IMG/VR virus record: IMGVR_UViG_3300036466_000345
Location: 1-36,763 of that record
Direction: 5' to 3' (one strand)
DNA from: a virus
Length of the DNA stretch: 36,763 nucleotides
The position numbers were made by a program, and so were the translations under genes. This document shows positions 1-36,763 of the stretch, piece after piece; position 1 is the stretch's first letter, and every line of letters begins with the position of its first letter. Below the pieces are notes generated by a model. It was not told the origin of the DNA, did no database searches, and saw nothing but the letters and a program-made list of their open reading frames with translations.

Positions 1-61
1 TGTCATTACAGACGTTAAGAAAACAGGGCGACTATTTAACCGCCAACCAAGGACACTCCCC

Positions 62-331
62 ATGCCGGAATTACACAGCATTTTTGACCAATACAAGCAA
101 CACAAACACCTCATAGAAGTCCGGATCGGGCGAGCTCATAGCACCGGCGACAAGAGGATTAAATTCGGACGCAGCGAAGAACTACGTTCACACTGGTACG
201 AAGAAACCAGGGATTCAGTCGACTGTGTAGCGGTGCGTTCTTTTTATGCAACTAAAACTGATGCTGAAAACAAAACCAATATGATTGGCAAAGAGCAGAT
301 CACACTCAATGGGGTCTTACAAAGACCGTGA
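62..331 (+). CDS. Hypothetical early protein, 89 aa
   Basis: I do not recognise a family. The product is a small, charged, soluble protein rich in Lys, Arg and Glu, with no membrane segment and no cysteine pair. The ATG at 62 is preceded by AAGGA about ten bases upstream, an acceptable ribosome binding site. It is the first gene in the window and its last 15 bases overlap the 3' end of the convergent gene at 317-682. A TGTCA-TTAC-AGACG dyad-like sequence lies at positions 1-14, upstream of it, and resembles the dyad at 936-949, so it may be under phage repressor control. That is inference. Confidence 0.5.
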   Translation: MPELHSIFDQYKQHKHLIEVRIGRAHSTGDKRIKFGRSEELRSHWYEETRDSVDCVAVRSFYATKTDAENKTNMIGKEQITLNGVLQRP

Positions 332-682
332 TATCAGGTCAAACAAATCACAGGCTGCCAATTCGGCAACATCGAGCGGTATGTCATCAAATTGGATCAG
401 TGATGCTGACGAATAAAATTTCGACCCTTTAACCATGTAACGTCGAAAGATCACCTCGGCTTCATGATTTATGGCTCTGGCTTGTTTTGCTAACTGCGCA
501 TCACACTCTTCTGGCAGTGAAATACTGTCAAATCGAATATCGGATTTTTTAGTCCGTGCTTCAACGACTACATACGGAATTTTTTGTTCTTTACAGTAAT
601 CGAACCAGGCATTTGCTACCTCTGGTTTTTGTCTTTTGAAAATTTCGTATTTTTTGCCGCTACTTGAAGGCCGTTTAACCAA
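317..682 (-). CDS. Hypothetical protein, 121 aa, antisense to the early genes
   Basis: The only convincing leftward gene of the early region. It begins with TTG at 682-680, preceded on its own strand by a GGGAG ribosome binding site seven bases upstream. The product is soluble, basic at the N terminus (residues 1-20) and contains alternating hydrophobic strands, for example around residues 35-42 (PYVVVEAR). No domain is recognised. Its end overlaps the convergent gene at 62-331 by 15 bp, and its start lies 11 bp from the likely start of the divergent P-loop gene at 694, so promoters for both must lie within coding DNA. Confidence 0.5.
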   Translation of the reverse strand: MVKRPSSSGKKYEIFKRQKPEVANAWFDYCKEQKIPYVVVEARTKKSDIRFDSISLPEECDAQLAKQARAINHEAEVIFRRYMVKGSKFYSSASLIQFDDIPLDVAELAACDLFDLISRSL

Positions 683-693
683 TGGAGGCTCCC

Positions 694-924
694 ATGATTA
701 AGGGTGTGAATATAGAGATTTATGGGTGCAGCGGCTCAGGAAAGACAACCATTCTGCACATTATCGGCAAGGCCTTAACGGATGCAGGCATGCATGCCAA
801 AGCCATCGACGATCTCGGTGAAGTGAAAGAGTTTAAACCTACTCTTCCGACGCCTGCTGATGATCGTGAAATCTCGATGGCAACATTCACAGAATGCAAC
901 GGGGTTGCTGGTGACAAGGGGTGA
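694..924 (+). CDS. Small P-loop (Walker A) protein, 76 aa
   Basis: The N terminus reads as a hydrophobic strand followed by GCSGSGKTT (residues about 11-19), a clear Walker A nucleotide-binding loop, followed by an amphipathic helix. Nothing after residue 40 looks like Walker B, and at 76 aa it is far shorter than usual P-loop NTPases, so it is either a minimal phage-type protein or a remnant. I chose ATG 694 because a perfect GGAGG (684-688) precedes it by five bases; an upstream in-frame ATG at 682 would place that GGAGG inside the gene. Substrate and role are unknown. Confidence 0.55.
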   Translation: MIKGVNIEIYGCSGSGKTTILHIIGKALTDAGMHAKAIDDLGEVKEFKPTLPTPADDREISMATFTECNGVAGDKG

Positions 925-956
925 TTCTCCTGATTGTCACTACTGACATTAGCAAC
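903..956. promoter_or_regulatory. Nested inverted repeats, candidate operator/promoter region
   Basis: GTTGCT (903-908) pairs with AGCAAC (951-956), GTGACAA (911-917) pairs with TTGTCAC (934-940), and a smaller dyad TGTCA-CTAC-TGACA lies at 936-949. TTGTCA at 934-939 could serve as a -35 element for the gene starting at 974. A related sequence TGTCA-TTAC-AGACG lies at 1-14. The arrangement suggests a repressor operator, but the cognate repressor is not visible in the window. Confidence 0.35.
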
Positions 957-973
957 AGATAAGGGTTTTCGCA

Positions 974-1213
974 ATGGAAAAAGCACGTATACGTGAAGTC
1001 GATGTCTCTGCCACCTTGGACGCGGTGCGCGCCAAGCATGAATCGATCCGGGCGTATTGCCGCCATATCAAGATCCATCCGGATACGTTTTACCTGGCGT
1101 TGCGCGGCAAGCGCGGACGCACCCGTAAGGGAAGCCAGGCGGCCCAGGTTATGCGCCGACTGGAAAAGGACAACTTGCTGGTTTTTATGAGCAGCCATGT
1201 TTCGAACGGTTGA
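974..1213 (+). CDS. Putative small DNA-binding protein, 79 aa
   Basis: A basic protein with helical segments separated by a turn (residues about 24-45: IRAYCRHIKIHPDTFYLALRG style) followed by a KGSQAAQVMRRLEKDNLL helix. The pattern resembles small helix-turn-helix phage proteins, and its position directly before the CII-like gene fits an early regulator. I cannot assign a named family. The ATG is at 974, with only weak purine-rich sequence (ATAAGGG) upstream. A dyad-rich candidate operator lies immediately upstream at 903-956. Confidence 0.5.
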   Translation: MEKARIREVDVSATLDAVRAKHESIRAYCRHIKIHPDTFYLALRGKRGRTRKGSQAAQVMRRLEKDNLLVFMSSHVSNG

Positions 1214-1277
1214 TTTCATACTTATCAGTATGGCGGGGTTTTGGCCCCTGTGAAATTAAAAAGGGAGCGGGTTTTTT

Positions 1278-1736
1278 ATGAAATCGCACGATGCTATCAG
1301 GCGCTGTGTAAACGGTCATCATGAGGATATCGCCAAGGCGACGGGAAGGTCGATCAATCTGATTTATCGCTGGACCTTGCCGACTTCGGATTATACGGAC
1401 TCGGGTGCGTATAACGACCTGGACCGCATCGAGTCGATGATCGATAAGAGCCTCAACCTCGGCACCCCCGCCGCCGATGCGCTTGCGCCTGTCTACTATC
1501 TGGCGCAGCGTTTCGGCGGTTTTTTTATGCCTCCTGTACCAAGATCTTATGAATTGAAGGACATATCAAAGCAGTTGTGTTCCGCGATGAAAGAGGCAGG
1601 CGAACTCTTTGCTGCGGCCGCTGCCGCATTGGATGATGACGACCTGAGCAACGACGAGAAAAAACAGATTGTCAAGGAAGCTCATGACGTCATGGCTGAG
1701 GTGGCGACCCTGACACGGATGGTCGAGGGAGGATAA
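1278..1736 (+). CDS. CII-like phage regulatory protein, 152 aa
   Basis: The sequence matches the pattern of the phage regulatory protein CII family (P2/186 type): an N-terminal helix-turn-helix (residues about 1-32, HEDIAKATGRSINLIYRW), then a linker recording a YNDLDRIESMID segment, a hydrophobic LAPVYYLAQRFGGFF segment (residues about 70-85) and a long C-terminal helical tail suited to oligomerisation. CII proteins activate transcription or promote lysogeny. The ATG follows AAAAAGGGAGCGGG. It is the first of a run of tightly spaced genes (next start three bases after its stop), so it probably heads an operon. Confidence 0.7.
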   Translation: MKSHDAIRRCVNGHHEDIAKATGRSINLIYRWTLPTSDYTDSGAYNDLDRIESMIDKSLNLGTPAADALAPVYYLAQRFGGFFMPPVPRSYELKDISKQLCSAMKEAGELFAAAAAALDDDDLSNDEKKQIVKEAHDVMAEVATLTRMVEGG

Positions 1737-1738
1737 CG

Positions 1739-1933
1739 ATGAACGCCGACGATCGCGAGTTGTTGAAAGAGATCCGGGAGCAAAACCGGGAAATCCTAAA
1801 ACTGCTGAACAACGGCGCATTGCCTGACGGTGGCCTGACGGTAACACAGATTGCCTCGGCTCCGGATCCGATTGCGGCAATCAGAGAGCGCAACAGGCAG
1901 GTTAAGAGTCGTCAAAAAACGAGGAAGTCATGA
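1739..1933 (+). CDS. Hypothetical coiled-coil protein, 64 aa
   Basis: A short, strongly charged protein; residues 1-22 form a likely amphipathic or coiled-coil helix (DRELLKEIREQNREILKLL), and the C terminus is basic. It starts two bases after the CII-like gene, with GGAGG just before, and overlaps the next gene by four bases (ATGA), so it is translationally coupled on both sides. Function unknown; a partner or accessory to the CII-like protein is possible but not shown. Confidence 0.5.
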   Translation: MNADDRELLKEIREQNREILKLLNNGALPDGGLTVTQIASAPDPIAAIRERNRQVKSRQKTRKS

Positions 1934-2202
1934 TCGGATGGGCGCGCAAATGGCTGGACCGGCGCAGGGTTAGAAAACGTCTTGCGAAATTGAATCTGTC
2001 AGAATCCAGACGCTTGAAACCGATCGTCGTCCCAGAGTTTTGTCCTATATGTGGTCGAAAAATGCACGGGCCTGTGCATCCCATAAATGAAATCACCCCG
2101 TTTGGGGTCAGGGTTCTCCTGGTGTGCAACACCTGTAAAACCCTTGGCTTTTTGGAAAGCGCAGTCACCGCAGCGGCGGAGAGATCCGCTGCTGCTCCCT
2201 AG
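1930..2202 (+). CDS. Zinc-ribbon-like protein, 90 aa
   Basis: The N-terminal 30 residues are very basic (WLDRRRVRKRLAKL). They are followed by two cysteine pairs, CPIC (residues about 38-41) and CNTC (about 67-70), the arrangement of a zinc ribbon. This suggests a small nucleic-acid-binding protein. It overlaps the preceding gene by four bases. The C terminus (AAAERSAAAP) is low complexity. No specific family or target can be named. Confidence 0.5.
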   Translation: MIGWARKWLDRRRVRKRLAKLNLSESRRLKPIVVPEFCPICGRKMHGPVHPINEITPFGVRVLLVCNTCKTLGFLESAVTAAAERSAAAP

Positions 2203-2213
2203 CCGTCACAGGT

Positions 2214-2288
2214 CAGCCCGCCTGGTCGGCTCTCACCTCAAAACGGGCTGCCTCCCTGTGTGCCCGGCGGGTCTGACCGCCCGCCGGG
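2214..2288 (+). promoter_or_regulatory. Two hairpins ahead of the 2312 gene
   Basis: CAGCCCG (2214-2220) can pair with CGGGCTG (2244-2250). Further on, CCCGGCGGG (2263-2271) pairs with CCCGCCGGG (2280-2288) over an 8-base loop and is followed by AATTTTTC, giving a terminator-like hairpin just upstream of the ribosome binding site of the next gene. An attenuator or weak terminator within the early operon is plausible. Confidence 0.45.
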
Positions 2289-2311
2289 AATTTTTCAAAA
2301 GGAGAGAAACG

Positions 2312-2602
2312 ATGAACATATCTTTTGTCGAAAAAAAGCGGCCGCCGACAGACCTTTCAGAGATCATTGTAAACGGAAAAGTCGTCGGTGAATTAAAGGA
2401 ACACCGCAATCGCGATTATGGCAGCCCTTACCACGCAGTAATCCACCTTTGGCCCGAATTTTTTCGCGGCGGCAGCGGCATGATTCAGGGGCACGGCGAC
2501 ACGCCGGGAGAGGCTATCCGCGACGCCATTGATACCACAAAAGCCTTTATATCTCGCTTGAGCGTTGAACTTGAGCGATTTGAACTATCCATTTCATCGT
2601 AA
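2312..2602 (+). CDS. Hypothetical protein, 96 aa
   Basis: A soluble protein with alternating strand and helix character: a strand around residues 16-25 (EIIVNGKVVGEL), an aromatic stretch HAVIHLWPEFF (about 42-52), and a C-terminal helix beginning at DTPGEAIRDAIDTTKAFI. The ending resembles small alpha/beta proteins of the HicB or DUF1902 sort, but I do not claim membership. The ATG at 2312 is supported by a strong GGAGAG seven bases upstream. The reading frame is open further upstream, but through hairpin-rich intergenic DNA. Confidence 0.5.
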   Translation: MNISFVEKKRPPTDLSEIIVNGKVVGELKEHRNRDYGSPYHAVIHLWPEFFRGGSGMIQGHGDTPGEAIRDAIDTTKAFISRLSVELERFELSISS

Positions 2603-2694
2603 ACCGGGCTCAGTGCCCTCCCGGTCAGTGGAAAAAGGGCAGCTACCACGGCCGTCGGTCGGTTTCGACTCCTGGCCGGCCGGCGGTTCGATAA
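2601..2694. other. GC-rich inverted-repeat spacer
   Basis: The gap between the 96-aa gene and the next small gene contains ACCGGG paired with CCCGGT near 2601-2624 and a larger imperfect stem around 2660-2692 (CCGTCGGTCGG against CCGGCCGGCGG). No uridine-type tract follows, so I do not call a terminator. It resembles the hairpin-rich spacer at 2214-2288. Confidence 0.3.
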
Positions 2695-2707
2695 CAAGGG
2701 GGATTTG

Positions 2708-2899
2708 ATGATCGATCGCGTGTGTATGTTTTGCGGAGCGGTTTACGGGCAAAAGCCGGGTCTGGGATGTGATGGTCCGACACATGGAATCTGCCCAAGT
2801 TGCGAACCGCATGCCCTGGATCTGCTCGAGGATGGTCCGGGCGGTGAAAGCATGCCGTTGTCGGATCTTGGTCGCGAGGTGGCTTATGTCGGTTGTTAA
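2708..2899 (+). CDS. Small protein with two cysteine pairs, 63 aa
   Basis: Contains CMFC near the N terminus and, about 20 residues on, GICPSC preceded by THG: a C-x2-C ... C-x2-C pattern typical of a small zinc finger. ATG 2708 has a GGGGGA ribosome binding site; a TTG immediately before it at 2705 is a possible alternative. The gene ends inside the start of a 34-codon frame (2886). No function can be assigned beyond probable metal or nucleic acid binding. Confidence 0.5.
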   Translation: MIDRVCMFCGAVYGQKPGLGCDGPTHGICPSCEPHALDLLEDGPGGESMPLSDLGREVAYVGC

Positions 2900-2990
2900 C
2901 AGGGTCCTTGATGGTGTGGCTGCGGTTGCCGTGGCTATGGGCGTTTTGCTGATAGCTTGTCATACGATTGGAGGTTTTTGTGGGGGCTGA
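2886..2990 (+). CDS. Possible 34-aa membrane peptide
   Basis: A short frame beginning at ATG 2886 encodes a peptide that is almost entirely one hydrophobic segment (VAAVAVAMGVLLIACHTIGG), a single predicted transmembrane helix. It overlaps the previous gene by 14 bases and the next by 11, as coupled phage genes often do. It has no strong ribosome binding site of its own. It is too short for family assignment; it could be an unannotated micro-membrane protein or chance. Confidence 0.35.
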   Translation: MSVVNRVLDGVAAVAVAMGVLLIACHTIGGFCGG

Positions 2991-3153
2991 ACGTCAACTT
3001 ATTCAAGAAATGCATAAAGCAGAGGACAGGATCCGTTCTCGGGTGGCCAGGCAGGTTAAGCAGTATTCCCACGAGGAGATCGAGGCGATCTCTGACGATC
3101 TTGAGCCGCCTAAGCGGTCTTGTCCGGATTACAGGAGGTACGCGCATGTCTGA
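2980..3153 (+). CDS. Hypothetical protein, 57 aa
   Basis: A short charged helical protein (ERQLIQEMHKAEDRIRSRVARQVKQY). I chose GTG 2980 because GGAGG (2970-2974) lies five bases upstream; a TTG at 2968 would leave that site inside the gene. It overlaps the preceding membrane-peptide frame by 11 bases and the next gene by eight. Function unknown. Confidence 0.45.
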   Translation: MGAERQLIQEMHKAEDRIRSRVARQVKQYSHEEIEAISDDLEPPKRSCPDYRRYAHV

Positions 3154-3571
3154 TTTGCAAACGAAATTGGATGATCTGCTGAACGATCTGGATCTGACGA
3201 TCAAAGAACGTGGTTGGATCCGGGAAAACTGGAAGACCAACCGTGCAGCTCGCCAGGTGGTGAACCTGATCGGCGAGGTGACTGATCAAGATACGATGGA
3301 ACAAAAGCGCATCGTGCTCGAGCAGCTTTTCGATGCGGTGAAACGGGTCCGTAAAATCATGCAGTCGGAGCATTTTAACGCGCCGGTTGGGTTTTCTCTG
3401 GTCGATGAGACGGCGCTGGATGCTTTCCGTCAGGTGGCTGCGTGCCAGCTGCAACTTGCAACGCTCGGGACGCGAGACCCGTCTCGTGGAACCTTGATCA
3501 AAAGGATGAACCTTTTAGCTCGGACGGCCGCGAACCTCGACCCGGCGGTGGAGGACCTGGCGCATGCCTGA
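3146..3571 (+). CDS. Hypothetical helical protein, 141 aa
   Basis: A soluble, mostly helical protein with no cysteine cluster or membrane segment. ATG 3146 follows AGGAGG by nine bases, an excellent site. The middle (residues about 55-75, LEQLFDAVKRVRKIM) is amphipathic. It overlaps both neighbours by eight bases and so sits within a tightly coupled early operon. I do not recognise it. Confidence 0.55.
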   Translation: MSDLQTKLDDLLNDLDLTIKERGWIRENWKTNRAARQVVNLIGEVTDQDTMEQKRIVLEQLFDAVKRVRKIMQSEHFNAPVGFSLVDETALDAFRQVAACQLQLATLGTRDPSRGTLIKRMNLLARTAANLDPAVEDLAHA

Positions 3572-3758
3572 GGCTGCCTGCATGACCTGCCGGAATCGGT
3601 GGCGCTGCCCTGATGAAGGTGATCTGCAGCGGGAAACGTTTTTTGCCATGGGCAAGGGGAAATCGGTGCCTGAATGCCGTGATTATGTGCCGCTTTATTA
3701 CCGCGGCGTGGAGGGGGTTTTGGAAAGGGCTGTCCGACGTACTGTGTCACATCATTGA
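3564..3758 (+). CDS. Cysteine-containing small protein, 64 aa
   Basis: The sequence begins with a C-x2-C pair (CMTC), followed by RWRCPDEGD and a later ECRDY, giving four cysteines in the first 40 residues, consistent with a small metal-binding fold. It overlaps the previous gene by eight bases. It is the last of the first early run; a 93-bp gap with a prominent inverted repeat follows. Confidence 0.45.
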   Translation: MPEAACMTCRNRWRCPDEGDLQRETFFAMGKGKSVPECRDYVPLYYRGVEGVLERAVRRTVSHH

Positions 3759-3767
3759 TTAATCCTT

Positions 3768-3821
3768 TTACGTGGCTAGGCTCGCTACCGAACGCCGGAT
3801 GCCTCACCGGTTGCCACGTAA
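3768..3821. repeat. Inverted repeat TTACGTGGC / GCCACGTAA
   Basis: Perfect 9-bp arms (3768-3776 and 3813-3821) flank a 36-bp loop containing further short complementarity (AGGC/GCCT, ACCG/CGGT). No T-tract follows, so it is not an obvious intrinsic terminator. It lies directly upstream of the stand-alone recombinase catalytic-domain gene at 3852, which raises the possibility of a recombination or operator site. There is no direct evidence for that. Confidence 0.45.
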
Positions 3822-3851
3822 GTCATTGAGGCGCATGAAAGGAGAGGCATC

Positions 3852-4463
3852 ATGCAGACAATACGCACCAAGGCCGGGGAAAACTACCTGACCGAATCCG
3901 AGGAAAAAAAGCTGTTTAATCATCTGAAGCGGCTGAAGGACAAGCAGGCGGAGAGGGACTTTGTCTTGCTGAAGACTTGCCGGCTGCTGGCACTGCGTCG
4001 CAGAGAGGCGCTGGCCTTGAATGTGGGCGATGTGTTTGGCGCGACTTCGCTGGAGATCGACGAGCACATCGCGGCCAAGGGGGCTGTGGGGAGCTTAAGC
4101 ATCCCGGTGGAGCTGCAGGACATACTGCAGCGCTTTTTGAAACTGAAACGGAAATGGGGCGAGGACATGACAGACGATGCCCCACTGTTTGTCTCGAAAA
4201 AGGGTAACCGGTTGGCGCTTCGCACTTTCAACGACCTGGTGGACAAATGGTGTCGCGAGGCTGGCGTCGAGCGGATCACGCCGCATGGCCTGCGTCATAC
4301 CAAGGGCCGGCGGATCATGGACGATGTCCGGCATCTGAACGAAGAGGAGCGGGACAAAAAGCTGCTGCTGGCGAATCGCCAGCTGCGCCATAAGAGCATG
4401 ACCGCGACATTGATCTATACCGCTCCTACCAAGGAGGAGATGGAGAAAGTGGGGGCCCTGTGA
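3852..4463 (+). CDS. Tyrosine recombinase, catalytic domain only, 203 aa
   Basis: The product contains the signature residues of tyrosine recombinases in order: the first Arg in a LALRRREAL context (residues about 47-55), HGLRHT (H-x-x-R, about 145-150), a second histidine in RQLRHKS, and the nucleophile Tyr in TLIYTAP near the C terminus. It lacks the usual N-terminal SAM-like core-binding domain, so at about 200 aa it is catalytic-domain sized. It lies inside the early operon, away from the attachment site at the right edge, so it is unlikely to be the main integrase; DNA inversion, resolution or a regulatory role are alternatives. Good ribosome binding site (AAAGGAGAGG). The next gene overlaps it by four bases. 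Confidence 0.8.
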   Translation: MQTIRTKAGENYLTESEEKKLFNHLKRLKDKQAERDFVLLKTCRLLALRRREALALNVGDVFGATSLEIDEHIAAKGAVGSLSIPVELQDILQRFLKLKRKWGEDMTDDAPLFVSKKGNRLALRTFNDLVDKWCREAGVERITPHGLRHTKGRRIMDDVRHLNEEERDKKLLLANRQLRHKSMTATLIYTAPTKEEMEKVGAL

Positions 4464-4726
4464 CACCAACAAAGAATTTCAGAGAGATATGCGCCCGTGT
4501 CGAGGCGGGCTTGACGACAGCCAGGGAGGCGAAGGAACTGGTGAAAATCGTTGAAAGGTTGGTATGGAAACGTGATTTGTTGGACGACGAGGGCCAGGTA
4601 ATCACCATAGCAGAAAGACTGGAGCGTATGTCGGACCCGAATAAGACAGTTGAAACATGCCGACATTGTGGGCACACGCGATCCCTCGGGCACAGACGTG
4701 GTTGCCTCGCAGGTGACATCGAATAA
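4460..4726 (+). CDS. Hypothetical protein with C-terminal Cys/His cluster, 88 aa
   Basis: A GTG start at 4460 overlaps the recombinase stop (GTGA). The first 60 residues are helical and charged. The C terminus carries CRHCGHTR...GHRRGCL, a Cys/His set compatible with a small zinc knuckle. It may act with the recombinase because of translational coupling, but the sequence does not show this. Confidence 0.45.
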   Translation: MTPTKNFREICARVEAGLTTAREAKELVKIVERLVWKRDLLDDEGQVITIAERLERMSDPNKTVETCRHCGHTRSLGHRRGCLAGDIE

Positions 4727-4737
4727 AGGAGAAAGCA

Positions 4738-5316
4738 TTGAGATCTCAAAAGCATTTCAACGCCTGCAACGTATTTGGTCGGGTGGTGGATGGAATAAAG
4801 AGGGATACATCAAGTGGAGGTAGTGAATATATCTCTTTTACGGTCAATGTATCGGGCAGCAAGTGCGGATCGGTAAGGGCGTATTGCCGGATGTGGAGAC
4901 CGGAGCGTTTCGAGCCATTTCTTGATTGTCTCAAGAAGAACCAGGATGCGGTCTTTTGGTTAAAGGGCTTCTTTGGCCAGTACTGGAACGACCGTAATGA
5001 GGTGATGAGCAACTTTACATGCTTTCAGTGGGAGCCTCGAGACAGCGAACCTCGGGCGGCTTTTATCCTCAAGGGTTTGGTGGATCAGGCGCAGAGTGTC
5101 TCATCTGGACAACGTCTTTTGCTCAAGATCGACCGAGACGGCCAGCCGGTTGAAACATTTGAGTTGTGGAACCAGGCGGAGAAGTTTCTTGACGAGCCGA
5201 ATCCTGGGGATCTGATCGAGGCCAAGGGCTATCTGCGGCAGGAAACACCGGAGGATGATTTCGGGGGCAGCTGCGGACCGGTAAGGGCTTACATCGAAAA
5301 GTTGAGGATCCTGTGA
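4738..5316 (+). CDS. Putative OB-fold / SSB-like protein, 192 aa
   Basis: The N-terminal half has a pattern seen in single-stranded-DNA-binding OB folds: an initial NACNVFGRVVDG strand, then EYISFTVNVSG, a charged loop, and DAVFWLKGFFGQYWND, followed by SNFTCFQWEPRD. The second half (residues about 105-192) repeats a similar strand logic (AAFILKGLVDQAQ, LLLKIDRDG, GDLIEAKGYL), so a tandem OB arrangement is possible. The TTG start at 4738 is supported by AAAGGAG. It lies upstream of the primase gene, consistent with a replication role. Family membership is inferred from pattern only. Confidence 0.45.
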   Translation: MRSQKHFNACNVFGRVVDGIKRDTSSGGSEYISFTVNVSGSKCGSVRAYCRMWRPERFEPFLDCLKKNQDAVFWLKGFFGQYWNDRNEVMSNFTCFQWEPRDSEPRAAFILKGLVDQAQSVSSGQRLLLKIDRDGQPVETFELWNQAEKFLDEPNPGDLIEAKGYLRQETPEDDFGGSCGPVRAYIEKLRIL

Positions 5317-5621
5317 GCGTTGAGGCCTGCACAAAGTTTTATCGTGAGAAGCATACTCAGGCGGCCAAGGTGTTTGAAGAGCGCTACGGGGACATCTTGG
5401 CCCGTGGTGAAAGGAGCATCTCTGAGTGGGCTGCAGAGCAACAGTCGGAGCTTTACAAAAAGATGCGGGCCGCCGAGCGTGATGTCGATGCCTTATGGAA
5501 AAACGGGGTGTTCGATGATGGATTTAAGGGTCAGGTGCTTGTCTATCTGCGTTCCTGGTTGGAGATGTCCCGGCTTTATGCCGTTGAGATCAAGAGCGAG
5601 ATGGGCAGGGAGGTGGCGTGA
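5313..5621 (+). CDS. Hypothetical helical protein, 102 aa
   Basis: A GTG start overlaps the preceding stop by four bases (GTGA). The product is almost wholly helical and charged (EKHTQAAKVFEERYGDIL, QSELYKKMRAAERDVDALW), without cysteines or membrane segments. It overlaps the next gene's start region. Function unknown; its position in the coupled SSB-like/primase stretch suggests an accessory replication or regulatory role, which is only contextual. Confidence 0.5.
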   Translation: MSVEACTKFYREKHTQAAKVFEERYGDILARGERSISEWAAEQQSELYKKMRAAERDVDALWKNGVFDDGFKGQVLVYLRSWLEMSRLYAVEIKSEMGREVA

Positions 5622-5887
5622 TGGGTAAAAGACTCGGCTTTATGTATATGGCGAAAAGACCTTGCGGCAAGGTATCCGCCATGGTTTGGGATGACCCTGG
5701 TTGTGAAAAAGAAACGGCCAAATTGATGGCTGGATGGATTCGCAGGGGTGACGCCGTGGAAAGGGTTGAGCGGTTTGATAGTGATCCTCAACCGGAATGG
5801 ATTTGCATCCCTTGCACAAGGTGCATAGGTGATTACCAGGTGCCGTTTATCGAGGGTCCGTTTGGGGAAATGCCGAAAGATAGATAG
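5621..5887 (+). CDS. Hypothetical protein, 88 aa
   Basis: Starts at ATG 5621, the A of which is the last base of the previous stop codon; a GTG directly before (5618) is a possible alternative. It contains a CIPC-x2-C run (residues about 66-71) and two more single cysteines, so weak metal binding is possible. The central part resembles a mixed alpha/beta micro-domain. No family recognised. Confidence 0.45.
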   Translation: MGKRLGFMYMAKRPCGKVSAMVWDDPGCEKETAKLMAGWIRRGDAVERVERFDSDPQPEWICIPCTRCIGDYQVPFIEGPFGEMPKDR

Positions 5888-5899
5888 CGAGGTGACAGG

Positions 5900-6277
5900 G
5901 TGTCTAACAAGTTAAAGATCATCGGTCTGTGCAAAAGGCATGGCCAATTTGTCGTGGTACGCAACAAGCAAAAACGGCGCACAACCGACGGGCGTGAATA
6001 TGAGCATCCGACGGCTGTGGTCTGTCCGCAATGCCGCATGTGGGGAAAAGTGCTGGAGGTGGGCGAAGCGCATCTTGAATATGGAGACGGTGAAAAGGTC
6101 GAGCTTGGCGACACGGTCGAGGTTAACGACAGGCCGGACGAATTCGAACCGGAAGAGGCAAGGGTGATCCGGCTCGGTAGCTCGAAAATTAAGGTGGAAT
6201 ATATCAACGAGCATATCAAGCCCCGTAAAGTATTTGTCATGCCAGGGCATTGTGAATTGATCGCCAGGGAGGGGTGA
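5900..6277 (+). CDS. Hypothetical zinc-ribbon-like protein, 125 aa
   Basis: A GTG start at 5900 follows AGGTGACAGG. The N-terminal 50 residues contain C-x2-H-like GLCKRHG and a CPQC pair (about 42-45), resembling a zinc ribbon. The rest is beta-rich with KVELGDTVEV and an RVIRLGSSKIKVEYI strand pair. It ends overlapping the next gene. Unknown function, likely nucleic acid binding. Confidence 0.45.
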   Translation: MSNKLKIIGLCKRHGQFVVVRNKQKRRTTDGREYEHPTAVVCPQCRMWGKVLEVGEAHLEYGDGEKVELGDTVEVNDRPDEFEPEEARVIRLGSSKIKVEYINEHIKPRKVFVMPGHCELIAREG

Positions 6278-6711
6278 TGTGCCTTAAACGTTTTCATTCA
6301 AAAGGCAAAGAGATGTCGAAAACGGAGTTGGTAATCATTCGAGGATTGCCTGGCAGCGGCAAAAGCACCAGGGCGAAAACAGAGTTTAAAAACCATCTGC
6401 ATTATGAACCGGATCACCTTTTCTGCGACACGCAGGGGCGCTATCGGTTTGACGCTCAAGTATGGGATCAAGCATGCCGCTGGGTATGGATCATGACGGA
6501 TTTTGCTCTGGCCAGGGGCGAGTCGGTTGTTGTCTCCGATGTTTTTGCGACTCGGAGCGAAATAGAGCCATACCGTGGTCTGGCCGATCAACATGGTGCC
6601 TCATTCCGCATCATCACATGTACTAAACAGTTCTGTGGTGTGCATCGTGTACCGGTCACTGTTCAACGATATATGCAAGAGCGTTTCGAATCCATCGAAC
6701 AATCTCTTTAA
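6277..6711 (+). CDS. P-loop kinase-like protein, 144 aa
   Basis: GLPGSGKST near residue 24 is a Walker A motif placed right after a hydrophobic strand (LVIIR), as in AAA_33/polynucleotide-kinase-like small kinases. A second strand (SVVVSDVF, about 89-96) probably carries the acidic residue of the active site. At under 150 aa it is the size of minimal phage kinases. Two starts are possible: ATG 6277, with GGGAGGGG very close upstream, or ATG 6313, which gives the more typical N terminus MSKTELVIIRG. Likely role: nucleotide or nucleic-acid-end phosphorylation, inferred from family only. Confidence 0.6.
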   Translation: MCLKRFHSKGKEMSKTELVIIRGLPGSGKSTRAKTEFKNHLHYEPDHLFCDTQGRYRFDAQVWDQACRWVWIMTDFALARGESVVVSDVFATRSEIEPYRGLADQHGASFRIITCTKQFCGVHRVPVTVQRYMQERFESIEQSL

Positions 6712-6735
6712 CCTCTTATTCCGAGTATTTTTGCA

Positions 6736-9700
6736 ATGAGTGATTTTGAGCGAGTCAAAGCGGCGCTGAATATACAGGATGTCATCACAGGGCAGACACA
6801 CTTAAAAATGGGCAAGGCGCATCTTGAGAAATGTCCGTTTTGCGAGGGGCATGATTGTTTTTCCATCCCAAAGGGCAAGGACGGATTCAAATGCTTTCAG
6901 TGCGATAAATCCGGGGATGTTTTCACCTTTTTGGAGGAGTATCACGGGCTTGACAAGGCCGGCGCGTTGCAAATGGCCGCGGATCTGGCGGGTATCGAGT
7001 TGGAGAAGCGCAAGAAAGGTAGCGGCATTCGCCTGAGCAAGGTGGACAAGGTTCGGTTGGCGGCGGTGGATTATTACCACGACCATTTCCTTAAAAATGG
7101 TGGCAAAAATTATTTTGTTGAGCAGCGCGGGCATAAGCCTGAGACATCCGACAGGCTTCGAGTCGGTTTTTCAGATGGTGGACTGCTTGATCACTTGCGT
7201 TCACAAGGATTTGAGGACAAGGACATCCTTGCGTCTGGCCTGGTAATGGAAAGGGAGTTTGACGGCCAGAAAAGGGCCGTGGACTTTTTTGGCCGGGGCC
7301 TGGTGCTTTTCCCGCACTTCTATAAGGGCAGGGTGGTGCATTTCACCCAGAAGGACCCTGAAAAGAAGCGGAACTTTCAATTGTCATCGGAGTTTCGGCA
7401 CAAAGAGTGGCGTTTTTACAATCAGGACGCTCTGGACAAGTTTCAGGAAATTCTGCTGGTTGAAGGGGAGAACGACCTGGCGTCGGTGCTGGATGCTGGC
7501 GTAACAAACGTGATCGGCCTGATCGGGCAGATTTCGGACGAACAAATCAAGGCTCTTGGGGCCAGGGCGCGTGGCAAAAAGCTGTATCTTTGGATGGATA
7601 ACGATGAACATCCGGAGCAGCCTTTTTCAAAGGGTAAGGGCTATGCGCGCAAGATTTGTCAGAGGTTGCCCGACCTCGATATCCGTATTGTGGTGTATCC
7701 GGATGAGATAAACGACCCGGATGACTACCTGCGAGGTTTTTCTGGGGATACTCGGGCAGAGATCAAACGGTTGATGAGGGAATCCCTTGATTATTTATCT
7801 TGGGAAATCCTCCAGGTCAGCCGTTTGCAGGATCTCGAGGTGAAGCTCGAGGCGTTGAAGGCGCGTAAGGTGTTCTCTCGAATTGCTCTGCAGACGGAGA
7901 TTCAACAGCAAATCTACATTGAAAAGCTGGAAAAGCTTGGGTTCAGCAAAAAAGCTCTGGAGGAGCAACTTGAAGGTAGTCAGGATCTGCGCCAAGAACT
8001 TGACCGCTATTTTACGCTTTTGGAGAGTGAGCGAGACGCGGATCCAAACGCGATTGCAGAGATCATCTACCGCTATTTCGCGCGTCATGGCCGTTTTTAT
8101 TTTGATGGGACCGATACGGTTTACCTGATTTTCAAGGCGCGCACCTTTGAGGTGGCGAATAATACGGCTTTCAACAGTCTGATGCACCGCATGACGAGGC
8201 TTCTTTACACGCGGGCTCCTGGGAACAGTGTATGGGAGGCCTTGCGGTGCATCGCATACAACAGTGGCCGTCGGATCGATCGGGCGCAGTGGATCTATAC
8301 GGATGATATCCAGGATGCGATCTACCTGAATTTCAACTGCCCGAATAACCGCATACTGAAAATTTCGCCGGCGGGGATCCAGGAGATCCCGAACGGGATG
8401 AATGATGATCATATCCTGCTGTCGCAGTCGGACAAGATCATGCCGTTTAACTGGCTGCCGGATGCCGATATCCATGAGGGTATGGAAGCGCTCCAGGAGC
8501 TTGTGGTTGACAACTTGGTTTGCGAGCGCAAGCAACGCTATTTCATCTTGTGCTGGCTGATCTCTGGGTTCCTGTCAGGGTTTGCACCGTACCAAGGATT
8601 GATGAAGTTCAGCGGGACAAGCGGCGGCGGGAAATCGACTGCTGCAAAGTTGTTCACCACGCTGTTGTACGGTGATGAGCAACTGTCGGATCCAACAGGT
8701 GCTGCAGCATATTCGCTGGCGGCGCAAAACCCCTTGCTGGTCATCGACAACCTCGAGGGTAAAGACATCACGCGAACGATGCAAAAGTTCCTGTTGTTGC
8801 TGGCTACCCGGGGCAAGAAAGAGAAACGCACCAGCGGCACGGAAAGCGATACGACACAGGAAGCGCCGCGAGCGCTAGGCTGCATTACGGCTATTGAGCC
8901 CTTCACTCTCCCTGAATTGATCAACCGAACATACGACATCTATTTTGATGTCGGCCGCTGGGGCAGTGACGGCTTTTATGAATCTGATGTGCTGTCACAG
9001 ATCAAAAAGCAGCGGGATCTCATCCTGTCTGCGCTCCTGAAATTTATCCAGAAAGACATCCTGCCGAACCTGGATCAACGCAAGGACTTTATCACCGTTT
9101 TACGGAGAGAATACAAAGGACACGCCAAGGAACGCACCAATGAATACCTGGCGCTGCTGATGCTTGTTCTTGATCAGGTGCTGAAATATATCCCATGGTA
9201 CGGACCCTATGACCTGATGAGTGGTTTGGAGACCGGGGCGAAGGAGATCCGCCAGGCGTGGATCGAGGAACAGAACGCAAAAGCCAAGGACACGGAAGTC
9301 ACGAGCAACGACATCCTGAAGCTTCTCGACGGCCTGGTGAGGGAATACCTGCAGACGCTGAAGAACAAGAATGTTACCCCACAGCATTACGATGGCTACG
9401 ATGATGAGGTTTTTGTCCTGGAACACCAGGAATACGGATTGACATTGATCAAAACAAAACCTCAGACAGTGCATGACGACCAGGGTGAGCGATACACGAT
9501 GGCTCACATCGAATTCACCGCGACATCGGCCGACCTGGTACATGCCTTTGATCGTTTCTGCCGCAACAGCGGTACCCGCAATCCCTACGGGAATGCCGCG
9601 GTGTTTGGCTCGCGCCTGAAAAACGATATGAAGTTACTTGCCAAAGGTGGATGGGACCTGGTGACGTCGGAGGGCAAGGAGCCTTATTTTCGAATCGTGC

Positions 9701-9744
9701 GCGGCCGGAGATTCCTGAAATTCCGCCACACGCTGGTCAGATGA
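6736..9744 (+). CDS. Primase-ATPase (CHC2 zinc finger, TOPRIM, C-terminal P-loop), 1002 aa
   Basis: The main phage replication protein. Residues about 33-55 hold CPFC ... CFQC, the DnaG-type CHC2 zinc finger that recognises primer start sites. Residues about 237-345 form the TOPRIM catalytic domain: LLVEGEND supplies the conserved Glu and LYLWMDNDE the D-x-D. A long helical linker follows, then a C-terminal ATPase with Walker A GTSGGGKST (about 623-631) and a Walker B-like LLVIDNLEG (about 665). Combined primase and helicase-like ATPase activities are known for phage proteins such as P4 alpha and T7 gp4, although this ATPase is not obviously of the T7 type. It starts 24 bp after the kinase gene with a weak ribosome site. 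The iteron-containing DNA begins immediately after its stop. Confidence 0.85.
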   Translation: MSDFERVKAALNIQDVITGQTHLKMGKAHLEKCPFCEGHDCFSIPKGKDGFKCFQCDKSGDVFTFLEEYHGLDKAGALQMAADLAGIELEKRKKGSGIRLSKVDKVRLAAVDYYHDHFLKNGGKNYFVEQRGHKPETSDRLRVGFSDGGLLDHLRSQGFEDKDILASGLVMEREFDGQKRAVDFFGRGLVLFPHFYKGRVVHFTQKDPEKKRNFQLSSEFRHKEWRFYNQDALDKFQEILLVEGENDLASVLDAGVTNVIGLIGQISDEQIKALGARARGKKLYLWMDNDEHPEQPFSKGKGYARKICQRLPDLDIRIVVYPDEINDPDDYLRGFSGDTRAEIKRLMRESLDYLSWEILQVSRLQDLEVKLEALKARKVFSRIALQTEIQQQIYIEKLEKLGFSKKALEEQLEGSQDLRQELDRYFTLLESERDADPNAIAEIIYRYFARHGRFYFDGTDTVYLIFKARTFEVANNTAFNSLMHRMTRLLYTRAPGNSVWEALRCIAYNSGRRIDRAQWIYTDDIQDAIYLNFNCPNNRILKISPAGIQEIPNGMNDDHILLSQSDKIMPFNWLPDADIHEGMEALQELVVDNLVCERKQRYFILCWLISGFLSGFAPYQGLMKFSGTSGGGKSTAAKLFTTLLYGDEQLSDPTGAAAYSLAAQNPLLVIDNLEGKDITRTMQKFLLLLATRGKKEKRTSGTESDTTQEAPRALGCITAIEPFTLPELINRTYDIYFDVGRWGSDGFYESDVLSQIKKQRDLILSALLKFIQKDILPNLDQRKDFITVLRREYKGHAKERTNEYLALLMLVLDQVLKYIPWYGPYDLMSGLETGAKEIRQAWIEEQNAKAKDTEVTSNDILKLLDGLVREYLQTLKNKNVTPQHYDGYDDEVFVLEHQEYGLTLIKTKPQTVHDDQGERYTMAHIEFTATSADLVHAFDRFCRNSGTRNPYGNAAVFGSRLKNDMKLLAKGGWDLVTSEGKEPYFRIVRGRRFLKFRHTLVR

Positions 9745-9753
9745 CAGTTGCGG

Positions 9754-10121
9754 GTGGTGCAAGTCTCTATGAAAAGCAGGTGCACATACTATGAAAGATG
9801 ATCAGCAACACCAAAACGGGCTGTTTTTATTTTTTTCTTAGCGTTTTGCGTCATCCCGGGACATTTTTCTCAGAACTTGCACCCTTGCACCACTTTTAAG
9901 TTAAATTATTGATTTCATTGATAAAAAGCGTGGTGCAAGTGGTGGTGCAAGTGTGGTGCAAGTGTGGTGCAAGTGTGGTGCTACTGTCTGGCCGTTTCTG
10001 GACTTGCACCACGGGAAAAACCTCGATATTTCAAGCATTTAACTTAAATGGTGCAAGTGGTGCAGCAAATAGCGTCTTCCCAAGGTGCCAAAAACGCTAA
10101 GAAGATCCGAGGTTGCACCAC
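9754..10121. repeat. GTGGTGCAAGT iterons, both orientations
   Basis: Perfect forward copies of the 11-mer GTGGTGCAAGT lie at 9754-9764, 9930-9940, 9942-9952, 9953-9963 and 9964-9974, with a degenerate copy at 9975-9985 and near-copies at 10048-10058 and 10057-10064. Reverse-orientation copies (ACTTGCACCAC or truncated) are at 9875-9883, 9884-9893, 10002-10012 and 10113-10121. The central run has an 11-12 bp period, about one helical turn, as expected for cooperative protein binding. Confidence 0.85.
9835..10103. other. Candidate phage replication origin
   Basis: The segment is bounded by perfect 13-bp inverted arms TTCTTAGCGTTTT (9835-9847) and AAAACGCTAAGAA (10091-10103). It contains inner arms TTTTAAGTTAAAT (9894-9906) and ATTTAACTTAAAT (10037-10049), nearly complementary. 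Between them lie an AT-rich stretch (9894-9929) suited to unwinding and the tandem iterons. It sits directly 3' of the primase-ATPase gene, the usual place for an origin recognised by such proteins (compare P4 alpha and its ori). The origin call is inference from structure and position. Confidence 0.6.
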
Positions 10122-10436
10122 TATTTCAAAGGGTTGATAGGAAATGGCCAGAAAGAAAGCTGATTCTTTTAGGTTAAGGGGAACAGGTTAAAAGGTAAAG
10201 GATTGTTTCGTGGTTCCAGCCAGTTAGGTGGTCTGTTATGCGGCATTGTCAACCTTTCTTTTACACGTGGTTAACAGGATAGACGAAATCAGCGAAATGC
10301 AGACCGCACATAATTATAAATTATGCGGTTAACTCTCATGATGGGAACGGAAGATCAATAGGTTGCAGGTGTTTATGATGATGAACTGTGCGGTTATATC
10401 AAGAAAGGATAAAGTCATGGGGCTTACTGGAGACGT
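10122..10436. other. Non-coding region with short dyads
   Basis: I see no convincing gene here. The main structure is a dyad at 10304-10328: CCGCA-x2-TAATT opposed to AATTATGCGG, with a perfect core ATAATT-ATA-AATTAT (10310-10324). GGTTAAC occurs twice, at 10269-10275 and 10326-10332. A TTGTCA at 10246-10251 could be a -35 element but no good -10 follows at normal spacing. The region probably holds the promoter/operator of the downstream recombinase-Mor operon. Confidence 0.3.
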
Positions 10437-10560
10437 TCTCCCCACCCCCCCTGCAAAAGATTCAGAGCAAACGGCTATGCCCGCCCGCCCAGCTGCGTTT
10501 CAGTATTGGGCTAAATCCCATGGTTTTTTCCAAAAGCGGGGGGTGCGGGGGGAATGGTGA
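10417..10560 (+). CDS. Doubtful 47-aa leader-like frame
   Basis: An ATG at 10417 with AAAGGA upstream opens a 47-codon frame that overlaps the start of the recombinase gene by seven bases. The product is proline- and charge-rich with no recognisable feature. It could be a leader peptide translated through a C-rich/G-rich pairing region (10440-10451 against 10538-10552) that covers the recombinase ribosome binding site. It could equally be chance. Confidence 0.2.
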   Translation: MGLTGDVLPTPPAKDSEQTAMPARPAAFQYWAKSHGFFQKRGVRGEW

Positions 10561-11513
10561 CCGAACTCCTGGACAGATGGCAGAGACATATGCGGATCCT
10601 CCGTGCTTTATCCGAGGACAGCTGCAAGGCATACCGTGCCAAGGTCGATGAGTTTCTTTCTTGGGCCGTCGAATCAGGCCGCCCTGCGGATCCACGCCAG
10701 GTACATCGAAAGGATATCGAAGCCTGGCTCGAACATCTTTTCTACCGCGGCAACAGCAATGCAACCAGGGCCGCAAAGACAACAGCCTTGCAGCACCTTT
10801 TTCGCTGGCTCGTTTATGAGGGTGAGGTTGATAAAGATTTAACTGAAGACATCCCAAAACCAAAGGTACGGCGCACCTTTGTTCAGAAGTACACCAAGGG
10901 CGAAATATACCGATTTTTTCGCCAATGCGACATAACGACAAGCAAGGGCCTGCGTGATGTTGCGATCCTGATCATGATGGCATTTGCAGGTTTGCGCGAC
11001 GGCGAGGTCTGCAACCTCGCTATTGCCGACCTGGTCGACGATGGACAACGCATTGATGTCAATATCGTCAAAACAAAAAAGGATTCATTCCGCACTGTCT
11101 ATCTCTGGAAAGCTCCCTCCATCATCGTGCGCGAATGGCTTACCATCCGGCTTTCGCATGGGGCCGGCCCTAGCGATCCACTGTTCGTAAGCTTTCGCAA
11201 AGGCGATCAGTGTCAAGGGAAATCCCTCAAGCAATCTGACATCGATCACCTGGTAAAAGCCTTGGCCAAACAAGCACAGATCCGCAAGGCACGCATTACG
11301 CCACATATGTTTCGCGCAACCCATATCAGCGATCTCCGACATATCCGCGGTTATGACATTGCCGCGATCGCCGAGCGGGTCGGACATAAACAAATCAGCA
11401 CAACCGATAGATATATCCCCTCCCGCGGGAGGATCCATAGGGAATACCCTAGCCTTGCTGCTTACTGGAATGATTTTACGAAAGTCTGGAGTTCGGAGGG
11501 ATTGGATGAGTAA
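10554..11513 (+). CDS. XerC-like tyrosine recombinase, 319 aa
   Basis: A full-length tyrosine recombinase. Residues 1-90 form the SAM-like core-binding domain (SCKAYRAKVDEFLSWAVE). The catalytic domain carries the first Arg in AGLRDGEVCNL (about 145-155), a beta-hairpin lysine in VKTKKDSF, H-x-x-R in HMFRATH (about 250), RVGHKQ and the nucleophile in TTDRYIP (about 284-290). It is a typical Xer/phage integrase in length. There is no integron-integrase insertion between the conserved boxes, so it is not IntI. ATG 10554 follows a GGGGGG ribosome site. Placed next to the putative origin and overlapping the Mor-like gene by eight bases, it may resolve replicated phage dimers or serve as a second integrase; the sequence does not decide. 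Confidence 0.85.
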   Translation: MVTELLDRWQRHMRILRALSEDSCKAYRAKVDEFLSWAVESGRPADPRQVHRKDIEAWLEHLFYRGNSNATRAAKTTALQHLFRWLVYEGEVDKDLTEDIPKPKVRRTFVQKYTKGEIYRFFRQCDITTSKGLRDVAILIMMAFAGLRDGEVCNLAIADLVDDGQRIDVNIVKTKKDSFRTVYLWKAPSIIVREWLTIRLSHGAGPSDPLFVSFRKGDQCQGKSLKQSDIDHLVKALAKQAQIRKARITPHMFRATHISDLRHIRGYDIAAIAERVGHKQISTTDRYIPSRGRIHREYPSLAAYWNDFTKVWSSEGLDE

Positions 11514-11787
11514 CGGTAACCACTGGTGGGAAGGCCGAGACGCCATCCAGGCCTTCGGCAACAGAATGGTATCGGAATACGGGCAGGCGACAGGAGAGGC
11601 AATTGTCAGGGCGTTGTATGAAGAAGCCGGGGGGATGAGGCTGCGGGTACCAACCTTATCGGATCTTGAGAGGCAGCAGAGGGATGACCGTATCCGCATT
11701 CTTTTCAATGGGCGGAACCATCAGGAATTGGCCGCACGATTTGGAATCACGGATACGCATGTTAGGCGCATTTTGGAAAAAGGATAG
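11506..11787 (+). CDS. Mor-family transcription activator, 93 aa
   Basis: The sequence fits the Mor transcription activator family of Mu-like phages: an N-terminal dimerisation-type helical segment (GNRMVSEYGQATGEAIVRALYEEAGGMRLRVPT) and a C-terminal helix-turn-helix (DRIRILFNGRNHQELAARFGITDTHVRRIL, residues about 62-91). Mor and C proteins bind as dimers upstream of weak -35 regions and turn on middle or late operons. ATG 11506 overlaps the recombinase stop, with GGAGGG upstream. It is the natural candidate to act at the repeated motif upstream of 13941 and 20113. Its last codons contain GTTAGGC (11761-11767), a sequence that matches the classical integron core site. Confidence 0.8.
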   Translation: MSNGNHWWEGRDAIQAFGNRMVSEYGQATGEAIVRALYEEAGGMRLRVPTLSDLERQQRDDRIRILFNGRNHQELAARFGITDTHVRRILEKG

Positions 11788-11850
11788 GAAAGGAGCATGC
11801 TTGTGCGGCTTAAAACGAAGCTTAAAAAGGATCATAAAGAAGGCGACACC

Positions 11851-12024
11851 ATGAATAAAACCGCTTTTTTGTGGTTGCCTAAAAAAATTGGCAACGAGTT
11901 TCGCTGGTTAGAACGTGCCACTTGGCAGCTGAAATATATGAGCCAGGCACCTCTATTGCCAATTGGGCAAGGCTACTCACCAAGCCAGAGGGTTTATGGG
12001 TGGGTGGCGATTAAGTGGGTATAA
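11851..12024 (+). CDS. Hypothetical 57-aa protein, cassette-like gene
   Basis: A small aromatic-rich protein (FLWLPKKIGNEFRWLERATWQLKY) of unknown function. ATG 11851 is preceded by AGAAGG; an upstream in-frame ATG at 11797 would add 18 basic residues. The stop TAA is embedded in TATAAC (12020-12025), the start of an attC-like structure, exactly where integron cassette genes usually end. Proteins of this type (short, Trp-rich, ending near GYxxxxxVYGWVAIKW) are common among cassette ORFans, though I cannot name a family. Confidence 0.5.
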   Translation: MNKTAFLWLPKKIGNEFRWLERATWQLKYMSQAPLLPIGQGYSPSQRVYGWVAIKWV

Positions 12025-12086
12025 CGATAAAGGTAACCGGTGAGGCGTGGCTTTTCGCGCCGATCCGGTTGACCGTATGGTTAGCA
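12020..12086 (+). other. attC-like recombination site 1
   Basis: Layout from left to right: R'' box TATAAC (12020-12025), 6-base spacer, L'' GGTAACCGG (12032-12040), variable terminal stem with GGCG/CGCC, L' CCGGTTGACC (12065-12074), 5-base spacer, R' GTTAGC (12080-12085). L'' and L' pair perfectly over 9 bp except for one extra G in L', the extrahelical base expected in attC folding. The TAA stop of the 57-aa gene lies inside R''. R'' and R' share only four paired bases, as expected when R' is completed by the next cassette. Confidence 0.75.
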
Positions 12087-12114
12087 AAGCCTTTGTAGAA
12101 AGGAGCAATTTCAG

Positions 12115-12912
12115 ATGATTACCGTTTTACACCATGCAGACGCCGATGGATTCGGGGCAGCTTACGCCCTTTGGAAGACGTTTGACCAGGAGGCCAAGTT
12201 CATCCCTGTGCAGTACGGGCAACCCGTGCCGGAGTTGCCGGAGGAAACGGACTGCCTGTATATCGTGGATTTCTCGTATGACCGGGAAACCACCCTGGCA
12301 CTGGCCCGCAGGTTCGGGGTTGGCTCCATCGTGGTCATTGACCACCACAAGACGGCAGAAAAGGAACTGGCCGGGCTGATGTTCGCCGAGTTCGACATGA
12401 ACAAAAGCGGGGCTGTTCTGGCCTGGGAGCACGGCAACCCGTTTTGGCCTGTGCCGTCGATCCTCCGCTATGTGCAGGACCGCGACTTGTGGAAATTCGA
12501 GCTGCCGCACTCGGAAGAGGTGAACCTCTACATTGCATCGCTGCCGTGGGATTTCGAGGTGTGGGACCGCTTCGATCTGCCAACCGCCGTGGCGGATGGG
12601 ACGGCGATTAAGGCATTCCGGGACAACCAGATCAAGACGGCCCTCCGCGATGCGCGGGTCATTGACTTCTTCGGGCACTCAGCCCCGGTGGTCAACTGCT
12701 CGGCCAACATTTCCGAGGTCGGGCACGAACTGCTGAAGGCTCACCCTGACGCGCCGTTCGCGGTGATGTACTGCGACCGGGGAGACGGCCAGCGGAGCTA
12801 TTCGCTGCGCTCGCGGGGGGATTTCGACGTGGCCGAACTCTGCCGTGAGCATGGTGGGGGAGGACACAGGGCGGCTGCTGGATTCGCCACGACTGCCCCT
12901 TTGGCTTGCTAA
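12115..12912 (+). CDS. DHH-family phosphoesterase, 265 aa
   Basis: Contains the DHH hallmark motifs: HHADADG (residues 6-12), an Asp in YIVDFSYD (about 51-58), VIDHHKT (about 79-85) and the DHHA1-type glycine-rich C-terminal motif GGGGHRAAAGF (about 246-256). DHH/DHHA1 proteins are Mn-dependent phosphoesterases acting on oligonucleotides, cyclic dinucleotides or polyphosphate; the exact substrate is not shown. It starts about 34 bases after an attC-type junction with AAAGGAG ahead of ATG 12115, and its TAA stop lies within TTGCTAAC of the next attC-like site. It therefore has the layout of an integron gene cassette. Confidence 0.85.
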   Translation: MITVLHHADADGFGAAYALWKTFDQEAKFIPVQYGQPVPELPEETDCLYIVDFSYDRETTLALARRFGVGSIVVIDHHKTAEKELAGLMFAEFDMNKSGAVLAWEHGNPFWPVPSILRYVQDRDLWKFELPHSEEVNLYIASLPWDFEVWDRFDLPTAVADGTAIKAFRDNQIKTALRDARVIDFFGHSAPVVNCSANISEVGHELLKAHPDAPFAVMYCDRGDGQRSYSLRSRGDFDVAELCREHGGGGHRAAAGFATTAPLAC

Positions 12913-12963
12913 CGCCTCGCTGAACTGGCTGCGCGCAGCTCCGATCAAGCGCCTTGTTAGCAA
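12906..12963 (+). other. attC-like recombination site 2
   Basis: R'' TTGCTAAC (12906-12913) and R' GTTAGCAA (12956-12963) are perfectly complementary over 8 bp. Five-base spacers GCCTC and GCCTT separate them from L'' GCTGAAC (12919-12925) and L' GATCAAGC (12943-12950), which pair with one extra base in L' and one mismatch. The apex is the palindrome GCTGCGCGCAGC (12928-12939). Box order, spacer lengths, unpaired central spacer, extrahelical base position and a 58-bp size all match known attC sites. The DHH gene stop codon lies inside R''. Confidence 0.85.
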
Positions 12964-12983
12964 AAACACTGGAGGAAATATAA

Positions 12984-13238
12984 ATGACAGCAGAATTAAT
13001 TTACATGCGTGACGATGGCTCTGCCACCGGATACATGGAGCTGACAAGTAGCGACGACCCGAAAGCCGTTGCCTACATTCGAGCGGACCTAGCCGGGAAC
13101 ATCTCAATGCGTGAGAAGCGAGACTTATTCGCCCCTGGCGCGGAATGCGAACCGGATTTTAAGGTGCCATGCAAGGAGTGCCTGCACCACCATACGGACG
13201 AGCTTGAGTACCCATGTGCGGCATGCAAGCATTGCTAA
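12984..13238 (+). CDS. Cysteine-rich protein, 84 aa, cassette-like gene
   Basis: The first 50 residues form a mixed alpha/beta domain of unknown type. The C terminus carries CKECLHHH...CAACKHC, a dense Cys/His cluster that probably binds zinc. ATG 12984 is preceded by GGAGG and lies about 27 bases after the preceding attC-type junction, and its TAA stop is inside TTGCTAAC (13232-13239). This repeats the cassette layout of the DHH gene. Function unknown. Confidence 0.6.
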   Translation: MTAELIYMRDDGSATGYMELTSSDDPKAVAYIRADLAGNISMREKRDLFAPGAECEPDFKVPCKECLHHHTDELEYPCAACKHC

Positions 13239-13285
13239 CGATATAGATCACGGGCTTGCGGCTTTAAAGCAATAGCCAAAAAACT
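13232..13285 (+). other. Degenerate or half attC-like site 3
   Basis: TTGCTAAC (13232-13239) is identical to the R'' box of site 2 and again contains the stop codon of the gene before it. The expected GTT-type R' box is missing: the equivalent position reads AATAGCCA (about 13270-13277). A small hairpin GGCTTGC / GCAA-TA-GCC is present between. I interpret this as the end of the cassette run, with the right half of the site lost or decayed. Confidence 0.45.
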
Positions 13286-13300
13286 TTAACGGAGGCAACT

Positions 13301-13483
13301 TTGAGTGAAGAAAATTTGAATACCCCCGCTGGTAGCAAGTCCGCCGTGGATGGGCTGGTTATGCGTAGATGTGCCACATGCGGAACAGAGAGGCCAGTAA
13401 AAGAAATGAAAGTCTGCATGGATAGCAGGCAGATGCACAGATATGTGTGCGACTCGAAATGCATGATCGAGTTTTACGCATAA
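13301..13483 (+). CDS. Small zinc-finger-like protein, 60 aa
   Basis: A TTG start at 13301 is supported by a strong GGAGG seven bases upstream. Contains CATCG...C...(H)RYVCDSKC, a C-x2-C ... C-x3-C arrangement typical of small treble-clef or zinc-ribbon phage proteins. It ends in CATAACAG, a weaker version of the cassette-end pattern, but no partner box is visible. Function unknown. Confidence 0.5.
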   Translation: MSEENLNTPAGSKSAVDGLVMRRCATCGTERPVKEMKVCMDSRQMHRYVCDSKCMIEFYA

Positions 13484-13514
13484 CAGTAGAATATGCCGAC
13501 CGTGCAAGGTTGCT

Positions 13515-13832
13515 ATGTACAGAAAACGCAGACGTGGAAGTAAAAAATTCAATGACCACATGGCCAGGGCCCGTGCAGCTAAGGAACAAAAGCGGCTCTC
13601 AGGCGACCCGCCGGAATACCCTCCAGACCTTCCGATGATACGACGCCGGATTGTTGTCGAGGACTATGATAGCGGCGAAACACTGCGCCACGAAATTGTC
13701 CTCAAGCGATCCAACCGGGTTGATTGCTATCGTGTCGAGATAGACGGAGTCCAATTGTCTGGCCGATATGGATGGTCAAAAACCCTTGAAATGCTACGAA
13801 AGGCATTTATTCGCACGAGCAGTTTTATATGA
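13515..13832 (+). CDS. Hypothetical basic protein, 105 aa
   Basis: The N-terminal 35 residues are highly basic (RKRRRGSKKFNDHMARARAAKEQKR) and the rest is beta-rich (RRRIVVEDYDSGETLRHEIVLKRSNRVDCYRVEIDG). It is a likely nucleic-acid-associated protein. It is the last gene before a strong terminator (13843-13870) and so ends the middle operon. The ATG at 13515 lacks a good ribosome binding site. No family recognised. Confidence 0.5.
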   Translation: MYRKRRRGSKKFNDHMARARAAKEQKRLSGDPPEYPPDLPMIRRRIVVEDYDSGETLRHEIVLKRSNRVDCYRVEIDGVQLSGRYGWSKTLEMLRKAFIRTSSFI

Positions 13833-13842
13833 ACACTCCAAG

Positions 13843-13870
13843 GCCCCTCACCTCGAGGGGCTTTTCTTTT
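13843..13870 (+). terminator. Rho-independent terminator of the middle operon
   Basis: GCCCCTC (13843-13849) and GAGGGGC (13855-13861) form a 7-bp stem with a 5-base loop, followed by TTTTCTTTT. Confidence 0.85.
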
Positions 13871-13911
13871 ACCTCCTTGGCCCAACTGTGTCTTGATTTA
13901 CGGGTAGTTTG
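13871..13911 (+). promoter_or_regulatory. Candidate late promoter/activator site, copy 1
   Basis: ACCTCCTTGGCCCAAC (13871-13886) is identical to 20045-20060. The core TTGGCCCAA is a 4-bp dyad around one base. Downstream, both copies share CG-x-GTA at the same offset, where TAGTTT (13905-13910) could be a -10 element with no good -35. That is the pattern of an activator-dependent promoter such as those driven by Mor/C proteins. The terminase gene begins 54 bp after the motif. Confidence 0.55.
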
Positions 13912-13940
13912 GCGGCAATGGCCTGCAAAAGGAGACCGCC

Positions 13941-14633
13941 ATGTCCGACATCCCGGAAGAAACGTATATCCCGCCAGAAGACAACAACGACGAAGCCACC
14001 GGCATCCCTGAGGATCTGCGCGTTACGCGCCGGCGCAAGTACACCATGAGCGATGCCGCTCTTGAGCAGCGCCGCCAGGCAGCACAGCAGCCAAAACCAG
14101 GTATGCAGGGCGTGCGCAATAACTACAAGCACGGCCTTTATGCCAAGGATTTTGCCAACCGGTTAAAACCGTGCAAGTCCAGCTGCCCGAATTATCCATG
14201 TTCCATGGTCAATGACGGCATGACCGCCCCTGGTGGCGATTGCCTCGACAAATCGGAGCTGATGCAGTTTTTCCGCGCCGTGCATTCCGCGATCAGCACC
14301 CAAACCACCGACGACTTCAACGGCTACAGCGCCCTGCTTATCGCCAACAGTATGAAGATCCTGCAGGACATGCAGGAATCCATCCTCCAGGACGGCACCA
14401 TACTCAAGCGCGAGAAGATGACCAAACAAGGCCTGCAGATTGAATATGTGATGCATCCGGCGCTTCAGGCCCTGCCGAAGCTCATCGCCGATCTCGGCAT
14501 GCATCCGAACGAATTCATGATCACGCCCAAGGCCATCGCCAAGCAAGAAGGCGAGGAAGAGGGCCTGAAGTCCCTCGCCGATCTGATGAGCGGCGTGGCT
14601 CGCAAAACGAAACCGCAGGAAGGCAAAGGATGA
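13941..14633 (+). CDS. Terminase small subunit-like protein, 230 aa
   Basis: Directly precedes and overlaps the large terminase gene by four bases, the normal position of the small, DNA-recognising subunit. The N terminus is charged with an RRRKYTMSDAALEQRRQAA basic stretch; NNYKHGLYAK and a four-cysteine segment (KPCKSSCPNYPC ... GDCLD, about 74-98) follow, then helices. Small terminases bind pac/cos sequences and regulate the large subunit. Assignment rests mainly on context plus the general pattern. ATG 13941 has GGAGA upstream. Confidence 0.65.
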   Translation: MSDIPEETYIPPEDNNDEATGIPEDLRVTRRRKYTMSDAALEQRRQAAQQPKPGMQGVRNNYKHGLYAKDFANRLKPCKSSCPNYPCSMVNDGMTAPGGDCLDKSELMQFFRAVHSAISTQTTDDFNGYSALLIANSMKILQDMQESILQDGTILKREKMTKQGLQIEYVMHPALQALPKLIADLGMHPNEFMITPKAIAKQEGEEEGLKSLADLMSGVARKTKPQEGKG

Positions 14634-16438
14634 CATCGGCCGCGGTGCGCGCAGTGCGCCCTTCGCATGATATCCAGGAGCCGATCGCCCTGGACGATCT
14701 GAAAAAAGGCATCCTTGTGCCGCGCGAGGACTTCGAAGCCTGGATGCAAAAGTGGGACTGGACCTATCACCAGCTTGCCCGCGGCGAGATGCCTCTCGGC
14801 TTTGAATCGCTCGATGAATTCCAGCTTGCCTGCATCTGTGCCGATGCCGTGTTGTGGGCCGCCGCCTTTTTGCGAGAGCCGGACAACCCAGACCGTCCCT
14901 ACAGCCTGTGGGATTATCAGCAGGAATCGGTACGCTACCCAGGCAATACCCTGCACGAGTGCGGCGCCGAGGTCGGCAAGACGCGCGAGATCCTCGTCTA
15001 TCTGATGTGGAAAGCCTTTACCGAATACCGCGGCAGTGCCCTGGTCGGCGCTCCGCAATTCGTCCACCTGATGGAGATCATCGACGCGATCGAGGAGCAA
15101 CTCGATTTCAACCCCGATCTAAAATCCAGCCTGCGCGAGCATCGCAAACACCCGCACCACAGCATGAAGTTCGGCAGCGGATTCAAGATCGATTTTCGCC
15201 CGGCAGGGTTTGACGGCACTGCATTTCGCGGCGTCCACGTGCGCACCGCCTGCATCATGGACGAGATTCCCAAAGCCAAGAACCCGGATATCTTCAAGGA
15301 ATTCTGGCGCGCCGGCAAGCCAGACTGCGCCTACAAGCTTTACGGAACACCCGACGGCGATCGCTCCTGCGAAGCCTATCGCCTGAGCCAAAAGGCCGAC
15401 GGCAAACTCGAAGAGGACAGCGATGATTTCACGAAAAGCCTTTCCTTTCGCAAATTCAAGTGGGCAAAAACCCTTATGCCGCATCCTTTCTGGAGCGAGC
15501 AAAGGCGGCGTTTCTACATCGACCAGTACGGTGGCGAAGATTCTCCAGGGTACCAGCAAAACGTCCTCGGGAACTGGGGCGATCCGGAAAATTCTGTCTT
15601 CCCCTGGCACCAGTTCTCAAAACTCCTGAAGGACCTGCCCGCCTACCGGGCGTTAAAGATCCTGGTCGATGACTCCCAGGGCGAAGTCACCATGTTTGCC
15701 GCCGAGTACCGGCCCGGACCGCCAGCCGAGGACGGCCAGCGCGGCGGATACGAAGAGACCATCCTCTTCGATCGGCGTCTGCCCAAGAGCAAGTTCGACA
15801 TTCGCACCGAGATCAAGAGCCTTTTCACCGGAGCCCCGGCGCTCTGGTACGGCGGCGCCGACCTCGGCTTCAGCAAGGACCCGACCGAGATCCTGATCAA
15901 ACTGAAATTCGGCAAGATCCACCGCACCATTGCGCGGGTCCAGCTCAAGGGCGTCAGCTACGATCAGCAGGCCGAGGCCATCGACGCCCTCGACGATGTC
16001 TTTGACGGCGGCAAGATGACCATGGGATGGGGCCTCGACTTCGGCAACGCCGGCAGCGCCGTGTGTCACATCCTGCAAAATCAGGAGCAATACGCCACCA
16101 AGGGATACGAAGACCGCCTCAGCGGTTATCAGTTCGGAGCCACTTACGAAGCCGTCAACGAAGACGGCGAGGTGCTGCTGGATCCCCATACGCAAAAACC
16201 CGTCAAGCTGACCGGTAAAGAGCTGGCCACAGACCTGTTGGTGACCAAGATGCAACGCCAGGAGCTCGAGTATCCGAACGACCCCGACATCATGCTCTAT
16301 TACCCGAACCACACCTACCGCGAAGGCACCCGCCACCGGATCTTTAAAAAAGAAGACGATCACCTCATCGACGCCGACAGGGTATTGACCCTGCGCATCA
16401 TTCTGCCGGGCGACGGCACGGAGGATATTTTTGCATGA
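14630..16438 (+). CDS. terL: Terminase large subunit, 602 aa
   Basis: DNA-packaging motor ATPase and nuclease. The ATPase half has a Walker A variant CGAEVGKT (residues about 111-118) and Walker B CIMDE (about 207-211), followed by a YGTPDGD coupling-type motif. The C-terminal half carries acidic residues expected of the RNase H-like nuclease: GGADLGFSKDPTE (about 404) and GWGLDFGNAG (about 465). Length and domain order are normal for TerL. The ATG overlaps the small-subunit stop and its own stop overlaps the portal start, giving tight late-operon coupling. Confidence 0.85.
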   Translation: MTSAAVRAVRPSHDIQEPIALDDLKKGILVPREDFEAWMQKWDWTYHQLARGEMPLGFESLDEFQLACICADAVLWAAAFLREPDNPDRPYSLWDYQQESVRYPGNTLHECGAEVGKTREILVYLMWKAFTEYRGSALVGAPQFVHLMEIIDAIEEQLDFNPDLKSSLREHRKHPHHSMKFGSGFKIDFRPAGFDGTAFRGVHVRTACIMDEIPKAKNPDIFKEFWRAGKPDCAYKLYGTPDGDRSCEAYRLSQKADGKLEEDSDDFTKSLSFRKFKWAKTLMPHPFWSEQRRRFYIDQYGGEDSPGYQQNVLGNWGDPENSVFPWHQFSKLLKDLPAYRALKILVDDSQGEVTMFAAEYRPGPPAEDGQRGGYEETILFDRRLPKSKFDIRTEIKSLFTGAPALWYGGADLGFSKDPTEILIKLKFGKIHRTIARVQLKGVSYDQQAEAIDALDDVFDGGKMTMGWGLDFGNAGSAVCHILQNQEQYATKGYEDRLSGYQFGATYEAVNEDGEVLLDPHTQKPVKLTGKELATDLLVTKMQRQELEYPNDPDIMLYYPNHTYREGTRHRIFKKEDDHLIDADRVLTLRIILPGDGTEDIFA

Positions 16439-18510
16439 ACATGAAAGAGATTTTCCGTAAATACATGCCGTTCGGGAGCGTTTTTACCAAAGCCCCCAAC
16501 GAGCCGCGCCGAACCGGCGGGTACCAGCTCCGGCCCAACGACGGGCAAGGACCGTTTACACCGTACTTTCGCAACTTCGTCCCACGTAAAGTCGAAGCAA
16601 GCTTTTATGAATTCCTGCGTGAAGCCATCCCGATTATGGATGCCGCCATCGGCCGACTGGTCTCACTTGATGGGCATATTGTCGTCAAGGGCTACAAAGA
16701 CAGTCTGGTCGATGAGATACAGGAATGGATCGATCACGTCCCGGTCAACGACATCCAGCGCGGCCTGCAGGCCTACCATCAGAGCCTGACCAACGAGGCC
16801 TTTGAGCAGGGTTTCGGCCTGGGCGAATTCGTCCCCGACAAAAAGCGCCGCGACATCATCGGACTGCGGGTGGCCGACAGCAAGTTCATCAAGTTCAAAC
16901 GCCGCCGCGCCGGCGGCATCGATATCTTTCAAAAGGCCGATGACGATCTGCAGTACACCATGCTCAACCCGTCAAGCCTGATGTATTTCAGCATCGATGC
17001 GGAAAACCAGAACCCCTACGGCACGCCTTTGTTCCGATCCTGCGAGTTCGTCGCGCAGATCCTGGCCACCATGCACAACAGCCTGCTCAACGTCTGGGAG
17101 CGGTTCGGGGACCCGTCGTTCTCCATCATCTACAAGACCAGCAAACGCGACGGCGCCGACCACGCCACCCGCCGCAACCAGATCGAGACGGAATTCAACA
17201 CCGCGATCCGCGCCAAGCGCGAAGGCAAATCAGCCGATTTTGTCCGGGCCATCGACAAAGACAGCGACATTTCAATCGATATTATCGGCTCCGATGGACA
17301 GGAGCTTCAGCTCGAGATACCTGCCCGTCACGTGCTTGAGCAGATCGTCAGTAAAACCGGTTTGCCGCCCTGGATGCTCGGGCTGCACTGGTCGACCACC
17401 GAGCGCCTGAGCAATGCCGAGGCCGAAATGCTCCTGGCCGATGTCGCCACCCGGCAAAAGGCCAAAATGCCACAATTCGAAAAGCTGGTAAAAACCATGC
17501 TGCTGCTGCGTGGCCGCACCTGGAAAAAAGGCGACTGGTGGCTCGAGTGGGGGCAGGTCAACCTGCACGACGTCGTGCAGCAGGCCCAGGCGCGCTTCCT
17601 CAATGCCCAGGCCGATATGTACTACCTGCAAAACGCCGAGGCAGCCGGGATCACCATCGATATCAACGACCTGGCCATCGGCAAAAAATCAGCCTTAAGC
17701 ATCGAAGGGAAAAAGCTGCTGCAGGCCCACCAAAAAAGCCTGAAACATAGCGGATCAAAAGAAACCCGCCAGGAACCATGGCCCGAGGTCGACGAACAAG
17801 AGGATAAATACACCAAGCGCCTGCAGCAAGACTGGGAAGCCCTGTTGTGGTGGGTCAAAGGCATCCTCGGTTTCGGTGTGCCCAAGCAGGCCAAAGCCCC
17901 GGAGGATCCCGACGTCTTTACCTTTTCACCGGAGCAACGCGCCAAGGTCATGGCTGCCATGCGCGATTTCATCGGCATCTATAAGCCCGACGATCCCGAC
18001 AGCCCACTGCGCTGGTACTACGGCCAGGCCTACAGCGCCGGACTGATCCGCGCCGCCCAGCTGATCAGCCAGGATCGGCCGATCCTCGATATCATCAAAA
18101 ACAAAGAGGTATTCGACACCCTTTGCGAGCAGGGTTTCGATCTGGTTAAAAACAACGCCACCAAATCTATCGTCAACAGGATCCTGCCAGAGATGGAGGC
18201 CTACGTGATCACCGGCAGCAACCCCAACGAGGTGGCCCGGCGGCTTGAAAAACTGTTCGGCGATAAAAACAGCGATTGGGAGCGCCTGGCCCGATCTGAA
18301 ATGATCATGGCCGCCGAGCAAGCCAAGATCGACGAGTGGCGCGCGTGGGATGTCGAGCGGGTAGATTACGCCCCGGCACCCGATGCCTGCGATCTGTGCC
18401 AGGCCCTGCGCGGCGAATACGCCATCGACGAAGTACCCAAACCGGTGCGCGACACCCACCCTTATTGCCGCTGCAGCGTGCGGCCGGCAAAAGACGAGCT
18501 CGATACTTGA
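16435..18510 (+). CDS. Portal protein fused to MuF minor-head domain, 691 aa
   Basis: Residues about 1-430 are portal-like: GRLVSLDGHI, a GLGEFV segment, long helices, and a C-terminal WWLEWGQVN region, comparable with Mu gp29/DUF935-type portals. Residues about 560-691 look like the phage Mu F / SPP1 gp7 head-morphogenesis domain: LARSEMIMAAEQAKIDEW, then CDLCQALRGE (about 651) and HPYCRCSVRP (about 675). In Mu and SPP1 these are separate genes, so a natural fusion is suggested. It lies directly after terL with a four-base overlap and is followed by a strong terminator. Confidence 0.8.
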   Translation: MNMKEIFRKYMPFGSVFTKAPNEPRRTGGYQLRPNDGQGPFTPYFRNFVPRKVEASFYEFLREAIPIMDAAIGRLVSLDGHIVVKGYKDSLVDEIQEWIDHVPVNDIQRGLQAYHQSLTNEAFEQGFGLGEFVPDKKRRDIIGLRVADSKFIKFKRRRAGGIDIFQKADDDLQYTMLNPSSLMYFSIDAENQNPYGTPLFRSCEFVAQILATMHNSLLNVWERFGDPSFSIIYKTSKRDGADHATRRNQIETEFNTAIRAKREGKSADFVRAIDKDSDISIDIIGSDGQELQLEIPARHVLEQIVSKTGLPPWMLGLHWSTTERLSNAEAEMLLADVATRQKAKMPQFEKLVKTMLLLRGRTWKKGDWWLEWGQVNLHDVVQQAQARFLNAQADMYYLQNAEAAGITIDINDLAIGKKSALSIEGKKLLQAHQKSLKHSGSKETRQEPWPEVDEQEDKYTKRLQQDWEALLWWVKGILGFGVPKQAKAPEDPDVFTFSPEQRAKVMAAMRDFIGIYKPDDPDSPLRWYYGQAYSAGLIRAAQLISQDRPILDIIKNKEVFDTLCEQGFDLVKNNATKSIVNRILPEMEAYVITGSNPNEVARRLEKLFGDKNSDWERLARSEMIMAAEQAKIDEWRAWDVERVDYAPAPDACDLCQALRGEYAIDEVPKPVRDTHPYCRCSVRPAKDELDT

Positions 18511-18548
18511 ACAAACATGCACTTGAGTAACAACCATGTTTTACAACT

Positions 18549-18584
18549 TAAAAGGCCGGGGTCAATTGATCCCGGCCTTTTTTG
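18549..18584 (+). terminator. Rho-independent terminator after portal-MuF gene
   Basis: AAAGGCCGGG and CCCGGCCTTT form a long stem with inner GTC/GAT pairing and an AATT loop, followed by TTTT. It closes the first part of the late operon just before the Fic gene. Confidence 0.9.
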
Positions 18585-18672
18585 GGTGGTTATTTCTATT
18601 GTATTGTGCAAAAATATTTGCAAGGTTGTGAACATTTTTGGTATCATTTTAAACAATAACCTTTACAACATA

Positions 18673-18700
18673 TTGATTTGACGTACATATATTTTATATT
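18673..18700 (+). promoter_or_regulatory. Candidate promoter of the Fic gene
   Basis: In a very AT-rich stretch, TTGATT (18673-18678) and TATATT (18695-18700) are spaced by 16 bp and resemble sigma-70 -35 and -10 elements. AAGGGGAT (18714-18720) then serves the TTG start at 18725. An independent promoter would allow expression in the lysogen. Confidence 0.5.
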
Positions 18701-18724
18701 TTTTTTTGCAAAAAGGGGATAATT

Positions 18725-19858
18725 TTGAAAGAAATTATGACACACAAATCGGGCAAATTCGTTTTTTCGAGCGAATATGACAAGCTTGAGATAATCCCAT
18801 TGCTGATCCGTGCAGCCATTACCAACGAAACCATCAGCGATCTGCCCATACTCCCGGCCCTGGCTTCGTCACTCAAGCCAGAACTTTTGGTGAAATCAAT
18901 TCGCGGGACGGTCTCCCTCGAGGGGAACCCATTAACAGAAGATGAGGTCAAGCAAGTCATTGATGAGCCAGACGATCTGGCAGCTTTTGACAAATTCAAA
19001 ACCGAAGTAAGAAATGTTAAAAATGCCTACGATTTTATCAATAAATATCCATATGATGACGGAGTATTTATCCTCACAGAGGACTTTATTTGTCAGGTGC
19101 ATAAAATTGTTACCAAGGGTCTTGATCATGGAAGGCTTACGCCGGGAAAATATAGAAATGAGGTCGTTTGGGTTGGTGACAAAGAACATGGAGGTGTATA
19201 TAAGGCACCAAAATGTCTTGATGATATTAAAATGCTTATGAAGGAATTTATTGAATGGATAAACAGTGATGACATTTTAAGAGAAAATGTATTTATACGT
19301 GCCTTTTTATCTCATTATCACTTTTGCCTAATCCATCCTTTCCTTGACGGCAATGGCAGAACAGCAAGGATCATAGAAGCAGCCATACTAAGAAGCGCAG
19401 ATATTAAGTTTTTACCCAAAATGCTTTCAAACTCATATTATAAGAATACTGATGGGTATTATATAGCCTTTAGAGATTCAGAGAAAAATGGAAAAGATGT
19501 TACTAAGTTTCTTGAATTTTGTTTTAAAATGGCAATTGAAGCACTCGATTCGATAAAACAAAAGGTTATATTTTTTATTCGCGATTTTGCACTAAAAGAT
19601 TTTTACAATCACTTAAGAACTGAAAAGAAAATCAAGGTTAGGCAGTATGACCTTATACGGGTGCTGCTAGAAAATAACATGAGCTTTAACCTCGAAAAGC
19701 TTTTTGAGGATGTCCATTTGTTGATTCTTTATAGAAAGGTATCGAAGGCTACGGCTAGAAGGGACATTAAGGAGCTATTGCAAAAGGGAATAATTATCTC
19801 CACAGATAAAAAGGAATATGTCCTCAATAAAAATATTCTCGATTATATTGACAACTAA
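18725..19858 (+). CDS. fic: Fic-family protein with N-terminal inhibitory motif, 377 aa
   Basis: Fic enzymes usually transfer AMP from ATP to a hydroxyl of a target protein. The canonical motif HPFLDGNGRTAR is present from residue 204, with the catalytic His. An inhibitory helix motif TVSLEGN (about 62-68, matching S/T-x-x-x-E-G/N) lies N-terminal to the core, so this is an auto-inhibited class II type. Residues about 290-377 look like a winged helix. The TTG start at 18725 has AAGGGGAT upstream; ATG 18737 is the alternative. Flanked on both sides by terminators, with its own candidate promoter and much higher AT content than its neighbours, it looks like a horizontally acquired moron gene inserted in the late operon. 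Target unknown. Confidence 0.9.
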   Translation: MKEIMTHKSGKFVFSSEYDKLEIIPLLIRAAITNETISDLPILPALASSLKPELLVKSIRGTVSLEGNPLTEDEVKQVIDEPDDLAAFDKFKTEVRNVKNAYDFINKYPYDDGVFILTEDFICQVHKIVTKGLDHGRLTPGKYRNEVVWVGDKEHGGVYKAPKCLDDIKMLMKEFIEWINSDDILRENVFIRAFLSHYHFCLIHPFLDGNGRTARIIEAAILRSADIKFLPKMLSNSYYKNTDGYYIAFRDSEKNGKDVTKFLEFCFKMAIEALDSIKQKVIFFIRDFALKDFYNHLRTEKKIKVRQYDLIRVLLENNMSFNLEKLFEDVHLLILYRKVSKATARRDIKELLQKGIIISTDKKEYVLNKNILDYIDN

Positions 19859-19874
19859 ACAGCATCTCAAATTA

Positions 19875-19907
19875 TAGCTGGAGTCAAATGACTCCGGCTA
19901 TTTTTTT
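19875..19907 (+). terminator. Rho-independent terminator after fic
   Basis: TAGCTGGAGTC (19875-19885) pairs with GACTCCGGCTA (19890-19900) across an AAAT loop, with one wobble pair, and is followed by TTTTTTT. Confidence 0.9.
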
Positions 19908-20044
19908 AATCACTATTCTCTACCTCCCATCTATTTGCTTTATCCGATCTATCCATCCCATCTATGTCGTATCTGATTATCACCAGATGATAACCAGAAA
20001 CATCTCCTAATAAAGTTTTCAAAAAAACGCCTCCCCCTTTTCTC
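19908..20044. other. Non-coding spacer after fic
   Basis: No convincing gene. Contains a dyad TTATCA-CCAGA-TGATAA (19977-19993) and a pyrimidine-rich stretch with CCCATCTAT twice. It leads into the second late-promoter-like motif. Confidence 0.3.
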
Positions 20045-20085
20045 ACCTCCTTGGCCCAACCATGTTGTGCAAATCGTGTATCACA
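20045..20085 (+). promoter_or_regulatory. Candidate late promoter/activator site, copy 2
   Basis: ACCTCCTTGGCCCAAC (20045-20060), identical to copy 1 at 13871, again preceded by a CTTTTCT-type pyrimidine run and followed at the same offset by CG-x-GTA with TATCAC as a possible -10. It would restart late transcription downstream of the fic terminators. Confidence 0.55.
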
Positions 20086-20112
20086 GAGCAGAACTGAAAA
20101 AGGATGGAACCC

Positions 20113-20517
20113 ATGGCCCGAGCCGGACGCAACACCACCATCGGACGCAGTACCCGCACCGGTAAGAAAAAAGATTTTGCCGGCAGCGGGGCCGAGGGCG
20201 AAAAAGCCGACGGCAAAGCGGAGGATGATATGTCCGAAAAACTGCAGCAGATTACCGACGCCATCAAGACCTTGAACCCTGAGGACTTTACCGGCGGCGG
20301 CAAACCCAAGGTCGAAGCCCTCGAAGCCGCTCTCGGCTTTGACATCAGCGCCCAAGAGCGTGACGACGCCTGGCAGACATATCGGGAGGCCAACGCTCCG
20401 GAAGACAGCACCGACCAGCAAGGCGTCATCGAAGATCCGCCCGCCGCGAAAAAAACCGGCCCCATCACCATCGCCGATGTGGTCAAGCAAAAGCGCGCCA
20501 AGGGGATGAAAATCTGA
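20113..20517 (+). CDS. FluMu (HI1506)-like phage protein, 134 aa
   Basis: The region KPKVEALEAALGFDISAQERDDAW (described here by its key elements: KPKVEAL, LGFDIS, ERDDAW; residues about 70-93) resembles the FluMu N-terminal domain found in Mu-like prophage proteins of the head/protease cluster. The N terminus is basic and low complexity. ATG 20113 is preferred (AAAAAGG upstream), although ATG 20104 is possible. The gene overlaps the protease gene by one base. Function in the family is poorly known; a head-associated role is inferred from position. Confidence 0.55.
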   Translation: MARAGRNTTIGRSTRTGKKKDFAGSGAEGEKADGKAEDDMSEKLQQITDAIKTLNPEDFTGGGKPKVEALEAALGFDISAQERDDAWQTYREANAPEDSTDQQGVIEDPPAAKKTGPITIADVVKQKRAKGMKI

Positions 20518-21602
20518 TGCGCCTTCAGGAATACAACAAGTCTTTCTGCGGGTTCAAGGCGGCTACCGGCGCGGAAGTCACGCCGGAGATGCTGGCCAAG
20601 ATCAACCGCTGGGCACTCAAAGAACTGAGCGCCGACCAGGTCTATGTGCGCAAGTATTTGATCGCACACAACGGCGTCGATCGCGACCGCGAGCGTTTCC
20701 CCGAGGAGATCCTTGACGACTTCGCCCGGACCCTGCCCGGCAAGAGTTTTATCTTTGCCCACGACCGGGGCAGTTATCTGCCCATGGGGCTGTGGTTCGA
20801 CGCCACGACCGCGCAGATCACGCCCGAGCAGTTCAAGGAACTGACCGGCGAAGAGATCCGCCTGCCTGACGGTGTCAACGATGCCAAGGTCGTTTGGGGC
20901 TGGGTTTATGTCCTCAAGACCTCGTCCAGCGAGGATCTGACCGCCAATATCGATGCCGGCGTTTACCGGCATGTCAGCATCGGTTTTATGGCCAAGGGCC
21001 TCGAGGCGGTCAAAGGCGAATACGATCAGATTTTATTTTGGCAGTACCAGGCACCGGGTGAAGCCACCGAGGCCAGCCTGGTGTGGCTCGGCGCGCAGCC
21101 GGGCGCCACGGCCCAGAAGAAGGCCGGCACCAAACCCAAACCCGAGGATGGAGGAAAAGAAGCCATGAAAGTGCTGGTAGCAAAACTCGGCGGCCTGCTG
21201 GGCAAACAGTTTTCGGACGACAGCACCGCCGACACCATTACCGCCGCCGTCAAAGAGGCTCTTGGCGAGAAGATCGCCGAGATCAACACCCTTACGGCCA
21301 AGGTCAACGAGCTGCAGCCCCTCGCCGACGAAGGTAAAGCATTCCGCCAGAGTCTCGTCGATGAATTCGCCCGTATGAAAGCCGCTCTCGGCGAATGCGA
21401 AGAGACCGAAGAGGCCGTCAAAAAATGCAAAAGCTTTGGCGAATCGATGCCCATCGATTACCTGAAAGCCGAGGTCAAACACCTGGAAGACCGCATGATC
21501 GAGAAATTCCCCGACGGCCAGGTAAAAGGCGATATGCGCCGCGACAAATCGGCCGACGGCAACAAGAGCGCGGATGACAACCCCCTGATCCCGAAGGATT
21601 AA
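20517..21602 (+). CDS. Prohead protease fused to scaffold-like region, 361 aa
   Basis: Residues about 40-200 are protease-like: RERFPEEILDDFARTLPGKSFIFAHDRG contains a candidate catalytic His (about 82) and HVSIGF (about 152-157) a candidate Ser, the order seen in phage capsid maturation proteases. From residue about 215 the protein is helical and charged (LTAKVNELQPLADEGKAFRQSL), the shape of a scaffold. Mu-type phages encode similar protease-scaffold fusions. An internal ATG at about 21164 (KEAMKVLVAKLGG) could yield the scaffold alone. It is located between the FluMu-like and decoration genes, as expected for head assembly. Confidence 0.7.
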   Translation: MRLQEYNKSFCGFKAATGAEVTPEMLAKINRWALKELSADQVYVRKYLIAHNGVDRDRERFPEEILDDFARTLPGKSFIFAHDRGSYLPMGLWFDATTAQITPEQFKELTGEEIRLPDGVNDAKVVWGWVYVLKTSSSEDLTANIDAGVYRHVSIGFMAKGLEAVKGEYDQILFWQYQAPGEATEASLVWLGAQPGATAQKKAGTKPKPEDGGKEAMKVLVAKLGGLLGKQFSDDSTADTITAAVKEALGEKIAEINTLTAKVNELQPLADEGKAFRQSLVDEFARMKAALGECEETEEAVKKCKSFGESMPIDYLKAEVKHLEDRMIEKFPDGQVKGDMRRDKSADGNKSADDNPLIPKD

Positions 21603-21627
21603 CTCGCAACCTTAGAGGAGATACGTC

Positions 21628-21981
21628 ATGGCAAAAGCAGTCCCGAGGGATTCGGTCAAAAACCTGCGAACCCTCAAGTATGCCCACTCCGCCGCCGTCG
21701 AGGCCGGTGAGGTGATCGTGGTCAACGGCAACATCCTGGTGGCCGTCAACGATGCCGACGCCGATGCGGAAAACATTTACATCTATCGCGGCCGCAGCGC
21801 TTTCCCCAAGGCCAGCGGCGTCAGTACCGCCATCGCCGCCAATACCAAGGTTTATTGGGATGTCGCCGAAGGCGTGGCCAAAACCGACGATGAAGCCGCC
21901 GCTAACGCGCTGATCGGCGTGACCGTCGAAGCCGCAACCGATGACGACACCGAAGTGCTCGTCATGCAGCAGGAAAATTAA
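21628..21981 (+). CDS. Capsid decoration-like protein (DUF2190 type), 117 aa
   Basis: Sequence pattern of DUF2190/decoration proteins: an early SAAVEAGEVIVVNGNILVAVNDA, followed by AANTKVYWDVAEG and ANALIGVTVEAA strands. All beta, no cysteine, small. Placed between protease/scaffold and major capsid, the usual location of head decoration proteins that stabilise the shell. Strong ribosome site GAGGAG ahead of ATG 21628. Confidence 0.7.
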   Translation: MAKAVPRDSVKNLRTLKYAHSAAVEAGEVIVVNGNILVAVNDADADAENIYIYRGRSAFPKASGVSTAIAANTKVYWDVAEGVAKTDDEAAANALIGVTVEAATDDDTEVLVMQQEN

Positions 21982-21996
21982 GGGAGGTGTTCCGAT

Positions 21997-22962
21997 ATGA
22001 ATTTGTTCGGCCGTAAAATCATCGACTGGAGCCAACTTGACAAAGTGCCGGTCGACCAGCGCAAGGCCAAGATCGCCGCGGCGGTCAGCCATTTTATGAA
22101 AACCATCTCGGAGCAGCCTGTACCCCAGATGGCCGGTGGCAAGATCGTCGGACATGATGCCAACCTCGAGGGCGAGGCCCCCGTGGTTCTCATCCAGAGC
22201 GACACCATCAAGACTCCCGATCGCGGCTACGAGGTGCTTTTCGACGAAGTCGACATGCGCGCCAGCACCAACGACAGCTTCGACATCATGGATGTCACCG
22301 GCGGGGTGACCTTTTACCAGCAGCTTGCCGGTGAAGAGGCCAAACTCTCCAATCTGCCGGCCAGCGCCAAAACCGCCATCAGTTTTTTGCGTTTCACCGG
22401 CGGGTTCCCGATCCTCGACGACTGGCTGCGCTTTAACCAGTACTACAAGATCGACGAGCTCACTGCCGACACCATCCGCCGCTGGTACGACAAGAAGGCC
22501 ACACTTTTCTATGGGCTGCTGGCCGCCCTGGCTGCCGATGTCAACGAGTCGTTTGACACCGACGATGTGACCACCATCAACAACGCCTGCGCGCAGATCC
22601 TCGAGGACTTGGACGACGCCGGCTATGCTGTGGACGAAAACTCGCAGTTTTACATTACCTGCAACCCCAAGCTGCGCGCGCGCATTTTCAAGGCCTTGCG
22701 CAGCAGCTTCGTAAACCCCAACAGCAACAGCAACGAGATTGTATTCAATATCGCTGGGGTGATCAGCACCACCAAGATCGCCAACACCAGCTATTACGTC
22801 AGTCTGCCGGGCGGCAAGAACAAGCGCGGCGAATGGGAAGACCTCAACGCCCGCCCGCCACAGCGGGACGAGCTCAAGCTCGCCGCCGACCATGTCTGGA
22901 CCGGTGCGTATAACGGCACCATCGCCGAGATCAAACAGCATCGCCGCTGCAGCCTGAGCTAA
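21997..22962 (+). CDS. Major capsid protein, 321 aa
   Basis: Position directly after protease and decoration genes, normal capsid length, and a strong GGAGG ribosome site support this call. The protein has an N-terminal helical arm, a central DVTGGVTFYQQL segment and a C-terminal beta-rich P-domain-like region ending in WTGAYNGTIAEIKQHRRCSLS. Fold (HK97 type) is presumed from context. It is followed by an intrinsic terminator, which may give the capsid transcript a higher dose than the downstream genes. Confidence 0.75.
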   Translation: MNLFGRKIIDWSQLDKVPVDQRKAKIAAAVSHFMKTISEQPVPQMAGGKIVGHDANLEGEAPVVLIQSDTIKTPDRGYEVLFDEVDMRASTNDSFDIMDVTGGVTFYQQLAGEEAKLSNLPASAKTAISFLRFTGGFPILDDWLRFNQYYKIDELTADTIRRWYDKKATLFYGLLAALAADVNESFDTDDVTTINNACAQILEDLDDAGYAVDENSQFYITCNPKLRARIFKALRSSFVNPNSNSNEIVFNIAGVISTTKIANTSYYVSLPGGKNKRGEWEDLNARPPQRDELKLAADHVWTGAYNGTIAEIKQHRRCSLS

Positions 22963-22992
22963 TCAGGGGCCTTGCTGATTGTTGCGTAAGGC

Positions 22993-23028
22993 AAAACCGG
23001 CCCGGGGAGTTTTCTTCGGGCCGGTTTT
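22993..23028. terminator. Intrinsic terminator after capsid gene
   Basis: AAAACCGGCCCG (22993-23004) and CGGGCCGGTTTT (23017-23028) form a 12-bp perfect stem with a 12-base loop; A and T runs at the stem ends allow action in both directions. It is inside the head-gene series, so partial read-through is likely. Confidence 0.75.
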
Positions 23029-23058
23029 GGAAACATCTCCGTTTGTCTGGAGGTCCCT

Positions 23059-23502
23059 GTGCCGAAGATCACCACCGCCAATATAACCGCCCTCGGCTTT
23101 TCCGCCGGCATGTTTGCCTTGAACACCGAGGCTTTTACCACCATGGTCACCGATCTGATCGACGAACAGGCCGCCTTGCTCGAGGGCCGTATCGGATCGA
23201 CCGTCTATGCCTCCACATCCAATCCCACAGCCGCTTATGTCACCCGGGCCGAAAAATGCCTGGTCGCCGCCGAGCTGCTGCAACGACGGTTTGTCATCCT
23301 GAGTCAGGAGGTCCAGGCCGCCGATGGCATGGACGCCTTTAAAGTCCGCAAGACTCGGAAAGAGTACATCGACGAAGCCGATCAGCTGATCGACCGCATC
23401 GTCAACGGGCAATCCTCCGACAGCAGCGGGTATTCCGGATCGGTGGCAACCTCGTCCCACTTTGCCGAGACCACCTCCCTGGGCGGTCTGGAGGTCGGCT
23501 GA
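23059..23502 (+). CDS. Head-tail connector-like protein, 147 aa
   Basis: A helical protein with the character of gp6-like or Mu gp36-like connector proteins (LIDEQAALLEGRIGSTVYAS, AEKCLVAAELLQRRFVIL). GTG 23059 is preceded by GGAGG. It directly follows the capsid gene and overlaps the next gene by one base, the normal place for a connector. Exact family not certain. Confidence 0.55.
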   Translation: MPKITTANITALGFSAGMFALNTEAFTTMVTDLIDEQAALLEGRIGSTVYASTSNPTAAYVTRAEKCLVAAELLQRRFVILSQEVQAADGMDAFKVRKTRKEYIDEADQLIDRIVNGQSSDSSGYSGSVATSSHFAETTSLGGLEVG

Positions 23503-23975
23503 TGCTGGATCTACGCGTCAACATCCAGGGCGACAAGGTTGTACTGAACGGCCTTGGTCATCTGGAGAAAAACCTCCCAAAGGCAGCAGCCAGAGGCCTT
23601 TCCCGTATCGCCCGGGGGATTCACCGCGAAGCTCACGAGAACCTTTCCGGGGCCGGTGCCAAGGCCTCAAATATAGGGGCCGGAGGTTACCCGGTACCGG
23701 TGCGCAGCGGTCACCTGCGCAGCTGTCTCGATTGGCTCCAACCCGGCGAAAGCAAAACCATGGATGGCGCGAATTTCACCGCCGATAAAGACGAAGCCAT
23801 GGTGTTCAACGCTGCCGTCTATGGCATGGATATCCACGAAGGCACAGGATCGTCGGCCAAGTTCGGACCACGCCGCTACATTACCGACGCCGCGGCACAG
23901 TTTTTATCCGACGGCAAAGCCGTGGCAATTCTCGGCGATGAGATCGACCGTGAAATCCGCAAGGGAGGGTTTTAG
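23502..23975 (+). CDS. HK97 gp10-like / virion morphogenesis protein, 157 aa
   Basis: Matches the general pattern of neck/tail-completion proteins (gp10-like): an N-terminal NIQGDKVVLNGLGHLEKNLPKAAARGLSRIARGI helix region, a RSGHLRSCLDW loop segment and a terminal YGMDIHEGTGSSAKFGPRRYITDA motif. Such proteins link head and tail. One-base overlaps with both neighbours indicate tight coupling. Confidence 0.6.
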   Translation: MLDLRVNIQGDKVVLNGLGHLEKNLPKAAARGLSRIARGIHREAHENLSGAGAKASNIGAGGYPVPVRSGHLRSCLDWLQPGESKTMDGANFTADKDEAMVFNAAVYGMDIHEGTGSSAKFGPRRYITDAAAQFLSDGKAVAILGDEIDREIRKGGF

Positions 23976-24346
23976 TGGGCGAACCGTGCAAGCAAGAGCC
24001 GATAATCCACATTATGAATACCCGCCAGACGGCCATCGACGAAAAGCTTGATCACCTGGTCAAGACAATGGAGTCCATCGCCGCGCAGAGGGTCGAGATA
24101 CAACACCTGGCCGAGCAGGGAAGAGACACCAGGCAATGGCTCAAGGACCATGAAACAAGGCTCCAGGTACAGGAACGCAAACCTGACCCGGGAAAAGAGA
24201 TCAAACACCTCGAAGGCCGTGTCGATGATCTGGAAAAACAGCCCGGTAAAAACGCCGGAAAGGCACTGTGGATGTTTTACGGAGCGTTCCTTGCCGCAGG
24301 GGGATCGGTCGTCTCCGGACTTGTTGTGATCTGGCTCGTTAACTGA
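23975..24346 (+). CDS. Coiled-coil protein with C-terminal TM (XhlA-like), 123 aa
   Basis: Residues about 20-90 form a heptad-like coiled coil (DHLVKTMESIAAQRVEIQHL, EIKHLEGRVDDLEKQ). Residues about 97-122 form one transmembrane helix (MFYGAFLAAGGSVVSGLVVIWLV). This coiled coil plus C-terminal membrane anchor is the layout of XhlA-type lysis accessory proteins. It precedes the endolysin and holin genes, supporting a lysis role. GTG start, overlapping the previous stop by one base. Confidence 0.6.
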   Translation: MGEPCKQEPIIHIMNTRQTAIDEKLDHLVKTMESIAAQRVEIQHLAEQGRDTRQWLKDHETRLQVQERKPDPGKEIKHLEGRVDDLEKQPGKNAGKALWMFYGAFLAAGGSVVSGLVVIWLVN

Positions 24347-24355
24347 GGAGGACCT

Positions 24356-24790
24356 ATGTATATCTGTCGCCATTTCAAAATCTATGAGCTTGTCGACAAA
24401 AAGACGTTTGACCGCTTCGGTCTGCATGCGTGGATGTTTCTCAACCCGACAGCGCTGCAGGCCCTGGACGGTATCCGCGACTTTTTCACGGAGCTGCGTG
24501 GCAAGGACACCCCGGTGATCGTCAACAACTATCATTCCGGGGGCCCGTTTCAGTACCGCGGTTTGCGGCCGCTGTCATGTGCGATCGGTGCGGAGTACAG
24601 CCAGCACCGTCTCGGCAACGCTTTTGACTGCGATATCAAGGGTGTCAGTGCGGAGCGGGCACGGCAGATCATCCTCGAGCACAAAGACGATCCGCGGCTT
24701 GCCATGATCACCTGTATCGAGGCTGACGTTAACTGGCTGCATTTTGATTGTCGAAACATCCCGGACAGGATCCGGATCGTGCATCCGTAA
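24356..24790 (+). CDS. M15-type peptidase endolysin, 144 aa
   Basis: Contains zinc ligands of the M15 (D-Ala-D-Ala carboxypeptidase-like) family: SQHRLGNAFDCDI gives His84 and Asp91, and NWLHFDC gives His129. Such enzymes cleave peptidoglycan cross-links. No signal peptide is seen, so export relies on the holin, which follows immediately. Strong GAGGAGG ribosome site upstream. Confidence 0.8.
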   Translation: MYICRHFKIYELVDKKTFDRFGLHAWMFLNPTALQALDGIRDFFTELRGKDTPVIVNNYHSGGPFQYRGLRPLSCAIGAEYSQHRLGNAFDCDIKGVSAERARQIILEHKDDPRLAMITCIEADVNWLHFDCRNIPDRIRIVHP

Positions 24791-24802
24791 GGAGGTGGTT
24801 TT

Positions 24803-25294
24803 GTGGGATTTGTGGCAAAAATAGCGGATTTTTTCGGCGGCGGCGCCGTCAAAACCATTGCCGATACCGTTAAGGATTATTTCCCTCCGTCCATGTCAGA
24901 CAAGGAAAAAGCCGACCTGCAACTGCTCATCCAAAAAGAGGAGAGCAGCCGCCAGGAGCGTTTGCTTGTGCTGGCCAACGAGCAGGACAAGGAATTCAAC
25001 GAGCGTATTAAACAGCTTGAGGGTACGGCCTCCGACCTCAAGGCTTTACCGATTATCGGGCCCGTCATCATCTTTGCCCGTGGTTGCCAGCGTCCCGCAT
25101 GGGGGTTTGCAACCATGCTTATCGACTACCAGGTGTTTTCAAAGGCTTGGGATGTTTCGGGAGATGAGCAACTCAAGGCCTTGATTTTCGCCATCAACCT
25201 GTTGGTGCTCGGGTTTCTTTTCGGCGAGAGAGCCGTACAGAACGTAACGCCCCTGCTGTCTCAGTATTTTGACAAGAAGGGCAGGGCCGAATGA
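24803..25294 (+). CDS. Holin of the 3-TM phage type, 163 aa
   Basis: Charged, coiled N terminus and a characteristic segment ALPIIGPVIIFARGCQRPAWGF (described by parts: PIIGPVIIFARG, RPAWGFATML) followed by two further hydrophobic stretches (about 112-122 and 133-146, ALIFAINLLVLGFLFG). This matches the 3TM holin layout. GTG 24803 has a perfect AAGGAGG. It overlaps the next gene by four bases. Together with the endolysin and coiled-coil/TM protein it forms the lysis set. Confidence 0.75.
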   Translation: MGFVAKIADFFGGGAVKTIADTVKDYFPPSMSDKEKADLQLLIQKEESSRQERLLVLANEQDKEFNERIKQLEGTASDLKALPIIGPVIIFARGCQRPAWGFATMLIDYQVFSKAWDVSGDEQLKALIFAINLLVLGFLFGERAVQNVTPLLSQYFDKKGRAE

Positions 25295-25728
25295 GCTTCG
25301 TCGACACCCTCAACAATCTCAAGACCACTCTGGAAAGCAATGCCAACCTGCAGGCCTTTTGCCAGGAGAAATGGGGCAAGGCGCTAACGGTCAAAAAGGT
25401 TTTCAAACAGCGCTCCGAGGTTCTGATCGGAGAGTTGCCGATCGTGCTGATCACCAGGCCGGAACGCCGATCCGAGGAAGGCCTGGTCCGCCGCAAGGAC
25501 AACACCCACACCGTCCGCCTCTATGCGGGGTTTCATCAGCCCGACAGGGAAAAGGCCCTCGATGAGACCATCGGCCTGGAGGAAGCCATAGACAACGCCG
25601 TCATGGCTGACAACCTCCTCGGCGGCACAGCGGCAGGCACCTCTTTTACGTCATCTCAAAACGATGAGGGGTTATTCCATCCGGTTTATTTCCAGGTTAT
25701 TGATTTCGACATTTTGAAACGAGCATAG
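25291..25728 (+). CDS. Mu gp37-like / tail completion protein, 145 aa
   Basis: Alpha/beta protein with the pattern of tail-completion proteins: an N-terminal helix (FVDTLNNLKTTLESNANLQAFCQEKWG), PIVLITRPERRSEEG and HTVRLYAGFHQP strands, and a C-terminal FHPVYFQVIDFDI strand. Position between connector/lysis genes and the tail tube supports a neck/tail-terminator role. ATG overlaps the holin stop. Confidence 0.5.
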   Translation: MSFVDTLNNLKTTLESNANLQAFCQEKWGKALTVKKVFKQRSEVLIGELPIVLITRPERRSEEGLVRRKDNTHTVRLYAGFHQPDREKALDETIGLEEAIDNAVMADNLLGGTAAGTSFTSSQNDEGLFHPVYFQVIDFDILKRA

Positions 25729-25738
25729 GAGAACCACC

Positions 25739-26851
25739 ATGACCATCAAACGTAAATCCAACACCACAGTCTACGCCAAGATGCAGGACGAAAAGGGTAC
25801 TGCCGCCACGCTGGCCGGTAGCAATGCCATCGATATTTTGGAGGATTCCGGATTTATCCAGCCAAAGGGGAACCTTGTTGATCGCGGGTTGGTTCGCGGC
25901 AGTCGTTGGCCGAGTAAAAAAGCTGTCGGTGGCCGCTGGGGAGAGGGGGCTCTGGCGATGGAGTTACGCGGCAGCGGGGTTGCCGGTACGCCGCCGGAAT
26001 TCAGCCCTTTCCTCGAGACTCTTTTCGGCACCATGAGCGTCAATGCCGCCGGGACTGTAGAGGCAGGATCGGGTGCTGTTGGCGGCTTTGACAGTGCCCT
26101 CGACCTAACGGTCGGGCAGCTTGTGCGCGTCCTGATCGGCGAGGTCTACCAGGTGCGCCGCATCGACAGTAAGTCTGGATCCGGCCCATACAGCTACACC
26201 GTGCACCGTGATTTCAGTGCCGCTCCGTCTGATGGGGCTGTGATCGCTGCCGGTGTCACATTCCACCACCTCGGCACAGAGGCCGAAAGCTATATGACCG
26301 TCGATCAGTATCTCGATGGTCTACGGCTGTATTGCACCGATGCTGTCACCGAAAAACTCGAGGTTGGCGTCACCGAAAAAGAGGTCATTAAAGGTACCTA
26401 CGATGTCCGGTCGATCGGCTGCGCCGAGAGCGATGTCGATGACAGCCTGTCCCCCGAGTGGGACGATACCGAGCCGCTGCTTAGTACCGAATGCAATCTG
26501 CTCTTTGACGCCGTGTCCTTAAATATGAAATCGCTGGAATTCTCCCTAACGACACGGAGAGAGCGGGGTGGGGTCAACTCCGCAGGCATCAGCGATTTGC
26601 CGTTCTCGTCCAAATTCGACGCCTCATGCAAGACAACCCCATGGGTAGAAGACAAAGCGCCCCTCACGGCGTTTTTTGCCGGGGCCCTTGCCGATATCGA
26701 AATGACCAAGGGCACCATCGCCGGAAATATCCTGCACATATTGATTGAGGATGTGCAACACGACGGGCCCTCGATCGGCGACGACGACGGGGATTTCAGC
26801 TGGGATGATTCGTTGTCCATCTCCGGCGGTATCTGCATCGGATTTTTCTAA
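25739..26851 (+). CDS. Tail tube (major tail) protein, 370 aa
   Basis: The opening TIKRKSNTTVYAKMQDEKGTAA is typical of phage tail tube proteins, and the rest is strand-rich (GRWGEGALAMELRG, KLEVGVTEKEVIKGTYDV). It lies upstream of the tape measure gene. Good ribosome site TAGGAGA. At 370 aa it is longer than minimal tube proteins, so extra surface domains are likely. No contractile sheath gene is visible next to it, which favours a non-contractile tail. Confidence 0.65.
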   Translation: MTIKRKSNTTVYAKMQDEKGTAATLAGSNAIDILEDSGFIQPKGNLVDRGLVRGSRWPSKKAVGGRWGEGALAMELRGSGVAGTPPEFSPFLETLFGTMSVNAAGTVEAGSGAVGGFDSALDLTVGQLVRVLIGEVYQVRRIDSKSGSGPYSYTVHRDFSAAPSDGAVIAAGVTFHHLGTEAESYMTVDQYLDGLRLYCTDAVTEKLEVGVTEKEVIKGTYDVRSIGCAESDVDDSLSPEWDDTEPLLSTECNLLFDAVSLNMKSLEFSLTTRRERGGVNSAGISDLPFSSKFDASCKTTPWVEDKAPLTAFFAGALADIEMTKGTIAGNILHILIEDVQHDGPSIGDDDGDFSWDDSLSISGGICIGFF

Positions 26852-26853
26852 AG

Positions 26854-26890
26854 GTAGTGATTGGTGAATCGTGATTAGTGACTGGTGAGA
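26854..26890. repeat. Degenerate short repeats GTGATTAGTGA / GTGACTGGTGA
   Basis: Three degenerate units of the form GTGATTGGTGA, GTGATTAGTGA and GTGACTGGTGA lie in the short gap after the tail tube gene. They may be a small intergenic repeat or slippage product. No function is visible. Confidence 0.4.
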
Positions 26891-26898
26891 GGTAAGAC

Positions 26899-27009
26899 AT
26901 GCGCGTCTTTTTTAAAGGGGTTATCTATCTGCTGCGCTACCGTCGCGGCTTTACCCGCGTCTGGCGCGACACCCATCGCAAACTGAAGGCAGCAGATGGC
27001 CAAGAATAA
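26899..27009 (+). CDS. Possible 36-aa basic peptide before the tape measure
   Basis: ATG 26899 with GAGAGG upstream opens a 36-codon frame encoding a very basic, aromatic peptide (KGVIYLLRYRRGFTRVWRDT). It overlaps the tape-measure start by 14 bases. The place between tail tube and tape measure is where tail-assembly chaperones (G/GT) usually sit; no normal chaperone gene is present here. It may be a real micro-gene. Confidence 0.4.
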   Translation: MRVFFKGVIYLLRYRRGFTRVWRDTHRKLKAADGQE

Positions 27010-28528
27010 AAAAATATCGCTGATCATCAGCGCCAAAAACAAAGCCAAAGGCGTCCTCAAGTCAGTCAGGAAAGGCCTGTCCGATATCGGCGGGCTGGCT
27101 AAAAAGCTTTTCAGCCCGACCGGTCTAATCGCCGGAGGTTTGGCGACCCTTGGTATCGGCAAGCTGGCTTCGTCATTTATCGAGACCGCCAGCAGCTTCG
27201 AGGTCCTCGAGGCCAGCCTGACCACCACCACTGGCAGCCTGGAAAAAGCCCGAGAGGCCATCGCCTACGCCAACCGCGAGGCCGCGGCCTCGCCGTACAC
27301 CGTGCTTGAATACGGCGAGGCGATCCGTACCCTGTCGGCCTACGGCATCGACTATGCCAAGGTCATGAAGACCGTTGGCGATACGTCCGCCAGTATGGGA
27401 AAGCCGCTGCAGCAGGCTGTCGAAGCCCTGGCCGATGCGCTGCAAGGCGAAGGCGAGCGCCTCAAAGAGTTCGGCATCAAGCAGTCTGTTGCCGGTGATC
27501 AGATCACCTACACCTGGACCGACACCATGGGTAAGGTGCGGCAGACCGTTGCCCAAAACAGCCCTGAGATCATCCAGCAGACCCTGCTCGCCATCTGGAA
27601 CGAAAAGTATAAAGGCGGCATGGATAAGTTTGCCACCTCCTGGAAAGGGTTGACCAGCACTGCCAAGAGTCTGTGGGGTGAGTTCAAAAAAGCGGTCATG
27701 GACGCCGGACTGTTCGATATGCTCAAGGGCTCTCTGGAGTCGATTATCAACAAGGTCCAGGAGCTGAAAAATAATGGTGATTTAAAACTCTGGGCCACCA
27801 AGACCGCGTTGGCCATCGTGCAGGCCTTCCAACATATCAACACCGTGATCGGAGGCTCTGCCGAGGTTGCTATTGCCTTTGGTCGGGCCTTTAACGCCAT
27901 CTATGGCAATGTTGTCAAGATCGTCGGCGGGTTGGCCGCCATCCAACTGAACGAAACGACAGAGTTTCTCAATGCAGCAAAAGAGGCTCAGGCGGCCGGG
28001 AAAAGTTTTGACGGAAGAGACGCCGGCCCGGAGCTCGATGCATACGTCAGGGAAATCGAAAACAGGGTCCAGAGTCTGAAAGCGACCGCCGACGCCGCCG
28101 TCGCCATTGTCGAAAAATCCGATGCGGTTGGCGCGAGTTGGAAAGGGTTGCAAGGCAGAACCGTATCCGCTGCAAATAATGTTGCGACAACCCTAAATAA
28201 ACAGGTCGAGGCTCTTAAAAAACAGGCCGAGGAACAATCCAAACATAAGGCCCAACTAGAGGAACACAACAAGGCCTCAGAACTAGCCGAGAAATACCAA
28301 AAGAATCTGAACACGGCCCTTGAGCAAGGCTATTCCAAAGTCGGGGCCATCCGCGAAGCCTATAACAGTCTGACCGAAGACCTCGCCAAACTTGGCGAGG
28401 TGAGCGAGCAGACTGCAGGTAAGCTACTAAGGCTGGCGCAGGCTCGCGCACAAAGTAACGCCGGGCCCGGAGGTGATGTCACCGGCACGATTGCCGCAGC
28501 CCTCGACGAAGCGGAGCGCACCGAATGA
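26996..28528 (+). CDS. Tail tape measure protein, 510 aa
   Basis: Starts with basic KNKKISLIISAKNKAKGVLK, then a glycine-rich hydrophobic segment (SPTGLIAGGLATLGIGK), a tape-measure-domain-like stretch (SFEVLEASLTTTTGS, EYGEAIRTLSAYGIDY, VEALADALQGEGERLKEFGI) and long helices with a coiled coil near residues 390-430 (NKQVEALKKQAEEQSKHKAQL). In general the tape measure sets tail length at about 1.5 angstrom per residue, so 510 residues suggests a rather short tail of roughly 75 nm. It overlaps the next gene by four bases. Confidence 0.75.
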   Translation: MAKNKKISLIISAKNKAKGVLKSVRKGLSDIGGLAKKLFSPTGLIAGGLATLGIGKLASSFIETASSFEVLEASLTTTTGSLEKAREAIAYANREAAASPYTVLEYGEAIRTLSAYGIDYAKVMKTVGDTSASMGKPLQQAVEALADALQGEGERLKEFGIKQSVAGDQITYTWTDTMGKVRQTVAQNSPEIIQQTLLAIWNEKYKGGMDKFATSWKGLTSTAKSLWGEFKKAVMDAGLFDMLKGSLESIINKVQELKNNGDLKLWATKTALAIVQAFQHINTVIGGSAEVAIAFGRAFNAIYGNVVKIVGGLAAIQLNETTEFLNAAKEAQAAGKSFDGRDAGPELDAYVREIENRVQSLKATADAAVAIVEKSDAVGASWKGLQGRTVSAANNVATTLNKQVEALKKQAEEQSKHKAQLEEHNKASELAEKYQKNLNTALEQGYSKVGAIREAYNSLTEDLAKLGEVSEQTAGKLLRLAQARAQSNAGPGGDVTGTIAAALDEAERTE

Positions 28529-30993
28529 TCCCTGCCGGCTTCTATGTCCACATCGAGGACGCATCACTCCAGTGGCAGGACGTCACCGAAAAACTGCGCG
28601 GCCTGACCGACGGGACCAGCAGCGAGTCGCAGATCATCCCGACCGTCAATTTGACCTTTGCCGCCGATATCGATGCCGCGTTTACCACCTTGCTTAATCC
28701 GGAACTCAACCCCGGCCGCGCGCGGATCCGCATCACCGACGGCGACCTGATCACGTACTACCTCCTCGAGGCGCAAAGCGGAACGGTCAAAAAGAACCTG
28801 CGCTACCCGACCGTGACCGGTCGCGCCTGGGCCGGGGTGTTGGACAACTGGCGGCCGCTCTCCTACACCTGGCCGGAAGACATGCTGGCTAGCGCCATCG
28901 CCGCCCAGGTTGCCCACCGCGACGTGGCCAACCAGTCCGGCGACGTGGTCGGTGTGGTCTGGCAGGCCAGCCTCGACCCGACCATCCCAGGCGGCCGCTA
29001 CCAGGTCAGCAAAAAACGCCGCCGCGCCATTATTGCCGAGATCGCCGAGGCCTGCGCCGCGGCGGTGCGCGTCTCTGCCGACGGCACCTACCTCGAGGTG
29101 TACGACCGACCATCCCGCGCGCTGACCGAAGCGGCCGTGCGCAACTTTGACAACGCCTATGATCTCAGCTACGAGATGGACCGCGTCGACGAGCCGAAAA
29201 ACGCCGTGCGCGTGCAAGGCGAAGTGCTCGACTATACCCGTCCCACCCTGCCGACCGTCAATGTGACCGTGGTGCCTGGAGACATCGAAGCCGACGGCGA
29301 ATCGACAGCCTCGGCTGTCGCCAGAGTCTACGACAGCGCCGGCAACCCGGTGCAGCACGAGGCGATCGTCGACGAGGCGATCACCGCCGGCAACTATACC
29401 GAGATCCCGGTTTCCGGATGCTTTTCCGTCCAGGGCGTCTGGCTCAATACCGGCACCCAGGAAAGCCCGGTCAAGGGAGCCAAGGTCACGCCGTCAAGTT
29501 TTACCGCATCGACCATCACCGTACCGGACAACAGCACCCAACTGTTTATCGTCAGCTACACCAAGGCCGAAGCGGTCAGCTGGTCGAGCGCCGACGTGCA
29601 ACGCCAGATCGACGGCGAAGCGCAGAACACCACCGGCACCCTGGCTGTGTCCACTGATAACGCGATCGGCAACGTCCGAGGCGTCTATCGCGCATCGGAC
29701 ACCAACCGCACCGGCACCAACTACTACACCGGCGGCAGCGCCACGGCTGGCGGCACCAGCATCACACTGGGCATCACACCAGGCCCGACCGGTACAGCGG
29801 TCATTGTTGATTACGACCAATACGAATCCACCCCGGCGGTCAATATCAGCCCATCATCGAGCCTGTGCGACGCCGAAGGCAAGGCCACCACAACCCTTGG
29901 CGCAGGCACCAGCGTCGGCACCATCGCCATCGTCGCCAGTGCTCTGAGCCAGACCGGCCAAGCCAACTTGAGCCTTACCGGCGATGCCGTCGGCTCGCTG
30001 AGCGTGACCGCCGATCCGCAGACGATCCGGTCGCAGCAGAGCGGCACCGTCACCGTCACTTTTGAGGCCGAAGAGTGCGAAACCGCCCTCGATAACGGCA
30101 ACCCTTACGTGGCAGTCGATAACCTTGTCACCTATTGCGGGAGCGTTACCGTCTCAGGATACGGAGAGTTATCGGTCATCAAGTGGACGAACACCGCGAC
30201 CACCGGAGAATACCGCATCTATCTGAACGGCACCGTGCCTGCCGGTGTGACCGCATCCGCGACCTACAAAGGCCGGGAAACCATCGACGAAGCCGATCAG
30301 GAATCAACCATCACGGCCACTGTCCTGACCTCTGCCGGCGAGGCCTGCGCCGACGGCACCGAAGTCAAGTTCGAGTTGTCAGGATCCACCGGCGGCGCCA
30401 CTTTAAGCGCCACACAGCAGACCACCAGCAGCGGCACTGCAGGCGTTACTTTAACATCAGGCAAAGCGGCTGAGTTTTATGTGATTGTCACTGCCGGGGC
30501 GTACCGAGCCAAGGTGCAGATCACCGTCACGGACAACCCTACGGCTAGAGAGCAGGTCGCAAGCACCACCGATGGCGAGATGTCAACCGGCCTCGATGTC
30601 AGCGATACGCAGGGTCCCGAGAAAAAAACCGAGGAAGAAACCGAGCTAGCCAAAGACGAATACGTGCGCAGCGACGGGCGCATTTGCCGCCCGGTGCTTA
30701 AAGACTGGGAAGACGCCAGCGGCAACATTCGAGGTCGGAGGCAAGCGTTCGATTGCGATAACAACCCCTACAAAGGGGTCGAAGTTTACATCGACGGGGT
30801 ACTCTCCGGGTACACCGACCAGGAGGGATATTTCTATTTTTCAGTGGCCGAAGCCGGATCTCACACAGCAATGATAGGCAACATCGAAGCCGCATTTGAC
30901 GTCGCTGCGGGTGGCGACATGCGCTGGATTCCAGGAGGCGACAGATGGTACGAGGCTTGCCGTGACAATCCAAACGCAGATACCGATGATTGA
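28525..30993 (+). CDS. Tail hub-like protein with Ig-like modules, 822 aa
   Basis: The N-terminal ~230 residues resemble a baseplate-hub/tail-tip protein (SLQWQDVTEKLRGLTDGTS, PGRARIRITDGD, RYPTVTGRAWAG, LEVYDRPSRALTEAAV, NAVRVQGEVLDY). From residue about 235 on, repeated beta modules follow: several have the ATADPQTIRS...GTVTVTF and GKATTTLGAG...VGTIAIVA patterns seen in invasin-like or Big-type Ig domains, suited to host-surface contact. Residues about 705-790 hold DEYVRSDGRICRPVLKDW and a PYKGVEVYIDGVLSGYTDQEG carboxypeptidase-regulatory-like beta module. The usual C-terminal half of a hub is missing here; see the 33911 gene. The 30986 gene overlaps its end. Confidence 0.6.
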   Translation: MIPAGFYVHIEDASLQWQDVTEKLRGLTDGTSSESQIIPTVNLTFAADIDAAFTTLLNPELNPGRARIRITDGDLITYYLLEAQSGTVKKNLRYPTVTGRAWAGVLDNWRPLSYTWPEDMLASAIAAQVAHRDVANQSGDVVGVVWQASLDPTIPGGRYQVSKKRRRAIIAEIAEACAAAVRVSADGTYLEVYDRPSRALTEAAVRNFDNAYDLSYEMDRVDEPKNAVRVQGEVLDYTRPTLPTVNVTVVPGDIEADGESTASAVARVYDSAGNPVQHEAIVDEAITAGNYTEIPVSGCFSVQGVWLNTGTQESPVKGAKVTPSSFTASTITVPDNSTQLFIVSYTKAEAVSWSSADVQRQIDGEAQNTTGTLAVSTDNAIGNVRGVYRASDTNRTGTNYYTGGSATAGGTSITLGITPGPTGTAVIVDYDQYESTPAVNISPSSSLCDAEGKATTTLGAGTSVGTIAIVASALSQTGQANLSLTGDAVGSLSVTADPQTIRSQQSGTVTVTFEAEECETALDNGNPYVAVDNLVTYCGSVTVSGYGELSVIKWTNTATTGEYRIYLNGTVPAGVTASATYKGRETIDEADQESTITATVLTSAGEACADGTEVKFELSGSTGGATLSATQQTTSSGTAGVTLTSGKAAEFYVIVTAGAYRAKVQITVTDNPTAREQVASTTDGEMSTGLDVSDTQGPEKKTEEETELAKDEYVRSDGRICRPVLKDWEDASGNIRGRRQAFDCDNNPYKGVEVYIDGVLSGYTDQEGYFYFSVAEAGSHTAMIGNIEAAFDVAAGGDMRWIPGGDRWYEACRDNPNADTDD

Positions 30994-31678
30994 TGCCGGC
31001 ACCGTGAGGTTTTGCGACCCGGCCCAGGAAGGCGACGATGCCGGCACCGTGAGATTTTGCGACCCGGCCCAGGAAGGCGACGACGTCGGTCGCGTGGTTT
31101 TTTGCAACGGCGAGGAACAGTGGGAAGGGGTAACGCCAGGCGATCCATGCTACGGGATCGTCGCGTTGTCTATATCCGGCCCGACAAACCCGGAAGTCGG
31201 AAGCCAGTATGCCGCCTCCGGAGGCAAGCCACCATACACCTGGAGCATTAGCGCCGGCGCCATCGGCAGCGGTGGATCCATCACCAGCCTGGCAGGCGCG
31301 TGCGGGACCGGCACCGTCACGGTTCATGACGCGTGCGGAAACAGTGCCCAGCAAACGGTTTTGTTCCCTTCCGGTCAATGGGTTCTAGACGGGTGGGTTC
31401 CGGCGGAATGCGGAAAAACAGAGTCCGCAATGGCCCTATTTTGCATTGGCACATACAACACATGCGTTGCATGCGAGGAAATAAGAGGATCGGCAAAGAG
31501 GCTTAAGGTCTACGGCTTGGTTTTCAAATCGAGTCCCTACAATAATTCGAGCGACTGTCTGGTTTGCTCCTACTGCTCACCGTCCGGCGCCGGCATTTCG
31601 TGCGAGAGCGACAACCAGACACAATATAAATATATCCTGTATTTTGGCTACTACGCATACACCTGGGAGTGCCCATGA
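30986..31678 (+). CDS. Repeat-containing, cysteine-rich tail protein, 230 aa
   Basis: Begins with two nearly identical 15-residue repeats (DAGTVRFCDPAQEGD) and a third degenerate one (DVGRVVFCNGEEQWEG), encoded by a 45-bp tandem repeat. A PKD/Ig-like segment follows (ASGGKPPYTWSISAG, GTVTVHDACGNS), then a strongly cysteine-rich C terminus (SDCLVCSYCSPSGAG, ISCESDNQ). ATG 30986 overlaps the stop of the hub-like gene by eight bases; an upstream GTG at 30962 is an alternative. It is probably a tail-surface or adhesion protein. Confidence 0.55.
   Translation: MIDAGTVRFCDPAQEGDDAGTVRFCDPAQEGDDVGRVVFCNGEEQWEGVTPGDPCYGIVALSISGPTNPEVGSQYAASGGKPPYTWSISAGAIGSGGSITSLAGACGTGTVTVHDACGNSAQQTVLFPSGQWVLDGWVPAECGKTESAMALFCIGTYNTCVACEEIRGSAKRLKVYGLVFKSSPYNNSSDCLVCSYCSPSGAGISCESDNQTQYKYILYFGYYAYTWECP
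30992..31081 (+). repeat. 45-bp tandem repeat in the tail gene
   Basis: Two 45-bp units (30992-31036 and 31037-31081) differ at one base (GAGGTT against GAGATT). A third, degenerate unit begins at 31082. The unit is a multiple of three, so copy number can change without a frameshift. Confidence 0.9.
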
Positions 31679-31950
31679 TTGCAGAACGCATTTACAACGA
31701 CGAAACGGCTGCCGACATCGGTATCACGCAGCAACAATATGACAACCGCAAGAGGGTCCTTGACGAATACCTTGCAACCACAGGCGGCACATTCGATGGC
31801 AAGGGCTATCTCACATGGCTGTCGACGGCGCTCGCAGGTGACCGTGGCGCCGGGACGATCGCAACGCCGGAAACACAGTCGGGGTTGAGAATTGCCAGGG
31901 TGACGAAACGGCGGCCATGCCCAAAGTGCGGCGGAGGGAAAATTCGATGA
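31675..31950 (+). CDS. Small protein with C-terminal zinc knuckle, 91 aa
   Basis: The N-terminal region is a short alpha/beta domain (NDETAADIGITQQQYDNRKRVLDEY style helices). The last 15 residues contain RPCPKCGGGKIR, one C-x2-C pair. ATG 31675 overlaps the preceding stop (ATGA), and its end overlaps the next gene. It may be a small tail or chaperone protein, but its function cannot be set from sequence. Confidence 0.5.
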   Translation: MIAERIYNDETAADIGITQQQYDNRKRVLDEYLATTGGTFDGKGYLTWLSTALAGDRGAGTIATPETQSGLRIARVTKRRPCPKCGGGKIR

Positions 31951-32213
31951 TAAATCTTTTGATTGCGGTTTTCACCGCCTACATTCTGACCGCTGTTATC
32001 ACCGGCAGTAGTCTGCTCGCGCCGATAAGGGACAGAATAATCGACAGAACACCATGGCTGCAGATCACCGCCGACCACCCGCACTTCGTCGAGTGCCGGC
32101 TTTGTGTTGGCTTTTGGATTTCTCTCGCCATTTGGAGCGCCACCGGATGGCCGTTTTGCAACCTCGGGCTGATTTACGGCGCAAGTTACTTTTTGGCCAC
32201 ACAGGAGCGCTGA
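31947..32213 (+). CDS. DUF1360-like membrane protein, 88 aa
   Basis: An N-terminal hydrophobic segment (INLLIAVFTAYILTAVITG, residues about 2-20) and two further ones around CRLCVGFWISLAIW (about 50-63) and GLIYGASYFL indicate a small membrane protein. CRLCVGFW resembles the C-x2-C-x-x-W motif of DUF1360 phage proteins. Located among tail genes and coupled by four-base overlap. Role unknown. Confidence 0.55.
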   Translation: MINLLIAVFTAYILTAVITGSSLLAPIRDRIIDRTPWLQITADHPHFVECRLCVGFWISLAIWSATGWPFCNLGLIYGASYFLATQER

Positions 32214-32214
32214 C

Positions 32215-33900
32215 ATGCCTAAGCACTACCTGAAATTGCAAGAGACGACCGTGATTAAAATACTCGATTATGGCGGCCTGCTCATCCACATAACCGCCGC
32301 AGGAGTCGACGTTCACGCGATGGATGGGGAGCGCCTCGCTTTCGCAACATTGGCAAACGTGACCTGCGGGGCCGTCAACGACAACGGTGTGTTTTTGGGG
32401 ACGTCAGCTAACGGAGTTTATAAGTTGACGCATGCGGCCATTGCGGCAGGCGGAGATCAAACCGCAGCACTAAGCCAGACCATTACAACCGGTACGACTC
32501 CGGCACTTGCAAACAACGCAGTTGCCTGGATAGCCGGCAGCGGGACGGCCCTACTATTGACGACGGCAGCCGGGGCAGATTACCTGCCAAACGCTTCCAC
32601 GGTGTATCGCTACAGCGACGCAAGTGGCTGCGCGTTTTGCGCGATCGGCTCAACGCAGATCGCATACTCTCTGGCAGACGGCACCCTCCACTTTTTAACA
32701 ACCCCATCGGCCGATTGGACATCTGGAGACGTAACAAGCTATCCCGTCGGAGGAGGGACTCCGGAGCTGACGAAGTTATCGGCTGCACCTTCCGCGGCAT
32801 CAACCGTCCGTGGATGCGCCTGGAGTGGAGATTACCTGGCCGTTGCGCATGACGGATCGCCCGGCGTGAAGATGTACAAAAAAAGCGGAGAGGCCCTGAC
32901 CCTCGTCGACTCCGTCGCCCACCTCGCCTACAACACCTATTGCGTCGCCTGGAACGGCGACTATTTGGTCGCCGGATACTACGACAGTAACCGCCTGGCC
33001 CTATACCTGCGCAGCGGGGACGACCTCGTCAAGCAAACGGATCCGGCAGCATGCCCAAACCGCGTTTATGGGGTAGCCTGGGGCGGCGACTATTTGGCCG
33101 TCGCCATGTACGGCGGCTATCTGTGGTTTTTCAGACTCGATGCCGGAGCCTTGACAAAGCTAACGACGCCAACCGCGCCACCAGGGACCGCCAACGGGTG
33201 CGCCTGGAGTGGCGATTACCTGGCTGTCGCGCATAACGGCGGATCGGGAGTGTCGCTGTATAAGCGCAGCGGAGACACCCTGACGCTGCTCGCAAACCCA
33301 CCCGATACCGGCGGGGACGGGATGGGCTGCTCTTGGAGCGGAGATTACCTGGCCGTCGCAACAAACACCAGCCCATACCTGGCGTTTTACAAGCGCAGCG
33401 GAGACACCCTGACCAAGCTCACGAACCCGACATCGGTTGGAGGCCTGGCAAATTCGTGCTCCTGGAACGGCGATTATCTGGCCGTCGCATATGCGACATC
33501 GCCATACCTGGCATTCTATGAGCGTAGCGGTGACACCCTGGTTAAAAGGGCAAACCCGACCGCCCTCGACGGGACAGGTTATCACTGCGATTGGGGTGGC
33601 GATTACCTGGCTGCGGTGCATAGCGGCTCGCCTGGCGTTTCGTGGTACAGGGGGCCGGTTGCCGGCCTGCCAGGCGCCGTCACGGCGCTTTCTTTCGGGA
33701 GTAGCCTTTTTATTGGCACCCAAAATGGGATAAGCATCGAGGAAAGCGGCCTTGTTTCCGTGACGGATATCGGCAGTGTTCTAGAAGTCAGCGACCTACA
33801 AGCTGGCCCGTCGGCGACATCGACAAGCGGACTGCTGGCCTACAGCACCGACGACGGCCAAGGTGGTGGCAAATTTGCCATCCGCGACATGAGCGCATAA
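32215..33900 (+). CDS. Tail protein with inserted seven-repeat beta-propeller, 561 aa
   Basis: Residues 1-180 are paralogous to the N terminus of the next gene (AAGVDVHAMDGERLAF, NVTCGAVNDNGVFLGTS). Residues about 185-480 contain seven repeats of a GDYLAVA unit (SGDYLAVAH, NGDYLVAGY, GGDYLAVAM, SGDYLAVAH, SGDYLAVAT, NGDYLAVAY, GGDYLAAVH) spaced by about 40 residues with a Y-x-RSGDTL strand, as in a seven-bladed propeller. Residues 485-561 again match the paralogue (LLAYSTDDGQGGGKFAI). Likely a receptor-contact or tail-fibre-like protein. Good ribosome site CAGGAG. Confidence 0.7.
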   Translation: MPKHYLKLQETTVIKILDYGGLLIHITAAGVDVHAMDGERLAFATLANVTCGAVNDNGVFLGTSANGVYKLTHAAIAAGGDQTAALSQTITTGTTPALANNAVAWIAGSGTALLLTTAAGADYLPNASTVYRYSDASGCAFCAIGSTQIAYSLADGTLHFLTTPSADWTSGDVTSYPVGGGTPELTKLSAAPSAASTVRGCAWSGDYLAVAHDGSPGVKMYKKSGEALTLVDSVAHLAYNTYCVAWNGDYLVAGYYDSNRLALYLRSGDDLVKQTDPAACPNRVYGVAWGGDYLAVAMYGGYLWFFRLDAGALTKLTTPTAPPGTANGCAWSGDYLAVAHNGGSGVSLYKRSGDTLTLLANPPDTGGDGMGCSWSGDYLAVATNTSPYLAFYKRSGDTLTKLTNPTSVGGLANSCSWNGDYLAVAYATSPYLAFYERSGDTLVKRANPTALDGTGYHCDWGGDYLAAVHSGSPGVSWYRGPVAGLPGAVTALSFGSSLFIGTQNGISIEESGLVSVTDIGSVLEVSDLQAGPSATSTSGLLAYSTDDGQGGGKFAIRDMSA

Positions 33901-33910
33901 GAGGAGCTAT

Positions 33911-35563
33911 ATGGTTTTGCATACACAAAGCGACTCCATCCAGGCGGTTTGCTACGACAACGCCAGAGGGCGAATTATTGTCATTAGCTCGGCAGGGGTC
34001 GACGTTTTCCGAAAAACGGACGGGACGCGCATCGCCTGGGCATCAATTCCGAACTGCACATGCGGCGCAGTTAACGACCACGGCGTCTGGATCGGGACGA
34101 GTGATGCCGGGATCTATTTGCTCCCACATGCGGCCAGGGATGCAGGAAACAGCGACCTCATCCTCGCCTATACTACCGAAACGACTGTCGCGCTACCAAA
34201 CATCGCAATAACCGGTCTGGCCGCAGTCGGGGGCCTGCTTGTAGCAGCCCACGGCGCCGGAGTGTCTTTTTTCCCGACCCGCTCCTGGGTTTACAACTGC
34301 ACCATCAGCGGCGGTGCAGATGCCGTAGCCTTAACCGACTCGCAAATCGCCTACGCAGCCGCCGACCAGATCTATATCGGCACCATCCAGTATGCCGATT
34401 GGGCAACGACGGCACACACAAACCTTAGTGGAGCGGGGACCGTGGCAGCGTTGGCTATGCGCGGATCGGTCCTGTTTGTAGCCGGAGTCAACGGCCTTTA
34501 TACCTATGGCGGCAGTACACTAAATGCCCTTTCCACCGATATCGGCTCGGCCGCGCCAACGGCTATCTGGCCAACGGAGAATGCCACCGAAACAAGCGGC
34601 AACCTTGCATTCGGTACAAACGATGGCCTCGATGGTGGGCAGTTTGGAATCATCGATCTCGGATACAGCGCCGGAACATTGCCGGACGAATCCGGCGACA
34701 CAAGCGCTGTTTGGCTTTCGGCCGATGGCGCATCTTGGGCATGGGATACGACCGTGGTTAACGGGACGGATTTGTTGGCCACCGTATCCGGCGACGTTGA
34801 TGCGGTTTGGCTGGATGACGCCCTGGCGGAATCGTTACGCAACGTGACGGTTGAAAAGTACAAACAGGTGGCAGGATTGTCACCTGCGGCAAACGCATCG
34901 CAGGTGAGGCGGGACTGGACATTATACGCTGAGATTACCGACACGCTCGGAGGCATAGAGCCTGGGTCCATCGCACTGACCGTCAACGGCCAAGCCGTAA
35001 CACCAACCACAGAGCAGCTAGACTTTGGCTTTGCCGTCTCATACACACCCGGTAGCAACAGCGGGTACGCGGAAAGGGTCAGCATCGAGCTATCAGGCCT
35101 CGACGCCGATGGCAACACGGTATCTAAAACCTGGACCTTTGTCACGGCCGCAGCTCCGGCCGCAACGGTCACCGACAGCACGCCGCCGAACGTGGTTTGC
35201 ACCCGCGATATAGGTCTCGAGGATTACGAGGCCGACGAACAAGTCGACGGAGTTAATGTTATCTGGTTGGAGGACATTGCCACCCCCCTGATCGTCACCG
35301 ACGCCCAAGCCAAGGCGCGAGGCACCGTCGCCATCGATGAGACGACATACCACAAACACGTCCGCAAAATGACCGTACCCCCGACCGATGCCAACGGCCT
35401 GCAAACCCGCACCCTGCGCAAAGGGCAAGTCATTACAATGACCTGCCCGGCTATCGGCATGACCGCGCAAAAATGCGAAGTGCTCGCCATCCAGCGCAAA
35501 CTCGACGATGACAACGAACTGACCTTTGATCTCCAGATCGCATATTACGAGGCCGTATCATGA
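33911..35563 (+). CDS. Tail protein: propeller-like N terminus plus hub-like C terminus, 550 aa
   Basis: Residues 1-260 resemble the preceding protein without its seven-blade insert (SAGVDVFRKTDGTRIAW, NCTCGAVNDHGVWIGTS, LAFGTNDGLDGGQFGII). Residues about 325-400 form an Ig-like segment (GGIEPGSIALTVNGQAV, ERVSIELSGLDADGN). Residues about 420-550 look like the second half of a tail hub (DIATPLIVTDAQAKARG, LRKGQVITMTCPAIG, KCEVLAIQRKLDDDNELTF). ATG 33911 follows GAGGAG and the stop overlaps the final tail gene. Confidence 0.6.
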   Translation: MVLHTQSDSIQAVCYDNARGRIIVISSAGVDVFRKTDGTRIAWASIPNCTCGAVNDHGVWIGTSDAGIYLLPHAARDAGNSDLILAYTTETTVALPNIAITGLAAVGGLLVAAHGAGVSFFPTRSWVYNCTISGGADAVALTDSQIAYAAADQIYIGTIQYADWATTAHTNLSGAGTVAALAMRGSVLFVAGVNGLYTYGGSTLNALSTDIGSAAPTAIWPTENATETSGNLAFGTNDGLDGGQFGIIDLGYSAGTLPDESGDTSAVWLSADGASWAWDTTVVNGTDLLATVSGDVDAVWLDDALAESLRNVTVEKYKQVAGLSPAANASQVRRDWTLYAEITDTLGGIEPGSIALTVNGQAVTPTTEQLDFGFAVSYTPGSNSGYAERVSIELSGLDADGNTVSKTWTFVTAAAPAATVTDSTPPNVVCTRDIGLEDYEADEQVDGVNVIWLEDIATPLIVTDAQAKARGTVAIDETTYHKHVRKMTVPPTDANGLQTRTLRKGQVITMTCPAIGMTAQKCEVLAIQRKLDDDNELTFDLQIAYYEAVS

Positions 35564-35814
35564 GCCTAAAAAAACTCCGCCAGCGCCTTACAGTCGACCA
35601 GCGCAACATTCTGACCGGCACGGTCATCAGCAACGGCACCAACACCGTGAGGATCCGTACCAACAAAGGCGAGATCCGCGACGCGCTAAAGCCATCCGGA
35701 GCGACATACGACACCGGCGCCCGCCTGGAGCTGCGCACCGATGGCCGCAGCTTCCAGGTTACCGGAGAGGCCCCGCTCTCTGACCTGGACGGGGAGATCA
35801 TTTATACGGTTTGA
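35560..35814 (+). CDS. Small beta-rich tail protein, 84 aa
   Basis: Beta-rich after a short basic helix (KKLRQRLTVDQRNILTGTVISNG, VRIRTNKGEIRDAL, ARLELRTDGRSFQV); an OB-like small baseplate protein is plausible. ATG overlaps the previous stop (ATGA). It is the last gene of the late operon, ahead of a strong hairpin. Confidence 0.5.
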   Translation: MSLKKLRQRLTVDQRNILTGTVISNGTNTVRIRTNKGEIRDALKPSGATYDTGARLELRTDGRSFQVTGEAPLSDLDGEIIYTV

Positions 35815-35879
35815 TTTTGACAACAGGAAATTACTTGAAATAATTGCGACGGTGGGAATTAATCTGCCGCTGAAAGAAG

Positions 35880-35926
35880 CAAAGCCCCAGGAAGCACTAT
35901 TGCTTCCTGGGGCTTTGTATTTATGA
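35880..35926. terminator. 17-bp perfect hairpin, late operon terminator
   Basis: CAAAGCCCCAGGAAGCA (35880-35896) and TGCTTCCTGGGGCTTTG (35901-35917) pair perfectly over 17 bp with a CTAT loop, followed by TATTTATG. It is the end of the tail operon. Confidence 0.8.
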
Positions 35927-35964
35927 ATACTATAAAAATGTAGTGGGATGTAGTGAGACACAAC

Positions 35965-35999
35965 CAAAAAGGGGCTACAGGAAAAACCCGTAACCCCTT
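35965..35999 (-). terminator. Terminator-like hairpin downstream of the tRNA-Phe fragment
   Basis: On the minus strand AAGGGGTTAC (35999-35990) and GTAGCCCCTT (35978-35969) form a stem followed by TTT. Its place just after the CCA end of the tRNA fragment suggests it came along as the tRNA terminator. Confidence 0.6.
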
Positions 36000-36006
36000 G
36001 AATTTA

Positions 36007-36051
36007 TGGTGCCCAGAGACAGAATCGAACTGCCGACACGAGGATTTTCAG
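36007..36051 (-). other. Attachment core: 3' half of tRNA-Phe(GAA)
   Basis: On the minus strand this 45-bp segment reads as the anticodon loop CTGAAAA, the 3' anticodon stem, variable loop GTGTC, a T-arm (GGCAG, TTCGATT, CTGTC), acceptor strand TCTGGGC and ACCA. The 5' half of the tRNA is absent. tRNA 3' halves are common phage att cores, and an integrase gene reading toward it starts 32 bp away. It is not a functional tRNA by itself. Confidence 0.85.
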
Positions 36052-36082
36052 TAAACGTTGCATTTTAAATTCGTAAATAATT

Positions 36083-36763
36083 TCAAGTGCTTTGCTTGTC
36101 TTCTGTCTCACTGGTGTAGCCAGGCAGTTTGGCTGATTCGTTGCGTAAATGCTGGTTTCGTACATGGATATATTCCCGGGTTGTGCGTATGTCGCTGTGC
36201 CTGCCGATGAGCTGCAGGGCTGTTATTTCGACGCCACATTCGATGCCATGGGTGAAAAAGCTGTGCCGGAACAAGTGGGCATAGGTGCGCTGGTCGAGCC
36301 CGGCTTTTTTCGCGGCCCGGATGATGGCTTTGCGGATACTGTACCAGGGCTTTTTTGTTTTCGGGTTGATGAACAGATACCCGCTAGGACGCTGCGTTTT
36401 GGCCTGCTCCAGAGCTTCAAGTAATCTGGGAGTGGTTATGGGTACGATGCGCTCTTTGTTGCCTTTGCCGACGATCCTGATCTCGCCGCTTTTTAACCAG
36501 ACATTTTCGGCTTTAAGCTGCAGAGCCTCTTCACGCCTCATGCCCATGTCGTAATAGAGCAGCAGGATCGGGCGGTATTTGTCCTCGATAGCATCGATAA
36601 CGGCCTGTACCTCTTCGATGGTGGGCACACGCAGTTGCGGACGGGATACTTTTGGAAACATGGGGATCCGGAATGGCGGCTGGTTGCAGTAGCCATTGAC
36701 GGCCGACCATTTCCAAAGGCTGCTGAACCAGGTCATTTCTTTATTGATTGTCCGCTTGCTGAC
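36083..36763 (-). CDS. int: Tyrosine-type phage integrase, N terminus beyond the window
   Basis: Carries all catalytic residues: Arg in MGMRREEAL, Lys in GKGNKER, HLFRHSF (H-x-x-R), IGRHSDIRTT and nucleophile REYIH. The frame stays open to the last base (VSKRTINKE before the first internal ATG at 36736), and this region is part of the core-binding domain, so the start and arm-binding domain lie outside the window. It reads toward the tRNA-Phe att core, as integrases usually do, and is the best candidate for site-specific integration at tRNA-Phe. Confidence 0.85.
   Translation of the reverse strand, partial: VSKRTINKEMTWFSSLWKWSAVNGYCNQPPFRIPMFPKVSRPQLRVPTIEEVQAVIDAIEDKYRPILLLYYDMGMRREEALQLKAENVWLKSGEIRIVGKGNKERIVPITTPRLLEALEQAKTQRPSGYLFINPKTKKPWYSIRKAIIRAAKKAGLDQRTYAHLFRHSFFTHGIECGVEITALQLIGRHSDIRTTREYIHVRNQHLRNESAKLPGYTSETEDKQST

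Follow-up and report, generated by a model that had tools for sequence, protein, structure and literature searches.

The window analysed here (the whole stretch of 36,763 bp) is the record of a tailed phage, with gene content read by profile matches in the order primase-like protein, XerD-like recombinase, Mor activator, a cassette region, and then TerS, TerL and portal (Table 1). The recombinase is probably the phage's own integrase. A search with TIGR02249 detects no IntI above the cut-off anywhere in the window record, in agreement with the initial annotation, made from the sequence alone, which saw no IntI. The record contains three tyrosine recombinase genes in total; in the two others (3852-4463 and 36083-36736), the N-terminal domain is unmatched. 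Elsewhere in this genome, a 377-aa ORF with a Fic motif (HPFLDGNGRTAR) at 18725-19858, between portal and the later structural genes, has the look of a cargo gene, and the protein encoded at 32215-33900 is rich in WSGDYLAVA-type repeats and might be a beta-propeller.

Table 1. Coordinates of the cassette region of the window and of the genes to its left
Feature	Coordinates	Strand	Basis
XerD-like tyrosine recombinase, not IntI	10554..11513	+	TIGR02249 59 bits vs cut-off 265; XerD/XerC models best
Mor-family late activator, left border of the variable region	11506..11787	+	PF08765, E 1.8e-13
75-aa gene, stop codon inside GGTATAAC	11797..12024	+	phrog_11031; no attC 5'
attC site A, of the DHH cassette	12019..12086	-	R1 48.2 bits, E 1.7e-10; R2 46.9 bits, E 1.5e-9 (whole window)
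Cassette 1: hairpin and DHH-family phosphoesterase gene (12115-12912), inverted relative to attC	12025..12912	+	unit common to L006, L007 and L008
attC site B, of the 84-aa cassette	12907..12962	-	12.9 bits on minus vs 2.7 on plus, unfiltered; end boxes TTGCTAAC/GTTAGCAA
Cassette 2: hairpin and gene for an 84-aa Cys-rich protein (12984-13238)	12913..13238	+	boxes at 12956/13232 complementary over 8 bp
attC site C, large apex, of the 60-aa ORF cassette	13233..13364	-	17.4 bits, E 0.032 in the window
Cassette 3: hairpin and gene for a small Zn-finger-like protein (60-aa ORF; ATG 13361, stop 13483)	13239..13483	+	GTTATGCGT (13358)/ACGCATAAC (13476-13484) complementary over 9 bp

The cassette region contains three attC-like sites within 1.3 kb. 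The elements that characterize attC, namely R''/R' boxes (RYYYAAC...GTTRRRY), 5-6 nt spacers, L''/L' arms, an extrahelical base and a variable apex, are clear at site A and weak at sites B and C. The initial annotation had recognized this architecture at 12020-12086 and 12906-12963, and it is indeed seen at both. The attC covariance-model check that had been proposed, performed with the model R2 (training set: 150 sites drawn from 40 bacterial arrays and the canonical phage TJE1), identifies site A with a score that excludes a chance match. The scores of sites B and C are weak, and single-strand fold energies fail to beat shuffles; site B is identified by its 8-bp box pair and the boundaries of the unit. 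As a control, R2 was run on 284 kb of other phage DNA, part of which was selected for decoy palindromes, and gives a single match with E<0.05, in L180, which is related to the window phage by its TerL. No Rfam family matches the window, and hence Rfam provides no attC test. With at least two close attC sites and no neighbouring intI, the region qualifies as a CALIN; the intI and attI that lie beside the array in a complete integron are absent from the window.

All three R2 sites are on the minus strand and all the genes are on the plus strand. Sites A and C have no comparable plus-strand match, and the extra base shows that, at all three sites, the attC top strand is the minus one. Accordingly, each site goes with the downstream gene rather than with the upstream gene, and attC does not follow the gene in its own polarity at the 3' end. 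Several features of the units that had been noticed initially are borne out, namely start codons about 30 nt past the GTT box, TAA stops within boxes, and TTAGCAA...TTGCTAAC ends of the DHH and 84-aa units, but the polarity and the unit boundaries had been misassigned: the layout was described as that of ordinary cassettes, whereas the genes are inverted relative to attC, as indicated by both the extra base and the model strand. The 75-aa gene, which had been counted as a cassette, has no site of its own and probably is not one; the GGTATAAC at its end is the insertion point of the array. The third unit does not end in an orphan box; instead, the third attC (site C) opens a further unit, with boxes that pair over 9 bp.

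The integron crossover is at G^TT, i.e., AA|C on the opposite strand. Read from the sequence with these boundaries, the mobile unit is the hairpin together with the downstream gene. The last codon of all three units is the gene's own TAA, and the box of the hairpin is complementary to the box at the unit end over 8 bp in both the DHH and the 84-aa units and over 9 bp in the third one, as would be required if every unit had once been circular. The DHH unit is present in three unrelated phages, with DNA identity of 98.7% (L006), 93.1% (L007) and 89.4% (L008). The matches start at 12022 in L006 and at 12020 in L008, both at the upstream TAAC; the match to L007 starts at 12063, inside site A, because the apex differs, but by eye the L007 unit also begins at TAAC. 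All the matches end at 12913-12916, at the downstream TAAC. The flanks are unrelated among the carriers, and what the carriers have in common is the hairpin before the DHH gene. The DHH unit in L006-L008, as well as the cassettes that differ between L192 and L200 (see below), is a precise unit with ends at the boxes. The alternative that these genes simply co-evolve with the rest of the operon and lack precise boundaries was put to the test, and the cassette idea survived. Thus, the original interpretation, integron-type cassettes without an integrase in a phage, is upheld by the model matches, the edges of the DHH unit and the box complementarity, but not with the layout that was proposed.

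An ordinary CALIN captured from a bacterial integron, in which the 75-aa, DHH and 84-aa genes are canonical cassettes with attC at their 3' ends, would equally contain near-palindromic sites with genes between them, and canonical polarity does occur in TJE1 and in the related phage L183. This reading is nevertheless very unlikely given that attC is assigned to the opposite strand at each of the three sites by the extra base and the model scores and that, of the upstream and downstream sites, only the upstream one is included in the unit common to L006-L008.

The 75-aa and 84-aa genes have relatives in the same phage only, so that no empty site can be read from them. Among the TerL relatives of the window phage, the mor-TerS position is common and the array is absent, with none close enough there for an exact empty site. 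In one of these relatives, L183, the same mor-TerS interval contains two attC sites of canonical (+) polarity (2831-2894 and 3230-3290) that flank a 107-aa gene; the family of this gene is also represented in L295, by an inverted cassette gene, and in the L031 phage array, by a plus-strand gene. Polarity, then, can differ among relatives, and inversion is not universal. In L180, there is a lone attC-like match on the plus strand (2294-2354, 29.1 bits). In a further relative, L171 (4270-5090), the mor-TerS interval contains an FRG-domain-like gene between GTTAGGT and ACCTAAC boxes, arranged in the manner of a canonical cassette, with no model match there.

The phage contig L192 (17.3 kb) also bears cassettes and contains ten attC sites on the minus strand and genes on the plus strand, followed by a complete IntI gene on the plus strand. 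This IntI scores 479 bits with TIGR02249 (cut-off 265) and aligns with IntI4 (2a3v) along its length (313 residues, 303 bits). A search started with the L192 IntI identifies 61 viral loci with intI relatives. Where attC sites are present 5' of intI, the genes run toward intI (i.e., are inverted) in 34 viral loci, are canonical in three (one of which, L211, is doubtful on inspection) and are undecided in one; the same pipeline applied to intI loci in bacterial genomes yields 15 canonical, three inverted and five undecided cases. Two of the inverted bacterial loci, L292 and L295 (Thiobacillus), have IntIs nested among those of phages, are followed by a 317-aa phage-integrase-like gene, and are probably prophages; the IntI of the third one, L294 (Ideonella), is nested among bacterial IntIs. 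In the IntI tree (a quick tree with a distant outgroup), most of the IntIs of inverted phage loci are separate from the bacterial ones and orientation switches at least five times; judging by this tree, the inverted phage IntIs do not comprise a single clean clade.

In these phages, the attI/cassette junction is exactly at AA|C. The region from AAC|TTAAATTCAACGACACCC to the start of intI is conserved across 21 phages, and the cassettes to the left of this point are unrelated, which marks attI and its crossover point. Comparison of L192 with L200 and L202, which come from different metagenomes and encode an identical IntI, reveals 99.9% identity over 4.1 kb from about 90 bp upstream of intI and 99% identity upstream of the array, whereas entire cassettes differ between the arrays, the junctions being at AA|C (e.g., GCGCCCTAAC|GTAAAAG vs GCGCCCTAAC|GCTTAGG). 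In L007/L193, where the DHH protein is 95% identical to that of the window, a shortened intI remnant is located beside the array and is followed by TerL; in L193, the remnant (11827-12069) has an apparent internal deletion and adjoins the inverted cassette array. The L193 remnant suggests one route by which CALINs like that of the window may arise. A different candidate for the cassette enzyme, the phage's own tyrosine recombinase, was rejected because PF00589 is found in only 10 of the 26 cassette-bearing records and the enzyme of the window is XerD-like. Separately, L307 (KX853513, Virus Rctr41k; coordinates 4680-5678 and 8400-8580) has an IntI-like gene annotated as xerD as well as attC-like hairpins, apparently canonical on visual inspection, with no R2 match.

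These comparisons also bear on the possibility that the array of the window is an inert remnant, i.e., that the DHH block and its neighbors were assembled by phage mosaicism, through homologous recombination at shared hairpins, with no site-specific recombination at this locus. The lack of IntI in the record and the degeneracy of the two weaker sites are compatible with such a scenario, but it appears unlikely considering the unrelated flanks of the DHH unit in different carriers, the perfectly complementary end boxes kept in all three units, and the sister systems that vary cassette by cassette at AA|C beside an intact intI.

A search for the core GGTAACCGG-N-CCGGTTGACC, conducted independently of genes, shows that the same attC core is present in 47 viral and 89 bacterial stretches. 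In viral contigs, a ribosome-binding site and a start codon come after the core in nearly all cases, whereas in bacterial contigs (Rhodanobacter, Thiobacillus, Nitrosomonas, Methylobacter and others) the neighboring ORFs are on the other strand and follow the attC polarity, with 41 '--' and one '++' among the bacterial sites that have both boxes. Orientation was called for the intervals between consecutive attC sites with a codon model, a simple codon-based gene caller that replaced a tally of ORF lengths, which was too noisy in GC-rich DNA. Among the viral intervals, 68 are opposed to the attC polarity, two have the same polarity and 35 are unclear; the respective numbers for bacterial intervals are three, 39 and 74 (Fisher p 4e-24 for viral vs bacterial, with the qualification that intervals from the same array are non-independent and that the records include near-duplicates). 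As a rule, phages have the gene inverted relative to attC. The distance from the hairpin to the start codon has a median of 26 nt in 182 closed phage cassettes whose plus-strand gene lies near the hairpin, and the stop is within 3 nt of the next AAC in 57 of 137. The short distance to the start codon could be taken to mean that the hairpins serve mainly as regulatory leaders (terminators or RBS-masking structures) and resemble attC; however, the R boxes, the 5-6 nt spacers, the bulged base in one arm and the variable apex all match bacterial attC, and intI and a conserved attI adjoin the hairpins, which makes this explanation extremely improbable. The viral contig L055 contains two arrays, 769-3676 (+) and 11130-12326 (-), on opposite strands, with genes inverted in both.

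TerL (phrog_2) is detected in 15 of 30 and in 6 of 34 records. One intI record without phrog_2 encodes a major head protein, portal, tape measure and central tail fibre J, and another encodes a terminase (phrog_9), major head and baseplate proteins; phage identity is proven for only part of the contigs. The 95 families of cassette proteins include N6/N4, C5 and Dam DNA methyltransferases, Mom, Lar restriction alleviation protein, NinX, exonuclease, RNA ligase, PAPS reductase, MazG and DHH; the commonest family is a methyltransferase, represented nine times across seven loci. The probable role of the system is to allow the exchange of accessory and anti-restriction genes among phages.

CALINs and a few integrons have been described in phages by Qi et al. 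(2023), who report three complete integrons, one In0 and 17 CALINs; those with an integrase belong to Vibrio, Shewanella and class 1 types, five of the six tested phage attC sites recombine with IntI1, and attC sites of divergent direction were noted in P12002L (PMC9892861). Those phages resemble the present ones in having attC and cassettes in phage genomes and DNA methyltransferase cargo; unlike the window, TJE1 has attC polarity that follows the genes and is canonical by the present test. The main text of that paper describes neither an inverted gene-to-attC arrangement nor phage integrons similar to that of L192, and a search of the open-access literature found no description of a phage integron with cassette genes inverted so as to read one way with intI. 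Phage CALINs are thus already known, and the inverted organization appears to be new. The sedentary chromosomal integrons of Proteobacteria share with the phage systems the attC core, the IntI family, the AA|C crossover and the intI/attI/attC geometry, but their cassette genes read away from intI, in the attC polarity. The 'atypical' integrons of Treponema, in which intI is reversed and transcribed toward attI, are similar in that intI and the cassette genes are transcribed in one direction (PMC3607928); in the phage integrons, however, attI is 5' of intI, the 5' end of intI faces the array, and it is the cassette genes that are reversed. The modules of the pdif/Xer system have 28-bp XerC/XerD sites at the ends, whereas those of the window have hairpin ends and a predicted AA|C cut.

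Taken together, these observations make it very probable that the window contains a three-cassette CALIN of a phage-specific form, in which the gene is inverted relative to attC, and that related phages possess the same cassettes within a complete unidirectional integron. The sites, their polarity, boundaries and recurrence, the presence of intI and attI beside inverted arrays, and natural differences in cassettes are all covered by sequence evidence. In the related phages, intI, attI and attC retain their normal relation, but every cassette gene reads toward intI, and platform and cargo thus make up one unidirectional operon. For the enzyme that acts on the window and the strand that it uses, we infer an IntI that is either phage-encoded or provided in trans by a prophage, a co-infecting phage or the host, and that would bind the attC bottom strand folded from single-stranded DNA; this recombinogenic strand would be the coding strand in the phage orientation. 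IntI would then cut at G^TT (AA|C on the coding strand), swapping single cassettes. Because a unit ends with the TAA of its gene and brings a ribosome-binding region, it would be readable from the phage operon wherever inserted.

Phage operons are mostly one-directional, whereas a normal integron reads divergently from attI. The benefit that we infer is that inversion of the genes would unite the array and intI in one operon. With genes that run with the replication fork, the attC bottom strand would also be the lagging-strand template, the position in which cassette excision rises upon inversion of the Vibrio cholerae array (PMC11023631). Placed in a bacterial integron, an inverted cassette would read antisense, as would a canonical cassette in a phage array, and the phage and bacterial cassette pools would therefore be functionally separate. 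It seems likely that a distinct branch of integrons exists in phages, with a conserved phage attI, IntI lineages that are for the most part specific to phages and a separate pool of inverted-gene cassettes, functionally isolated from bacterial integrons although the chemistry is shared.

Integrons are regarded as bacterial platforms in which cassettes are obliged to face away from the integrase. A widespread phage form with reversed genes, if true, would be a second arrangement permitted by the recombination rules and a system for the exchange of phage accessory and anti-restriction genes one at a time. Cassette tools that rely on gene direction would pair the wrong attC with the wrong gene in phages. 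The origin of cassettes and the isolation of cassette pools would become directly testable.
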